Of a DNA stretch of 48,871 nt, positions 1 through 48,871 are shown piece by piece. Within the stretch, counting starts at the first letter, position 1. Each line of letters starts with the position of its first letter. The stretch comes from a virus. A model generated the notes under the pieces. The model was not told the DNA's origin. It did no database searches and saw nothing but the letters and a program-made list of their open reading frames with translations. The position numbers and the translations under genes are program-made. The DNA is taken from positions 1 to 48,871 of IMG/VR virus record IMGVR_UViG_3300044818_000014. The stretch is one strand, 5' to 3'.

Positions 1-1
1 C

Positions 2-703
2 GGCGGCGGCGCCACCTACCAGCGCGACGTGCAGATCGCCGGGCTGTGGGGCTACCGGCTGACCGAGACCAGCGCGGGTGCGCTCGCCGAGATCCTCGAC
101 GACACCGAGACCGCCATCGATGTCGATGGCGCCACCTCCGCGGCGGTCGGCGTCGGCTCGATTCTGCGCGTCGACTCCGAGCGGATGCTCGTGCGCGAGC
201 GGGCGCAGCTGTCCACGGGGCAGACTCTCGGCGGCGCGGGGCTCACGGCGCAGAACAACTCCGTCAGCGTCACCGTGCAGAACGGGGCTGCGTTCACGCC
301 GGGCGAGGTCATCCTCATCGACGCGGAGAAGATGCGCGTGGACGAGGTCGCGGGCAACACGCTGGTCGTGACCCGGCCGTGGGACGGGACGACGATCGCC
401 GCGCACAGTGTGGGCGCGACCGTCTATGCCCCGCGCACCCTCACCGTCGTCCGCGGTGCGCTCGGTACCACGGCGGCCACGCACGCGACCGCGTCCACGG
501 TCTATCGCTTCGACCCTCCCGGCTCGGTCCGGCAGCTCGTCATCGCCGAAGCCCTCACCGACCTGTTGCAGGGCCGCTCTGGGTACGCGCGCACCGCCGG
601 GTCCGGTGAGGGCGAGCGGGAGACCAGCGGGAAGGGGCTCGCCGATCTGCGGGCCCGGGTGTACGCGAGTCACGGCCGCAAGGCCCGGATGAGGAGCGTG
701 TGA
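2..703 (+). CDS. Head-tail connector-region protein, 5'-truncated
   Basis: The frame is open from base 2, so only the C-terminal 233 residues are present. Two similar beta-rich stretches carry a V/I-D-x-E-x-M-x-V pattern (RVDSERMLV, then LIDAEKMRV), followed by a helical tail (VRQLVIAEALTDLL) ending in a basic segment. The protein sits just upstream of connector and tail-terminator genes, where phage head-completion or connector proteins normally lie. The exact family is not recognised; a connector role is inferred from position and from the helical C-terminus. Its stop overlaps the next gene region (GTGTGA). Confidence 0.75.
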   Translation, partial: GGGATYQRDVQIAGLWGYRLTETSAGALAEILDDTETAIDVDGATSAAVGVGSILRVDSERMLVRERAQLSTGQTLGGAGLTAQNNSVSVTVQNGAAFTPGEVILIDAEKMRVDEVAGNTLVVTRPWDGTTIAAHSVGATVYAPRTLTVVRGALGTTAATHATASTVYRFDPPGSVRQLVIAEALTDLLQGRSGYARTAGSGEGERETSGKGLADLRARVYASHGRKARMRSV

Positions 704-705
704 CC

Positions 706-1080
706 ATGCGCCTCGACGTGTCCACCACCAGCCGCGGCCCCCTCTTCGACGGCCGCGCCCGCCGCGCCGCGAACGAGTACGTCAACAGGCTGGAGCGCCA
801 ACTCGCCGAGGAGGGGCTGAACATCCTCCGCGAGGAGATGCACGCAGCCTTCCGCAACCCGACCGGCTACTACGAGTCCCGCTGCGTGGTGGAGGACGGC
901 AACACGATCACCGACTCGCGTGTGGTGTACGGGCCGTGGCTGGCTGGCGTCGGCAGCAGGAACTTCCCGGTTACGCGCTTCAAGGGCTACGACCACTGGA
1001 TCAAGACCAGGCACCAGCTCAACGAGCGCAAGCGCGGCATCGGCGAGCGGCTGCTCCGCCGCTATACGGGCCGGATGTGA
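706..1080 (+). CDS. Head-tail joining protein (HK97 gp10-like position)
   Basis: A 124-residue basic protein. ATG at 706 is chosen because GAGGAG at 691-696 lies 9 nt upstream; an in-frame GTG at 700 would leave only 3 nt. The middle contains a long helix (ANEYVNRLERQLAEEGLNIL) followed by residues resembling the HK97-gp10/minor capsid class (VYGPWLAGVGSRN), ending in a basic tail. Its place between the connector and tail-terminator genes supports a head-tail joining role. The assignment is positional plus general resemblance. Confidence 0.7.
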   Translation: MRLDVSTTSRGPLFDGRARRAANEYVNRLERQLAEEGLNILREEMHAAFRNPTGYYESRCVVEDGNTITDSRVVYGPWLAGVGSRNFPVTRFKGYDHWIKTRHQLNERKRGIGERLLRRYTGRM

Positions 1081-1086
1081 TGCGCC

Positions 1087-1545
1087 ATGCCTCTTGACCT
1101 CGTCGCCTATCGCAGCGCGGCCATGTCCCACGCGCAGGGCCTCGGCCTGTTCGAGCAAGTCCTCGACCACGAACCGGTGTCGGCGCCCGGCTCCGGCCTG
1201 ATCTACGCCCTGTGGGTCACCGACATCGCGCCGATCCCGGCCCGGTCCGGCCTCGCCTCGGTGTCGGTGCGGCTGGAGCTGAACGGCCGGGTGTTCATGC
1301 CCGCGGACACGGAGCCGCAGGGCGACGTCGACGTGGCTGTGCTGGTCGCAGTGGACGGGCTGATGAGCGCGTACTGCGGCGACTTCGAGCTCGGCGGCGA
1401 GGTCGCGAACGTGGATCTCCTCGGCGCGCACGGCGCTGCGCTGCGGGCCCGGTTCGGCTACACGCGGCTCGACTCGACGACGTACCGGGTGGCCACGCTC
1501 ACCCTTCCGCTGATCCTCAACAACGTTTGGACGGAGGCACCGTGA
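1087..1545 (+). CDS. Tail terminator / tail completion protein (putative)
   Basis: 152 residues, acidic, with alternating beta strands and no membrane segment. It lies directly before the first tail-tube-like gene and overlaps it by the GTGA at 1542-1545, the usual place of the siphovirus tail terminator. The repeated pattern of short strands (ASVSVRLELNGRVFMPAD; DVDVAVLVAVDGLM) is compatible with that fold. No diagnostic motif is visible, so the function rests on order. Confidence 0.65.
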   Translation: MPLDLVAYRSAAMSHAQGLGLFEQVLDHEPVSAPGSGLIYALWVTDIAPIPARSGLASVSVRLELNGRVFMPADTEPQGDVDVAVLVAVDGLMSAYCGDFELGGEVANVDLLGAHGAALRARFGYTRLDSTTYRVATLTLPLILNNVWTEAP

Positions 1546-2294
1546 GCAAAAGCAGCGGACTCGGGGACAACCTTTACATTCAGGGCTTTGACGCCTCTGG
1601 CGACATCCAGCAGCTCGGCTCCATCAGTGGCGGCCCTGCCCTGCTCAACATGACCGCGATCAACAAGGCCGCCTACGAACGACAGGGCGGCGCACGATCG
1701 GGGCAACTGGAGTTCACCGCGTTCCACAACCACGTCGCAGTCACCGGCGGCACGCACGAGAAGCTCGCCGCGCTGCCGCGCACGGACGTCGTCCTCACGT
1801 ACTGCCGCGGCACGACACTCGGCGATGCGGCCGCCTCCCTGACCGGCAAGCAAGTCAACTACGACCCCACCAGGGGCGACGACGCCATGCTCACCCTCGG
1901 CGTGAGCGCGCAGTCCAACGGGTTCGGGCTGGAGTGGGGCGTCCAGTTGACGGCCGGGATCCGCACCGACACCGCAGCCACGCTCGGCACGGGCATCGAC
2001 ACCCTGGCGAGCGCGAGTTTCGGCGGCCAGGCCTACCTGCAAGCGTTCTCGTTCGTGGGCACGGACGTCACGGTGAAGATCCAGGACTCGGCGGACAACG
2101 TGACGTTCGCCGACGTCGCCGGGTTCGGCTTCACGCAGATCACCGGCGGCACCCCGCTCGCTGAGCGGATCGCCCTCGGTAGCACGGCCACGCTGCGCCG
2201 CTACCTGCGGGTCTCCACGGTCACCACGGGTGGCTTCACCTCCCTGGCGTTCGCGGTGAACGTCGTCAAGAACGAGAGCACGGTGGCCTTCTGA
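1542..2294 (+). CDS. Major tail protein-like (tail tube candidate 1)
   Basis: GTG start at 1542 with GGAGG at 1533-1537; 250 residues. The N-terminus (GLGDNLYIQGFDASGDIQQL) and the beta-rich body are typical of phage tail tube/major tail proteins. The C-terminal ~75 residues (QAFSFVGTDVTVKIQDSADN onward) look like an added beta-sandwich decoration domain. It lies between the tail terminator and the chaperone genes, as expected. A second tail-tube-like protein is encoded two genes later, so which one forms the tube cannot be decided here. Confidence 0.72.
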   Translation: MSKSSGLGDNLYIQGFDASGDIQQLGSISGGPALLNMTAINKAAYERQGGARSGQLEFTAFHNHVAVTGGTHEKLAALPRTDVVLTYCRGTTLGDAAASLTGKQVNYDPTRGDDAMLTLGVSAQSNGFGLEWGVQLTAGIRTDTAATLGTGIDTLASASFGGQAYLQAFSFVGTDVTVKIQDSADNVTFADVAGFGFTQITGGTPLAERIALGSTATLRRYLRVSTVTTGGFTSLAFAVNVVKNESTVAF

Positions 2295-2740
2295 TGAGCG
2301 CCCAGCTGAGCCGGATCCCGCCCCTCATGGGGGCCGAGGCCTACAAGACGTACGAGATGCGCTCCCCGCTCTCCACGCACTGGCGCCCCGCCACGTGCGC
2401 CGAGGCGAACTGCAAGTACTACGCCACCGGCTTCCAGGTCCGCGTCGAGGGCCTGGCGCCTCAGGTGCTGCACGCGGTGCAGAACTCGGGCCGGCAGTAC
2501 GCGGTGCAGAAGGTCGCCGAGGGCGAGACCTATCTGACGTTCGAGCCCGGACAGCCGTGCTTGCAGCAGTCGCTGCACCGGGTGCGGGCCGACCGGCCGC
2601 CGCTGTTCATCGTCCGGGACGGGGACTGGCGGGGGAATCCCCGTGGGACGAAGGCCCGGCTGCATCAGCGGCCGGAGGACTGGGTTGAGGACTTCGCCAC
2701 GCATCAGCAGGCGATCGCAGACGAAATCAAGAAGGGGTGA
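2294..2740 (+). CDS. Conserved phage tail-region protein, function unknown
   Basis: 148 residues, starting at an ATGA overlap with the preceding stop. Soluble, with paired cysteines near residues 33-39 (CAEANCKYY) and a C-terminus rich in basic and aromatic residues (DWRGNPRGTKARLHQRPEDW). It sits between the two tail-tube-like genes and is co-directional with the structural operon. No family with a known role is recognised. Confidence 0.7.
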   Translation: MSAQLSRIPPLMGAEAYKTYEMRSPLSTHWRPATCAEANCKYYATGFQVRVEGLAPQVLHAVQNSGRQYAVQKVAEGETYLTFEPGQPCLQQSLHRVRADRPPLFIVRDGDWRGNPRGTKARLHQRPEDWVEDFATHQQAIADEIKKG

Positions 2741-2746
2741 TCGGCC

Positions 2747-3148
2747 ATGGCGAAGGCTTCCGGCCTGGCGCAAACCACACTCTCGGTCGACACGAGTGCG
2801 GGTACGCCGACAGACATCCGTAACGACGTCACGAACTGGCAGATGGCCACCCCCAGGGGTGTGCAGGACACCACCGGCGTGGACAAGAGCGCGAACGAGC
2901 GGCTGCTGCTGCTCGCTGACATGTCCGTCACCTACAACGGGGTGTTCAACGCGACGGGCGCGCACCTCGTGTTCCGCACGGTGCCGTCGACCAGTGTGGC
3001 GCGGACGTGCACGAACACGGTGAACGGCGTCACCCTCGCGGCCGAACTCCTGTTCTCCGACTACCAGATGACTCGCGGCGACTCGGGCGAACTCACCTGG
3101 TCCGCGCCCGGCGCCCTCGCCGACGGCACCGTCCCGACCTGGGCCTGA
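2747..3148 (+). CDS. Tail tube protein-like (candidate 2)
   Basis: 133 residues, ATG start 6 nt after the previous stop. The sequence resembles the short tail tube/major tail proteins of actinophages: an N-terminal GLAQTTLSVDTSAGTP segment, the ATPRGVQDTTGVDKSANERL stretch, then beta strands ending in ELTWSAPGALADGTVPTWA. It lies immediately before the tail assembly chaperone, the standard place for the tube gene. Beside the larger tail protein at 1542-2294 it may be the tube itself, with the larger one as a variant or decoration. Confidence 0.72.
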   Translation: MAKASGLAQTTLSVDTSAGTPTDIRNDVTNWQMATPRGVQDTTGVDKSANERLLLLADMSVTYNGVFNATGAHLVFRTVPSTSVARTCTNTVNGVTLAAELLFSDYQMTRGDSGELTWSAPGALADGTVPTWA

Positions 3149-3158
3149 GAGGCAGCAC

Positions 3159-3566
3159 ATGGGCTACAAGGCGAAGCTGAAGACCTACCTCGTCGAATTC
3201 GACGAGGACCACGAGTTCCACGGCGCCGAGGCACGCCTCAGCGGCATCACCTACGCCGAGTGGGAGCAGATGACCGGCCTCGACGGAGGCGACGGCGACG
3301 ACACCGGCGCCAAGACCGTCCAACGGTTCGTCGACCACCTCGTCTCCTGGAACATCGAGGACGCGCAGGACCAGCCCGTACCCACCACGCTCGCCGGGGC
3401 GAAGAGCCTCGACCACGACCTCGTGGCCGCGCTGAGCAACGCGTGGATCCAGACGCTGACCGGGGTGCATGACGCCGACCCTTTGCCGGAGAGCTCGCCC
3501 TCTGGCGAGCCGTCCCTGGTGGCATCCGTTCCGATGGAAGCACTGTCGGAGAGCCTGGCGAGCTGA
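3159..3566 (+). CDS. Tail assembly chaperone, short form (gpG-like)
   Basis: 135 residues, acidic, ending at TGA 3564-3566. It sits between tail tube and tape measure genes, where siphophages encode gpG/gpGT-type chaperones that coat the tape measure protein during tail assembly. The N-terminal ~105 residues are shared with a longer form made by a -1 frameshift. The C-terminal ~26 residues after the slip site are specific to this form. Confidence 0.8.
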   Translation: MGYKAKLKTYLVEFDEDHEFHGAEARLSGITYAEWEQMTGLDGGDGDDTGAKTVQRFVDHLVSWNIEDAQDQPVPTTLAGAKSLDHDLVAALSNAWIQTLTGVHDADPLPESSPSGEPSLVASVPMEALSESLAS

Positions 3567-3715
3567 CCCGCGCCCGCTACCTGCTCGGCCTGCTGGAGCG
3601 GTTTCCGGGCTACACCCTGACCTCCTTGCTGGAGGAAGACACCGAGCTGATGCGCCTCGTGCGTATCGAGGAGCTCGGCGGCGCACGCGATCGAGGGGAG
3701 GTGGACGATGGCTGA
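3159..3715 (+). CDS. Tail assembly chaperone, -1 frameshift fusion (gpGT-like)
   Basis: A slippery heptamer C-CCT-TTG lies at 3479-3485, in the zero frame of the short chaperone. Slipping back one base opens the -1 frame, which has no stop until 3713-3715 and gives a 185-residue product (109 + 76). The second-frame segment has no good start of its own, and its translated sequence (LTRARYLLGLLERFPGYTLT) resembles the T part of actinophage chaperones. The fusion's stop overlaps the tape measure start at 3708. The frameshift is inferred from sequence and from its general conservation in siphophages. Confidence 0.75.
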
Positions 3716-6700
3716 CGATGTAGTGATCACAGTGCGGGTCAGTGACGCGACCGGCCCCGGGATCACCGCTGTGCGTCGTTCCGTTGCCCGGGTCGGCGAT
3801 GACGCGAAGAAGGCCGGCGGCGGCTTCGATGATCTGAAGGCGTCGATGCTGTCGCTGGCGCCGGCGGCGGTGCCGGTTGCGGCGGCGCTGGCGCCGGTCG
3901 CTGCGCGTGCGGGTGCGGCTGGTTTGGCGGTGGCGGCGTTCGGTGCGGCTGTCGTCCCGCAGATCGGGAATCTGAAGGACGCGGCGGCTGCGCAGACGAA
4001 GTACACGGACGCGGTCACGAAGTACGGTGCCCATTCGCAGCAGGCCGTGGCCGCGCAGCAGCAGGCGGCGCAGGTGCTGGCGGGGATGCCTGCGGCGACG
4101 CAGCGTGCTGCGGCCGCGTATTCGGTGCTCGGGGGGAAGTTCAAGTCGTTCTCCGACTCGACGGCGAAGTTCACGATGGTGCCGGTCGAGCACTCTTTCG
4201 CGGTGCTCGGCGCGGTCATCCCGAAGCTGACGCCGATGGTGGGGGCGACGGCGACGCAGTTGGACCGGCTGATGAAGGTGGCCGGTGGCGGGGTGAGCAC
4301 GGCGGCGTTCGACTCGCTGTCGAAGAAGGTCAGCGAGTTCGCGAACAGCAGCCTGAAGAGCGCCACGGACAGGGCGATCCACTTCATGCGGGTGTTGTCG
4401 GAGGGTAACGCGCACGGGCCGCTGACCTCGTTCATGGAGTATGCGCGGGCGCAGGGCCCGGCGGTGAAGGAACTCATCACCAACATCGCGAAGGCCGTGT
4501 CGAACCTGCTGGAGGGTGCGGCGCAGGCCGGGCCGGGGATGCTGACGCTGGTGAACGCATTCGCCAAGCTGGTGGCCAGTGTGCCGCCGGAGCTGATCGG
4601 CAACCTGATGCAGGTGTACGCAGCGTTCAAGCTGATCAAACTGGCGGGCGCCGGAATCGCCGGGGTGGCTGGCGGCGTGCAGACACTGGCGACGCGGATT
4701 GGGACTCTGACGACGGCGTCCACTGCGGCTGGCGGCGGGCTGGCGGGGCTGCGCGCGGCGTTTGCGACGCTGGGCACCGCGGCGAAGGCCACGGTTGTGG
4801 TGGCGGGTATCGCCGCGGTGGCGACGGTGCTGGCGAAGTTGAGCAATCTGGGTCGTGAGGCGCCGCCGAATGTCGATCGGCTGACCACGTCGCTGGGGAA
4901 GTTGGGCTCCTCGGGGAAGGCGTCGGGTGAGGCGGCGCGCCTGTTCGGGGATGACCTGAGCAAGTTGTTCGACTCGGTGCGGAACATCACCGACCCGTCG
5001 GCGCTCGACGACATTCAGAACGGCTTGGTCAAGGTCTTCAGCCTGGGCATGGCGGACTCGACGCCGCACGACGACGCGAAGAAGCGGCTCGACGCGATCG
5101 ATGACGGCCTGACGAACCTGGTACGGGGCGGGAAGGCTCAGCTGGCCGCGGCGGCGCTGAAGGACCTGTCTGCGGCTTACGCCAAGGGCGGCGGCGACGT
5201 GTCGCACCTCAAGGGCCAGATGGACGACTACAAGGCGGCGCTCGCGGATCAAGCGTTCGAGCAGAAGCTCGCCGCCGAGAGCATGGGCCTGTTTGGGACG
5301 CAGGCGCAGGCGGTACAGGCAAAGCTCGATGCGCAGAAGCAGTCTGCGGACGGCCTCCGCCAGTCGATCATGGCGCTCAATGAGGCACACCGGTCGGCGT
5401 ATGACGCGGAGACGAAGTTCGAGGCGGCGATCGACAACGCCACCAAGTCCATCAAAGACAACGGGCGAACGCTGGACGTCCATACCGAGAAGGGGCGCGC
5501 GAACCGTGACGCCCTGTCTCAGCTCGCGGCGGCCACCGAAGAGTCGGCGGCGAAGGCCAGGGAGAACAACGCGTCCTGGTCGACGATCGCGGGGATCTAC
5601 GACAAGGGCCGCAAGTCGATCTACGACAATGCGCTCGCGATCACACACAATCGTAAGGAAGCGCAGAAGCTCACCAACACGCTGCTGAACATGCCGAAAA
5701 GCATGTCGCTGAAGATGCGCACCGAAGACGCCGTGTCCGGCCTCAATAACGTGATCTCTGCGCTGAAGAAGACGCCGAACTCCAAGAGCATCAAGGTCAA
5801 GGCGCTGTCGGCTGACGCGGTCAGCATGCTGAAGGACCTCGGGTTCACCGTGAAGAAGCTGCCCGATGGCCGCGTCAAGGTCACCTCGGACACGCGGAAC
5901 GCGCGCCTCAACATCGCTGCGGTGAAGAACGCCATCGCGGGGTTGAAGGGCAAGAGCATCACGCTGTCGGCGCGGGACCGTGCGAGTGCGACCGCGCGGG
6001 CGATTCAGGCGGCGATCGACAGGGTCCGCGGGAAAACGGTGACGATCACGACGGTGCAGCACACCCTCGGTGTGCAGGGCACCGCGGGGCGCAACGCCCG
6101 TAACTACAACAACGCCAACGGCTCCGTCATGCAGTACTACGCCGACGGCGGCACGCGTGAGCAGCACGTCGCGCAGCTCGCCCCGGCCGGGTCGATGCGG
6201 GTGTGGGCGGAGCCGGAGACAGGCGGGGAGGCGTACATCCCGCTCGCGCCAGGGAAGCGCGACCGGTCGATGGCGATCCTGGCGGACGTCGCTGACCGGT
6301 TCGGGTACGGACTGGAGAAGTTCGCGAAGGGCGGTCTGTCGAAGGCGCAGAAGGCGGCGCGGGCCAGGGCGAAGGCGCAGGCGGATGCGGAGAATCAGGC
6401 TCGCCATGACGCGATGGGCGACCTCACCGTCTCCCGCTTCGGCCACATGGCCGGGTACAAGCGGTCGGAGCTCACGACGGCGCTCGGCAAGCCCGACAGC
6501 ATGTCGTCGCTGGTGAACGCGTTGAACCAGTGGCGGAGCATCATCGCCAAGTCCACGCACGGCGGGCAGGAGAAGTTCCTGCTGAAGGCCCTCGATTCGG
6601 CGGGCAAGCGGCTGATCGGCTACGAGAAGTCCCTGACCCGGGTCACGGCGTCGCTCGACAAGGCGAAGGACAAGCTCGACAGCCTGAAGTCCGCGGCCGC

Positions 6701-7556
6701 GCAGCTCTCCGAGAGCGTGAAGGGCGGGGTCCTCTCCTCGGCGAACATCACCCGCGGCGCGAACGGCGAAGGCCCGGTCACGATGTCGTCCATCATGGGC
6801 GGCCTCACAGCCAGCCGGGACAAGGCGACGGCGTTCGCGGGCGCGCTGAAGGACCTGAAGAAGAAGGGCCTCAGCAAGGACTTGATCCGGCAGATCGCGG
6901 AGGCCGGTATCGAGGGCGGCGGCCTGGAGACCGCGGGCGCGCTGCTCGGCGCGTCCTCCAGCGAGATCAAGTCGGTGAACCAACTCCAGGGCCAGATCAA
7001 CAAGGCTGCGGGCAGCGCGGGCAAGGCCACGGCGGACGCCGTGTACAAGGACGCGATCGCCCGGCAGGCGGGCATCGTGAAGTCGCTGGGCCAGCAGCAG
7101 GCGAAGCTGACGACGGCCATGGACAACTTGGCCAAGTCGATGAACAAGCTGATCGAGAAAGCCCTCGGGAAGAAGGCGAAGGCCGGGCGGAAGGCGGCGG
7201 GCGGCATCGTGGGCGCGGCCGCGTCGGGCGGTATGCGGGGCGGGCTGACGTGGGTGGGTGAGCAGGAGCCGGAGCTGCTGGATCTGCCGGTGGGGTCGCG
7301 GGTGTGGTCGGGCCCGGACTCCCGCCGCAAGGCCGCGCAGGCGCCGTGGGCGTCGATGCTCAACATGCCCCGCCGGCCAACCGGTTCATCCACGGCGGCC
7401 GCGGGCCCGGCGGGCGGCGGGGACGGTCAGCCGCTCGTCATCCAAGTCCGGATCGGCGAGCGCGATTTCGGCGAGCTGTGGGTGGACACGGGCCGCAAGC
7501 AGGTGCGTTCGCGCGGCTCGATCGAGGCGACACTGCGGCCGCCACGCGGCCGATAG
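3708..7556 (+). CDS. Tape measure protein
   Basis: 1282 residues, by far the longest gene, directly after the chaperone. It sets tail length and is expected to help DNA entry. The N-terminus starts with a short beta segment (VVITVRVSDATGPGI), then Ala/Val-rich hydrophobic stretches at about residues 45-90 and 310-380, long helical/coiled-coil regions rich in Ala and Lys, and a C-terminal Gly-rich segment with GGLTWVGEQEPELLDLP that is typical of actinophage tape measure proteins. ATG at 3708 overlaps the frameshifted chaperone. No lytic domain motif is obvious. Confidence 0.93.
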   Translation: MADDVVITVRVSDATGPGITAVRRSVARVGDDAKKAGGGFDDLKASMLSLAPAAVPVAAALAPVAARAGAAGLAVAAFGAAVVPQIGNLKDAAAAQTKYTDAVTKYGAHSQQAVAAQQQAAQVLAGMPAATQRAAAAYSVLGGKFKSFSDSTAKFTMVPVEHSFAVLGAVIPKLTPMVGATATQLDRLMKVAGGGVSTAAFDSLSKKVSEFANSSLKSATDRAIHFMRVLSEGNAHGPLTSFMEYARAQGPAVKELITNIAKAVSNLLEGAAQAGPGMLTLVNAFAKLVASVPPELIGNLMQVYAAFKLIKLAGAGIAGVAGGVQTLATRIGTLTTASTAAGGGLAGLRAAFATLGTAAKATVVVAGIAAVATVLAKLSNLGREAPPNVDRLTTSLGKLGSSGKASGEAARLFGDDLSKLFDSVRNITDPSALDDIQNGLVKVFSLGMADSTPHDDAKKRLDAIDDGLTNLVRGGKAQLAAAALKDLSAAYAKGGGDVSHLKGQMDDYKAALADQAFEQKLAAESMGLFGTQAQAVQAKLDAQKQSADGLRQSIMALNEAHRSAYDAETKFEAAIDNATKSIKDNGRTLDVHTEKGRANRDALSQLAAATEESAAKARENNASWSTIAGIYDKGRKSIYDNALAITHNRKEAQKLTNTLLNMPKSMSLKMRTEDAVSGLNNVISALKKTPNSKSIKVKALSADAVSMLKDLGFTVKKLPDGRVKVTSDTRNARLNIAAVKNAIAGLKGKSITLSARDRASATARAIQAAIDRVRGKTVTITTVQHTLGVQGTAGRNARNYNNANGSVMQYYADGGTREQHVAQLAPAGSMRVWAEPETGGEAYIPLAPGKRDRSMAILADVADRFGYGLEKFAKGGLSKAQKAARARAKAQADAENQARHDAMGDLTVSRFGHMAGYKRSELTTALGKPDSMSSLVNALNQWRSIIAKSTHGGQEKFLLKALDSAGKRLIGYEKSLTRVTASLDKAKDKLDSLKSAAAQLSESVKGGVLSSANITRGANGEGPVTMSSIMGGLTASRDKATAFAGALKDLKKKGLSKDLIRQIAEAGIEGGGLETAGALLGASSSEIKSVNQLQGQINKAAGSAGKATADAVYKDAIARQAGIVKSLGQQQAKLTTAMDNLAKSMNKLIEKALGKKAKAGRKAAGGIVGAAASGGMRGGLTWVGEQEPELLDLPVGSRVWSGPDSRRKAAQAPWASMLNMPRRPTGSSTAAAGPAGGGDGQPLVIQVRIGERDFGELWVDTGRKQVRSRGSIEATLRPPRGR

Positions 7557-7571
7557 AGGAGAGGAACGAGA

Positions 7572-8081
7572 GTGCCTTACACGACCTGGAACGGGCCCGC
7601 GCCGACCACGGCGGCGCTGGCGTCCGTGACGACCGGCACGGCCATCAAGACGATGCTGCAGCTGGCCACCCCGGCCACCAGGATGATTCAGGTGTTGGAG
7701 TGGGGGTTCAGCCTGGACGATCCGCCGGGTGCGGATGGCGTGGTGGAGCTGCTGCAGACGGATGTGGCGGCGACAGTGGTCGCGCATGTCGCGGCCGGCG
7801 TCTTCAACCTGGACCCGAACGGCACGGCGTCTTTGCTCACGCTGGGTACGAGCGCGACCGGCTACACCGGGACCGCTGAGGGGAGCATCACGGCGACGCG
7901 CCCGTTCGACGCGGTGTCGCTGAGTTCGGTGTCCGGCGAGTCCGGCCTCAGCTACGTGCGGACGTTCATGCCGGACGACCGGCCGATCATCGCCGTCTCC
8001 AAGTTCCTCAGGGTCAGGGTCACGACCCCCACGACGGCCTCGGACATGCGGTGCTTCATCACCTTCCAGGAGGTGGGCTGA
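7572..8081 (+). CDS. Distal tail / minor tail protein, function unknown
   Basis: 169 residues, GTG start preceded by GAGAGGA. Predominantly beta, no membrane segment, ending RVRVTTPTTASDMRCFITFQEVG. It lies between the tape measure gene and the large minor tail gene, where distal tail components are encoded. It is probably a structural beta-sandwich protein of the tail tip; no specific family is recognised. Confidence 0.7.
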   Translation: MPYTTWNGPAPTTAALASVTTGTAIKTMLQLATPATRMIQVLEWGFSLDDPPGADGVVELLQTDVAATVVAHVAAGVFNLDPNGTASLLTLGTSATGYTGTAEGSITATRPFDAVSLSSVSGESGLSYVRTFMPDDRPIIAVSKFLRVRVTTPTTASDMRCFITFQEVG

Positions 8082-8084
8082 CCG

Positions 8085-10340
8085 ATGCCGGGGCTTGTCG
8101 CACAGATTGCCGGGCTGCGCCGCCGCCTGGGAATGTGGCCTGCCCCGGCGCGGTCCAGTGGTGAGGCGTCTACCGGTGAGCCGGTACAGATCGAGATGCT
8201 CGTCAACGGGGCGTGGGTCGATATCACGTCGTACGACCTGGTGCGGGACGACTCCGGCAACGTGCCGATCCAGTCCGGTATCACGGGCGGGGAGGGCTCG
8301 CAGACGGAGCGGGCGCAGGCGAAGCTGACGCTGAAAAACCGGGACGCCCGCTTCACCAGGAGGAATCCGGAGGGCCCTTACTACGGGGCGATCGGCCGCA
8401 ACACCCAGTTCCGTATCAGCGTGCCGGACGGCAACGGGGGTAAGGCGTACCGGATTTGGGGTGAGGCCTCCGGGTGGGAGGACGGCTGGGACAGCACCGG
8501 CACGGACGTGTGGGTGGGCGTCACCGTGTCGGGGATCCTGCAACGCCTGGCGCAGGCTCCGGCCCCGGACCGGTCGGTCATCTACACGGCGATCACCGAC
8601 CCGGCCCCGTCCGGGCTGGTGGCGTACTGGCCGATGGAGGACGCGTCCGGGGCGACGTCGCTGGCGTCGGCGCTGAAGAACGGGTCGGCGATGACGTGGA
8701 CGGGCACGCCCACGCTCGCCTCGTACGAGGGGCTCGCGGCGTCCGATCCGCTGCCCGACATCAGCAGCGCGGCCCTGTCCGGCGGCGTCGCCCGATATGA
8801 CGACCCGACGGCTACGCAGGTCCGGTTCCTCGCCTACATACCGAGGGCGGGCTTGTCGAACGGCAAGGTTTTGTGCGCGATCGACCAGGTCGACTACTCG
8901 GCGGGCTCCGGAGCGATTTTCGAGCTGTACTACTCGACCACGGACGCCACGAACAGCCTGGTCCTGCACACCCTCGCCTCCGACGGGACCGTCCTCGGCG
9001 CGATCCTCCCGCACACCCTCGATGTCCGCGGCCGCCTGCTGTATGTGTCGATCGAGCTGCAGGAGTCGGGCACGAGCATCACGCGGCAGATTCAGCTGAA
9101 GGACGTTGTGAGCGGCCACGTCTACACGGTGGGCGACACGGAGACGCTGACGGCCCTGACGCGCGTCACGCAGGTGCAGTTCGGTCCGGCGTCCCGCGCG
9201 GTGTCCGGGCCTGCGGGCTCCGCGAACCTTCCCGGGGTGGCGGTCGGGCACGCCACGGTGGAGAACACGATCACGGTGATCGATGCGCTCGGCGTCCGCC
9301 TGAATCCGATCGGAGAAAGCGCGGGGCGCCGGATCCAGCGCTTGTGCGCCGAGGAAGGGATCCCCTTCGAGTGGATCGGCGACCTCGACGACACCGTGGC
9401 GCTGGGCGCGCAACCGAGGTCCAACCTCCTCGCGCTCGCGCAGGAAGCCTGCCTCGCCGACGGGGGGCTGCTGTACGAGACGAAAGACGTCCTCGGCCTG
9501 GGCTACCGCACCCGCACGTCCCTGTACAACCAAGACCCGGCCCTGGTCCTGTCATACACCGGCTACAACTTCGCGGAAATCCCCGTCCCTGTCGAGGACG
9601 ACCGGCAGGTGCAGAACAACCTGACGGTCACCGTTGGCGGCGTGTCCGCCACCTACACCGAAACCGGCGGCACCCTCGGCACCGACCGGATCGGCAGCTA
9701 CGGCGAAGGCAACGGGCTCACCCTCAACCTCGCAACCTCCGACTCGGACACTCTCCTCGACCAGGCAGCGTGGCGCGTCCACCTCGGCACCGTCGACGAA
9801 GACCGCTACCCCACCGTCACCGTGAACCTCGCCCACCCGTCGATCACACCTGAGCTGCGGCGCGCCATCCTGGCCCTGCGGATCGGCGACCGCGCCCAGT
9901 TCACCGGCATGCCCGCCTGGGTGTCACCGGACCAGCCGGATCAGCTAGTCCTCGGCGTCGACGAGACGATCACCCACTTCCAGCACCGGCTGACGTTCAC
10001 GTGCGCTCCGGCGTCGCCGTACACGGTCGGGATCCTCGACTCCGATGACACGCGCCTCGACACGGACGGTTCGGAGCTGTACGCGGCGGCCGGGGCCGGG
10101 GACACCGTGCTTCAGGTGGGCCCGTCGGCTGGGCAGACCGGGTTGTGGACGACTGATCCTGCGGAGTTTCCGTTCGATGTCCGGGTGGGTGGCGAGGTGG
10201 TGACGGTCGAGGGCATCACCGGCGGCCTCGCCGACGCCTTCGACCGGAATGTCACCAGCGGCTGGGGGAGCACGGACACCGGCGAGACGTGGACGACGAC
10301 GGGCGGCAGCGCCTCCGACTTCAGCGTTGTGGGGGTGTAG
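8085..10340 (+). CDS. Minor tail protein (tail tip), ends at in-frame amber
   Basis: 751 residues. The N-terminal part (VQIEMLVNGAWVDITSYDLV) resembles actinophage minor tail proteins; a middle part with GLVAYWPMEDASGATS looks like a LamG/concanavalin-like sugar-binding domain. The C-terminal segment opens another lectin-like domain (DAFDRNVTSGWGSTDTGETW) but stops abruptly after SASDFSVVGV at a TAG (10338-10340). The rest of that domain appears at the end of the next gene, in the same frame. It probably forms part of the host-contacting tail tip. Confidence 0.87.
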   Translation: MPGLVAQIAGLRRRLGMWPAPARSSGEASTGEPVQIEMLVNGAWVDITSYDLVRDDSGNVPIQSGITGGEGSQTERAQAKLTLKNRDARFTRRNPEGPYYGAIGRNTQFRISVPDGNGGKAYRIWGEASGWEDGWDSTGTDVWVGVTVSGILQRLAQAPAPDRSVIYTAITDPAPSGLVAYWPMEDASGATSLASALKNGSAMTWTGTPTLASYEGLAASDPLPDISSAALSGGVARYDDPTATQVRFLAYIPRAGLSNGKVLCAIDQVDYSAGSGAIFELYYSTTDATNSLVLHTLASDGTVLGAILPHTLDVRGRLLYVSIELQESGTSITRQIQLKDVVSGHVYTVGDTETLTALTRVTQVQFGPASRAVSGPAGSANLPGVAVGHATVENTITVIDALGVRLNPIGESAGRRIQRLCAEEGIPFEWIGDLDDTVALGAQPRSNLLALAQEACLADGGLLYETKDVLGLGYRTRTSLYNQDPALVLSYTGYNFAEIPVPVEDDRQVQNNLTVTVGGVSATYTETGGTLGTDRIGSYGEGNGLTLNLATSDSDTLLDQAAWRVHLGTVDEDRYPTVTVNLAHPSITPELRRAILALRIGDRAQFTGMPAWVSPDQPDQLVLGVDETITHFQHRLTFTCAPASPYTVGILDSDDTRLDTDGSELYAAAGAGDTVLQVGPSAGQTGLWTTDPAEFPFDVRVGGEVVTVEGITGGLADAFDRNVTSGWGSTDTGETWTTTGGSASDFSVVGV

Positions 10341-10343
10341 GCG

Positions 10344-11564
10344 ATGGCTGATACGTACGCCAACTATGCGGACTTGGCTTCGCACGAGACCGAAGGCGTC
10401 GACTACGAGCGGCGCTCCGTTCCGGTGACCGGGGCGACGTGGTGCGCGATCGCTATCCACGGCGGCGGCATCGAGGCGGGCTCGGGTGAGGCCGCGCGCG
10501 CGGTCGGTCTTTCCTTGATGAACCACTACGAGTTCGCGGGTATCAAGAGCAGCAACAACTCGACCTTGCACATCACCTCGACGAACTTCGACGAACCGAA
10601 CGCGCTCGGCATCGTCACCGCCGCCAAACGGTGCATCAGCTTCCACGGCTACGTCGGCGGGTCGGGGACCGCCGAGACGTCATTGGGCGGCCTGGACACG
10701 GCGACCGGCGCCCGGGTGGCGGACGCGCTGAGGGCCGCCGGGTTCAGGGTGGTCGCAGCGTCGCAGGAGCTGAACGGGAACAGCGCGAGCAACATCGCGA
10801 ACAGGACCACGATCAGCGCGGGCGTGCAGCTGGAGATGTCCAACGCGCTGCGCGCCTCGTTCTTCCCCAACGGGGACCTGTCCCGGGCGATGCGCGACTC
10901 CGGGCAGCGCACCGACACGTTCAACGCCTACGTCGCCGCGGTCCGCTCCGCGTTCGACGGGCAGGGCCGCATGTCCTGCGGCAGCTTCAACGTCTCCCGG
11001 TGGGCCACCGTGCCGTGGTCCTCCGCCGACGTGGACATCCAGGCCCGCATGGCCACCGACGCCCTCGCCACCGGCGGCGCCCACTTCGTGCACCTGACGG
11101 GCCGCTTCACCGACACCAACAACAACTACCTTGCCCGCCTGGCGTTCAACACCGACCAGACGATCACCTTGACGCTGCGCTCCCGGATCGGCGGCACGGA
11201 GACGCTGCTGGCGACGGCCGCCGACACGACCGCCCTGACGCACGCGGTAGGCAGGATGTTCTGGCTCCGCTTCCAGATCACCGGCAGCACCCTCCAGGCC
11301 AAAGCGTGGCAGGACGGCGGGTATGAGCCGCCGTGGATGGTGAGCGTGACGGACGGAAACCTGCGGGCGGTGGGGCAGGTCGGGATCCGCTCGATCCTGG
11401 CGTCGACGAACACCAACACGCTGCCCGTCGTGGCGTCCTATGACGATTTTCAGCAGGTCACCCCGCAGGCGTTCACCGTGATCCGCGGCGTCAACGGCGT
11501 CACGAAATCCCACAGTTCGGGCGCCGATGTGCGCCTGGCGACTCCGACCATTCTCGCCCTGTAA
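10344..11564 (+). CDS. Poly-gamma-glutamate hydrolase-like enzyme fused to a tail lectin half-domain
   Basis: 406 residues. Residues ~1-205 match the phage poly-gamma-glutamate hydrolase family (PghP-type, zinc carboxypeptidase fold): HGGGIE gives H39 and E44, and ISFHGY gives H101 as likely zinc ligands. Residues ~210-406 are a beta-rich tail domain (DVDIQARMATDALATGG; SASYDDFQ-like region) that reads as the missing second half of the domain broken off in the preceding protein. The frame is the same as the upstream gene, separated by TAG-GCG-ATG. It is likely a tail-borne depolymerase acting on capsule or cell-surface polymer. Whether it is made by reinitiation or readthrough is unknown. Confidence 0.82.
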   Translation: MADTYANYADLASHETEGVDYERRSVPVTGATWCAIAIHGGGIEAGSGEAARAVGLSLMNHYEFAGIKSSNNSTLHITSTNFDEPNALGIVTAAKRCISFHGYVGGSGTAETSLGGLDTATGARVADALRAAGFRVVAASQELNGNSASNIANRTTISAGVQLEMSNALRASFFPNGDLSRAMRDSGQRTDTFNAYVAAVRSAFDGQGRMSCGSFNVSRWATVPWSSADVDIQARMATDALATGGAHFVHLTGRFTDTNNNYLARLAFNTDQTITLTLRSRIGGTETLLATAADTTALTHAVGRMFWLRFQITGSTLQAKAWQDGGYEPPWMVSVTDGNLRAVGQVGIRSILASTNTNTLPVVASYDDFQQVTPQAFTVIRGVNGVTKSHSSGADVRLATPTILAL

Positions 11565-11574
11565 GGAGGCACCC

Positions 11575-12135
11575 ATGGCTGAGGCCTATCCGACGTTCCT
11601 CGCGGGGCAGCGGCTGACCGCGGGCCTGCTGCGTTCCTCGCAGGAGCAGGTTGCCCGCAAGACCGCCGACACCGGCCGCGCGGCGACGACCACGACGGTC
11701 GCGGATCCGCATCTCCAGTTCGACGTCCTTGCGAACGCCGTGTACCGGTGGCACGGCTGGATCAAGTACGACGGCCCGACCGCCGCCGACCTGAATGTCG
11801 ACTTCTCGGCGCCAGCGTTGTCGCTCGGCGAGTGGACGGCGATCGGGCCCGGCCACTCCCCGGTCATCGGATCGTCGTCCGCCCCGGCGCTGATCACCGA
11901 CACGCAGGACGCGCGCGGATACCTGATGCGGGTGGAGACCAACGACGTCACGTCGGCCAGGTCGTACGGCTGTCTGGGTACGGGCGGAATCCCGCTCACT
12001 CTGCAGCTGTACGGGACGCTCCGTGTCGGCGCGACGGCCGGCACTTTTTCACTGGACTGGGCGCAGCTCGTGTCGAACGCGACGGCTTGCACGCTCTATA
12101 CGGACTCGTGGCTGTCGATGCTGCGGGTCGCCTGA
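11575..12135 (+). CDS. Minor tail / tail fibre-associated protein
   Basis: 186 residues; ATG at 11575 chosen for AAGGAGG at 11563-11569. The N-terminus FLAGQRLTAGLLRSSQEQVA is helical and resembles the anchor region of actinophage tail proteins; the remainder is beta-rich (FDVLANAVYRWHGWIKYDGP). It follows the depolymerase-like gene and is probably part of the tail tip. No catalytic motif is visible. Confidence 0.75.
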   Translation: MAEAYPTFLAGQRLTAGLLRSSQEQVARKTADTGRAATTTTVADPHLQFDVLANAVYRWHGWIKYDGPTAADLNVDFSAPALSLGEWTAIGPGHSPVIGSSSAPALITDTQDARGYLMRVETNDVTSARSYGCLGTGGIPLTLQLYGTLRVGATAGTFSLDWAQLVSNATACTLYTDSWLSMLRVA

Positions 12136-12144
12136 GGAGGGGCT

Positions 12145-12342
12145 ATGCCCAACTACGTGGTCACCGGGAAGAACGCGAGCGGCGAACCGCTGGTGTCGTT
12201 GCAGCTCGCTGCGATCAACCAGGAGCAGCCCATCCTGGACGACATCGACGTGGTGGATGCGCTTCGGACATTTCTGCTGGGGCGGCCCGAGGTGGAGTCG
12301 GTGGTGGCGCAGCGGTACGAGCAGGTCATCACCGTCATATAA
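12145..12342 (+). CDS. Small tail-associated protein
   Basis: 65 residues, ATG with GAGGAGG upstream (12134-12140). Acidic, with a short beta N-terminus (NYVVTGKNASGEPLVSLQL) and a helical C-terminal half. It is the last small gene before the endolysin in the structural operon. Function unknown. Confidence 0.7.
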   Translation: MPNYVVTGKNASGEPLVSLQLAAINQEQPILDDIDVVDALRTFLLGRPEVESVVAQRYEQVITVI

Positions 12343-12352
12343 GGAGGACGCT

Positions 12353-13291
12353 GTGGCCACTGGCCCGCAGAAGTACCCGGGCGCCAGCCTCGCCCACTGG
12401 TATCAGGACAGGTGGGGCGGCGACGTCATGGAGGTCAACGTCGTCGTCCTGCACACCACCGAGGGCCCGACCCTGCCGACCTACAACGGGGGCGCTGAGG
12501 CGCCGAACCTGACGGCCGTGCCCGACTTCGCCGCGCGCAAGCTGCGCTGGTATCAGCACTTCGATATCGACCGGTCCTCCCGCGCGCTGGTCAACCTGAC
12601 GGGCGGCGTGGAGACGAACACGCTGAACGTGTGCCAGGTCGAGCTGGTCGGCACCTGCGACCCGCACACGCACGCGGCGTGGGGTGGCGTCGAGCACATC
12701 TACTGGCCGGAGGCTCCGGACTGGGCGCTCGCCGAACTCGCCGTGTTCCTGCGGTGGATGCACGCCGAGCACGGGGTCCCGCTGTCGGGGCCCAAGGCTT
12801 GGCCGGCCTATCCGTCGTCGTACGGGGCCACGTCGGCCCGGATGACGGCTGCGGAGTGGACCGCGTTCAAGGGGATCTGCGGGCACTTGCATGTGGTCGA
12901 GAACGTCCATGGCGATCCGGGCGCCATCGACTTCGGCAGGATCATCGCCCTCGCGAAGGGCACTACCGCACCACCTGAGGAGGACGACATGCCCACTGCT
13001 GCTGAGGTCGCGAAGGCGGTGCTCACCCTGGACGGGGTGATCGCCGTGCCGGGCGCTCCGACCACGAACCCGACGTGGACCCTGTCGAGTGTGCAGACGG
13101 AGATCCTCAAGCGCATCGACGCGGTGCGCACCGCTGAGGCCGCGCAGACTGCGGCGATCACGAGCCTGGCCCGTCTGGTCGGTACCGGTGTGGACACGGC
13201 TGCCGTGGTGGCGGCGGTGAAGGTGGCTATCGCGGAAGCGGTGGTCAAGGTGTCGGTCGACGTGACCGGCCCGGCAACGAAGGAGGCCTGA
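12353..13291 (+). CDS. Endolysin, N-acetylmuramoyl-L-alanine amidase
   Basis: 312 residues, GTG start with AAGGAGGA at 12341-12348. The N-terminal ~200 residues form an amidase_2/PGRP-type zinc amidase: VVLHTTEG supplies H34, and H180-VVEN-VHGDPG supplies the distal His/Asp pair (H180 or H186, D188). It cleaves the stem peptide from MurNAc in peptidoglycan. The C-terminal ~100 residues (AAEVAKAVLTLDGVIAVPG) form a separate helical module, probably for wall binding or oligomerisation. An in-frame ATG at 12989 with its own strong ribosome site begins this module. It is followed at once by a holin-like gene. Confidence 0.9.
   Translation: MATGPQKYPGASLAHWYQDRWGGDVMEVNVVVLHTTEGPTLPTYNGGAEAPNLTAVPDFAARKLRWYQHFDIDRSSRALVNLTGGVETNTLNVCQVELVGTCDPHTHAAWGGVEHIYWPEAPDWALAELAVFLRWMHAEHGVPLSGPKAWPAYPSSYGATSARMTAAEWTAFKGICGHLHVVENVHGDPGAIDFGRIIALAKGTTAPPEEDDMPTAAEVAKAVLTLDGVIAVPGAPTTNPTWTLSSVQTEILKRIDAVRTAEAAQTAAITSLARLVGTGVDTAAVVAAVKVAIAEAVVKVSVDVTGPATKEA
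12976..13291 (+). promoter_or_regulatory. Internal ribosome site and start inside the endolysin gene
   Basis: GAGGAGG ends at about 12983, six nt before an in-frame ATG at 12989. Translation there would give the isolated 100-residue C-terminal module of the endolysin. Several characterised phage endolysins use such an internal start to make a binding-domain subunit; the same use here is inferred. Confidence 0.45.
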
Positions 13292-13293
13292 CC

Positions 13294-13680
13294 ATGAAGA
13301 TCTTCGGTAGAGAGCCCGTCGCAATCCTGGCGTTCATCGCCGTCGCCCTCAAGCTGTCCGCTGCCTACGGCTGGGGCGTCACCGACACCCAGCAGGCCGC
13401 CATCATGGTCATCCTGTCCTGCGCCGTAGCCGTCGCCGAGGCGTTCATCCTCAAGACGGGCGCCGCGTTCGCCGCGATCGTCAACCTCGGCCACGCGGCC
13501 ATCGCTCTGTTCCTCGCCTTCGGCCTCAACATGGACGCCCAGACGCAGGCCCTGTGGATGTTCGCCATTGAGAGCGGCGTCGCCTTCTTCGTCCGGCGGG
13601 AGGTGACTGCGCCCGTTCCCCTGCTGCGGATCGAGCAGTCGAGCCCGATGGACCGCGGCTCGCACGCCAAGGCCGCCTGA
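13294..13680 (+). CDS. Holin-like membrane protein
   Basis: 128 residues, two nt after the endolysin stop. Three or four hydrophobic segments are visible (VAILAFIAVALKLSAAYGW; AIMVILSCAVAVAEAFIL; AFAAIVNLGHAAIALFLAFG), followed by a basic cytoplasmic-type tail. Position and topology fit a holin that permeabilises the membrane at lysis. Sequence alone does not name the holin class. Confidence 0.75.
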   Translation: MKIFGREPVAILAFIAVALKLSAAYGWGVTDTQQAAIMVILSCAVAVAEAFILKTGAAFAAIVNLGHAAIALFLAFGLNMDAQTQALWMFAIESGVAFFVRREVTAPVPLLRIEQSSPMDRGSHAKAA

Positions 13681-13693
13681 GTAAGGGGAGCAC

Positions 13694-13987
13694 GTGCCGG
13701 ATGAGCTGACCCTAGGCGAGCTGGCCCGCCGCCTGGACGACCGTACCGGCGACATCCGGGACGACATCCGCAGCCTGTCGGAGGAGATGGGCAAGAAGGT
13801 CGACCAGAAGCTGTACGACCTCCGGCATGACGCTCTCGCCGCCCGCGTCGCCACCCTAGAGACGCTGCGGGAGAAGGACGCTGAGAAGCTCGTGGCGACC
13901 CGCAGGTGGCTGATCGGTGCGGTCATCGTGCCCCTGGTCAGCATCCTCCTGCCCGTGATCATCCTGTTGGCTGGAGGGGGCTCGTGA
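13694..13987 (+). CDS. Small membrane protein with N-terminal coiled coil, lysis cassette
   Basis: 97 residues, GTG start after AAGGGGAG. Residues ~1-65 are charged and helical (heptad-like coiled coil), and ~70-95 form a single hydrophobic segment ([20 protein letters not shown]). This C-terminally anchored arrangement is common in phage holin/antiholin or spanin-like accessory proteins. It lies between the holin-like and collagen-like genes, so a lysis role is inferred. Confidence 0.7.
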
Positions 13988-14652
13988 CACGGGCGCAGAT
14001 CCGCGCAGATGAACGCCGGTGGCGGCGCGGCGACAGCTTCGTGGTGGTTGCCGCGCTCGCGTTGGGCGCGGTGCTGGCGTGGATCGTCCTGGCCGTTCAG
14101 GGCGTGACGCAGGAGTTGCACACCTCGAACAGTGCAAGGGATGCGCTGGCCCGGCAGGTGGAACGGATGGGCGGCGTTCCGGTGGCGGGGCCGCCTGGGT
14201 CGAGGGGGGAGCCGGGTAGCTCGGTGACTGGGCCGCCCGGGCCGAAGGGTAAGGAGGGCGAGCCTGGCCCGTCAGGACCTTCGGGTCCGCCCGGCCCGTC
14301 AGGTTCTCCGGGAAGCGACGGGGAGGAGGGCGCGACCGGATCGCCGGGTGAGCCCGGGGCCGCGGGCGCAACGGGTCCTGCCGGTCCGCAGGGTCCTCAA
14401 GGCGAGTCCGGAGCGGCCGGTCCTCAGGGTGAGCAGGGGCCGCCGGGCGAACGCGGCACGGCGGGCCCTCCGCCCTCTGGTTGGACGTTCACGGACGGGC
14501 AGGGCGTGACGTACGAGTGCACGCAGGACTCGGCTGACTCGACGCATTACACCTGCCGCGCCACCAGCTCCCCGCCTCCCGGCAACGGGAATGGGGACCA
14601 GCCGACACCGCAGGCGGCTGGCCTGGACCCGCAGCGCCGCGTCTACGCCTAG
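13984..14652 (+). CDS. Membrane-anchored collagen-like protein
   Basis: 222 residues, GTG start in a GTGA overlap. There is a single N-terminal membrane segment at about residues 19-40 ([20 protein letters not shown]), then about 31 Gly-X-Y triplets (residues ~65-160) with one interruption, and a small C-terminal domain with two cysteines. Collagen-like repeats form triple helices; in phages they usually occur in tail fibres, whereas here the protein has a signal anchor and closes the lysis operon. It may decorate the host surface or act as a structural fibre; the role is unknown. The next gene converges and overlaps its last bases. Confidence 0.8.
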
Positions 14653-14828
14653 GCCGCCTCGACGACCTCGGCCCGTACGGCGGCCGCCCACTCCACCAAC
14701 AGCCGCTCATACCGGGCCCGTTCCGCCACCGTCAGTTCCCTGCCCGCGCGCGGCCACAGGGCGCGGATGTCCTCGTTCACGGCCGCGGCAGGGCGCACAC
14801 GGCCAGAGGCCAGGGGGTTGGGGGGCAT
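14649..14828 (-). CDS. Small protein downstream of GntR regulator
   Basis: A 59-residue leftward ORF with ATG at 14828 and stop overlapping the end of the convergent collagen-like gene. It encodes an Arg/Ala-rich helical protein ([20 protein letters not shown]). It lies downstream of the GntR gene on the same strand, probably in its transcript. The ribosome site is weak (TTGGGG). Function unknown. Confidence 0.55.
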
Positions 14829-14889
14829 GCCCCAATTCTATCGAGCCAGCGCCTCAAAACTCATGCCGCCCGCGGCCTATCCGGACCCC

Positions 14890-15645
14890 TCACACTGCGG
14901 GCGGCTGCCCGTACACCGACACCCACCGGTCCCCGCGCATCACAACATCCGCCGTCTCAACAGGGCGGCCCGTGGCCTGGTCGTAGTAGGTCCGCTCGAT
15001 CGCAAGGACGGGCCCGGGCGGCGTCAGCCCCAGGGCCTGAGCCTCCAGCCGCGTAGCTGTACGCGCACGCACCCGCTCGACCGGGTAGCCCACCTCGATA
15101 CCCAGGACCCGCATCCGAGCGGCCACGCCGACACCCGCGTATGGCCCGACCTCCGGCAGAGCGATCAGAGACTGCCCGGTCAGCGCGAGCGGCTCCCACG
15201 ACTCCGCGAGTTGCACGGGCCGCTCGTCGGCGAGGTACACGTACGAGGTGTGCATGACCGGGTCGTCCGCGGCAATGCCGAGGCGCGCGGCCACAGCAGT
15301 ACTCGCTTTCTCGGTCGTGGACTCGTGCTGCCAGGCGCCCACCGCGCCCTGCTCGGCCGCGCCCTGCGCGAAGGGGCTGTCCTCGCTGCGCTTGCGGTGC
15401 TGGCGGACGAGGAGGTCTGGGGTGTCGTGGCTGCGGACGTAGTGGCCGGCGCCGTGTCGGGAGACGACGAGGCCGTCGTCTACGAGGAGTTTGTAGGCGC
15501 GGCTGGGCACGCTGTTGCTGCCGCCGTACTGCTGGATCAGGTCGGCGACGGATGGGAGGCGGGTGCCGGGTGGGAGTTCGCCGGACTCGATGCGGGCGCG
15601 CAGTTCTTCCGCGACGCGTAGGTACAGGGGCGTCTCGGTCGTCAC
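14890..15645 (-). CDS. GntR family regulator, HutC/UTRA type
   Basis: 251 residues; GTG at 15645 chosen because AAGAGGAGG lies just upstream. The N-terminal winged helix (LYLRVAEELRARIESGELPP; LPSVADLIQQYGGS) is followed by a UTRA ligand-binding domain with the usual late segments (VERVRARTATRLEAQALGL; PVLAIERTYYD). It binds DNA as a dimer and responds to a small effector. Two 14-bp palindromes lie in the divergent intergenic region, suggesting autoregulation and control of the rightward genes at 15744. In Streptomyces such regulators are common on integrative elements and chromosomes. Confidence 0.88.
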   Translation of the reverse strand: MTTETPLYLRVAEELRARIESGELPPGTRLPSVADLIQQYGGSNSVPSRAYKLLVDDGLVVSRHGAGHYVRSHDTPDLLVRQHRKRSEDSPFAQGAAEQGAVGAWQHESTTEKASTAVAARLGIAADDPVMHTSYVYLADERPVQLAESWEPLALTGQSLIALPEVGPYAGVGVAARMRVLGIEVGYPVERVRARTATRLEAQALGLTPPGPVLAIERTYYDQATGRPVETADVVMRGDRWVSVYGQPPAV

Positions 15646-15698
15646 TGTCCGCCTCCTCTTGGTGTGACTTACGTGACAGAGTAGTGCTCGGCTCGCTA

Positions 15699-15731
15699 CT
15701 CTCGTACGAGAGTTATTCTCTCGCACGAGAG
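15699..15731. promoter_or_regulatory. Twin palindromic operators in GntR divergent promoter
   Basis: CTCTCGTACGAGAG (15699-15712, perfect) and CTCTCGCACGAGAG (15718-15731, one central change) are spaced 19 bp centre to centre, placing both on one face of the helix. They lie between the GntR start and the divergent gene at 15744, so the GntR product is the likely ligand. Confidence 0.7.
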
Positions 15732-15743
15732 CGGGGATGTGCT

Positions 15744-15977
15744 GTGCCAATCAGCCTGCGAACAGCGGCGTTACGCACCGCGCTGGAGCGGGCCCTCGGT
15801 GAACCCGTACGCCTGGTCGCCACCGAGCACGGCGCACGCCTCCACGCGCCCGCCCCGGCTGTGCCGGACTCGGACGCGTGGGAAGCCGCCCTCGCAGCAT
15901 TACGCAGCGCGGACCGATGGGGCAGCGCCGGCCAGGGCGGCTCCCCGGAAATCTGGGCAGAAGTCATCGAGGGGTAG
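15744..15977 (+). CDS. Small conserved actinobacterial protein
   Basis: 77 residues, GTG start 13 bp after the second GntR palindrome, so its mRNA leader must be very short or absent. The N-terminus is helical (LRTAALRTALERALGEP), followed by a short acidic part ending IWAEVIEG. It is the first gene of a rightward set divergent from gntR and probably repressed by it. Function unknown. Confidence 0.65.
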   Translation: MPISLRTAALRTALERALGEPVRLVATEHGARLHAPAPAVPDSDAWEAALAALRSADRWGSAGQGGSPEIWAEVIEG

Positions 15978-15980
15978 AAC

Positions 15981-16313
15981 GTGGACGCGACCAAAGACAC
16001 GATCCTGACAACGAGGCTGTTCGTGCTGCCCAGCCTCGCCGGACTCACGGACGAGCAGGTTCGTGGCGTCGCCTGCGTGTGGGACGGGGTGGTGCTCACA
16101 CCGGCGACGGCTGTCGACCTCGGCAAGCGCACCGCTCGCCGCGCTGGCGCCGACGTGGCCTGGTTTCCCCGGGCCTGCCGTTCCTGCGTCTGGCTCGCAG
16201 CGCACACCAACCTCTACACGCACCGCATGGCGTGCGAGCAGTGCGTCGACAACGCCGCGGGGTGCGAGACCGGGGCCGCGCTGCTGCTGCTGATGAGGAA
16301 GTACGCGTCATGA
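15981..16313 (+). CDS. Cys/His-rich small protein
   Basis: 110 residues, GTG start 3 nt after the previous stop. The second half contains ACRSC, followed by THRMACEQC, a Cys-x2-Cys plus Cys-x2-Cys arrangement that could bind zinc. It lies in the GntR-divergent gene set. Function unknown. Confidence 0.65.
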   Translation: MDATKDTILTTRLFVLPSLAGLTDEQVRGVACVWDGVVLTPATAVDLGKRTARRAGADVAWFPRACRSCVWLAAHTNLYTHRMACEQCVDNAAGCETGAALLLLMRKYAS

Positions 16314-16468
16314 TCTGCGGGCGCTGCGATAAGACGATCAGGCGCGGTGAGCCGTACACCAGCCACGACGTGCCGTCGGGCTCGGGCGCGGGTATCACCG
16401 TTGTCCGGCACGTCGTCCTGTGCAAGCGGGTGCGGATCCAGACCACACAGGCGTCCGTGCGGCATTGA
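16310..16468 (+). CDS. Small zinc-ribbon-like protein
   Basis: 52 residues, ATG in an ATGA overlap with the preceding gene. It starts MICGRCDKTIRRGEPY, a Cys-x2-Cys knuckle of the LIM/zinc-ribbon type, with His and Cys residues near the C-terminus that could complete the site. It is translationally coupled to the Cys-rich gene upstream. Function unknown. Confidence 0.6.
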   Translation: MICGRCDKTIRRGEPYTSHDVPSGSGAGITVVRHVVLCKRVRIQTTQASVRH

Positions 16469-16548
16469 GCCCCCGCCCCGGTATCCGTGGATTCGTGCCG
16501 GGGTTGCGGGAGGGGGCGGCCGTCCGATCCCAACCGGGCGGCCGCCCG

Positions 16549-16767
16549 TCACCTGACGAGGTCGGCGAGCGGCACGTTGAGGGCGTCGGCTAAAAGCAGG
16601 AGATCTTCCAGGTTCGGCGCGCGGGTCGCGTACTCCCACCGGTGGATCGTGCGGTGGTCGCGGCCGACGAGGTGGCCGAGTTGGAGTTGGGTGAGTCCGG
16701 CCTCGATGCGTGCGGCGCGGAGGCGCTCCCCGATCTGCCGGCGCCGGGCGGGGACCCAGTCGGGCAT
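16549..16767 (-). CDS. XRE-type HTH regulator
   Basis: 72 residues from ATG 16767; a TTG at 16833 would give 94 residues but neither start has a convincing ribosome site. The helix-turn-helix covers LRAARIEAGLTQLQLGHLVG to DHRTIHRWEYATRAP, the classical Cro/CI-type XRE fold, with a short C-terminal helix and no effector domain. It is leftward, divergent from a possible tiny ORF at 16845. Targets unknown. Confidence 0.7.
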   Translation of the reverse strand: MPDWVPARRRQIGERLRAARIEAGLTQLQLGHLVGRDHRTIHRWEYATRAPNLEDLLLLADALNVPLADLVR

Positions 16768-16844
16768 GGGGTCGAGGGGCACCTGCCCCAGGTTGGAACG
16801 ATCATGGCTTGTTGTCTTTGCCTGGCCGGGCAAATTTAAGGATC

Positions 16845-16961
16845 ATGATGCGGGGTACGGAGGCTAAGCACCGCAACGGCCCTGTCGGCGGGGGCTGGCA
16901 TGCGGTACGGAAGCGGCCGGGCGGGCGTACGCGTCTCCGCCTTCCGGCCGTTAGACGCTAA
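16845..16961 (+). CDS. Possible tiny ORF (38 aa)
   Basis: Two ATGs (16845, 16848) follow AAGGA at 16838-16842. The product is Arg/Gly-rich and basic (KRPGGRTRLRLPAVRR). It is divergent from the XRE gene. It is small and compositionally biased, so it may not be a real gene. Confidence 0.3.
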   Translation: MMRGTEAKHRNGPVGGGWHAVRKRPGGRTRLRLPAVRR

Positions 16962-17024
16962 GACTCAGTCAAGGCGTCCCGCCCCGGGGGCTTCGGCTCC
17001 TGGGGCGGTCTACTTTGTACGCAC

Positions 17025-17059
17025 AGAGGCCCTCACCGACATTCCCGGTGAGGGCCTCT
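17025..17059 (+). terminator. Strong hairpin before att region
   Basis: A perfect 14-bp stem (AGAGGCCCTCACCG at 17025-17038 pairing with 17046-17059) with a 7-nt loop, followed by a short T/C stretch. It likely ends rightward transcription from the 15.7-16.9 kb genes. The stretch 16962-17223 otherwise holds no convincing gene. Confidence 0.6.
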
Positions 17060-17223
17060 TCCTGCGTGACCGGCCTCCCCGCCGGGACGCGCAGGCTATG
17101 AGAGGCGCGTCTCAGGCGCGCGTGGGGAGACGCACCTGCCCCTCTCACAGGCAGAACCCTACGTGGCGTTTGAACATAGTCCAGTCCCTCAAACGGGTGA
17201 GCCGAGCGCAGATTCTGTGGGGA

Positions 17224-17241
17224 TGTGGCATCCATGTGGCA
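17224..17241 (+). repeat. att arm repeat, left copy (TGTGGCATCCATGTGGCA)
   Basis: An 18-bp direct repeat identical to 17480-17497, on the far side of the tRNA-derived core from the integrase gene. It contains two GTGGCA units. Probable arm-type integrase binding site. Confidence 0.6.
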
Positions 17242-17253
17242 GTCGATCATGAA

Positions 17254-17287
17254 AGAGGCCTCTCGTTCGAATGAACGAGAGGCCTCT
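17254..17287 (-). terminator. Perfect 15-bp hairpin beside att core
   Basis: AGAGGCCTCTCGTTC at 17254-17268 pairs perfectly with 17273-17287 across a 4-nt loop. On the minus strand it is followed by TTTC. It stands downstream of the integrase gene and of the tRNA 3' half, and could terminate either. Confidence 0.65.
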
Positions 17288-17314
17288 CAACTCTCTGACC
17301 TGCTATGCAGGCAG

Positions 17315-17358
17315 TGCCCCCGGCAGGATTCGAACCTGCGACACCCGCTTTAGGAGAG
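17315..17358 (-). other. attachment-site core: 3' half of tRNA-Arg(CCU)
   Basis: Read on the minus strand, this is the anticodon loop CTCCTAA (anticodon CCT), the 3' anticodon strand AGCGG, a variable loop, a perfect T arm (GCAGG/CCTGC around TTCGAAT) and the acceptor strand CGGGGGC. The 5' half of a tRNA is missing: the bases preceding the loop (GTTCT) do not pair with AGCGG. This is the usual phage copy of a tRNA 3' end that restores the host gene on integration. The integrase gene begins 150 bp away. Confidence 0.8.
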
Positions 17359-17378
17359 AACGTAAGGCGATCATGAGC

Positions 17379-17472
17379 CTCAGTGAGGGGGATTCCGGTC
17401 CGATGAGCCCAGGATGGCGGAGGCGCGACCTGCACAAACGAGACTCAGTGAGTCTCAGTGAGGATCAATGAG
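17379..17472 (+). repeat. CTCAGTGAG direct repeats in att region
   Basis: CTCAGTGAG occurs at 17379-17387, 17444-17452 and 17454-17462, with a related ATCAATGAG at 17464-17472. They lie between the core and the integrase gene and are plausible excisionase or second-class arm sites. Confidence 0.5.
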
Positions 17473-17479
17473 GGGGTGT

Positions 17480-17510
17480 TGTGGCATCCATGTGGCATCC
17501 GCGTGGCATC
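17480..17510 (+). repeat. att arm repeat, right copy with extra GTGGCATC unit
   Basis: 17480-17497 repeats the left-arm 18-mer exactly; a third GTGGCATC unit follows at 17503-17510, just before the integrase stop. Probable arm-type integrase site. Confidence 0.6.
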
Positions 17511-17515
17511 GGGCC

Positions 17516-18799
17516 TCACACCACCCTCAACGTTCGAACACCCTCGGACTCCGGGGCCATCCGAGCGCGCACCTGCGCAGCCACGTCCTCAGGGCTGTGC
17601 TGGTAGATCCACGTGACCTTGGACCCCCGCTCATGGCCCATGACCGTCTGCGTGTCCTTCTCGTCGATCCCCAACTCCTTGAGCCAGGTGGCGAAGACAT
17701 GCCGGAGATCGTGCACCCGGGGCCACCACTCCAACCGGCCCGTCTCCCGGTTCTTCACCTTCCGCGCCAGCCCGGCCGCCTGGGTGGCCGGCAGCCACAC
17801 CCGGTGGAAGTTGTGCCGCGTGAGGGTGCCGCCCTGCGGACCGCGCCAGACCAACTCGTCCGGAACCAGGTCGTACGGATCGTCGCCGATCGGAGTCACC
17901 GTCTTCGGCGGCCGCCACCGGTCGACCATCTTCTGTACAGCCTCGGCTGCCTGCGGGGTGACGGGGACGGTGCGGAATCCCGCGACGCTCTTCGGCGCAT
18001 CCTTGCGGAACAGGCGCCCGTGGTCATCACTGAGCACTTCCTTCACCTTGAGGTGCTGAGCTTCCAAGTCCACGTTCTCCCACCGCAGACCGGTCGCCTC
18101 ACCCCACCGCATACCGGTGTGCTCGAGGAAGACGACCAACGGTTGGTAGTACATGGGGAGCCGCTCGACGATGAGTGCGACCTGCTCGCGGGTCGGCGGC
18201 CGAACGTCGTCCGGATGTTTGGCCGGCGCCTCGCCGATGTCCAAGTCCTGCGCCGGGTTGAAGGGGATGCGCTGGCCGTCTTTGACCGCGGCGCGCAGCA
18301 TCGAGTTGAGGACTTCGTGGACCTTCTTCCGTGTGTGGTACCCCTTCACCTCTTTCGTGATCCACGCTTGCAGCTCGATGTATTCGAGGTCGCACAGCTT
18401 CCACTCGCCCCACCTGGGCTTGATGTGGGCGTTCCAGTTGGACAGCTTCCTGTTCGTCGTCGTGACCGCGCGATCGGGCTGTGCCTCCCACCACTTCTCC
18501 CACCAGTCGGAGAGGGTGATCTGGCCGCGCTTGGGGTCGGAGTACGTTCGGCTGCGGACGCGGTCGCGCATCTTGTCGAGATGGGCACAGGCCGCGTCGT
18601 AGCCGCCCTGGTCGATGGGGAACGACTTCTGGTCCTGCTTGCCGGTCGGGCCCCTCCATCGGGCCTGCCAGCTTCCCTTGCAGTCCCGTCGGCGGTTGCG
18701 CTCGCCGTACTGTTCGGGCGGGTACTCCTCCATGCAGAGCTGGCATCCGCACGACTTCTGCCGCAGTTGCCGCGGGTTCTTCGAGGCCCTACGCCCCAT
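17516..18799 (-). CDS. int: Tyrosine site-specific integrase
   Basis: 427 residues, leftward, next to the att core. The catalytic set is visible: Arg in HTGMRWGEA (~230), His-x2-Arg in VHDLRH (~362-365), MGHERG, and the Tyr nucleophile in WIYQHS (~397). A SAM-like core-binding domain spans ~95-175. The N-terminal 60 residues are Cys-rich (CGCQLC and a further Cys) with basic residues, consistent with an arm-binding domain. It catalyses integration into the tRNA-Arg(CCU) gene, and excision with the excisionase. The start overlaps the upstream gene by 11 bp, so the two are probably co-transcribed. Confidence 0.95.
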   Translation of the reverse strand: MGRRASKNPRQLRQKSCGCQLCMEEYPPEQYGERNRRRDCKGSWQARWRGPTGKQDQKSFPIDQGGYDAACAHLDKMRDRVRSRTYSDPKRGQITLSDWWEKWWEAQPDRAVTTTNRKLSNWNAHIKPRWGEWKLCDLEYIELQAWITKEVKGYHTRKKVHEVLNSMLRAAVKDGQRIPFNPAQDLDIGEAPAKHPDDVRPPTREQVALIVERLPMYYQPLVVFLEHTGMRWGEATGLRWENVDLEAQHLKVKEVLSDDHGRLFRKDAPKSVAGFRTVPVTPQAAEAVQKMVDRWRPPKTVTPIGDDPYDLVPDELVWRGPQGGTLTRHNFHRVWLPATQAAGLARKVKNRETGRLEWWPRVHDLRHVFATWLKELGIDEKDTQTVMGHERGSKVTWIYQHSPEDVAAQVRARMAPESEGVRTLRVV

Positions 18800-19043
18800 G
18801 ACGACTCACCACCTGGTCTCCGCTCTCGCGCTGCTGAGGCACGTACGCGAGGAGCCGTACAGGGTCCCCGCAGAAACAGCGTGCACCGGAGGGGGGCTGC
18901 TCCACGGCGAGATCGGTGAGAACCCTACGAACGGCGCGGACGGCGTACACGCCTTCGAGATGCGCTGGAATCCTGATCAGGTTCCGGGTGTCGTCGTAGG
19001 GGCTGAAGGGCCAGGTGGAGACGTACTGAACACGGACACACAT
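18789..19043 (-). CDS. Small protein upstream of integrase
   Basis: 84 residues from ATG 19043, preceded by a G-rich stretch; the frame stays open to 19172 but the extra N-terminus looks unlike the rest. The protein contains PFSPYDDTRNLIRIPAHLEG and a Cys pair near the end. It overlaps the integrase start and is probably translationally coupled to it. Such genes often sit beside Streptomyces integrase genes; the role is unknown. Confidence 0.6.
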   Translation of the reverse strand: MCVRVQYVSTWPFSPYDDTRNLIRIPAHLEGVYAVRAVRRVLTDLAVEQPPSGARCFCGDPVRLLAYVPQQRESGDQVVSRHGA

Positions 19044-19158
19044 ATGCCGGACCCCCGGAACGCAGGCGACAGAGTAGAAGCCGTGGGGGAGGACATCGGC
19101 CGTGCGCCCGAAGGTACCCCCTGATTGTGGAATATGCGACCGTTCTACGCTTCTCCGT

Positions 19159-19172
19159 GTGCATAAATGCAC
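19159..19172. promoter_or_regulatory. 14-bp inverted repeat upstream of integrase operon
   Basis: GTGCATAAATGCAC is a perfect palindrome with 6-bp arms and an AA centre, upstream of the leftward integrase operon. It is a possible operator; no matching protein is identified. Confidence 0.4.
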
Positions 19173-19229
19173 GCAGTGTGAACGACCGTATTTGGGCCAG
19201 ACGTACGAGAGCCCTGGAAGGTTGTACGG

Positions 19230-19619
19230 CTAGCTCTGCTTCGTCCTGTTGGCTTCGCCGAGTGCCCGCATCTCGATCTCTTTGGCCCGCTGCTGCTCCT
19301 CGGTAAGCTCGCGGTAGTACTCCAGCACGCGAGCTTCCCTGTCGGGGTCGAGCCTGCCGGGTGTGCGGCGGCCGGCGGCCTTGAAGATCTCGTCCTCGGT
19401 GAAATCGGGGAAGGCCTTGTGGAGGGCGAGGAGATTGTCGCGGTTGGGCCCGCGCCCGGTTCCCCGGGTGCGGTTCGTCCAGGCGCTGACCGCGGCTGGG
19501 GAGACGCCGATGCGGCGCGCGATCTCGCTGCCGTTGACGTCGTGTTTCGACTTCAGACGGGCGAGTAGCTGCGCCAGGTCTTCGGTGCGCTCCTCATGCT
19601 CCACGGGCCAAGAGTGCAC
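19230..19619 (-). CDS. CI-like repressor, XRE HTH
   Basis: 129 residues, ATG at 19619. The HTH spans about residues 29-52 (GSEIARRIGVSPAAVSAWTN), followed by a helical acidic C-terminus (DREARVLEYYRELTEEQQRA) and no LexA-type peptidase motif. It lies divergent from the rightward early operon, the classic position of a phage immunity repressor. Inverted repeats at 19626-19653 and 19676-19695 precede it. It is probably induced other than by RecA-driven self-cleavage. Confidence 0.78.
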   Translation of the reverse strand: MHSWPVEHEERTEDLAQLLARLKSKHDVNGSEIARRIGVSPAAVSAWTNRTRGTGRGPNRDNLLALHKAFPDFTEDEIFKAAGRRTPGRLDPDREARVLEYYRELTEEQQRAKEIEMRALGEANRTKQS

Positions 19620-19625
19620 GCTGAC

Positions 19626-19653
19626 CTTCTACTTTCGCAAGTGAAAGTAGAAG
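19626..19653. promoter_or_regulatory. Operator-like inverted repeat upstream of repressor
   Basis: CTTCTACTTTC (19626-19636) and GAAAGTAGAAG (19643-19653) are perfect 11-bp arms with a 6-nt spacer, just upstream of the CI-like start. A second repeat, GCGTGAC-N6-GTCACGC, is at 19676-19695. Likely immunity-region operators. Confidence 0.6.
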
Positions 19654-19787
19654 CGTGGCGCGATGTGAGCGGGGCGCGTGACCTCCCCGTCACGCACCGG
19701 CGCAACCGGCATATGCCTAGAGGATAGAACACGCTTTCGAAGCGCGCCATCGACGTGCATAACTCACGGAAACTCACTCCAACACAC

Positions 19788-19823
19788 TTGACCTCACCGA
19801 CACTGACACAGTAGAAATGTGTC
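19788..19823 (+). promoter_or_regulatory. Rightward early promoter with inverted repeat
   Basis: TTGACC (19788-19793) and TAGAAA(T) (19812-19817) are 18 bp apart, a sigma-70-like pair. An inverted repeat GACACA-N7-TGTGTC (19805-19823) covers the -10 box, a good place for repressor binding. GACACAGTAGAAA recurs at 20137-20149 before the excisionase-like gene. Confidence 0.55.
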
Positions 19824-19875
19824 AACGGAAGCGGCCACCGAGTCGCCGAAGCCAACAACCGGCGTGAGGTCACAC

Positions 19876-20184
19876 ATGTCCAACCTGATCCGCAAGAGCG
19901 ACGGCCAGCCACTCAGAACCGCAATGAAGCGGCACGGCCTGTCAGCTCCCCAGCTCGCAGCCGCCACCAAGGGCGTGGATGCCGCCGGGCGCGGAATCAG
20001 CGCGGCCACCATCTACAAACTCGCCGGGACAGGTAAGGACGCCGCCGCCGCATGTCGGCTGCGCACCGCCTGGCTCCTCACCACGGCGATGGGTGAACCC
20101 CTCCAAGCGCACTTCGACATGCCCTCAGTTTCAACCGACACAGTAGAAAGGTCTACCCCCCATGGCGAGCAAGACCCTCGCTGA
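19876..20184 (+). CDS. Cro-like small HTH protein
   Basis: 102 residues; ATG at 19876 with GAGGT upstream is preferred because the promoter's -10 box overlaps the alternative GTG at 19819. The sequence SAPQLAAATKGVDAAGRGIS-ATIYKLAG resembles an XRE helix-turn-helix with an insertion. It is the first gene rightward of the repressor, where Cro-type antagonists are encoded. Its last 23 bases overlap the next gene. Confidence 0.7.
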   Translation: MSNLIRKSDGQPLRTAMKRHGLSAPQLAAATKGVDAAGRGISAATIYKLAGTGKDAAAACRLRTAWLLTTAMGEPLQAHFDMPSVSTDTVERSTPHGEQDPR

Positions 20185-20392
20185 TCGCATAGAGACGCTC
20201 CGCCCCACCGGGCTCTCCCCCCTCCTCAACACCGCCCAGCTCCAGGCCTACTACGGCGTCTCCAACTGGACCGTCAACGAGTGGGTCAAGGCCGGATGCC
20301 CGCTGGAGAGCACGCCGTTCCGCGGCCGGCGCTTCGACCTGGAGCGCGTGAAGGCCTGGATGTCGGCTCAGCAGCTTTCGCAGACCGCCTGA
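20162..20392 (+). CDS. Excisionase-like MerR/HTH_17 DNA-binding protein
   Basis: 76 residues. The core LLNTAQLQAYYGVSNWTVNEWVKAGCPLES with GRRFDLERVKAWM is the winged-helix pattern of AlpA/Xis-type HTH_17 proteins (helix-turn-helix, then a basic wing with arginines). Such proteins bend att DNA and direct the integrase towards excision. A copy of the GACACAGTAGAAA motif lies just upstream. A regulatory role is an alternative. Confidence 0.7.
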   Translation: MASKTLADRIETLRPTGLSPLLNTAQLQAYYGVSNWTVNEWVKAGCPLESTPFRGRRFDLERVKAWMSAQQLSQTA

Positions 20393-20476
20393 CCAACGAA
20401 AGCGGGGCCGCCCCGGATGCGCGTCCGGACCAGCCCCTCGCAACCCACTGAAGCAGAAAGCAAGGAGTGGATCGCG

Positions 20477-20878
20477 TTGAACGCATCATCTCAGACCCCG
20501 GACTCGACGATCAGAGTCCTCCCTTTCCAGCAGGCCCCGCTCCCTGACGCGGTGATGCAGCGCGTCCTCGCGCAGCAGGCGAACGCCCGGACCGTGGACT
20601 ACCTCATCGACAGCACGAACCTGCCGCACCCGGTGGTCATCCCGCGGGCGGAGTCGGTGCACGTGGTGGTCGCGGATGTCGACGACTTGGGTGAGTGGCT
20701 GGTCGCGTTGGGCGGTGAGATCCATGTGAGTCCCGCGTTCGAGGGCGTGGAGGTGTGGATGCTGCATGCCCGGACGGAGGCGAGTGAGGACGGGTCGTCG
20801 ACGCAGGTGTTGGTGTCGGTGCCGGTGCCGTCGGGTGAGCTGGTCATGGACTGGATTCGTGCGGCGGTGACCCGTTGA
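20477..20878 (+). CDS. Early protein of unknown function
   Basis: 133 residues from TTG 20477, chosen because AAGGAG at 20462-20467 sits 9 nt upstream; an ATG at 20417 has no ribosome site. It is a mixed alpha/beta protein with VEVWMLHARTEAS and repeated Val-rich strands, no membrane segment. It overlaps the next gene by TTGA. No family recognised. Confidence 0.65.
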   Translation: MNASSQTPDSTIRVLPFQQAPLPDAVMQRVLAQQANARTVDYLIDSTNLPHPVVIPRAESVHVVVADVDDLGEWLVALGGEIHVSPAFEGVEVWMLHARTEASEDGSSTQVLVSVPVPSGELVMDWIRAAVTR

Positions 20879-21432
20879 ACGCCCGGTCGGTGAACTCGGC
20901 GGCTGGCGTGGTCTTGGCCGCGTTGCAGCAGAACCGTACGGCTGCGGGTATCGCGTTGGCGTTGGACTCGGCGCAGATGTTGATGACGCCGGAGGTCGCG
21001 GCGGAACTGGCCGAGTTGCGGGCCCGGGATGCCGCTCTGCTGACCGTGATGGAGCGGGTTCGGAGCATGGCCTCCAGCGTCACCGACGCGGACGGCGTGC
21101 CGACGGCGCCCGGCTGCTCGGTGTGGGGGTTGCTGTCGGACCTGGCGACGGTGCGGGGGCTGAACCGGGCTCCGGAGCACAACCAGTGGAGTGGCGAGCC
21201 GTACCCGGCTGACGCGGATGACGCGACGTTCGCCGAGGGGGATTCGTATGCGCGGTTTGTTCTGCCGCCCGCGCCGGGGTCGTCCGTCGATGACGTGAGG
21301 CCGCAGGTGCGGAAGCTGCGAAGTCTGCTGGCTGGGCAGCGTGCGGCGGTGGAGGACCCGCATGAAGGGCCGCTCGCGCACAGGTACCTCGTGGGCCGGG
21401 ACCTGCCCGAGACGGGCGGCGCGCCGTGCTGA
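20875..21432 (+). CDS. Early protein of unknown function
   Basis: 185 residues from TTG 20875 in a TTGA overlap. Helical N-terminal part (AGIALALDSAQMLMTPEVAAE), then a Gly/Pro-rich acidic stretch. Soluble, no cysteine cluster except one Cys at the very end. Its tail overlaps the following membrane protein gene. Function unknown. Confidence 0.65.
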   Translation: MNARSVNSAAGVVLAALQQNRTAAGIALALDSAQMLMTPEVAAELAELRARDAALLTVMERVRSMASSVTDADGVPTAPGCSVWGLLSDLATVRGLNRAPEHNQWSGEPYPADADDATFAEGDSYARFVLPPAPGSSVDDVRPQVRKLRSLLAGQRAAVEDPHEGPLAHRYLVGRDLPETGGAPC

Positions 21433-21668
21433 CGACCGAAGTCATCGACGCGCTCGCCGACATGAGCGTCGAGCAGGCCGTGTTCCTCGCGGCCGGGCTG
21501 TTCGGCACGTCGCTGGTGCCGTTCTTCCTGTTCGTCGAGGCCGACCGCCTCACCCCTGTGTGGGTGTCTGAACTCCCTGCGCAGGCCGTCGAGATGCGTC
21601 GTCAGGCGGCTCTGACTGCGGCGGCTCTCCTGCTCATCCTCACCGCCCCGAAGGGGACCGCACGATGA
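21426..21668 (+). CDS. Small membrane protein
   Basis: 80 residues, GTG start overlapping the previous gene. Two hydrophobic segments (AVFLAAGLFGTSLVPFFLFV and ALTAAALLLILTA) suggest an inner-membrane hairpin. It is in the early operon with ATGA coupling to the next gene. Function unknown. Confidence 0.6.
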   Translation: MLTTEVIDALADMSVEQAVFLAAGLFGTSLVPFFLFVEADRLTPVWVSELPAQAVEMRRQAALTAAALLLILTAPKGTAR

Positions 21669-22096
21669 ACCACTCCTCGAAGCCTCAGCAGTCGATGAGC
21701 CTCGGCACGAACCACCTACACGGGGTGCTCCGCGTCGACCAGATCCGCACGGACACCCTGATGCAGCTCGTCGCCGGATGGGCCGAGCCGAAGACTCGCG
21801 ACGAGGTGCTCGACGCCCTCGACGAACTCGCCGACGTCGTCACCCGCGCCCGCCACGAGGGCGAGCTTGATGCGGCGATCGAGCAGGTCGAGGACGTCGC
21901 CGGGATGGACACGGCGCAGGTCGAGGTGCCCATTCCGGATGTGCGGCGTCTGCTGGCCGAACTCGCCGAGGTGAACCGGGTCCTGTCCCGCTTCTCGAAG
22001 GGCGCCTCGGAGATCAAGCATCCGGCGATGCGGGCCACGCGCCGTCATCTCACCGAGAACCCGCTGCCCACCCAGCAGGACCGGAGGGCGTCGTGA
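21665..22096 (+). CDS. Early helical protein, function unknown
   Basis: 143 residues, ATG in an ATGA overlap. Predominantly helical and acidic (EVLDALDELADVVTRARHEG; VRRLLAELAEVNRVLSRF), with coiled-coil character and a basic C-terminus. No enzymatic motif is visible. Confidence 0.65.
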   Translation: MNHSSKPQQSMSLGTNHLHGVLRVDQIRTDTLMQLVAGWAEPKTRDEVLDALDELADVVTRARHEGELDAAIEQVEDVAGMDTAQVEVPIPDVRRLLAELAEVNRVLSRFSKGASEIKHPAMRATRRHLTENPLPTQQDRRAS

Positions 22097-22593
22097 GCGA
22101 GAACTCCACCGCCCGCCACGTAATCGAGCACGCCCTGCACTCCTACTACGCCGACGGCGGCCAGGCGGACCAGGTGGTCCGCGTGCTCCTCCACAACTAC
22201 GACCATGCCCACCGCGCCGCCGTGCTCGCCGAGGCGAAGACCGAGGTCGTCGCGTGGCTGGTGAAGAAGGCCCGCGAGGGCACCCCGGTCGAGCACCTGG
22301 CGTCGAAGGTCCACCGCGGTGCGATCCGGGTCTTCCCCCACGCCGAACCGGAGAAGGCCACCGCTCCGGCGGCGACGGCCACTCCCGACTTCTTCCAGCC
22401 CGGACACACCTACAGCCGCGAGCACCACGGCCACCGCATCGAGTTCCGCGTCACCGCCATCGACACAAGCCCCGACGGCGAGCAGCGCCTCGCCCGCGGC
22501 TGGCGCACCGACGAGCACAGCGACTGGGAGCCCAGCGACTCCGACGACCTGTGCGGCTGGACCGACGTCACCGAGGCGGGTGAGCCGTCATGA
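22093..22593 (+). CDS. Early protein with C-terminal beta domain, unknown
   Basis: 166 residues, GTG start in an overlap. Residues ~1-80 are helical; ~95-160 are a compact beta-type segment (GHTYSREHHGHRIEFRVTAI; WEPSDSDDLCGWTDV) often found as a stand-alone module in Streptomyces phage proteins. Function unknown. Confidence 0.65.
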   Translation: MSENSTARHVIEHALHSYYADGGQADQVVRVLLHNYDHAHRAAVLAEAKTEVVAWLVKKAREGTPVEHLASKVHRGAIRVFPHAEPEKATAPAATATPDFFQPGHTYSREHHGHRIEFRVTAIDTSPDGEQRLARGWRTDEHSDWEPSDSDDLCGWTDVTEAGEPS

Positions 22594-23054
22594 CGGAGAC
22601 AACAATCCGCCGCGAGTACCTCCTCGCCGCCCTCCGACGCTTCGGCGGATCAGTCACCACCCAGCGGGCACTGAACATCTACGCCAAGTCACGCGAGTGG
22701 GCCACGGTCGGCAGGCACACCGCACGCCGCGACCTGCGGGACCTCGCTCGGCGCGCCTACCTCGTACCCGCCGAGCACCACGGGCGCCGCTTCTACCAGC
22801 TCAGCAGCGACCCCAGCCCTATGCACCCCACCGCGCGCGGGTCCCGGAAGGCCGTCTTGGAGGCGATCCAGACGGAGGGCGGCGAGTGGAGCACCGGCCG
22901 CATCAGGCACACGTGGCGGCAGCTCATCGGCACGCACGTACTCCGCTTCACCGCGCGCCGCTACCTCGCCGCTCTGCACCGGGACGGCCACCTCGACCGC
23001 CATGGCGACGGCACACCGCGCCGCTTCTACACCCTCGCGGGAGACACCCGATGA
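22590..23054 (+). CDS. Winged-helix-like early protein with duplicated halves
   Basis: 154 residues. Two related halves can be seen: a first with HTARRDLRDLARRAYLVP...GRRFYQLSS, and a second with FTARRYLAALHRDGHLDRHG...PRRFYTLAG. Each looks like a winged-helix DNA-binding unit (recognition helix with ARR, basic wing, terminal strand). It lies directly before the recombination genes and may regulate them or bind replication DNA; not a named family. Confidence 0.65.
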   Translation: MTETTIRREYLLAALRRFGGSVTTQRALNIYAKSREWATVGRHTARRDLRDLARRAYLVPAEHHGRRFYQLSSDPSPMHPTARGSRKAVLEAIQTEGGEWSTGRIRHTWRQLIGTHVLRFTARRYLAALHRDGHLDRHGDGTPRRFYTLAGDTR

Positions 23055-23941
23055 CGACCACCGTGCCGGCCGAGGTCACCACCTCGGCCGCCGGGCCCGC
23101 GCCCATCACCGAGCCCGGCATCTATCAGCTGAGCAACGAGGAGTACCACGCCCAGCGCGACAGCCTCTCCTCGTCCGGCGCCCGCATGCTCCTCCCCCCG
23201 TCCTGCCCCGCCCTGTTCCGGCACGCACAGGACACCCCGCCCGAGCCGAAGAAGACATTCGAGCTGGGCACCGCCGCGCACAAGCTCGTCCTCGGCGAAG
23301 GCCCCGACCTCATCCGAGTCGACGCGGAGAAGTGGACGACGAACGCCGTCAAGGCCGAAGTCGCCGCGATCCGCGACGAGGGCGGCATCCCGCTCAAGCC
23401 AGCCGAGTACGAGCAGGTCCACTCGATGGCCGACGCGCTGCGCCGCCACCCCATCGCCGCGGCCCTGTTCGACCCGGCCCGCGGGAAGCCGGAGCAGTCC
23501 CTGTTCTGGCGGGACCGGCCGACCGGCGTCATGCGCCGGGCCCGGTTCGACTGGCTGCCCGACGCCCGCTCAGGGCGGCTGATCATCCCCGACTACAAGA
23601 CGTGCCGCTCGGCCGAACCGCAGGCCCTGGCCCGCGCGGTGCAGGAGTTCGGCTACCACCAGCAAGACGACTGGTACCGAGCCGCCGCCCGCGCCCTCGA
23701 CCTCGCCGACGACAGCGCCGCGTTCGTCTTCGTCTGCCAGGAGAAGACCCCGCCCTACGTGGTGACGGTCGTCGAGATGGACGCCGAGGCCCGCCGTATC
23801 GGCGCCGCCCGCAACCGGCGCGCACTCGAAGTCTTCGCCGAGTGCACCGAGTCGGGCGTCTGGCCCGGCTACAGCGACGAGATCGCTTACCTCTCCCTGC
23901 CCGCGTGGGCCGCCAACCGTGACACCGAGGAGTACCTGTGA
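23051..23941 (+). CDS. RecE-like PD-(D/E)XK exonuclease
   Basis: 296 residues. The order GIYQLSNEEYHAQRDSLSSSG, then FELGTAAHKLVLGE, then D181 in IPDYKTC and the later GYHQQDDWY is that of the RecE C-terminal/DUF3799 family of PD-(D/E)XK nucleases. Such enzymes degrade one strand of double-stranded DNA to give 3' tails for annealing-type recombination. The adjacent downstream gene is a likely annealing partner. Confidence 0.85.
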   Translation: MTTTVPAEVTTSAAGPAPITEPGIYQLSNEEYHAQRDSLSSSGARMLLPPSCPALFRHAQDTPPEPKKTFELGTAAHKLVLGEGPDLIRVDAEKWTTNAVKAEVAAIRDEGGIPLKPAEYEQVHSMADALRRHPIAAALFDPARGKPEQSLFWRDRPTGVMRRARFDWLPDARSGRLIIPDYKTCRSAEPQALARAVQEFGYHQQDDWYRAAARALDLADDSAAFVFVCQEKTPPYVVTVVEMDAEARRIGAARNRRALEVFAECTESGVWPGYSDEIAYLSLPAWAANRDTEEYL

Positions 23942-24806
23942 GCTACCCCGCCGAGCGCCCGGCGCCCGCCGCCGTCCCGGCCCGCATCGGGCAGGGCACC
24001 GCGGTCGAGCAGTCCCGCGCCGTCGCCGAAGTGCAGGCCGCGATCGTCGTCGCGCAGCAGGTGCCGCGCGACATCAACTCGGCCATCTCCGAGATGCGCC
24101 AGTCCTGCCAGCAGATGTTCCTCGCCGAGCGTGCGTTCTTCCGCTACTCCCGCGGCTCCGGGAACATCACCGGCGCCTCCGTGCACCTCGCCCGCGAACT
24201 CGCCCGCTGTTGGGGCAACATCCAATACGGGCTCGTCGAGATGCGCCGCGACGACGAGTTCGGGCAGTCCGAGATGCAGGCGTTCGCCTGGGACGTCGAG
24301 AAGAACTCCCGCAACAGCTCGACGTTCATCGTCCCTCACAAGAGGGACCAGAAAGGCGGCCCGAAGCAACTCACCGACATGCGGGACATCTACGAGAACA
24401 ACGCGAACAACGGCGCCCGCCGCGTCCGTGAAGCGATCTTCGCGATCCTGCCGCCCTGGTTCGTCGAAGAGGCCAAGCAGATCTGCACGAAGACGCTGGC
24501 CGACGGCGGCGGGAAGCCGCTCCCGCAGCGCATCGCGGACGCCATCCGCGCGTTCGAGGGCATCGGCGTGACGCAGGACCGCATCGAAACGAAGCTGGGC
24601 CGGCCGTCGGGGAAGTGGACGGAGCACGATGTCGCGGAGCTGCTGGTCGCGTTCCAGTCCATCAACCGCGGCGAGGTCACGGCGGACGACGAGTTCCCGC
24701 TGCCGCGGGTGACGGTCGACGAGATCCAGCAGCAGGCGGCCGCGGCTCCGGCTGAGGGGTCGTCGGAGTGGCCAACGGCCGCGCAGACCGGGGCGGGGGC
24801 GCACCA

Positions 24807-24810
<4 letters not shown>
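23938..24810 (+). CDS. Putative single-strand annealing protein
   Basis: 290 residues, GTG start in a GTGA overlap with the RecE-like gene. The core (RYSRGSGNITGASVHLAREL; GLVEMRRDDEFGQSEMQAFA) is predicted alpha/beta with a Gly-rich loop, and the C-terminus is acidic and Gln/Ala-rich. The tight pairing with a RecE-like nuclease suggests a RecT/Erf/Rad52-type annealing function. The assignment is mainly contextual. Confidence 0.6.
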
Positions 24811-25555
<745 letters not shown>

Positions 25556-25559
<4 letters not shown>

Positions 25560-25894
25560 GGCTCGTCAGCGCGGCCAAGTACGCCGCCCTCCAGACCCGG
25601 CAACAGCGCACCGCCCGCGAACTCGAAGCCGCGGAGAAACTCGCCGCGGAACGTCAGGCCGTCATCACCCGCCAGGCCGCCGAGCTGGTGCGGCTCCGCG
25701 ACACCCACCCCGACACCCCGCTGCCGGCCCCGCAGCCCGCGGCAGGGGACAGGGAGTTGCGGCGTCGGCTGCATCTTGCCGAGCGCACGGTCCGTGGGCT
25801 TCAGGAGCGGCTCGTCGGCATGCAGACGTCGCATGTGGCGGACACGCGGGAGCTGCACGACCTGCGGCAGGGGGGTGGGCGTGATGCCGGTTAG
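25556..25894 (+). CDS. Small coiled-coil protein
   Basis: 112 residues, ATG overlap with the exonuclease stop. Long basic heptad-like helices (ARELEAAEKLAAERQAVITR; RRRLHLAERTVRGLQERLVG) separated by a Pro-rich hinge. Function unknown; in the recombination operon. Confidence 0.65.
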
Positions 25895-26168
25895 CCGCCG
25901 AACGTACGCCGACCTGCACGCCCGCTACGAGGAGCAGGTCGAGAAGACCACGGACGCCGTGCAGGCCCGTGACGAGTCCGTGGCCGCGGCCGCCCGGGTC
26001 GCGCGCCGCTACAACACCCTCGCCCACGTCGTCGCCATGTACGTCTTCACGGCGGAGGAGAACGGCGTCGACATCTCCCCGGCCTCCCTGCGCGCCGCGA
26101 TCGAGCGGGCCCGCATCGACCTGTCTACCGAGTACGCCCGCGCGGGCAGAGACGGAGCCACCACATGA
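25884..26168 (+). CDS. Small helical protein
   Basis: 94 residues; GTG 25881 or ATG 25884. Mostly helical (YADLHARYEEQVEKTTDAVQ; SVAAAARVARRYNTLAHVVA), no catalytic motif. It overlaps the previous gene by 11 nt. Function unknown. Confidence 0.6.
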   Translation: MPVSRRTYADLHARYEEQVEKTTDAVQARDESVAAAARVARRYNTLAHVVAMYVFTAEENGVDISPASLRAAIERARIDLSTEYARAGRDGATT

Positions 26169-26488
26169 CCAGGACCCTCCGCGTCCTTGCGACCAGGACC
26201 CTCCGCGTGTCGCGGCAGATCGTCGCCCCGAACGGCAAGCACCGGCCCCGGCCGCGCCGTCCGCTGCTCCTGCCGGACACGCCGATCGCCCCGCCGGCAG
26301 ACGCAGCGCGGCGCGCGGCGGTGCTCGATGAGGACACGTTGGAGACGCTCCTCGACGGCGGCGACGTGGTGGCCAACGAGTCCGCACCGTGCCCGGCCTG
26401 CGAGCGGACGACGTTCCACGCGATGCACCGGGATGAATCGCGCCGCTGCTGGACGTGCGGTGTGACGACGCTGGCAGGTGCGGCGTGA
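26165..26488 (+). CDS. Zinc-ribbon-like protein with N-terminal repeat
   Basis: 107 residues. The C-terminus carries PCPACERTTFHAM and RRCWTCG, two Cys-x2-Cys knuckles forming a zinc ribbon. The basic N-terminus contains a duplicated TRTLRV element encoded by an 18-bp direct repeat (26167-26184 and 26191-26208). Function unknown; nucleic-acid contact is plausible. Confidence 0.65.
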   Translation: MTRTLRVLATRTLRVSRQIVAPNGKHRPRPRRPLLLPDTPIAPPADAARRAAVLDEDTLETLLDGGDVVANESAPCPACERTTFHAMHRDESRRCWTCGVTTLAGAA

Positions 26489-26805
26489 TGGGCACCGTCA
26501 TCAACATCTCCATCGCGGTCGAGGCCGCGGTCTGCGCGTTCGCGCTGCTTCGGCTGTGCCGCACCCGCCGCCCCGCCCGGGAGCAGTGCGCTGGCGCGAG
26601 GGTCTGGGACACGGTCGCTGAGGCGTGGGTGCCGCTGGCGCCCGGCGCGGTGCCGGGGCCGGGCCAGATGACGGAACGCGAGATCGCCGAGGCCGATGCG
26701 CTGGAGCTGCTGTATCTGGCGCCCGCGTATGACGCCGAGCTGGAGGCCGGATTCGACCGGCTGCGTCAGGCGATCCGCGACGAGCAGCAGAAGGGGGAGT
26801 CGTGA
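26488..26805 (+). CDS. Small membrane-anchored acidic protein
   Basis: 105 residues; ATG 26488 (or GTG 26485). The N-terminal segment VINISIAVEAAVCAFALLRL is hydrophobic and probably a membrane anchor, followed by an acidic helical tail (EREIAEADALELLYL). Function unknown. Confidence 0.6.
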   Translation: MGTVINISIAVEAAVCAFALLRLCRTRRPAREQCAGARVWDTVAEAWVPLAPGAVPGPGQMTEREIAEADALELLYLAPAYDAELEAGFDRLRQAIRDEQQKGES

Positions 26806-27395
26806 CCACCCTGTTCGAGATCACGCCTGAGGTTCCGGCCGCCACCCCGGCGGCCCGGCCGCGGCCCCTGCGAGTAGCAGGCCTCGACGTGTCGCTCACC
26901 GGCACCGCAATCGCCACCGCCGGCGGGACCGTGCGCATCCCCACCAAGGGCAAGCGCAAGGACACCCTGATCGTCCGGCATCAACGGCTCCAGAACATCG
27001 CCCGCCAGACCCTCGAAGCCGTCGGGATCGTCGACCTCGCCGTCATCGAAGGCCCGTCCTACCACTCCGTGGGCGGCTCTCCGTGGGACCGCGGCGGCCT
27101 GTGGTGGCTCATCGTCGACGGCCTGCTCGACCGTGAGATCCCCACCGCTGTCATGCCGCCCATGTGCCGGGCCAAGTACGCCACCGGTTCTGGGGCGGCC
27201 CGCAAGCAGCACGTCATCGACGCTGTGGAGAAGACGTACGGAGTCACCGTGGGGTCGGATGACGAGGCCGATGCGATCGCGCTGAGGGCGGCGGGCCTCG
27301 ACTGGGCAGGGCAGCCGCTCGTCGTGCTGCCTGAGACCTACCGCGGTGCGCTCCTCAACTGCGAGTGGCCCGAGCGCGAGGCGGTGACCCTCTGA
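26802..27395 (+). CDS. RuvC-like Holliday junction resolvase
   Basis: 197 residues, GTG start. The RNase H-like fold carries the usual acidic set: GLDVSLTGTA (D29), VIEGPSY (E~83) and DDEADAIAL (D/E ~154-158). Such phage RuvC-like proteins cut four-way or branched DNA before packaging or during recombination. It is in the same operon as the RecE-like and DnaQ-like nucleases. A second junction nuclease (endonuclease VII type) is encoded at 37699. Confidence 0.85.
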   Translation: MTTLFEITPEVPAATPAARPRPLRVAGLDVSLTGTAIATAGGTVRIPTKGKRKDTLIVRHQRLQNIARQTLEAVGIVDLAVIEGPSYHSVGGSPWDRGGLWWLIVDGLLDREIPTAVMPPMCRAKYATGSGAARKQHVIDAVEKTYGVTVGSDDEADAIALRAAGLDWAGQPLVVLPETYRGALLNCEWPEREAVTL

Positions 27396-28270
27396 TGCCC
27401 CGCCACCCCAACGCCACCCGCGAACAGATCGAAGCCGCCCTCCGGGCAGGCAAGCCCACCCTCACCATCGCCACCGAACTCCGCGTCGACCGCGGACGCG
27501 TCCGCCGCATCCGCAACGACCTGGACCTCCCCGCGTTCGTTCCCGCCGAACAGACCCGCACCCCTCAACAGAAGTGGGCCACATACGCCCGCACCCTCGA
27601 CGACGGCCACATGGAATGGACCGGCGAACGCGTCGGCACCGCCGGCACCCCGGTCATGCGCTACAAGGACCAGTGCCTCAGCCCCACCGCGCTCGCCTTC
27701 GAACTGCGGCACGGACGCCCCCCCCAGGGCTACGCAATCGCCGACTGCGGGCTCAAGCACTGCATCGCACCCAACCACGTCAACGACGAACCCGGACGCC
27801 TCCAAGCCCGCCGCGCACTCCACAACGGCGGCCCGCGGAAGCCCTGCTCGTACGGCCACGACCAGAACGAGCACGGCAAGTTCGACCCCACCGGCCGCGC
27901 GTACTGCGGCCTGTGCAAAGCCCTCCACAAACAGGAGCGCCGCGATCCGCTGGCCCCCAAGCGGGAGCGCACACGCCCGCGGCCCACCTCGCTGGAGGAC
28001 GTCTTCCACGCCCACATCGAGGAGGCCGACGCCGGACACGTCCGATGGGCCGGACCGGTCATGCACCGTACGCCGGCCGTGAAGTTCGACGGCCGGACGG
28101 AGTCCGCGTTCCGGGTCGCGTTCCGCCTGCATCACGGGCGTGACCCGGAGGGACTGGCGATGCCCACCTGCGGTGTGCCGTTGTGCGTGGCGGGCGGGCA
28201 TCTGGAGGACCGGCCGATGCGGCAGTTGTCGCGGCTGCTGTTCGAGTCGATCTTCGGGGAGGCGTCGTGA
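27395..28270 (+). CDS. HTH protein with two degenerate HNH modules
   Basis: 291 residues, ATGA start. The N-terminal ~50 residues (TREQIEAALRAGKPTLTIAT then RVDRGRVRRIRND) form a helix-turn-helix. Two later modules, about residues 70-130 and 214-272, share GH-[MV]-x-W-[TA]-G, then F-x-L-x-HGR-x-P-x-G and CG-x3-C-x4-H, the layout of actinobacterial HNH proteins. The His of the usual DH catalytic motif is absent in both, so nuclease activity is doubtful. The modules flank a Cys-x2-Cys knuckle (YCGLC). The same module is fused to WhiB in the next gene. Confidence 0.75.
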   Translation: MPRHPNATREQIEAALRAGKPTLTIATELRVDRGRVRRIRNDLDLPAFVPAEQTRTPQQKWATYARTLDDGHMEWTGERVGTAGTPVMRYKDQCLSPTALAFELRHGRPPQGYAIADCGLKHCIAPNHVNDEPGRLQARRALHNGGPRKPCSYGHDQNEHGKFDPTGRAYCGLCKALHKQERRDPLAPKRERTRPRPTSLEDVFHAHIEEADAGHVRWAGPVMHRTPAVKFDGRTESAFRVAFRLHHGRDPEGLAMPTCGVPLCVAGGHLEDRPMRQLSRLLFESIFGEAS

Positions 28271-28830
28271 GCGCCTACACCGGGCAGGTCCCCGACACCG
28301 AACCCGCAGGCCAGTGGACCACGCAAGGCCCCTGCCGCGACGACCCCGAACGTATGTACCCCGGCACCCTCGCAGCCGAGATCGAGGAAGCCAAGGCCGT
28401 CTGCCGCCGCTGCCCCGTCATGGAGCAGTGCCTGCAGTGGGCGCTGGAGACCCGCGAGCCGTTCGGCGTGTGGGGTGGCACGTCGGAGGCGGACCGGCGC
28501 GCCTACTTCCGGCGGCGCGGCTACCACCTGAAGAACCTCGACAGCGACTTCGAGGAGGGCGCTGGCCCGGCCCGCACTCTTCGGTCCCTGTGGGCTGAAC
28601 GCACGCTCGCTGGCGGCGGGCACATGGCCTGGACGGGGTCGGTGCCGGTGAGTTTCCAGGGCCGCGTGTATACGCCGCACCGGATCGGGTTCGAGCTGGA
28701 CCGTGGCCGGTCGCCGGTGGGGCTGGTGCGTGCGCGGTGCGGGGTGGCGGGGTGTGTGCTGCCTGCTCATCTTGCGGACCAGGTGGAGCGGGCTGAGGCG
28801 CGTGCGGCACAGACGGCGATCGCGTCATGA
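28267..28830 (+). CDS. WhiB-like regulator fused to a degenerate HNH module
   Basis: 187 residues, GTG start in a GTGA overlap. The N-terminal half is a WhiB domain with C23-x22-C46-x2-C49-x5-C55 for a 4Fe-4S cluster and the FGVWGG turn. WhiB proteins act with the primary sigma factor and respond to redox or NO; phage copies can alter host transcription. Residues ~118-175 carry the GHMAWTG...CG-x3-C-x4-H module also found twice in the preceding protein, again lacking the catalytic His. The fusion is unusual; WhiB proteins are normally ~80-130 residues. Confidence 0.85.
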   Translation: MSAYTGQVPDTEPAGQWTTQGPCRDDPERMYPGTLAAEIEEAKAVCRRCPVMEQCLQWALETREPFGVWGGTSEADRRAYFRRRGYHLKNLDSDFEEGAGPARTLRSLWAERTLAGGGHMAWTGSVPVSFQGRVYTPHRIGFELDRGRSPVGLVRARCGVAGCVLPAHLADQVERAEARAAQTAIAS

Positions 28831-29114
28831 CCGGCCCCCGGCGCCGCGCATGCGACGTGCCATGGCTGCCTCACGGACTCGACCGGCCACGCCTCTTCCC
28901 CGCCGGGTGGCGCTGCTCGAAACACACCCCGAACGCGGTCCGTGGACTGCCCGAGGTTCCGGCCGGGCCGGGCTGGCCGGCCGCCGCATGGACGACGCCG
29001 TCCCCGATCAGCGACTCACGGGTGCATGACGCCCGAGCGATCGCCTCGGGGAAGCGCCGGTCCAGCCCGGCCGCGTATCGGGCGGCGCAGCAGGCGGTGC
29101 ATCGGTCCACCTGA
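28827..29114 (+). CDS. Small basic protein, end of early operon
   Basis: 95 residues, ATGA start. Pro/Arg/Ala-rich, with two Cys residues and no recognised motif (WLPHGLDRPRLFPAGWRCSK). It is the last gene before a strong terminator. Function unknown. Confidence 0.55.
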   Translation: MTGPRRRACDVPWLPHGLDRPRLFPAGWRCSKHTPNAVRGLPEVPAGPGWPAAAWTTPSPISDSRVHDARAIASGKRRSSPAAYRAAQQAVHRST

Positions 29115-29158
29115 CTGGCGGCCGACCTGACGGCGTCCCCCACGCCGCGGCCGCCCCC

Positions 29159-29196
29159 GGGCCCGCCCCCGCCTTCCCCCGCCTGGGGGCGGGCCC
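29159..29196. terminator. Hairpin at end of early operon
   Basis: A perfect 12-bp stem (GGGCCCGCCCCC at 29159-29170 with 29185-29196) and a 14-nt loop, then a smaller hairpin at 29213-29232. It separates the rightward operon from the convergent antitoxin gene and probably works both ways. Confidence 0.6.
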
Positions 29197-29254
29197 ACCC
29201 CACACAGCACGAAGCCCCACCGAAGCGGGGCCAGGACGAGAGGAGGAGACGGTG

Positions 29255-29449
29255 TCAGGACTCGGCGGATTCCGCCTGCCGCTTCGCCTCGATGGCCTCG
29301 GCCTCGGGCACGGGCACGAGCGCAGCGACGCGCCGGCCGTGGCTCGTGACGTACGTGATCCGGCCGCGAACGGCGGTGTCGTTCAGGACCTCGGACATGG
29401 TCGCCCGCAGTTCGCGGATTCCGATCTCGGCGCTTGTGGTCGCAGGCAT
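29255..29449 (-). CDS. Phd/YefM-type antitoxin, orphan
   Basis: 64 residues, ATG at 29449. The sequence EIGIRELRATMSEVLNDTAV then GRITYVTSHGRRVAALVPV is the N-terminal DNA-binding fold of Phd/YefM antitoxins (beta-alpha with the RELR turn and RITYVTxHGR strand). No toxin gene lies beside it on either strand. It could neutralise a host toxin or act as a regulator. Palindromic sequence at 29480-29494 upstream may be its operator. Confidence 0.75.
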   Translation of the reverse strand: MPATTSAEIGIRELRATMSEVLNDTAVRGRITYVTSHGRRVAALVPVPEAEAIEAKRQAESAES

Positions 29450-29479
29450 ACACACATGGTAGCTGGGGTTCACCAGAGA

Positions 29480-29494
29480 ACATATGTGTACACA
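29480..29494. promoter_or_regulatory. Overlapping palindromes between antitoxin and replication operon
   Basis: ACATATGT (29480-29487) and TGTGTACACA (29485-29494) are perfect palindromes in the divergent region between the antitoxin start and the gene at 29614. Phd proteins bind similar short palindromes, so autoregulation is plausible. Confidence 0.45.
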
Positions 29495-29613
29495 AATCCG
29501 GTAGGATCTGAGGCAGAGGAGCCGCCTGTGAAACCGCCCTGACTGGGGCCTGCCAGGCATGCCCTGACCAGCCACTTCACCCCAGGAACTCAGCGAGAAA
29601 GGCACCACCGCAC

Positions 29614-29979
29614 ATGACCGTTCAGCCCGACACCGAGCACGACGACGAGTTCGCCTTCTTCCTCGCCCAACACAGTCGAGGCGAAGCCCACGCCCAGATC
29701 AGCGGCGAACTCCGCGAACTCCTCACCGCGGTTCAGGAACACGGCCGCAAGGGCGCCCTCGTCATCAAGGTCAACGTCGAACCCCCCAAGGGCCACGTCG
29801 ACGGCCAGCCCCTCCTCGTCTCCGTCGAGTCCGAGCTGAAGGCACCCCGCCCGATCGCCCCGCCGTCCATGTACTTCGTCGACGACGACGGCCGCCCCAC
29901 CCGCAACGACCCCCGCCAGATCGCCGCATTCGACGTGCGCGACATCAACACCGCCACCGGCGAGATCAAGGACATCTGA
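29614..29979 (+). CDS. Conserved phage protein upstream of DUF2303
   Basis: 121 residues, acidic. The core LVIKVNVEPPKGHVDGQPLL is followed by SMYFVDDDGRPTRNDPRQIA. It is paired with the DUF2303 gene and starts the replication-region operon. Function unknown. Confidence 0.7.
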   Translation: MTVQPDTEHDDEFAFFLAQHSRGEAHAQISGELRELLTAVQEHGRKGALVIKVNVEPPKGHVDGQPLLVSVESELKAPRPIAPPSMYFVDDDGRPTRNDPRQIAAFDVRDINTATGEIKDI

Positions 29980-29981
29980 CC

Positions 29982-30794
29982 GTGACCAACACCGACAACG
30001 TCCCCGCCATCACTGCGCTCGCACAACAGGCCCTCGCCCCCAAGCAGGTCGAGGCCGGCGGGATCTACCTCGTCGCCACCGCCACCGGTCACGTCGAGCG
30101 CGTCGACCTCACCGGCCCCGAGCACACCGGCAGCATCGCCCGGAAGACCGGCAGCACCATCGTTCGTGACGCCGCCTCCTTCCTCACCTACTACGGCAAG
30201 CACAAGGACGACGCGACCGAGGTCTACTCCGACGTCGAGAAGCTGTCCGTCACCGCGGTCCTCGACGCACACGCCGCGGACAAGCCCGGCTTCGGCGAGC
30301 ACCGCCTCCAACTCGCGCTGCGCCGCACCAAGGCATGGCAGGAGTGGCTCAACCTCGACGGCCGCCTCGTCGGCCAGGACGAGTTCGCGAACTTCCTGGA
30401 GGACCACCTCCCCAACCTCGTCGACCCGGACGCGGCGACGATGCTGGAGATCGCGCAGTCCATCAAGGCGACCACGAAGGCCGAGTTCCAGAGCAGCAGC
30501 CGACTCCAGTCCGGTGAGCGGAAGTTCGCGTTCGTCGAGGACACGAAGGCCAGTGCGGGCGCGAAGGGCGACCTCGCGATCCCTGAGACCTTCAAGATCG
30601 CAGTGCCGCCGTTCGAAGGCGCCGACGCGTACTCGATGACCGCGCGCTTCAAGTACCGGCTCGGCGGCGGACAGCTCGCGCTCGGCTTCAAGCTGGAGCA
30701 GCCCGAGGAGCGTGCGAAGGCCGCGTTCGCCGACGTCCTCGCCGCGATCGCCGAAGGCATCGACTCGCCGATCCTCAACGGGACGCCCGCCTGA
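29982..30794 (+). CDS. DUF2303 family phage protein
   Basis: 270 residues, GTG start 3 nt after the previous stop. ASFLTYYGKHKDDATEVYSD, HRLQLALRRTKAWQEWLNLD and LPNLVDPDAATMLEIAQSIK are typical of DUF2303 proteins, which are frequent in phages next to recombination and replication genes. The biochemical role is unknown; association with ssDNA recombination is inferred from context. Confidence 0.8.
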   Translation: MTNTDNVPAITALAQQALAPKQVEAGGIYLVATATGHVERVDLTGPEHTGSIARKTGSTIVRDAASFLTYYGKHKDDATEVYSDVEKLSVTAVLDAHAADKPGFGEHRLQLALRRTKAWQEWLNLDGRLVGQDEFANFLEDHLPNLVDPDAATMLEIAQSIKATTKAEFQSSSRLQSGERKFAFVEDTKASAGAKGDLAIPETFKIAVPPFEGADAYSMTARFKYRLGGGQLALGFKLEQPEERAKAAFADVLAAIAEGIDSPILNGTPA

Positions 30795-31087
30795 TGGCCG
30801 GGGCCCGCACGCGGGGCGGCGCCGACTCCCGCTGCCCCGCGTGCCGGGCCCCCGTCATCACCCAGCTCGTCGGCAACCGGGCCGCACTCAACGTCACCGC
30901 CGACCTCACCCCCCTCACACCCGCCCAACAGGCCGCCGTACGCGAACCCAACCGGCTCATCTGGTGCCTGCGCACCAACAGCCTCGGCCACCGACGACTC
31001 CTGTGGCTCGACCCCTGGCACCCGCCCGACTGCCCCCGCGGCATCCACGTCACCGAACACCGCTGCCCGCCCACCACCCTGTTCTAA
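30794..31087 (+). CDS. Small Cys-rich protein before the helicase gene
   Basis: 97 residues, ATGA start. Cysteines occur as CPAC at ~14-17, one near residue 58, and CP/CPP near residues 80 and 91. It may be a zinc-binding protein. It is tightly coupled to DUF2303 and the helicase gene. Function unknown. Confidence 0.6.
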   Translation: MAGARTRGGADSRCPACRAPVITQLVGNRAALNVTADLTPLTPAQQAAVREPNRLIWCLRTNSLGHRRLLWLDPWHPPDCPRGIHVTEHRCPPTTLF

Positions 31088-31101
31088 GAGGAGACCTGCC
31101 C

Positions 31102-33006
31102 GTGGAGAACGTCCGCCACATGCCGCGCGACCAGGCGGACCACGACGGCCCCGAACAGTACGACGCTGAGCGGTACGTCCTCGGCGGATGCATGCACCAG
31201 CCCAAGGACGTCCCCGCCGTCCGCGCCGTCATCGCCCGAGGCGACTTCGCCCTGCCTCAGCACGAGCTCATCTGGGACGTCATCGGCCACCTCCACGACC
31301 ACGGCCAGCCCCTCACACCGCTCACGCTCCGACTCGAACTCGAAGCACGCAAGGAACTGCGTCGCGCAGGCGGCCTCACCTACATCAACCAGCTCGGCGA
31401 CTACGCCCTCGACGCCGAGTACCACGCGCACATCGTCCGCCGCCAAGCAGACCTACGCGCCGAAGCCAACCTCGGCCGCCGCATCGTCCAGCAGGCCACC
31501 GCCCCCGACGCCGAACCGGGCCAGGCCGTCACCTTCATCGACGACTACCTCCAGCGGCAGAAGGAACGCTCCGCCGGACGCTCCGGCGACCCCGCAGACG
31601 CCCTCCTCGCAGAACTCCTCGACGCCTCCAGCCTCGACAACATGCCCACCCTGGAGCCCCTCGTCGGGGACCTCCTCCACCTCGACAGCCTGGCCCGGGT
31701 CGTCGGCCCGTCCGGCCACATGAAGAGCTTCATGGTCATCGACTTCGCCGCCCACGTCGGCACCGGCATGAAGTGGCACGGCCACCACGTCCGCCAAGGC
31801 ACTGTCGTCTACCTCGTCGCCGAGGGCGCCCGCGGCATCCGCAAGCGCGTCCGCGCGTGGGAGAAGCACCACGGCATCAAGATGACCGACGTCCTCTTCC
31901 TGCCCCGCCCCGTCCAGGCGATGAGCCCCGAGTGGGACACCCTCATCGAGGCGATGCGCCGCCTCGAACCGGCGATGATCGTCATCGACACCCAGGCCCG
32001 CATCTCCGTCGGCGTCGAGGAGAACTCAGCCAAAGAGTTGGGCCTCGTCGTCGACCGCATGGAACAGCTCCGCGCCGCCACCGGCGCGTGCGTCCTCGTC
32101 ATCCACCACACCGGGCACGTCGGCGAGCACGGCCGCGGCAGCTCCTCCGCCAAAGGCGCGTTGCAGTCCGAGCTTCACGTGTCGAAGAAGGGCGACCGCG
32201 CCGCCAACATCGTCATCACCCTGAAGACCGGCAAGCAGAAGGACGACGAGGAGGGCAGCGACCTCCAGTTCGGGCTGAAGGTCGTCACCCTCGACGGGGA
32301 GTACAAGCCCGACGGCCGGCCGGTCACGTCGGTGGTGCTGGAGTCCCTCGACATGCGGCCGCCCGAGCTGGTCAAGGGCTCGCCGGAGTGGCTCGTCTCG
32401 GTCCTGGACCGGGCGCAGGTCTCGCTCTCCTGGGGTAGCCCGCGGGTCATCAAGTGGTGCGCTGAGTACGGCATCCAGATGCGCAAGGACAAGATCGAAG
32501 AGGCCGTCCGTCTGCGGAAGCGCCGGGACTCCTTCGACGAGGCGCAAATGGGGACGGGGGATGACATCCCGCGGCCCTATATCGGGGCGGGGGATGACGA
32601 GTCGGACACCGAGGCTTCAGGGGTGTCCGGTTCGCCCTTAAATACCTCCCCCCAAACCTCCCCCGCGATCTTGAACGGCCAACTCCCCCACGATCTTGGG
32701 GGGAGGTCGGGGGAGTTCGGGCAAAACCCCACGTCAAACCTCCCCCCAGCTTCGGGGGGAGGTCGGGGGGAGCCCCTAACAGCACCTCCCTCCCCCCGCC
32801 CCTCCTCTAGGGAGGGGGGAGGTGCGGGGGACACCAGGGAAACCACCACCCCCACCGGACCCCCCTGCCGCATCTGCGACCGCCCCATGACAACCGACTG
32901 GGCAGGCCGCGGATACGACACCCACATCGGCTGCGACCCCACCACCGGCAGCCACCCCGACCGACCCCAACACCCCACCGCGAACGACCACCACGGCGCC
33001 GCCTGA
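31102..33006 (+). CDS. Replicative helicase, DnaB-N / RepA-like ATPase with repeat-rich linker
   Basis: 634 residues, GTG start after AGAGGAG. Residues ~18-125 resemble a DnaB N-terminal domain (EQYDAERYVLGGCMHQPKDV; GGLTYINQLGDYAL). An AAA/RecA-type ATPase follows with a Walker A variant GPSGHMKS (~203), Walker B MIVIDTQA (~292) and VLVIHHTGHVG, as in RepA/AAA_25 helicases. Residues ~510-590 form a Gly/Pro/Ser-rich linker whose DNA is an inverted-repeat array. The C-terminus has a small zinc site (CRICDRPM and a later His-x2-Cys). The protein probably unwinds the phage origin. Confidence 0.87.
   Translation: MENVRHMPRDQADHDGPEQYDAERYVLGGCMHQPKDVPAVRAVIARGDFALPQHELIWDVIGHLHDHGQPLTPLTLRLELEARKELRRAGGLTYINQLGDYALDAEYHAHIVRRQADLRAEANLGRRIVQQATAPDAEPGQAVTFIDDYLQRQKERSAGRSGDPADALLAELLDASSLDNMPTLEPLVGDLLHLDSLARVVGPSGHMKSFMVIDFAAHVGTGMKWHGHHVRQGTVVYLVAEGARGIRKRVRAWEKHHGIKMTDVLFLPRPVQAMSPEWDTLIEAMRRLEPAMIVIDTQARISVGVEENSAKELGLVVDRMEQLRAATGACVLVIHHTGHVGEHGRGSSSAKGALQSELHVSKKGDRAANIVITLKTGKQKDDEEGSDLQFGLKVVTLDGEYKPDGRPVTSVVLESLDMRPPELVKGSPEWLVSVLDRAQVSLSWGSPRVIKWCAEYGIQMRKDKIEEAVRLRKRRDSFDEAQMGTGDDIPRPYIGAGDDESDTEASGVSGSPLNTSPQTSPAILNGQLPHDLGGRSGEFGQNPTSNLPPASGGGRGEPLTAPPSPRPSSREGGGAGDTRETTTPTGPPCRICDRPMTTDWAGRGYDTHIGCDPTTGSHPDRPQHPTANDHHGAA
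32644..32823. repeat. Iteron-like inverted-repeat array in helicase gene (candidate origin)
   Basis: The 10-mer ACCTCCCCCC occurs at 32644 and 32738 in the plus sense and as GGGGGGAGGT at 32698, 32754 and 32814 in the minus sense, with a one-base variant at 32656. Pairs form hairpins (for example 32738-32747 with 32754-32763). The G-runs could also form quadruplexes. AT-rich TTAAATA lies just upstream (32639-32645). The array encodes a low-complexity linker, so DNA structure rather than protein sequence seems to be selected. Confidence 0.6.
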
Positions 33007-33062
33007 CCCCGGCCCAACTGCCACCCACCCCAACCAGACAAAACCCGCCAAGGAGCCACTGC

Positions 33063-34271
33063 GTGATCCACCTCGACGAACTCATCCCACCCGCCGACCT
33101 CGACACCGCCATCCAGTCCGGCCACATCACCCGCCGCCCACACCCCACCCTCCCGCTGTCGATCTACACGTACACGCGGGCCGCCCAGTACGAGCGCGCC
33201 TGGACTCCCGCCACCCTCCGCTGCCGTGGCCTGATCGCTGACGACAAGACCGGCGAGATCATCGGATGGCCGTTCCCGAAGTTCTTCAACGTCGGCGAGC
33301 ACGCCCACGGCAACGAGTACGCGCCGCCGCTCCCGGACGGCGAGCCGTTCGAGGTGTACGACAAGGTCGACGGATCCCTCAGCATCGTCTTCCACTACGC
33401 CAGCCGGTGGCGCGCCGCGTCGAAGGGCTCCTTCGCCAGCGAGCAGGCGCAGTGGGCGCAGCAGTGGCTCGACAGCCGGTCCACCGGCTACCTCGTGCCC
33501 AGCAATACCTACCTCGCCGAGATCATCTACCCCGGCAACCGGATCGTCGTCGACTACGGCCAGCATCAAGACCTCGTCCTCCTCGGCGCGTTCAACGCCG
33601 ACGGCCGCGAGCTCCGCCTCGACTTCGTAGCCGACGACTGGGTCGACATCGGCACCGTCGTCCGCACGTGGCCCGCCCTCCCACTCGCCGAACTACTGAA
33701 GCTCACCGAGGCCAACAGCCGCCCTGACGGCCAGCAGACGACCGGCATGCAGGCTGAGGGCTACGTCATCCGCTACGCCAACGGCCTCCGCGCCAAGGCG
33801 AAGCTCGCCGAGTACGTGCGCCTCCACAAAGTCCTCACTGGGATCACCGAGCGGGACATCTGGCGCTACCTCGGCATGCAGCTCTTCGCCGACCAGCCGC
33901 CGAAGCTCGTCGCGAAGGCCCTCGGCTGCCCCGTCGCGGAGATCACCGCGCTGGCCGACGGCGGCCGCGGCCCCCTCGATGCGCTGCTGGAGCAGGTCCC
34001 CGACGAGTTCGACCAGTGGGTGCGCGGCGTAGCCGCCCGGCTGGAGCAGCAGGCGGCGCAGCAGGCCGACCGTGCAGCCGACGAGTACGCGTCGATCGCT
34101 CACCTCGGGGCGGACCGCGGGGAGTTCGCGCGGGCCGCGCGGCGCATCGAAGACCAGGGCGTGCGTGCGGCGATGTTCCTCACGCTCGACGGCCGGCCGA
34201 CGGGCCTGCACCTGTGGCGGTCGATCCGGCCGGAGGCGTCCGCGCCGTTCGCTGCGGACGACGAGACCTGA
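33063..34271 (+). CDS. T4 Rnl1-like RNA ligase
   Basis: 402 residues, GTG start. Covalent nucleotidyl transferase motifs are visible: motif I as K101-V-D-G-S, motif IV near EGYVIRY (~232-238), and motif V with AKAK (~245). An upstream RCRGLIADDKTGEIIGWPFP segment matches the RNA ligase N-terminus. It joins 5'-phosphate and 3'-OH RNA ends using ATP; in T4 this repairs tRNAs cut by host defence nucleases. No polynucleotide kinase partner is seen in the window. The C-terminal ~120 residues are a helical extension. Confidence 0.85.
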   Translation: MIHLDELIPPADLDTAIQSGHITRRPHPTLPLSIYTYTRAAQYERAWTPATLRCRGLIADDKTGEIIGWPFPKFFNVGEHAHGNEYAPPLPDGEPFEVYDKVDGSLSIVFHYASRWRAASKGSFASEQAQWAQQWLDSRSTGYLVPSNTYLAEIIYPGNRIVVDYGQHQDLVLLGAFNADGRELRLDFVADDWVDIGTVVRTWPALPLAELLKLTEANSRPDGQQTTGMQAEGYVIRYANGLRAKAKLAEYVRLHKVLTGITERDIWRYLGMQLFADQPPKLVAKALGCPVAEITALADGGRGPLDALLEQVPDEFDQWVRGVAARLEQQAAQQADRAADEYASIAHLGADRGEFARAARRIEDQGVRAAMFLTLDGRPTGLHLWRSIRPEASAPFAADDET

Positions 34272-34348
34272 CCACGTGCACGGCCGCCGCCTGTCGGAAG
34301 CTGGGGGCGCCCGCCCGCTCATCCTCCCTCACCGATCAAGGAGCCACC

Positions 34349-35062
34349 GTGACCGACCCGACCGCCGAGCCCGACAACCCGGCCGCCTACGCCCTCGCCC
34401 GCCACATCGCCGACCACCCGCTCAGCACCGTGCAGGCCGCGTTCCGGTACCTCAACGCGGGGTTGGCGATCGAACTGCACGAGGAGCCGGACGCCCCTGC
34501 CGGGGTGGCGCCCGCCACCGACCAGACCGCCGCCGTCTGCATCTGCGGGCACACCGAGGCGCAGCACTTCGAGGACGTCTGCGTCACAGAGGTCACCGGC
34601 TGCGACTGCGGCGACTTCCTGGTTCCCGAAGCAGCCCGCGAAGTGATCGCCCGCTGGAGGACTGCGGCCCTCAAGGCACGCGCCGACCGGGCCGCCGTGC
34701 TGCGGGAAGCCGCCGACGCCGTGGCCGCCTTGGACCGCCGGAAGCTCGGCATCGCTGCCGACACGATCAAGGACGCGTGGGAGGAAGGCCGCGACGAGGG
34801 CGCCGACGAGCTGCGCCGTATGGCCGACGAGACGCAGCAGCCCGGGACGCAGGCCGACGGCTGGCACCTCACCCGCGAGCACCTCGACCTGTTCGTCCGC
34901 GCGCTGGTCAACGAAGTCGACTACGACATCCACAAGGGCTACGAGTGCGGCGAGGAAGACGGCGAGGACCACTACCCCGAGTTGGTCGCCGAGGCCGCCG
35001 AGATGCTCGACGCGATCACCGCCGAGCCGTCCGCCGCCGCGCAGCAGCCGAAGGAGGCCTGA
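34349..35062 (+). CDS. Conserved phage protein with Cys cluster
   Basis: 237 residues; GTG 34349 chosen for AAGGAGCC upstream. A Cys/His-rich patch (CICGHTEAQHFEDVC, then CDCGDF) suggests a metal site around residues 64-90. The rest is helical with an acidic C-terminus. Function unknown. It begins a cluster of small phage genes. Confidence 0.65.
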   Translation: MTDPTAEPDNPAAYALARHIADHPLSTVQAAFRYLNAGLAIELHEEPDAPAGVAPATDQTAAVCICGHTEAQHFEDVCVTEVTGCDCGDFLVPEAAREVIARWRTAALKARADRAAVLREAADAVAALDRRKLGIAADTIKDAWEEGRDEGADELRRMADETQQPGTQADGWHLTREHLDLFVRALVNEVDYDIHKGYECGEEDGEDHYPELVAEAAEMLDAITAEPSAAAQQPKEA

Positions 35063-35066
35063 CACC

Positions 35067-35375
35067 GTGGCCGCCCTCATCCTCGTCATCACCGCCATGA
35101 GCCTGATCGGCGCCGCCATCACCGCCCGCGCCGCTGGCCTCATCGGCAGCCGCACCCTTCACGGACTCATGGCCATCGCCAACGCCGTCAACCTCATCGC
35201 CGCGATCCTCACCGGCCGGACCGGCCTGGCCTCATACCTGGCCGGGGCGTTCGCGCTGTCGGTGTGGATGTGGTGGAACAGCGGCGGCGGCGACGGGACG
35301 AAGCGTCGACTCCGGTCTCTCGACCGCAAGTTCCAGGGCGTGCGCCGTACCGCACCGGCCGGAGGCGCGTCGTGA
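35067..35375 (+). CDS. Small membrane protein
   Basis: 102 residues, GTG start 4 nt after the previous stop. Three hydrophobic segments (ALILVITAMSLIGAAITARA; GLMAIANAVNLIAAILTG; SYLAGAFALSVWMWW) and a basic cytoplasmic tail. Function unknown. Confidence 0.65.
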   Translation: MAALILVITAMSLIGAAITARAAGLIGSRTLHGLMAIANAVNLIAAILTGRTGLASYLAGAFALSVWMWWNSGGGDGTKRRLRSLDRKFQGVRRTAPAGGAS

Positions 35376-35425
35376 CCACCGAGGCCATTGCCGACGGGGC
35401 GCAGCAGAACGGAGCCCGGCCGTGA
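35372..35425 (+). CDS. 17-codon micro-ORF between overlapping genes
   Basis: GTG 35372 overlaps the preceding stop as GTGA, and TGA 35423-35425 overlaps the GTG of the next gene. It could be a real micro-protein or a coupling leader that carries ribosomes to the next gene. Product is 17 residues without a recognisable motif. Confidence 0.3.
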   Translation: MTTEAIADGAQQNGARP

Positions 35426-35724
35426 TCATCCACGATGCGGCCACCGCGTTCGTCGCCGTGTACGACGCCATCGCCCTCGGCGCCCGAATCCTGTTCAGCG
35501 CCGCCCTGTTCGCCGCGATCGTCGTCGTGTTCTCCACTGCGCTCCTCATCGCACCCGGCAAGCAGGGCCAAGACGAGGCGCAGCAGGGGCCAGGAGAGCC
35601 GCACGAGGTGTCCGGCGACTCTCGCGACGCAACAGACCCCGACAGGCCCGCAGACGGGCGCACACGCCCCCGCCGCCCCCGCTGGGTCCACACCCAGCCA
35701 CTCGACTACGACGAGGCCGCATGA
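35422..35724 (+). CDS. Single-pass membrane protein
   Basis: 100 residues, GTG start. A long hydrophobic segment at ~17-44 (ALGARILFSAALFAAIVVVF) precedes a charged, Pro/Arg-rich tail. Part of the small-membrane-protein cluster. Function unknown. Confidence 0.6.
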   Translation: MIIHDAATAFVAVYDAIALGARILFSAALFAAIVVVFSTALLIAPGKQGQDEAQQGPGEPHEVSGDSRDATDPDRPADGRTRPRRPRWVHTQPLDYDEAA

Positions 35725-35849
35725 GCGCGGGCGCCGTCCTCGGCCTCATCAGCGGCCCGTTCATCAGCGCCGCCCTCTACGCCCTCCACCGAGCAGGACG
35801 CGCCCTCACCCACACCACACGCACCCACCTACGACGGAGCACCCGATGA
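35721..35849 (+). CDS. 42-aa small protein with hydrophobic N-terminus
   Basis: ATG in an ATGA overlap, 42 residues; AVLGLISGPFISAALYAL is hydrophobic, followed by a strongly basic tail. Its stop overlaps the next ATG. The coupling on both sides supports translation. Confidence 0.5.
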   Translation: MSAGAVLGLISGPFISAALYALHRAGRALTHTTRTHLRRSTR

Positions 35850-36784
35850 CCGACCGCCTCAGCGTCGACCAGATCACCAGCGATCAACTCGACCACCTGT
35901 ACGACGACCGCGACCGGCTACAGATCGCCAACCGTGCACTCAACACCGCCACAGTCGAGACCATGGAGCGGGCCGAACGTGCCGAGGCCGAACGCGACGG
36001 CGCCTACCGCGAACGAGCCCAACTCCTCGCGCTCCTCGCCGCACTCCACCCCTCAGTGATCGCACCAGCGCCCGACGTCGACGAGGACGGCTGGCAGATC
36101 CTGTACCTCCAGATCGGCGGCAAGCAGGCGTCATGGCACATCACGCCCCGAGACGCTGCCCTGTACGCCCACGTCGAGCACGTCCCCGCCGACGACCGCC
36201 GGGCACAGTGGGACGGCCACACCACAGAGCAGAAGTATCAGCACATCGGGGCCCTGGCTGCCCGGCTCTACGCCGAGTCGCGCGGGTTGACCGAGACGCC
36301 GCTGACACCCTCCGCCGAGGCCGCGCTCGACCGCGTCCGCGCACTCCACCACCCGACCGGCGTCGTCGCCGCAACCGAACACGGGAACCCGCCGGACTGC
36401 GCAGCGTGCGGGCCGAACTGCTGGCCCTGCCCCACCTACCAGGCAACCGAACCCGCAGCGACCCAAGCCACCGACACCCGCTGGCAACCAGACGTAGACC
36501 TCGACTACACCAGCCCGCCCCCACCCGCCAGCAACCCGCACGCACCACTGCGCACCGGCACCAGCCTCAACCAGCCCAAGGAGCAGCCCATGCCCACCTG
36601 CACCGCCACCATCGAAGGCCCCCACGTCCTCGACGGCGGCCCCGTCCGATGCACCCGCGAGGCCGGACACCCGGAGAACCACGTCGGCCCCGAGCGCGGC
36701 GACTCGGGCCGCACCCTGTGGAACGACCACAACGCGGGAGCCACACCGCACGACGCGAGCAGTGAGGAGGAGCCCGGTGCCTGA
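35846..36784 (+). CDS. Coiled-coil protein with C-terminal Cys/His module
   Basis: 312 residues, ATGA start. The N-terminus is a coiled coil (DHLYDDRDRLQIANRALNTA onward), the middle is a beta-rich domain, then a Cys cluster (CAACGPNCWPC) and a Pro-rich linker. The last 65 residues form a Cys/His-rich module beginning MPTCTATIEGPHVLDGG, whose ATG at 36590 has its own AAGGAG at 36578-36583. Either two products are made or this is a gene fusion that kept an internal ribosome site. Confidence 0.65.
   Translation: MTDRLSVDQITSDQLDHLYDDRDRLQIANRALNTATVETMERAERAEAERDGAYRERAQLLALLAALHPSVIAPAPDVDEDGWQILYLQIGGKQASWHITPRDAALYAHVEHVPADDRRAQWDGHTTEQKYQHIGALAARLYAESRGLTETPLTPSAEAALDRVRALHHPTGVVAATEHGNPPDCAACGPNCWPCPTYQATEPAATQATDTRWQPDVDLDYTSPPPPASNPHAPLRTGTSLNQPKEQPMPTCTATIEGPHVLDGGPVRCTREAGHPENHVGPERGDSGRTLWNDHNAGATPHDASSEEEPGA
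36590..36784 (+). CDS. Possible internal-start product, Cys/His module
   Basis: In frame with the 312-residue gene. AAGGAG lies 6 nt upstream of ATG 36590. It encodes 64 residues with CTATIEGPHVLDGGPVRCTR and REAGHPENHVG, a small putative zinc module that looks like a complete protein. Confidence 0.4.
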   Translation: MPTCTATIEGPHVLDGGPVRCTREAGHPENHVGPERGDSGRTLWNDHNAGATPHDASSEEEPGA

Positions 36785-37391
36785 CCTGCACGGCTGGATC
36801 ACCCAGCAAGTCGACGCCACCGAGGCCGTTGCACAGGCAGCAACACCCGGCCCCTGGACCGTCACGCCCGTCGTGTACGGCAAGCCGGAGGACGGCTACG
36901 GGCCGCCCACCAACTTCGAGATCACTGCACCCGACGCGGAGATCGTCACGCACGCCATGTACGAGGGCGGCGGCATCCATCGCGGGCCCAACGCCCAGCA
37001 CATCGCCCTCAACGACCCGGCCGCCGTCCTCCGCCGCTGCGCCGCAGACCGGAAGATCCTCACCGAGCACCAGCCATACGGCGAAAGCTGGGAACCATAC
37101 GCCTGCACCGGCTGCGGCTACGACGGCAGCGACTACTGCTCCACCTGGATCACCGACCACACCAACGACTGCCCCACCCTCCAAGCCCTCGCCGAGGGCT
37201 ACGGCCTCACCGAGGAGCAGCGCGCCGCGCTGGACCGGCCCGAGCCTGAACGCCCGGCGTACCCCGGGAAGACGGGTGACGTCGTCGTGGACTCGCTCTC
37301 CTCCGCGCTGATCAGCCTTGCGGTGAACACGACGCCGATGCGCAAGGTGCCGGCCGCGCTGCGTGGCCCCAACTGGCCCGGCCCGGCTTGA
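36777..37391 (+). CDS. DUF6221-like protein (longer form)
   Basis: 204 residues; GTG 36777 with GAGGAGG upstream. The pattern DLHGWITQQVDATEAVAQAA, then a Pro-Trp turn (ATPGPW), and HIALNDPAAVLRRCAADRKI matches the DUF6221 layout of Streptomyces phage and element proteins. A Cys/His-rich patch (CTGCGYDGSDYC) follows. Function unknown. A second family member is on the minus strand at 38239. Confidence 0.7.
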   Translation: MPDLHGWITQQVDATEAVAQAATPGPWTVTPVVYGKPEDGYGPPTNFEITAPDAEIVTHAMYEGGGIHRGPNAQHIALNDPAAVLRRCAADRKILTEHQPYGESWEPYACTGCGYDGSDYCSTWITDHTNDCPTLQALAEGYGLTEEQRAALDRPEPERPAYPGKTGDVVVDSLSSALISLAVNTTPMRKVPAALRGPNWPGPA

Positions 37392-37399
37392 CGGTCGTG

Positions 37400-37590
37400 G
37401 CATCCTGAACCCACGGCAAGACACGCACGCCGACCCCGGACGCGGGGGAAGGTCCTCGGGGCCCGTGTAGGACGTCGCAGGCAACTGGGACAACCGTCGG
37501 CGGCGCGCGCCGCCCGAGCCTCGCGGCCAAGGGTCACAGACCCCGCGCAGCACGAAGCCCGGCCTCCCATCTCAGGAAGGCCGGGCTTTT
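37400..37590 (+). ncRNA. Candidate structured RNA ending at a terminator
   Basis: The 307-bp gap between the DUF6221 gene and the endonuclease gene holds no ORF. It contains several stems: GTCCT/AGGAC (37452-37456, 37469-37473), the 16-bp palindrome GGCGGCGCGCGCCGCC (37499-37514), and CGCGG/CCGCG enclosing GGGTC/GACCC (37522-37547). It ends in a canonical terminator. No known RNA family is recognised. Confidence 0.35.
37555..37590 (+). terminator. Rho-independent terminator
   Basis: AAGCCCGGCCT (37555-37565) pairs perfectly with AGGCCGGGCTT (37578-37588) across 12 nt, followed by a T tail. It ends the 29.6-37.4 kb rightward transcription unit. Confidence 0.85.
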
Positions 37591-37698
37591 GCGTGTGGCA
37601 GGGGCCCCTAATCGGCAGAGATAAGCCCTCAACTACCACTATCCGTGGGACAATTGAGGCGTACGAGACCCCGGCGAGTGCGCTAACACCCCCGGGGC

Positions 37699-38187
37699 AT
37701 GGCCAACCTGAGAAAGCAGGCTGACATGGACGAGGGTATCCCTCTGCCCGAAGAACCCGATCGCATGTGCAGCGTATGCCGCGAAACGAAACCCGCAGAG
37801 GCCTTCCACCGAATGGGGCCAGGGCGTCGGCTGGCTCGATGCGCGGTATGCCGGTCTGCTACTAGGTCCGGAAAGCGCAAAGACAAGCCGAGGACAAGGT
37901 CGCAGCGTCGCGGCCAGCACCTGCGTGAGACATACGGGATTACCCCTGAGCAATACGACGCGATGCTGGCCTCGCAGAACCATGTGTGTGCGGTATGCGG
38001 TGAGAAACCGGGAGGCGGATCCCCGCTGGCCGTAGACCACTGCCACGTGACCGGCCGTGTCCGCGCTCTGCTGTGCACAGTCTGCAATTTCAAGCTCGGC
38101 GCCTACGAGGCGTTCCGAGAGCGAGCGGAAGCCTTCCTGTCGAAGTATGGGGATGGCAATCCCCTGCTGACTCATTCGTCAACCTGA
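37699..38187 (+). CDS. Endonuclease VII-type recombination nuclease
   Basis: 162 residues. LAVDHCHVTGRVRALLCTVCN is the His-Me finger/zinc motif of the T4 endonuclease VII (gp49) family, which resolves branched DNA. A second zinc pair (CSVCRETKPAEAFHRM ... CAVC) is at the N-terminus. ATG 37699 or 37726 are both possible. Flanked by terminators on each side, it looks like an independent unit. Confidence 0.85.
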   Translation: MANLRKQADMDEGIPLPEEPDRMCSVCRETKPAEAFHRMGPGRRLARCAVCRSATRSGKRKDKPRTRSQRRGQHLRETYGITPEQYDAMLASQNHVCAVCGEKPGGGSPLAVDHCHVTGRVRALLCTVCNFKLGAYEAFRERAEAFLSKYGDGNPLLTHSST

Positions 38188-38193
38188 CGAGCA

Positions 38194-38228
38194 CGAAGCC
38201 CCTACCGTCACGCTCGGTCGGGGCTTCG
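38194..38228. terminator. Bidirectional hairpin between convergent genes
   Basis: CGAAGCCCC (38194-38202) pairs with GGGGCTTCG (38220-38228); an inner ACCG/CGGT pair extends it. It lies between the endonuclease gene and the convergent DUF6221 gene and probably stops transcription from both sides. Confidence 0.75.
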
Positions 38229-38238
38229 TCGTGTGCGG

Positions 38239-38619
38239 CTACGGCCGCCACTCCTCCAGGTAGCCGGGCCGGTCCGCGTAGGGCAGCGCGAGCCGCTTCA
38301 GCGTCCGCTCGCACACGTCTACGCCCTCCTGGTAGTCCAGGCCCTTGCGGGCGCCCCAGTGGATGAACTCGGCGAGGTCGTCCACGCTGGCCCGCTTGGC
38401 GTCGATCTCCCGCAGCACCCGAGCTGGATCCCACTCCGCCATGTGCTCGCCGTACGCGTGGCGCGGCAGTACGTTCGCCAGCTCGTTCCCATTACCCAGG
38501 TCACGGATCTGCATCACGCAGTCGTCGTAGTCCCAGGTGAGAAACACCGGATGAGTGGCCCGCGCAATCCGTTCGTCCTCGTCGAGCTGGGCGCGCAGCC
38601 ACTGCACGAGATCATCCAC
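38239..38619 (-). CDS. DUF6221 family protein
   Basis: 126 residues. MDDLVQWLRAQLDEDERIAR, then EHMAEWDPARVLREIDAKRA, and a C-terminus ending LALPYADRPGYLEEWRP are the DUF6221 signature. Common on Streptomyces phages and integrative elements; role unknown. It is downstream of an HTH gene in the same leftward operon. Confidence 0.8.
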   Translation of the reverse strand: MDDLVQWLRAQLDEDERIARATHPVFLTWDYDDCVMQIRDLGNGNELANVLPRHAYGEHMAEWDPARVLREIDAKRASVDDLAEFIHWGARKGLDYQEGVDVCERTLKRLALPYADRPGYLEEWRP

Positions 38620-38621
38620 CG

Positions 38622-38888
38622 CTACTCCTCCGCGCCTTGCTCGATGTCCTCAGCGAGGATCTGGCGGACACGCCCGAAGCTGATCCCCATCTCCTTACCG
38701 ATCGCCCGGAGTGTCATCCCGCCGTCCTTCATCTCCTGAACAGCTTCCTTCCGGCGGCGTCTCCACTCCAACGTGGCCGCGTCCATGGCTGCGTCCAGCC
38801 GACGGGCCCTCTCTGCTGGCGGCGTGTCCACCGCTACAGCGGCGATGGCTTCGCGCACGCGCCGCACCTCCTCCGCCCGGTCGTCCAT
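38622..38888 (-). CDS. Small HTH regulator with tandem operators
   Basis: 88 residues; ATG 38888 has AAGGAA upstream. The C-terminal half MTLRAIGKEMGISFGRVRQI is a sigma-4/LuxR-like helix-turn-helix; the N-terminal half is helical and may dimerise. Two identical GTGTAG-N5-CTACAC palindromes lie 48 bp upstream, so autoregulation is likely. It probably also controls the divergent gene set starting at 39085. Confidence 0.75.
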   Translation of the reverse strand: MDDRAEEVRRVREAIAAVAVDTPPAERARRLDAAMDAATLEWRRRRKEAVQEMKDGGMTLRAIGKEMGISFGRVRQILAEDIEQGAEE

Positions 38889-38935
38889 GTCCGTTCCTTC
38901 CCGGGGCTGGGAGGCGGATCCGTACGTGCCGTCTT

Positions 38936-38971
38936 GTGTAGGAAGCCTACACGCGTGTAGCTTGACTACAC
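38936..38971. promoter_or_regulatory. Tandem operators GTGTAG-N5-CTACAC
   Basis: Two copies occupy 38936-38952 and 38955-38971, with a 19-bp period. Between them CTACACGCGTGTAG (38947-38960) forms a third overlapping palindrome. TTGACT (38962-38967) is a possible -35 box of a rightward promoter. Likely bound by the HTH protein encoded at 38622-38888. Confidence 0.65.
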
Positions 38972-39084
38972 AACGGCACGGAGGTTCGCCCCCGTCCGTG
39001 ATCAACAAGACGGCCCCGGCCGGAGTTCGCACCTCCATATGGCCGGGGCCTGACCCACCTTCAACCGTGACGAAGAGGCAGGCC

Positions 39085-39252
39085 GTGACCAACCGTACCG
39101 ATCAGCACGAACAGCAGCCCAGCCCCACGCACAACCCGAAGACGTGCAACCTGTGCGCGAGTCTCCGGCACCCCGCGCAGGCGAAGGACGGCCGCGCGCT
39201 CACCAAGCACCTCGCCGCCAACCCCCTCCCGCGCCAGGCGGTGGCGGCATGA
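39085..39252 (+). CDS. Small Cys/His protein
   Basis: 55 residues; GTG 39085 preceded by GAGGCAGG, an upstream GTG at 39067 is in frame. It contains TCNLCASLRHP, a Cys-x2-Cys knuckle, and a basic C-terminus. First gene of the rightward set divergent from the HTH gene. Function unknown. Confidence 0.55.
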   Translation: MTNRTDQHEQQPSPTHNPKTCNLCASLRHPAQAKDGRALTKHLAANPLPRQAVAA

Positions 39253-39455
39253 GTGAGCAGCAGAACACCGAGGTAGCCGCCTACGCCCAGGCCGCGCAGA
39301 ACTGCCGCGACATCGCCACCGAAGTCGGCGTCCCCAACTGCGACGACAGCCCCGACTGGCGCGCCGCCGAACGCGACGCCAACACCGCCTACGACACAGC
39401 CATCGCCGCTGGACACAGCGTCGACGAGGTCCTGAAGGCGGGGCGGGCCAAGTGA
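39249..39455 (+). CDS. Small acidic helical protein
   Basis: 68 residues, ATGA start. Helical (VAAYAQAAQNCRDIATEVG; DWRAAERDANTAYDTAIAAG) with a short basic end. Coupled to neighbours by overlaps. Function unknown. Confidence 0.6.
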   Translation: MSEQQNTEVAAYAQAAQNCRDIATEVGVPNCDDSPDWRAAERDANTAYDTAIAAGHSVDEVLKAGRAK

Positions 39456-39598
39456 GCGAGCCCGAGCCGGACCTGACACCGCAGCCGAACCAGATCCTCG
39501 CCGAACCCGCCACCCCCGAGCTGTGCGCGCAGGACTACGCCGACGGCGCCGACATCCGCCAGACCATGGCGCAGCAGGAAGCCCAGGTGCGCCGCTGA
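39452..39598 (+). CDS. Small acidic protein (48 aa)
   Basis: GTG 39452 in a GTGA overlap; stop at 39596-39598 overlaps the next ATG. Pro/Glu-rich N-terminus and a helical Gln-rich tail (IRQTMAQQEAQVRR). Function unknown. Confidence 0.55.
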   Translation: MSEPEPDLTPQPNQILAEPATPELCAQDYADGADIRQTMAQQEAQVRR

Positions 39599-39798
39599 TG
39601 CCGGACACCTTCAGCGGCGAATGGCACCGCCCCCGCAACAGCAAGCACCACGACCGCCAACGCGGCCACTCACAACGCCAGCTCCAAGACCGCGCCAGCT
39701 TCGACAACGAACCGCAGACCGGATGCGGCGCCCTCTTCCTCCTGCTCCTGGCCGCCCTCGCCACAGCCGCGGCAGCCATCGGGCTCGCGCTCACCTGA
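39598..39798 (+). CDS. Small tail-anchored membrane protein
   Basis: 66 residues, ATGA start. A basic, Gln/His-rich N-terminal half precedes a C-terminal hydrophobic segment (GALFLLLLAALATAAAAIGL). Followed by a strong hairpin. Function unknown. Confidence 0.6.
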   Translation: MPDTFSGEWHRPRNSKHHDRQRGHSQRQLQDRASFDNEPQTGCGALFLLLLAALATAAAAIGLALT

Positions 39799-39810
39799 CC
39801 GCCCAGACCG

Positions 39811-39844
39811 CCGGGCCCCGCGACATTCCCCCCGCGGGGCCCGG
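39811..39844. terminator. Hairpin before the DUF2637 gene
   Basis: A 12-bp perfect stem (CCGGGCCCCGCG at 39811-39822 with 39833-39844) and a 10-nt loop. No T tail, so it may be a terminator typical of GC-rich actinobacteria or a processing site. Confidence 0.5.
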
Positions 39845-39871
39845 CCCATCTCCCGCCACCGGAGCCCCATC

Positions 39872-40684
39872 GTGAAGAACCCGACCGCCGCACTCGCGGC
39901 CGGCGCCGCCATCGTCACCATCGCCCTCACCGGCGCCGCCTTCTGGCTCTCCTACGAACACCTCCACGACATCGCCAACGGCAACGGCCTCGACGGCGCC
40001 CGCGCCTGGGCCTGGCCCGCCACCGTCGACCTGTTCATCGTCGCCGGGGAGCTCCTCGTCCTCCGCGCCAGCCTCCGCGGCGCAGTCGACGGATGGGCCT
40101 ACACACTCGCCGCAGTCGGATCCGGCGGCTCCATCGCACTCAACGTGTTCGGCGTCGGCAACGGGGCGCAGCCGATGGAGTACGTCGTCGCAGCCGTCCC
40201 CCCGTCCGCCGCACTCATCGCATTCGGTGCACTCATGCGGCAGGTGCACGACGCGCTGCACCGCATCCAGACCGCAGCCGCACCCGCATCCGCCGACTTC
40301 GAGCGCGCAGCCGCACAAGCTGTCGAGGTCGCCGAGCCGGATGCGCACCCTGGGCTCGTCCTCGACTTCCACCCGCATCCGCGACCGCATCCCGCCATGT
40401 GCGCAACCGCATCCACCACAGGCCAGACCACGGATACACCCACTCCGCACTCGGAACCCGCACCCGCCGCATCCGCACCCGTCGTGCGGGAACTACCCGG
40501 CCCGGATGCGGATGCAGCCCTCCTCGAAGCCGCACGCAAGGTCAACACGAATGCGGTTGCGGAGACCGGGCAGCGCGCATCCCTGCGGCGGCTGCAAGCC
40601 GAACTGCGCATCGGCCAGAAGCGGGCGCAGCGCATCCAAGCGCAGCTCCCCGACGGCCCTGCCGCATCCGCGCGGGAGGCGTGA
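39872..40684 (+). CDS. DUF2637 family membrane protein (Spd-like)
   Basis: 270 residues, GTG start. Four hydrophobic segments in the first ~130 residues (AAIVTIALTGAAFWLSYEHL; WPATVDLFIVAGELLVLRAS; GWAYTLAAVGSGGSIALNVF; VVAAVPPSAALIAFGALM) match the DUF2637 layout, a family frequent on Streptomyces conjugative plasmids and elements, sometimes named Spd (spread) proteins. The C-terminal 130 residues are His/Pro-rich, then a helical basic region (RLQAELRIGQKRAQRIQAQL). Alanine codon GCA is unusually common, linked to the GCATCC repeats in the DNA. Confidence 0.75.
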   Translation: MKNPTAALAAGAAIVTIALTGAAFWLSYEHLHDIANGNGLDGARAWAWPATVDLFIVAGELLVLRASLRGAVDGWAYTLAAVGSGGSIALNVFGVGNGAQPMEYVVAAVPPSAALIAFGALMRQVHDALHRIQTAAAPASADFERAAAQAVEVAEPDAHPGLVLDFHPHPRPHPAMCATASTTGQTTDTPTPHSEPAPAASAPVVRELPGPDADAALLEAARKVNTNAVAETGQRASLRRLQAELRIGQKRAQRIQAQLPDGPAASAREA

Positions 40685-40722
40685 TGGATGCGCAGCCCGG
40701 CCCCGACGAGCTGCGCATCCGC
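40262..40722. repeat. GCATCC/GGATGC-rich stretch
   Basis: About ten GCATCC and four GGATGC hexamers fall in ~460 bp, spanning the 3' half of the DUF2637 gene and the start of the next. Chance expectation at this composition is below one. Spacing is irregular. It may be a protein-binding region or a by-product of unusual codon choice. Confidence 0.45.
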
Positions 40723-41355
40723 CACTTCCTACGCGCCCTCGGCGCCCGCCCCTTCGGCCACCACACGGAGCCAGCCATGACCGACCAGCCCATCATCCCG
40801 ACCCGCATCATCCCCGCCGGCCAACCTCTCCCCGCGCCCGCGGGCCCGCAGCCCCCGCCATGCCCGCCCGTGCCGCCCCCCAAGCAGCCACCGGCCTGGT
40901 GGTCCGGGCCCGGACCGTCCGGACCGCCACCCCTGCCGCCTCCGCCGGTCGACGTCCACGTGCACCTTGACGTCCGGCTCCCCGACAGCCACCTGCCCGC
41001 GCTCGTTGACCCGGAGCCCGGACCGGCCTGGTATCAGCGGATCCGGATCGCCTACACCGCCATGTGCTGCGTCCTCGCCATGCCCCTGGTCGGCCCGTGG
41101 TCGTGGGTCCTCGCGTCCGTCCGCGACGAGGAATCCCTCGCCGGGGCATGGGTCATGGCCCTGATCCCGCTGACCGTCCTCGCCTTCGCGGACAACATCT
41201 ACCGCGTCGCAGCGGCGGGCGCCGCCGATGACCTGTGGCTGCCGAAAATCCGCGCCCTCATGGCCCGTGTCCTGCTGTGCGCCGCCGCCATCGCCACCGT
41301 CCTGACCCTGCCAGCCTCCACCCTCATCTACGCGATCACCGGAGTCCGCCCATGA
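40684..41355 (+). CDS. Pro-rich membrane protein, Spd-like cluster
   Basis: 223 residues; ATG 40684 in a GTGATG overlap, with an alternative ATG at 40777. A long Pro-rich cytoplasmic region (PPPCPPVPPPKQPPAWWSG) precedes four hydrophobic segments (CCVLAMPLVGPWSWVLASV; AWVMALIPLTVLAFADNIY; ALMARVLLCAAAIATVLTL). Coupled to the DUF2637 gene. Function unknown, by analogy with plasmid spread clusters. Confidence 0.65.
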   Translation: MDAQPGPDELRIRHFLRALGARPFGHHTEPAMTDQPIIPTRIIPAGQPLPAPAGPQPPPCPPVPPPKQPPAWWSGPGPSGPPPLPPPPVDVHVHLDVRLPDSHLPALVDPEPGPAWYQRIRIAYTAMCCVLAMPLVGPWSWVLASVRDEESLAGAWVMALIPLTVLAFADNIYRVAAAGAADDLWLPKIRALMARVLLCAAAIATVLTLPASTLIYAITGVRP

Positions 41356-41963
41356 CCAGCACCGTCGCGCTCGCCGCCGGTGTCCAGCAGTACACCTCCC
41401 AGACCGTGACCACCGCCGGGTTTGCCGTGGGTCTGGCGCTCCTGGCCGTCGAGCACTGGCGCTGGTACAAGGGCTCCGGCGGCGGAGGCGGTGGCAAAGG
41501 CAAGGGCAAAGGCGCCCCGGCGGACGGTGGCGGCGCTGCCCGCGATCCGAAGGTCCTCATCCCGTACTGGTTCGGGTTCGTGTTCGGCGTCCTCATGGTG
41601 GCCTGCCCCTCCGGCCTCCTCGGCACCGGCGCCAGCATCCTGCGCTGGGGTGGTAACGGTGCGGGCGGCTGGGTCATGTCGACGATGACGGGCCAGCACG
41701 CGGTGTCCGCGATGCCGTCCGGCGCGCCCGCCCTCAGCGAGTACGGGGCCGGGGTAGTGACGGTGATGGTCCTCGTCCTGCTCTGGCAGCGGAAGAGGAT
41801 CGCAAAACTGATCAAGGGCAAATGGTGGAAGGGCCTGCTCAGCGGGGTGTTGCTGTGCATCACCACCGGCACCGCCGCCATGCTCGCGCAGACCATCGTC
41901 GGCGGCACGAACGACCTCGGCGAGTTCCTCTTCACCACCGTCACGACCGGGACCCTGGTGTGA
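41352..41963 (+). CDS. Membrane protein with Gly/Lys loop
   Basis: 203 residues, ATGA start. Four to five hydrophobic segments and a striking Gly/Lys loop (GSGGGGGGKGKGKGAP) after the first. The region WWKGLLSGVLLCITTGTAAM is typical of integral membrane proteins. Third gene of the membrane cluster. Function unknown. Confidence 0.65.
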   Translation: MTSTVALAAGVQQYTSQTVTTAGFAVGLALLAVEHWRWYKGSGGGGGGKGKGKGAPADGGGAARDPKVLIPYWFGFVFGVLMVACPSGLLGTGASILRWGGNGAGGWVMSTMTGQHAVSAMPSGAPALSEYGAGVVTVMVLVLLWQRKRIAKLIKGKWWKGLLSGVLLCITTGTAAMLAQTIVGGTNDLGEFLFTTVTTGTLV

Positions 41964-42784
41964 GCGCGCCGACCAGCATCGAGTGGCTGCGCGCGGCTGT
42001 GGGCCGGGTCGCCGTCGGCTCGGAGCGCCTCGCCGTGCACTACGCCCGCCGTCTGGCCGCCCGCGCACGGGCCTGGTACGCGCGGGTCCGTGACTGGCTG
42101 AACTCCTCGACGGGCCTGGGCTGGTGGGCGAAGGCCGCCCTCCTGGCGCTCGCGCTCATCCTCCTCCGCAAGATCGTCACAGGGATGGCGGCCGCCATGT
42201 ACCGGCGCATCGAGTCCGGCACCTGGTCGTGGATGCTGTGGCCCGCCGTCATCATCTGGCTCATCGCCGCCTACCGGGCCGGACGCCCCGGCTGGACTCC
42301 GAAGACACCCGCTGCCGCGGCCGCCGAGGAGCCCGAGCCGCAGGACGACGAGCAGACGAACGTCGCCAGTGACACCGCAGAACAGCAGCCTGCCCAACCA
42401 CGGGTGCCCACCGGGCATGCGCTCGCCGCAGCGGTCCGCGCGATCGGCACCCCGCACGCCCACATCGCAGCTCTCGCCGAGCACCTCCACACCACCGCCG
42501 AGCGGGTGCGTGAGGGCTGCGCTGCGGCCGGGATCCCCGTGGGCGACGTACGCATGAGGGGCCGCGGGGCGTCCACGGGGGTGCGCGGTGACGCCCTTCC
42601 CGCGCTCCTGGACCGGGCCCCTTCCGGTGTTGTTGGTGCAGGTGAGCCCGCCAACAACGACAACAACAACACGTCGGCCGCGCCCCTGGAGAAGGGGTTG
42701 CGTGTCGAGTACATCGGCCAGGCCGGGGCCATCGTGCGCCACCCGGCCGACGCCGTCCGCCACCACGAGGTGCGCGACCACTAG
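41960..42784 (+). CDS. Membrane protein with C-terminal HTH-like domain
   Basis: 274 residues, GTG start. Two hydrophobic segments (WWAKAALLALALILLRKIVT; WMLWPAVIIWLIAAYRAG) follow an Arg-rich N-terminus. After an acidic linker, HIAALAEHLHTTAERVREGC looks like a helix-turn-helix. Such layouts occur in Streptomyces mobile-element proteins. Last gene of the membrane cluster. Confidence 0.65.
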   Translation: MSAPTSIEWLRAAVGRVAVGSERLAVHYARRLAARARAWYARVRDWLNSSTGLGWWAKAALLALALILLRKIVTGMAAAMYRRIESGTWSWMLWPAVIIWLIAAYRAGRPGWTPKTPAAAAAEEPEPQDDEQTNVASDTAEQQPAQPRVPTGHALAAAVRAIGTPHAHIAALAEHLHTTAERVREGCAAAGIPVGDVRMRGRGASTGVRGDALPALLDRAPSGVVGAGEPANNDNNNTSAAPLEKGLRVEYIGQAGAIVRHPADAVRHHEVRDH

Positions 42785-42786
42785 CC

Positions 42787-42827
42787 CCGGGGCGGCCGAC
42801 TGCCAGCAAGCGATCCGGCCGCCCCGG
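42787..42827. terminator. Hairpin after membrane cluster
   Basis: CCGGGGCGGCCG (42787-42798) pairs perfectly with 42816-42827; 12-bp stem followed by TTCCCC. Probable terminator of the 39.9-42.8 kb unit. Confidence 0.6.
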
Positions 42828-42861
42828 TTCCCCATCCCGCGAAGAGACAGGAGCACCCATC

Positions 42862-43032
42862 ATGGGGGTCTTCAGCAGCCAGAGCGAGAGCGACAAGCTC
42901 ACCGCCACCGTGGACAGCCTCCCCCAGGAGGTCAGCACTTGGACGCCCGAGCAGCGCGACGCGTTCGCCGACCAGTCCGACCGGGCGATGCGCCAGCAGA
43001 ACGGGGTCTCTCAGCCCGACGAGCTGACCTGA
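42862..43032 (+). CDS. 56-aa acidic protein
   Basis: ATG with ACAGGAG at 42847-42853. Helical, Gln/Asp-rich (TWTPEQRDAFADQSDRAMRQ). Isolated by hairpins on both sides, so it is probably a small independent unit. Function unknown. Confidence 0.6.
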   Translation: MGVFSSQSESDKLTATVDSLPQEVSTWTPEQRDAFADQSDRAMRQQNGVSQPDELT

Positions 43033-43060
43033 TCAGCACCACACCGGCACACTGAAGCCA

Positions 43061-43094
43061 GGCCCCGCCGCGCACCCCCCCTCGCGGCGGGGCC
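43061..43094. terminator. Hairpin after 56-aa gene
   Basis: GGCCCCGCCGCG (43061-43072) pairs with 43083-43094, a perfect 12-bp stem with a 10-nt C-rich loop. Confidence 0.6.
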
Positions 43095-43124
43095 GCCCCA
43101 TACGATCACGGACAGGACATGCAC

Positions 43125-43328
43125 ATGAGTACTCTGTACGCCGACCTGAAGCCGACCCCGGTCGGCCGTAGCTTCCGCGCTTCGGCCCGCACCCAGGGCG
43201 CGCCCGTCCGGCGTCGGCACACGCCGCTCGCCGCCATCAGCGAGGCCACGGTGGCGCAGGCCACCCACCGGATCAAGAACACCGGCGGGGGGAAGCCGAA
43301 GATGAAGACGTTCAACGCCTGCCTCTGA
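43125..43328 (+). CDS. 67-aa basic protein
   Basis: ATG 43125 chosen because AGGA lies 8 nt upstream (43113-43116); ATG 43119 is too close. Basic, Thr/Ala/Arg-rich (GRSFRASARTQGAPVRRRH) with a Gly-Gly-Gly-Lys segment near the end and a final Cys. Bounded by hairpins. Function unknown. Confidence 0.55.
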   Translation: MSTLYADLKPTPVGRSFRASARTQGAPVRRRHTPLAAISEATVAQATHRIKNTGGGKPKMKTFNACL

Positions 43329-43335
43329 CCCCGCT

Positions 43336-43382
43336 CGCAGGGCCCCGCCGACACGCTCGGTGGGGCCCTGCGTCATGTCACA
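43336..43382. terminator. Hairpin after 67-aa gene
   Basis: CGCAGGGCCCC (43336-43346) pairs with GGGGCCCTGCG (43372-43382), with inner CCGA/TCGG pairing shortening the loop. Confidence 0.65.
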
Positions 43383-43458
43383 ACACGGACACACCGCCCC
43401 CACACCGGCCGCACCCGAGCGCATCATGCCGTCCAGCACACCAACCGCTGGGGGGACC

Positions 43459-43755
43459 ATGCGCCGCCGTACCGTCCTGATCGTCCTGTCCGCTGCTGCC
43501 GCCGCGCTCGCCATCGCCGGGGCCGTGGTGTGGCTGACCGCCACGCCGTACAGCGAGACCGTGTCGCACTGCAAGGCGGCTCTCGTGGCGCAGACGAAGG
43601 CGGGCGGGAAGGGGCGGCCGGCCGCGTGCAAGGACGTGAAGGACGACGACTACGCCGACATCGTGATGGCGAACGTCCTCGATGGCATGTCGAAGAAGGA
43701 CAAGGACCTGCTCGACTACTACGACGACGGCCACATCAACGGCAGCATCGGCTGA
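43459..43755 (+). CDS. Small exported or membrane-anchored protein
   Basis: 98 residues; ATG 43459 follows a G-run. MRRRTVLIVLSAAAAALAIA-GAVVW is a signal-anchor-type segment with a positive N-terminus. The mature part has two Cys residues (one in SHCKAAL, one in AACKDV) that could form a disulfide, and an acidic C-terminus. Function unknown. Confidence 0.6.
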   Translation: MRRRTVLIVLSAAAAALAIAGAVVWLTATPYSETVSHCKAALVAQTKAGGKGRPAACKDVKDDDYADIVMANVLDGMSKKDKDLLDYYDDGHINGSIG

Positions 43756-43907
43756 CCGGGCGTCACCCGTTCGTGGTGGTGACAGGCTGCCGGATCGGGG
43801 CGTAGCGTCCGGGTAGCGGCAGTTGGGGGGCGCCCCGGCATTCGCAGTGCTGGGCGGTGGGTTGGAGCTGCGAACTTCCCCACTCCTGGCTGCCGCGTGA
43901 ACGTTGA

Positions 43908-43943
43908 ACGGCCCCGCTCCCGGGATGCTCGGGGCGGGGCCGT
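43908..43943. terminator. Bidirectional hairpin between convergent genes
   Basis: ACGGCCCCGC (43908-43917) pairs with GCGGGGCCGT (43934-43943), with an inner CCG/CGG pair. It lies between the convergent genes at 43459 and 43946. The rest of the 190-bp gap shows nothing else. Confidence 0.65.
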
Positions 43944-43945
43944 CG

Positions 43946-44332
43946 TCATGCAGTGGGCTCGTCGGCAGACCACTGGCAGGTGGTGCCGTCGTCGGCATGG
44001 CCCGCATGAACCCCGACGTGCCCGAGGCCGCGCGAGCAGCGGGCGACACCGTGGTACTCGGTGCGGTACGGGTCACCGCAGCGGGTGTCAGGGTCGCCCT
44101 CGGTTGGCGTCGCCTCCTCGCCCGGAGGCACCGGGCCCTCGTTCACCATGGCCGTGAGCACCACCGCGCCGCGCCCGTCCGCCATCCGCATGTGGTCGAG
44201 GAGCCCCGCGCCGAGCTGGTTGATGAGCGCGGCCTGGTCCTGCTCCTCCCAGAGTTCGCGGGGGATGGTGGTGGTGTAGGGCTTCCCGTTGGGTGTGGCG
44301 AGGATCCAGGTCAGTACGACGTCGTCGCTCAT
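43946..44332 (-). CDS. Protein with C-terminal Cys/His module
   Basis: 128 residues; ATG 44332 with GAGGAGAAG upstream. The C-terminus (RCGDPYRTEYHGVARCSRGL, then HVGVHAGH) forms a Cys/His cluster like the C-terminal module at 36590-36784. Downstream of an HTH gene in a two-gene leftward operon (ATGA overlap). Function unknown. Confidence 0.65.
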   Translation of the reverse strand: MSDDVVLTWILATPNGKPYTTTIPRELWEEQDQAALINQLGAGLLDHMRMADGRGAVVLTAMVNEGPVPPGEEATPTEGDPDTRCGDPYRTEYHGVARCSRGLGHVGVHAGHADDGTTCQWSADEPTA

Positions 44333-44610
44333 CCGGTCTTCTCCTCGTTGCCCACCGGGCGCTCCGGCGCGAGCTTGCCCACCGTCGGCGGCCGCTTGCG
44401 CTCCACCCCCAGCGCGCGGGCCCGACGGCGGAACACCTCGGGCGTGAGCCCAGTCCAAGCAGCGAGCTGGCCCACGGTGGCGCCGGCCTTCAGGTCACGG
44501 TCGGCGGCCTCCAGCATGTCGGGCTTCAGTTCTCGCTCGCCCTCGTAGTGGGCCTTGTAGCGGGCGTACGTGTCGGCGGCGTCTTGGCGTGGCGTGTAGT
44601 CCTTCGGCAT
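44329..44610 (-). CDS. Small HTH regulator with adjacent operators
   Basis: 93 residues; ATG 44610 (a TTG at 44628 is in frame). LKAGATVGQLAAWTGLTPEV-FRRRARALG is a helix-turn-helix followed by basic residues. Large inverted repeats over a strong promoter lie 40 bp upstream, implying autorepression and control of the divergent genes from 44724. Organisation parallels the HTH unit at 38622. Confidence 0.7.
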   Translation of the reverse strand: MPKDYTPRQDAADTYARYKAHYEGERELKPDMLEAADRDLKAGATVGQLAAWTGLTPEVFRRRARALGVERKRPPTVGKLAPERPVGNEEKTG

Positions 44611-44649
44611 GCCCCCATCGTGGCACAACAGGTAGCCCTACGGAAAGAG

Positions 44650-44693
44650 CTACGCGTAGCCCTATTGACAGGGCTACGCGTAGGCCTCATGAT
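44650..44693 (+). promoter_or_regulatory. Promoter TTGACA-N17-CATGAT inside a 14-bp inverted repeat
   Basis: CTACGCGTAGCCCT (44650-44663) and AGGGCTACGCGTAG (44670-44683) are perfect arms around ATTGAC. Each arm also contains the palindrome CTACGCGTAG. The -35 box TTGACA is 44665-44670 and CATGAT at 44688-44693 is a good -10. The operator therefore covers the promoter of the 44724 genes. Confidence 0.7.
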
Positions 44694-44723
44694 GGAGCTA
44701 TCACCACGAACGAGGGGGACCAC

Positions 44724-45068
44724 ATGAACGCCGCAGCCACCACCCACCACCACACCAACTGCCTCCGCTGCGGCCGCACCCTCACCTCGACAAAGTCCAT
44801 GGCCACCGGCTACGGCCCCAAGTGCGCCGCCCACATCCGCCACTCCGCCGCCGACACCAGCGACTACAAAGCCCACCAAGTCGCCTCCGCCCGCGAGCTC
44901 ATCGAAGACGGCGCGATCATCCCCCTCCGCGGCCACGTCTTCCTCACCATCTCCACCGACGGCACCGAGATCCACCGCACCGCCCCCACCGGCTGCAACT
45001 GCAAGGCCGGGCTGAAGGGCAGCCGCTGCTACCACGTCCTCGCCGCCCGCCTCCTCCTCGCCGCGTAA
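44724..45068 (+). CDS. DUF6011-like zinc protein
   Basis: 114 residues. NCLRCGRTLTSTKSMATGYG-PKC is the DUF6011-type zinc-binding head (CxxCGRxL...G.GPxC). The C-terminal CNCKAG and CYHV resemble a SWIM zinc finger (CxCx..CxH). Probably a small nucleic-acid-binding protein. First gene behind the regulated promoter. Confidence 0.75.
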   Translation: MNAAATTHHHTNCLRCGRTLTSTKSMATGYGPKCAAHIRHSAADTSDYKAHQVASARELIEDGAIIPLRGHVFLTISTDGTEIHRTAPTGCNCKAGLKGSRCYHVLAARLLLAA

Positions 45069-45080
45069 GGAGCCTCCGTC

Positions 45081-45320
45081 ATGGAGCACTTCACCGCCAC
45101 CGACTCGCCCATGAATAACGCCGCCGAGGTGACGAAGCTGGCCCGCTGCAAGCGTTGCGGCGACGACAAGCTCGCCTGGAAGAAGTCGGCACGCGGCAAG
45201 TGGTACCTCTGCGACGTCCAGTCCTGCGGCCGTTATGCCACCCGCGAGAACCCGACGTTCCGCCGGTACTACGTTCTCGCCCGCCTGCCTCACAAGTGCC
45301 CGGCGCCCGCTACCGCCTGA
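45081..45320 (+). CDS. Zinc-ribbon protein
   Basis: 79 residues; ATG 45081 with AAGGAG at 45067-45072 (a second ATG at 45111). RCKRCGDDKLAW and YLCDVQSCGRY form two Cys knuckles of a zinc ribbon. Function unknown. Confidence 0.65.
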   Translation: MEHFTATDSPMNNAAEVTKLARCKRCGDDKLAWKKSARGKWYLCDVQSCGRYATRENPTFRRYYVLARLPHKCPAPATA

Positions 45321-45336
45321 CCCGAAGGAGCCCGCC

Positions 45337-45510
45337 ATGCCCCGCACCGAGCACCTCACCGACATGACCACCCCCGGCCTCCACGAAACACGTGACGCCT
45401 GCCTGCTGCTGACCACCGACGACTACGCGGGCACCGACCGCGTGAAGGAGTTCCACGCCGACTACGCCGACCGGATCAGCGACGAAATCGACCGCCGAGA
45501 CAACGCCTGA
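45337..45510 (+). CDS. 57-aa acidic protein
   Basis: ATG with AAGGAG 6 nt upstream. Asp/Thr-rich helical protein (DRVKEFHADYADRISDEIDR). In the operon behind the 44650 promoter. Function unknown. Confidence 0.6.
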   Translation: MPRTEHLTDMTTPGLHETRDACLLLTTDDYAGTDRVKEFHADYADRISDEIDRRDNA

Positions 45511-45536
45511 TCGCCCGACACGACAGGATGAACCAC

Positions 45537-46016
45537 ATGACCGCCGCCAACAGCCCCAAAGGCCCAAGCGACTTCGGCCCCGGCCACGAGCACGTCAACC
45601 GGATCATCCGGCAGGCCCTCAGCCTGACCGAGAGCCAAGCCTTCGCCCTGCGCAAAGACCGAGACACACACAAGTACTCCCCGGCATGGCTCGGCATCCA
45701 CGCCCACGCGACCCGAGAGCTAGCCCGCCACGCCCCCGACGCCGCCGCCGCGTGGATCGCCGCTGCCGAATCATCCACCGAGGCCGCCGTGTGGTGGGTT
45801 GCGGACTCCTGGGGCGACAAGCCTTTGGCAGCCCGTGCGGTGCAAAGCCTTCACGGGATGGCCGCGCAGGATGCTGCCACGGCGGCTGCCTACGCCGCCA
45901 AGCGCGCCGCACTGGCGGCAGTGACCGCGCATCTTGTCGACGGCCGGGAGGGCATCGTCACTCCCACGCAACATGCCACCCTGTCCGCTGCCTGGCGGAC
46001 CGTCTTCCCTGAGTAG
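45537..46016 (+). CDS. Ala-rich helical protein before terminase
   Basis: 159 residues; ATG 45537 is preferred because ACAGGA (45521-45526) is 10 nt upstream; ATG 45528 would be too close. Long helices (AAAAWIAAAESSTEAAVWWV; AAYAAKRAALAAVTAHLV). Last gene before the terminase block, followed by a hairpin. Function unknown. Confidence 0.6.
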   Translation: MTAANSPKGPSDFGPGHEHVNRIIRQALSLTESQAFALRKDRDTHKYSPAWLGIHAHATRELARHAPDAAAAWIAAAESSTEAAVWWVADSWGDKPLAARAVQSLHGMAAQDAATAAAYAAKRAALAAVTAHLVDGREGIVTPTQHATLSAAWRTVFPE

Positions 46017-46029
46017 ACCGCGCGCAGCA

Positions 46030-46085
46030 GAGGGCCCGCCCCCAGTGTCGCCACCGACCCAGGGAGCGGGCCCTCATCCGCGTGC
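46030..46085. terminator. Hairpin upstream of terminase
   Basis: GAGGGCCCGC (46030-46039) pairs with GCGGGCCCTC (46076-46085) across a 36-nt loop. It separates the accessory genes from the late terminase operon and might alternatively be part of a packaging site. Confidence 0.5.
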
Positions 46086-46121
46086 AGACGCCCAGTTGCA
46101 CGCCGCCGTTACCATCACACC

Positions 46122-46658
46122 ATGGATACCGGTAACGAGCCACCCACCCCGGTGCCGGACCCAGGCACCACCAACCTCCACCCCCAAGACAGCCGAGGAC
46201 GCTTCACCCACAGCCAAATCGCCGCCGACAAAGCCGCCCACGCCCTCCGCCTCCGAACCGCCAACCCGAAGATGACGTACCAGCAGATCGCGGACGAGGT
46301 CGGCTACAGCAACAAAGGCGATGCCTGGCGCGCCATCCAAGACGCCCGCGAAGCCGTCAAACGCGCCGCCGGCGCCGAGCTCGTCGCCGCCGAAGCGCAG
46401 CAGTTGGACGATCTGTTCGCCGCCGCCCTGGAAGTCCTGGACCGCGACCACGTCGTCGTCTCCCACGGCCGCATCGTGTGCGACAACGACGGCAACCCCC
46501 TCCTCGACGACGGGCCCAAGCTCGCCGCGATCCGCGAGATGCGCGCGATCCGCGAGTCCTACCGCAAGCTGTACGGCGCGGACCAGCCGACCCAGGTCGC
46601 CGTGTCGGGCGCGGTCCGGTACGAGGTTGTGGGCGTCGACCCGGCGGACCTCACGTGA
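46122..46658 (+). CDS. Terminase small subunit
   Basis: 178 residues, immediately before the large subunit (GTGA overlap). The N-terminal region has a helix-turn-helix (MTYQQIADEVGYSNKGDAWR-AIQ) for DNA recognition, then a helical oligomerisation part (AIREMRAIRESYRKLYGA) and a short C-terminal strand that may contact the large subunit. It recognises the packaging site and stimulates the motor. Confidence 0.85.
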   Translation: MDTGNEPPTPVPDPGTTNLHPQDSRGRFTHSQIAADKAAHALRLRTANPKMTYQQIADEVGYSNKGDAWRAIQDAREAVKRAAGAELVAAEAQQLDDLFAAALEVLDRDHVVVSHGRIVCDNDGNPLLDDGPKLAAIREMRAIRESYRKLYGADQPTQVAVSGAVRYEVVGVDPADLT

Positions 46659-48052
46659 CGACGGCGCTCGACCAGGACGCGATCGTCCGGTATGAGCCCC
46701 GCGGCGCCGCACGTGACCTGTTCCGCACGAGACAGGCGGAATGCTTCCTCGCGGGCCCCGCCGGCACCGGCAAGAGTCTCGCCTGCCTTTTTCGGCTGCA
46801 CCTGATCGCGCTGCACAACCCGGACATGCGCGGCCTGATCTTCCGCAAGACCGCCGTGTCCCTCGGGTCGACGACGCTGGTGACGTGGGAGAAGAAGGTC
46901 ATCGCTGACGCGCTGGCTCGGGGCATCGTGAGGTGGTTCGGCGGGAGCGCGCGTGAGGCGCCGGGCTACCGGTACTCGAACGGGTCGAAGATCGACGTTG
47001 CGGGGATGGACCGTCCGGAAAAGATCATGAGTGCCGAGTACGACCTCGTGTTCGGCGACGAGGCCACCGAACTCACCCTGAACGACTGGGAGTCCGTCGG
47101 CACCCGCCTCCGCAACGGGAAGCTGTCGTGGCAACAGCAGATGGGCGCCTGCAACCCGTCTGCGCCGACGCACTGGATCAAGCAGCGATGCGACCAGGGA
47201 CAGGCAAAGATGCTCGTGTCCCGGCACCGCGACAACCCTGCCTACGTGAACGCTGACGGGTCTTTCACCGAGGTAGGCCGCGCCTACATGGCCAAGCTCG
47301 ACGCGCTCACCGGCGTCCGCAAGTCGCGGCTGCGCGACGGGACATGGGCGGCGGCCGAAGGGTTGATCTACGGCGGCTTCGACGAGGCTGTACACCTCGT
47401 CGACCCGCGGCCCATCCCCGACAGCTGGACCCGGTGGTGGACCGTGGACTTTGGCTTCACCAACCCGTTCGTCCTCCAGTGCTGGGCCGAGGACGGCGAC
47501 GGCAGGCTGTGGCTGTACCGGGAGATCTACCGCACGAAGCGCCTCGTCGAGGATCATGCCCGCGACATCCTGCGCCTGGTGCGCCGCTGCAAGAAACGCT
47601 GCACGTCGAAGGCCGCCGACCACGACTTCCACACCTGCAAGGACTGCGAGACGGAGTGGAACGAGCCGCGGCCGCGCGCAGTGATCTGCGACCACGACGC
47701 TGAGGACCGGGCCACCCTGCAAAGGCATCTCGGCCTCGGGACAAGCCCGGCGACGAAGAAGGTCAGCCCCGGCATCCAGGCCGTGCAGTCGCGGCTGAAG
47801 CTGGCGGGGGACGGCCGGCCCCGGCTGTTCATCGTGCGCGGTGCGCTGGTGGAGCGGGATCCGGAGTTGGAGTCGGCGAAGAAGCCGTGTTCCACGGAGG
47901 AGGAGATCACCGGCTATGTGTGGGCGGTGAAGCCGGGCGGGACGATGCCGGAGGCTCCGCTGAAGGAGAACGACCACGGAATGGATGCCGCCCGGTACCT
48001 TGTAGCTGAACGCGACCTACGGGGTCGCCCTCAGTTCAGGTCGGTGGGATGA
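46655..48052 (+). CDS. Terminase large subunit
   Basis: 465 residues, GTG start. ATPase motifs: Walker A GPAGTGKS (K40) and Walker B LVFGDEATE. RNase H-like nuclease residues: VDFGFTNP, CDHDAEDR and DHGMDAARY. It translocates DNA into the head and cuts concatemers. Between the first and second nuclease motifs there is a Cys/His-rich insert (CKKRCTSKAADHDFHTCKDC) that looks like a zinc knuckle and is not a general feature of the family. Confidence 0.93.
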   Translation: MTTALDQDAIVRYEPRGAARDLFRTRQAECFLAGPAGTGKSLACLFRLHLIALHNPDMRGLIFRKTAVSLGSTTLVTWEKKVIADALARGIVRWFGGSAREAPGYRYSNGSKIDVAGMDRPEKIMSAEYDLVFGDEATELTLNDWESVGTRLRNGKLSWQQQMGACNPSAPTHWIKQRCDQGQAKMLVSRHRDNPAYVNADGSFTEVGRAYMAKLDALTGVRKSRLRDGTWAAAEGLIYGGFDEAVHLVDPRPIPDSWTRWWTVDFGFTNPFVLQCWAEDGDGRLWLYREIYRTKRLVEDHARDILRLVRRCKKRCTSKAADHDFHTCKDCETEWNEPRPRAVICDHDAEDRATLQRHLGLGTSPATKKVSPGIQAVQSRLKLAGDGRPRLFIVRGALVERDPELESAKKPCSTEEEITGYVWAVKPGGTMPEAPLKENDHGMDAARYLVAERDLRGRPQFRSVG

Positions 48053-48570
48053 AGTGTCAACCAGGCTGTACCTGCAGGCGTCACGCGGCGAAGGGCGTCA
48101 AGCGAGACCCATCGATCCGCGCGAAGATCAGCGCGTCGAAGATGGGGCACGCTGTGAGCGCCGAGACCCGAGCCAAGATCGGCGATGCTGCGCGAGGACG
48201 CAAGCCATCAGCTGAAGCGGTGGAGAAGCTCCGCGTGGCTGTCACGGTCCATGGCTACGCCGGGCGGGCTGGCCGTCGTGCGCCGGAGTATCGCGCGTGG
48301 GATGCGATGAAGCAGCGCTGCCTGAACGCGAAGGCGGCGGCGTACGACCGCTACGGAGGCCGTGGCATCAAGGTGCACCCGGCGTGGGCGGCGAGCTTCG
48401 AAGCATTCCTGGCCGACATGGGGCCGAAGCCTGAACCCAAGAGCCAGTACTCCCTCGACCGCATCGACAACGACGGCAACTACGAGCCTGGCAACTGCCG
48501 TTGGGCTACTCGCAGTGAGCAGCAGAAGAACCGCCCGAACTTCAACCCGGACAAGAGGTCGCCTCGATGA
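48049..48570 (+). CDS. HNH endonuclease with NUMOD3-like N-terminus
   Basis: 173 residues, ATGA start after the terminase. The N-terminal part has two NUMOD3-like repeats (IRAKISASKMGHAVS; TRAKIGDAARGRKPS), DNA-binding modules of homing endonucleases. The C-terminal part (YSLDRIDNDGNYEPGNCRWA) is the HNH/AP2-like nuclease class. Near terminase, HNH proteins may assist cos cleavage; a free-standing homing role is the alternative. Confidence 0.82.
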   Translation: MKCQPGCTCRRHAAKGVKRDPSIRAKISASKMGHAVSAETRAKIGDAARGRKPSAEAVEKLRVAVTVHGYAGRAGRRAPEYRAWDAMKQRCLNAKAAAYDRYGGRGIKVHPAWAASFEAFLADMGPKPEPKSQYSLDRIDNDGNYEPGNCRWATRSEQQKNRPNFNPDKRSPR

Positions 48571-48743
48571 AGAACTTCCGCGCGACAGCCTCACGCCTGA
48601 AAGATTTGCGGCCAGCAGCCATGTTGACAGGAGGATTTACACTCATCACAGCAGGATGCTGGAATATCTTCGGTACCGGGGTTGGGCTGGTCGCCGGAGG
48701 AGCCCTCACCTGCGTCCTGCAATGGGTGCTCGACAGCGACTGA
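48567..48743 (+). CDS. Small membrane protein between HNH and portal
   Basis: 58 residues, ATGA start. Two hydrophobic stretches (AAMLTGGFTLITAGCWNIF; VGLVAGGALTCVLQWVL) after a basic N-terminus. Less GC-rich than its neighbours near the start (TTGACAGGAGGATTTACACT region). Function unknown. Confidence 0.55.
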   Translation: MKNFRATASRLKDLRPAAMLTGGFTLITAGCWNIFGTGVGLVAGGALTCVLQWVLDSD

Positions 48744-48760
48744 CGTGAAGGGGGTGCCGA

Positions 48761-48871
48761 GTGGCCAAGACCCTCTTCGGCGCCCTCGGCAAAGCTGCCT
48801 CCACCTTCACCAACCGCACTCCCATCCCCTACACCGCGTCCACCGGCCGCGCCGGATTCGGCTCCGGCTTC
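48761..48871 (+). CDS. Portal protein, N-terminal fragment
   Basis: GTG 48761 after AAGGGGG; the frame runs off the window at 37 residues. AKTLFGALGKAASTFTNRTP-IPYTAST resembles the start of actinophage portal proteins, and the position after terminase and HNH agrees. The portal forms the dodecameric ring through which DNA enters the head. Confidence 0.65.
   Translation, partial: MAKTLFGALGKAASTFTNRTPIPYTASTGRAGFGSGF

Follow-up and report, generated by a model that had tools for sequence, protein, structure and literature searches.

A PghP-type hydrolase placed within a tail-protein lectin domain that is divided between two genes of a putative Streptomyces-type phage

Domain insertion in phage tail adhesins is already known, and the host protein there is normally one chain. 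In the evolved Dit of siphophages of Gram-positive hosts, a carbohydrate-binding module is inserted in a tail-tip protein (PMC10688798, PDB 5ly8). T4 tail lysozyme gp5 undergoes post-translational proteolytic cleavage between Ser351 and Ala352 (PMC3004832). The tip domain of the mycobacteriophage Douge central fibre gp20 (PDB 8zdp/8zdq) was reported to bind mycobacterial surface glycans (PMC13033339). PghP degrades the gamma-DL-PGA of bacilli (PMC4497714, PMC6506827). Its catalytic set contains the zinc ligands His-Glu-His plus His78 and Glu165 (PghP numbering), and mutating the five harms PghP (PMC6506827).

The locus described here shares features with these systems. As in evolved Dit, a conserved tail-tip protein contains a nested carbohydrate-binding domain that varies between related phages, and the fold is similar. 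The evolved Dit is one chain and its insert is the binding module, whereas here the binding module itself contains an enzyme, and the gene is cut at that site. The locus can also be likened to T4 gp5, in which a tail-tip protein contains an internal enzyme, the polypeptide is cleaved beside this enzyme and the pieces are held together in the virion. The T4 cut is proteolytic and falls in a linker, but here it is the gene that is cut, at a point within a beta-sandwich domain. The Douge gp20 tip has the same fold as an intact relative of our domain, but it is a single chain without an enzyme insert. PghP of the Bacillus phage phiNIT1 and PghL/YndL of B. subtilis (PF05908, MEROPS M86) share the whole hydrolase domain and the five catalytic positions with our locus. 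They are free-standing enzymes, whereas here most of a lectin domain is attached to the C-terminus of the enzyme. The phosphodiesterase-PghP protein of Staphylococcus phage Fi4S2 is likewise encoded among tail genes, but its PghP is C-terminal in a single, unsplit chain of 1,132 aa. An enzyme in a turn of a binding domain combined with a gene cut inside the same domain was not found in the literature searched, of which coverage was partial.

The window and its two genes

The window is the whole stretch of DNA analysed, a 48.9-kb virus record. Among phage records, its close DNA matches were only to Streptomyces phages, and one relative with the split arrangement was located within a genome of the genus Streptomyces. 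A Streptomyces-type siphophage or prophage is therefore the most likely source. The record starts with head-tail genes and has the large terminase at its right end (46478-48052; PHROG 2, E 1.7e-32), so it is probably a circularly permuted map. The tail module runs from the tape measure through a 169-aa protein, the 751-aa tail protein, the 406-aa protein and a 186-aa protein to the endolysin. The gene for the 406-aa protein is flanked by conserved neighbours. A collagen-like Gly-x-y repeat gene (13906-14652; Pfam Collagen, E 1.4e-14) lies just past the endolysin.

The tail-protein ORF (8085-10340, 751 aa) and the next ORF (10344-11564, 406 aa) share a frame. The features of the region are as follows.

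3708 to 7556: tape measure, tail module
8085 to 10154, + strand: N part of the tail protein, residues 1-690, PHROG 5313 type (PHROG 5313 E 1.9e-139)
10155 to 10223, + strand: small base domain, first half, residues 691-713, FPFDVRVGGEVVTVEGITG; in lectin-free relatives it runs straight into SSPQTFTVTRSVNG...
10224 to 10337, + strand: ConA-like lectin domain, first part, residues 714-751, ending SASDFSVVGV; in about 95 distinct relatives it continues directly into the segment equivalent to 10956-11459
10331 to 10335, + strand: GGGGG, ribosome-binding-like motif, 13 to 9 nt ahead of the second start
10338 to 10346, + strand: gene boundary TAG-GCG-ATG; stop-to-start gap 3 nt (1-4 nt across all nine split loci)
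10344 to 10955, + strand: PghP-type poly-gamma-glutamate hydrolase domain, residues 1-204 of the second protein (PF05908 E 6.9e-52)
10956 to 11459, + strand: ConA-like lectin remainder (tblastn and alignment with intact loci; fold comparison)
11460 to 11561, + strand: base domain, second half, PQAFTVIRGVNGVTKSH...ILAL; the same tail closes the single gene of intact and lectin-free relatives
11575 to 12135, + strand: next tail gene, MAEAYPTFLAGQRLTA... (186-aa protein); comes next after the uninterrupted gene in most close intact relatives
12353 to 13291: endolysin, tail module region

The two ORFs, their common frame and the boundary are exactly as the initial annotation gave them. It had also described a complete PghP-like hydrolase with H39, E44 and H101, and the profile match bears this out. 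The second protein contains a whole PghP domain (Pfam PF05908, residues 5-199, profile positions 1-191 of 191). It matches the solved relatives 21dc, 3a9l and 5onl (E 1e-27 to 1e-34). The catalytic set H39, E44, H76, H101 and E164 is all there and is invariant across six split sequences. The hydrolase may act on another gamma-glutamyl or surface polymer, because our literature search found no report tying Streptomyces phages to gamma-DL-PGA. The C-terminal 202 residues of the second protein had no Pfam family match.

PghP domains occur in other settings. In the actinophage and Bacillus-type contexts seen, they either stood alone or formed the N-terminus of a larger protein. We dropped the idea that PghP always requires a free N-terminus, because the domain is C-terminal in phage Fi4S2. 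A 60%-identical PghP was found at the N-terminus of a different protein in Streptomyces sp. NWU339 (L013, 4983-6683; also L100). This fusion sits just 3' of a tape-measure-like gene and is a second, unrelated tail mounting of PghP. In L110, L113, L114 and L118, on phage contigs of up to 155 kb, PghP is N-terminal in proteins of about 1,400 aa. These are probably another family of PghP-carrying virion proteins.

Intact relatives and the fold of the lectin domain

In IMG/VR loci, a single ORF encodes without interruption what the window divides into the C-terminal 61 residues of protein 1 and the C-terminal 202 residues of protein 2. A single tblastn segment crosses the junction in about 130 loci, with about 95 distinct peptides once five split loci are taken out. 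In the intact locus L020, residue 750 is joined directly to residue 207. Nearly every complete intact gene checked shares the C-terminal motif. The N part of the window protein is 57-74% identical to intact relatives and about 30% identical to the other split loci.

The lectin, too, is missing from several relatives, and in them ...GGEVMTVTAISG is joined directly to SSPQTFTVTRSVNGVVK... Insert-free homologues thus exist at both levels (lectin-free and hydrolase-free), with the flanks joining at one point. The series is nested. A base domain received a lectin, and the lectin received a hydrolase. The split cuts two nested domains because the lectin is itself an insert in the smaller base domain.

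These relatives bear on several points raised earlier about the tail gene. The 751-aa protein had been said to stop inside a lectin-like domain. In many loci its residue 750 joins residue ~206 of protein 2 within one ORF, and the domain is whole in one gene in the roughly 95 distinct relatives. The continuation had been placed from about residue 207 of protein 2. It is present, but it starts at about D205. The C-terminal domain usually occurs without a hydrolase, which speaks against a self-standing domain always attached to the enzyme. Termination of the upstream protein at this residue is confined to loci in which the hydrolase comes next.

Streptomyces phage Yara (L006, 4212-5609) has a tandem duplicate of the lectin domain in one tail protein. 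L046, L048, L051, L055 and L057 contain an extra ~160 aa between the N part and the base domain, which suggests that the C-terminal region of the tail protein is a general insertion site.

The model of the intact L020 protein had a mean pLDDT of 90.7. Residues 67-273 form a ConA-like beta-sandwich. In fold comparison, for which Foldseek was also used, it matched CBM66 (Z 19.6, rmsd 2.2, 160 residues), the tip of the Douge central fibre (Z 18.0, 176 residues) and the evolved-Dit module 5ly8 (Z 16.5). The range matched to CBM66 and Douge includes the fragment encoded by the first gene. The intact domain is a putative carbohydrate-binding lectin with a predicted ConA-like, CBM66-like fold. The insertion point, residue 105/106, falls in a turn of three residues that connects strands 101-104 and 108-112, and two consecutive strands therefore fall in two proteins.

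The split loci, their history and the fragment

Eight more distinct loci contain the hydrolase with the lectin remainder (L007, L009, L010, L011, L012, L107, L109 and L124). The gene is split in all nine loci with a hydrolase at this site, so the host protein is not one chain. In each of the nine, the upstream gene terminates right after S(V/I)xG(V/A/G). A search of 393 genomes of the genus Streptomyces yielded one of these loci, L124, and one decayed remnant. The remnant (L121, 1355-2200) is a decayed split module in a bacterial genome, with the fragment and hydrolase left. Its fragment is shortened and in another frame, and its lectin remainder is truncated. The genome contig scan found the N-terminal PghP fusion only and no split locus. 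No match in the INPHARED phage records reached 80% coverage of the 406-aa second protein.

In a tree of both lectin halves, eight split loci formed one clade (100/98; L124 was left out). In a tree of the ~300 residues upstream of the fragment, the window paired with the intact L020 (100/97) and the other split loci fell elsewhere. The two trees indicate that the split module spread by recombination, because the lectin halves form one clade and the rest of the tail gene does not. Near residues 670-690, identity between the window and L020 drops from about 80% to 40%, and identity to the split loci then rises to about 60%. From the trees and this switch, the split most likely arose once, and the module most likely entered the window lineage through a recombination event located 5' of the fragment instead of at the gene border. 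The recombination point is about 60-80 codons upstream of the stop, in a lineage that carries the intact domain (sister L020). The initial annotation read the locus as a depolymerase cassette dropped precisely into a tail gene. The hydrolase is indeed inserted precisely in a tail-protein domain, but the window phage appears to have received an already split module, not the enzyme alone.

Among split loci, mean pN/pS was 0.61 in the 38-residue fragment, 0.56 in the lectin half encoded downstream and 0.44 in the hydrolase; these ratios are rough, as synonymous divergence is high and sites are near saturation for distant pairs. In the closest pair, L011-L012, the fragment had dN 0.10 against dS 0.54. 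These values indicate that the orphaned fragment is still under purifying selection.

The fragment might instead be a useless stub. The protein of the second gene would then be independent of the first, with its remaining lectin strands able to fold by themselves or to do without the missing ones. Consistent with this, many phages have a free-standing PghP. A model of the two window proteins as one fused chain (stop as Gln) gave a good hydrolase but a fragment pLDDT of 30-50, so the fragment was not confidently placed. That model was run on a thin alignment because full-length alignments with intact rows put the fragment wrongly onto the hydrolase. Co-transfer alone is no proof that the halves interact, because linkage moves adjacent DNA together. 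Against a stub, nine diverged loci share the motif at which the fragment ends, and selection on it is similar to that on the downstream lectin half. The lectin and the base domain each have one half per gene, and split loci keep the base-half signature at the end of the second gene. We consider a stub unlikely.

Translation of the two genes and a proposed two-chain domain

The stop codon is TGA in L007, L009, L010, L107, L109 and L124, TAA in L011 and L012, and TAG in the window. The stop-to-start gap is 1 nt in L007 and L009, 2 nt in L010, L011 and L109, 3 nt in L012, L124 and the window, and 4 nt in L107. The second gene starts with ATG or GTG, and this start codon coincides with the first residue of free-standing PghP proteins. 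A purine-rich motif (GGGGG, AGGGGG, GGGAG or GGGAGG) starts 14 to 12 nt before the second start in 8/8 split loci checked. It was at the equivalent place in 0/29 intact loci. The second gene is in frame with the first at three of the nine split loci, which is the chance expectation, and all three frame relations are present.

These features support well the separate translation of two proteins. Termination followed by reinitiation, with two chains made, appears to be the simplest reading. Reinitiation yielding two parts of a split domain was one of two outcomes foreseen for this locus, and the gaps of 1-4 nt and the distribution of the motif favour it. The other was amber suppression, in which the TAG is read through and the 1,158-residue fusion is the product or a minor product. 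The window frame is open across the TAG, as this would need. The conserved in-frame continuation of readthrough tail proteins is absent, and six of the nine split loci are out of frame. With the differing stops, this excludes readthrough as the shared mechanism. The upstream frame of L011 is closed one codon past its stop. No tRNA gene was found in the window, which therefore has no suppressor. Readthrough is very improbable here.

Programmed frameshifting or bypassing could link the genes where the frames differ, and in several loci the second frame is open for some codons upstream. All three frame relations occur among the nine loci, so a single, fixed slip cannot serve them all, and each second gene has its own ATG or GTG at the conserved first residue of the hydrolase. 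We give this even less credence than readthrough. A sequencing or assembly artefact in the window is the least credible of all, as nothing was found to favour it and eight other independent contigs share the arrangement with different stops and frames.

Two coupled polypeptides therefore remain our preferred reading, and we think it probable that their halves reassemble non-covalently and that the hydrolase is displayed from the lectin at the tail tip. The ConA-like domain would have received, in a 3-residue beta-turn, an entire PghP hydrolase that brought its own start codon but no stop. The tail gene would terminate at this turn, and translation would restart within 1-4 nt from a purine-rich site in its last codons. 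Coupled translation would give a first chain with the tail protein, one half of the base and the first lectin strands. It would give a second chain with the hydrolase, the rest of the lectin and the rest of the base. The halves would join non-covalently in the virion. The enzyme would be anchored by its C-terminus on a lectin loop, with its N-terminus free. It may digest a gamma-glutamyl polymer or a similar surface polymer during adsorption.

We lean, with less assurance, towards regarding the locus as a naturally split lectin. Gene fission would mount an enzyme by one end in a beta-turn of a tail adhesin, and the two-gene module would be inherited and exchanged as a unit. Two nested domains would be rebuilt from two chains in the virion.

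Here the insertion is accompanied by a gene cut in a beta-sandwich, which is kept across nine diverged loci and appears to have spread by recombination. Apparently truncated tail genes may be one half of a two-gene domain, and this is a warning for their annotation. If the halves reassemble, the locus would be a natural two-chain scaffold that shows an enzyme on a binding domain. A phage could then gain an enzyme that degrades surface polymers while keeping its adhesin.

Follow-up and report, generated by a model that had tools for sequence, protein, structure and literature searches.

What is the function of a nuclease-like module on a WhiB-type regulator? This question is raised by two overlapping genes in a phage of Streptomyces type, which together encode three copies of an HNH-like module, two in a 291-aa protein and one behind a WhiB domain. 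The original prediction for this locus held that the modules keep their zinc-type residues but not the catalytic His, and took this to suggest that the fold has been reused as a DNA-binding or docking unit. We report here that the catalytic loss and the fusion to WhiB are real and conserved, while the role in DNA binding or docking is one that we infer. The original prediction was silent on the helix-turn-helix (HTH) and the ribbon of the 291-aa protein, and also on the usual coupling of HTH and module, the recurrent adjacency of WhiB and the fusion as a recurring architecture, all of which are described below.

Results

Layout of the two genes

The window, meaning the whole stretch of DNA analyzed, is a virus record of 48.9 kb (48,871 nucleotides). 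Both genes reside on the plus strand and share a four-base overlap, with the GTG start of the WhiB gene overlapping the stop of the gene for the 291-aa protein. The features are as follows.

27395..28270, +, 291-aa HTH / double degenerate-HNH protein (ORF; phrog_826; AF2)
27413..27535, +, N-terminal resolvase-like HTH, residues 7-47 (AF2, structure and profile matches)
27605..27799, +, module 1, residues 71-135 (H72, C118, C123, H128; catalytic His position A116)
27845..27916, +, CxxGH...CxxC zinc-ribbon-like linker, residues 151-174 (conservation in alignment A4)
28034..28222, +, module 2, residues 214-276 (H215, C259, C264, H269; catalytic position P257)
28267..28830, +, 187-aa WhiB-module fusion protein (ORF with GTG start; Pfam; PHROGs; AF2)
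28315..28518, +, WhiB domain, residues 17-84 (C23, C46, C49, C55; GVWGG 67-71)
28618..28791, +, module 3, fused to WhiB, residues 118-175 (H119, C158, C163, H168; catalytic position A156)

The gene pair sits in a DNA-metabolism region, its neighbors in the window comprising a RuvC-like resolvase, a DNA-polymerase-exonuclease-like protein and a helicase-primase. The next likely gene beyond the WhiB gene is on the opposite strand (29255-29608, -) and encodes a Phd-family antitoxin-like protein (TIGR01552, 26.2 bits vs. a cut-off of 20.8).

The module and its descent from HNH_3 nucleases

The three modules, each about 60 residues in length, aligned pairwise with Smith-Waterman scores of 131, 109 and 119, whereas shuffled sequences averaged 23-24 and never exceeded 58, 0 of 5000 shuffles per pair reaching the score. 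A failure of the modules to align had been named beforehand as grounds for refutation; they align with each other and with true HNH nucleases. The first motif of the original prediction is indeed shared, but its spacing is GH-x2-W-[TA]-G and not GH-x-W. The catalytic position, defined as two residues before the first Cys, is His in canonical HNH domains and is occupied by Ala, Pro and Ala in the modules of the window, all of which retain the zinc-type residues, as predicted. In a sample of 160 module domains (145 distinct sequences) drawn from viral contigs, phage records and genomes, the zinc-type residues were conserved at H3 (135 of the 145), C48 (144), C53 (144) and H/C58 (144, with 131 His and 13 Cys), and D61 and R65 were near-invariant. 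The catalytic position was mostly Ala, Pro or Arg; the 4 modules of the 145 with His there are canonical nucleases elsewhere in the same loci. The Asn position was also lost in almost all modules, and no alternative conserved His that might serve as a replacement base was found among the 145. As the last His exchanges with Cys across modules, its more plausible role is that of a zinc ligand. As judged by these residues, the modules have kept a zinc-type site while losing the cutting residues, with those of the window lacking both the catalytic His and the Asn expected of an HNH nuclease, and the putative ligands of the module would likely bind zinc. Two fused modules (L257 and L258) carry a shortened C-x4-C-V-x-H-L loop, possibly reflecting further decay of the zinc site.

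Pfam and NCBIfam by themselves did not recognize the modules, with Pfam HNH_3 scoring 12.3 and 11.4 bits in the window proteins, below the gathering cut-off of 24.8. A profile built solely from modules without the catalytic His found HNH_3 nucleases with domain E-values of 9.7e-5 to 9.9e-14, Corynebacterium phage Stiles gp46 among them; these nucleases score far above the Pfam HNH_3 cut-off (E 5e-11 to 4e-17). In addition, profile-profile comparison of the modules with HNH_3 in hhalign gave a probability of 98.8%. Because a profile of dead modules alone recovers Pfam-confirmed HNH_3 nucleases, we consider the module to be a degenerate HNH. The modules have in common with the HNH_3 / I-PpoI-type His-Me finger the register (VDH-x-C-x4-C-V-N-P-x-H-L in true nucleases), the C-x4-C-x4-H loop, W-x-G and G-x-x-P-x-G, but differ in two respects: 1) the general-base His, the Asn and the AHR His are absent; 2) the first ligand is His in the modules vs. 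Cys in canonical members. In I-PpoI, the catalytic His is H98 and the zinc loop reads C100-x4-C105-x4-H110, a spacing identical to that in the modules.

Predicted structure of the module

Structure prediction, proposed earlier as a check for an HNH-like fold, yielded a confident His-Me-finger-like domain in the AF2 models, which were built with alignments of relatives as input, as exemplified by module 3 with pLDDT of 94-98 across most of its length. Mean pLDDT was 91.6 for the 291-aa protein and 80.6 for the 187-aa protein. Structural matches to the modules included I-PpoI (Z 4.3-5.9; module 1, Z 5.3-5.9 across ~90 residues), I-HmuI (Z 4.7) and Smad MH1 and NFI (Z ~4-4.7; module 2 vs. Smad MH1, Z 4.2-4.7). 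With Foldseek E-values of at least 0.3 and Z of 4-6, under the trust level of the tool, these matches are weak and count against a DNA-binding role; we give the structural neighbors weight because they agree with the sequence homology. The PDB entries 1cyq and 2o6m are, by their titles, I-PpoI H98A and H98Q bound to DNA. When the PDB was searched with a sequence profile built from the 291-aa family in full, only HTH proteins came up and I-PpoI was absent. Smad MH1 and NFI are homing-endonuclease-type zinc domains that serve as DNA-binding domains of transcription factors, a type to which the modules may also belong; however, they are eukaryotic, and sequence homology to the modules was not detected. 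Smad MH1 has been regarded as a degraded homing endonuclease (Grishin 2001, as cited in PMC4999995), and a search for literature on I-PpoI, Smad and NFI together gave no results.

The 291-aa protein and its family

In the 291-aa protein the order is HTH, module 1, ribbon and module 2. The HTH helices span residues 9-17, 22-29 and 33-42 in the AF2 model and match gamma-delta resolvase (Z 5.4), Tn3 resolvase (Z 5.3) and the Tn552 DNA-invertase (E 0.011); HTH_23 is present in 37 of 50 relatives. The ribbon residues C151, G154, H155, C171 and C174 are at least 90% conserved in alignment A4. The usual unit among relatives is HTH plus module, sometimes doubled, and an HTH-module-ribbon-HTH-module layout occurs in five loci (L042, L043, L065, L067, L068). 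The 291-aa protein seems to derive from such a doubled unit by loss of the second HTH. Three successive HTH domains precede the module at L005 2575-3570 (phage TurkishDelight) and in L077, L095 and L103.

By PHROGs, the 291-aa protein belongs to phrog_826 'HNH endonuclease' (E 1.4e-38), the family of, e.g., Streptomyces phage SF3 gp62, and its relatives carry the same annotation. This label asserts a nuclease activity to which the sequences lend no support. Matches to phrog_826 were found in 71 of 199 sampled Streptomyces genomes, and the family also matches the WhiB-module protein at residues 102-182 (E 4.5e-9). We considered whether phrog_472 (523 positions), matched by both proteins, represents a WhiB-HTH-module fusion and rejected it, as its two best Streptomyces matches are WhiB proteins without the module.

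The WhiB domain and the recurring fusion

In the 187-aa protein, the WhiB domain is followed by module 3. The WhiB cysteines fall exactly where the original prediction had put them, and the Pfam Whib match (E 2.3e-21; 76.5 bits vs. a cut-off of 23.6) agrees with it. The nearest solved Wbl protein, WhiB1 (E 4.4e-17 in the PDB; 51% identity across the Foldseek-aligned part), shares the four Cys, GVWGG and the predicted fold. Structural matches of the WhiB part, with Z up to 6.5, comprise WhiB1, WhiB3, WhiB7 and an S. venezuelae WhiB, solved together with sigma region 4 or RNA polymerase. The window WhiB differs from the Wbl family in its added C-terminal degenerate HNH module; in the literature consulted, the extra parts described for other Wbl proteins are an AT-hook in WhiB7 and an ECF sigma in WblP (PMC6282962). 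The original prediction knew of no such domain combination among described WhiB proteins, and indeed we found no WhiB-HNH fusion in the open-access literature, including the consulted passages of a phage WhiB survey (PMC8612146) and the Wbl review (PMC6282962).

For gene linkage, 73 loci were picked by the HTH-module protein only and WhiB was sought in their flanks. This yielded 42 WhiB genes, all on the same strand and 41 of them within ~1 kb, with 29 of these 41 downstream of the HTH-module gene. Isolated phages in which the HTH-module and WhiB genes are near each other include Mischief19 and phiSAJS1. The fusion itself recurs in phages, prophages and Streptomyces genomes, with 29 non-redundant examples counting the window (24 in alignment A3 and 5 in Streptomyces genomes), i.e. 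28 sequences besides the window; a search of 50,697 phage records found no place covering 80% of the fusion. All 24 fused rows of A3 keep the four WhiB Cys as well as H119, C158, C163, D171 and R175. In a module tree with few columns and mostly poorly resolved branches, the fused class needs 2 changes, which makes one or two origins of the fusion likely. One candidate fusion, L146, was rejected for having no module.

Two fusions lie in tandem at L048 2174-3696 and L050 2174-3561, with a third WhiB upstream in L048. Fusions in eight loci (L008, L044, L048, L052, L055, L120, L135, L136) end in CGTRxxYxRH...C...RTGTTKAL, likely a third zinc-ribbon-like domain, and this motif is also found on the module-less WhiB proteins L009 and L010.

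Discussion

We surmise that the two genes probably encode a pair of phage transcription regulators, with the fused module as a putative DNA-binding domain directing a sigma-binding WhiB coactivator to its sites. The module itself would be a non-cutting, zinc-stabilized domain in contact with DNA at promoter targets. The 291-aa protein would bind DNA via its HTH and two dead zinc-stabilized HNH modules rather than act as a nuclease. By its likeness to sigma-bound WhiB1 and WhiB3, the 187-aa protein may take up a [4Fe-4S] cluster and bind region 4 of the host principal sigma, while the fused module would provide a sequence-specific DNA contact that ordinary WhiB proteins do not have. Acting alone or together with the neighboring HTH-module protein, the fusion may thus bring sigma/RNA polymerase to chosen phage or host promoters, or block it there. 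A dN/dS below 1 for both genes vs. the closest relative favors a regulator pair. Counting against DNA binding by the module are its only slightly positive net charge (mean +1.4) and scans for repeats, promoters and terminators near the two genes, which gave nothing convincing and hence no candidate for a binding site.

The main rival to DNA binding is that the module is a unit for protein docking or dimerization, with module 3 pairing with the modules of the HTH protein so that WhiB is recruited to HTH-bound sites. We consider this rather unlikely, even though the genes overlap here and usually adjoin elsewhere, and I-PpoI is a dimer. Docking is strengthened by WhiA, in which, according to the Wbl review (PMC6282962), DNA is bound by the HTH but not by the dead endonuclease domain itself; binding of DNA is therefore not a given for a dead homing endonuclease. 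Speaking against docking are the fusions in four loci of 37-71 kb (L048, L050, L051, L052) without an intact HTH-module gene by profile, although these records may be fragments. That the modules still cut or nick DNA through a displaced active site is improbable: the label on relatives and the near-invariance of D61 and R65 would fit, but nearly all modules have lost the positions of the His base and Asn while retaining the zinc-type ligands, and no substitute His is conserved.

We also give little credence to the notion that the main effect of the fusion is that of a dominant-negative WhiB, silencing host WhiB-dependent genes in the manner of the WhiB of phage TM4, with the module merely stabilizing it. 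WhiBTM4 is indeed reported to lower whiB2 and has been tied to superinfection exclusion (PMC8612146, PMC6282962, PMC11797047). However, WhiBTM4 and most phage WhiBs are small and devoid of the module, and the fused modules conserve their zinc-type pattern. A functionless gene fusion or an annotation artefact, for which the general mosaicism of phage genomes is the sole argument, is almost certainly not the explanation, given the recurrence of 29 non-redundant fusions with cysteines conserved in both domains.

Returning to a regulator pair with a DNA-binding module, the phage layout parallels the WhiA-WhiB logic of Streptomyces with an unrelated fold. WhiA likewise combines an HTH with a catalytically dead homing-endonuclease domain and has WhiB as its partner (PMC6282962). 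However, the WhiA fold is LAGLIDADG, unrelated to the phage HNH, and the WhiA family was absent from the phage protein in a Pfam scan to E 10, so WhiA is an analogue at most. More tentatively, we entertain the possibility that actinophages have built a WhiA-WhiB-like activator of their own from another homing endonuclease (an HTH with a dead HNH, paired with WhiB), and that one lineage moved the dead-nuclease DNA-binding domain onto WhiB, creating a stand-alone site-specific regulator out of a sigma-binding Fe-S coactivator.

According to the Wbl review, Wbl proteins bind sigma and mostly have no recognized DNA-binding motif, promoters are co-bound by WhiB and WhiA, and Wbl site specificity is thought to depend on partners, which is why promoter choice by WhiB is an open question (PMC6282962). 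That choice could be tested directly with a naturally occurring WhiB of this kind, which carries a putative DNA-binding domain as a portable part. Our data also suggest that 'HNH endonuclease', a common phage label (phrog_826), is functionally misleading. If the module indeed binds DNA, it would be an example from bacterial viruses of what has been proposed for Smad MH1, namely a homing-endonuclease fold that has become part of a transcription factor.
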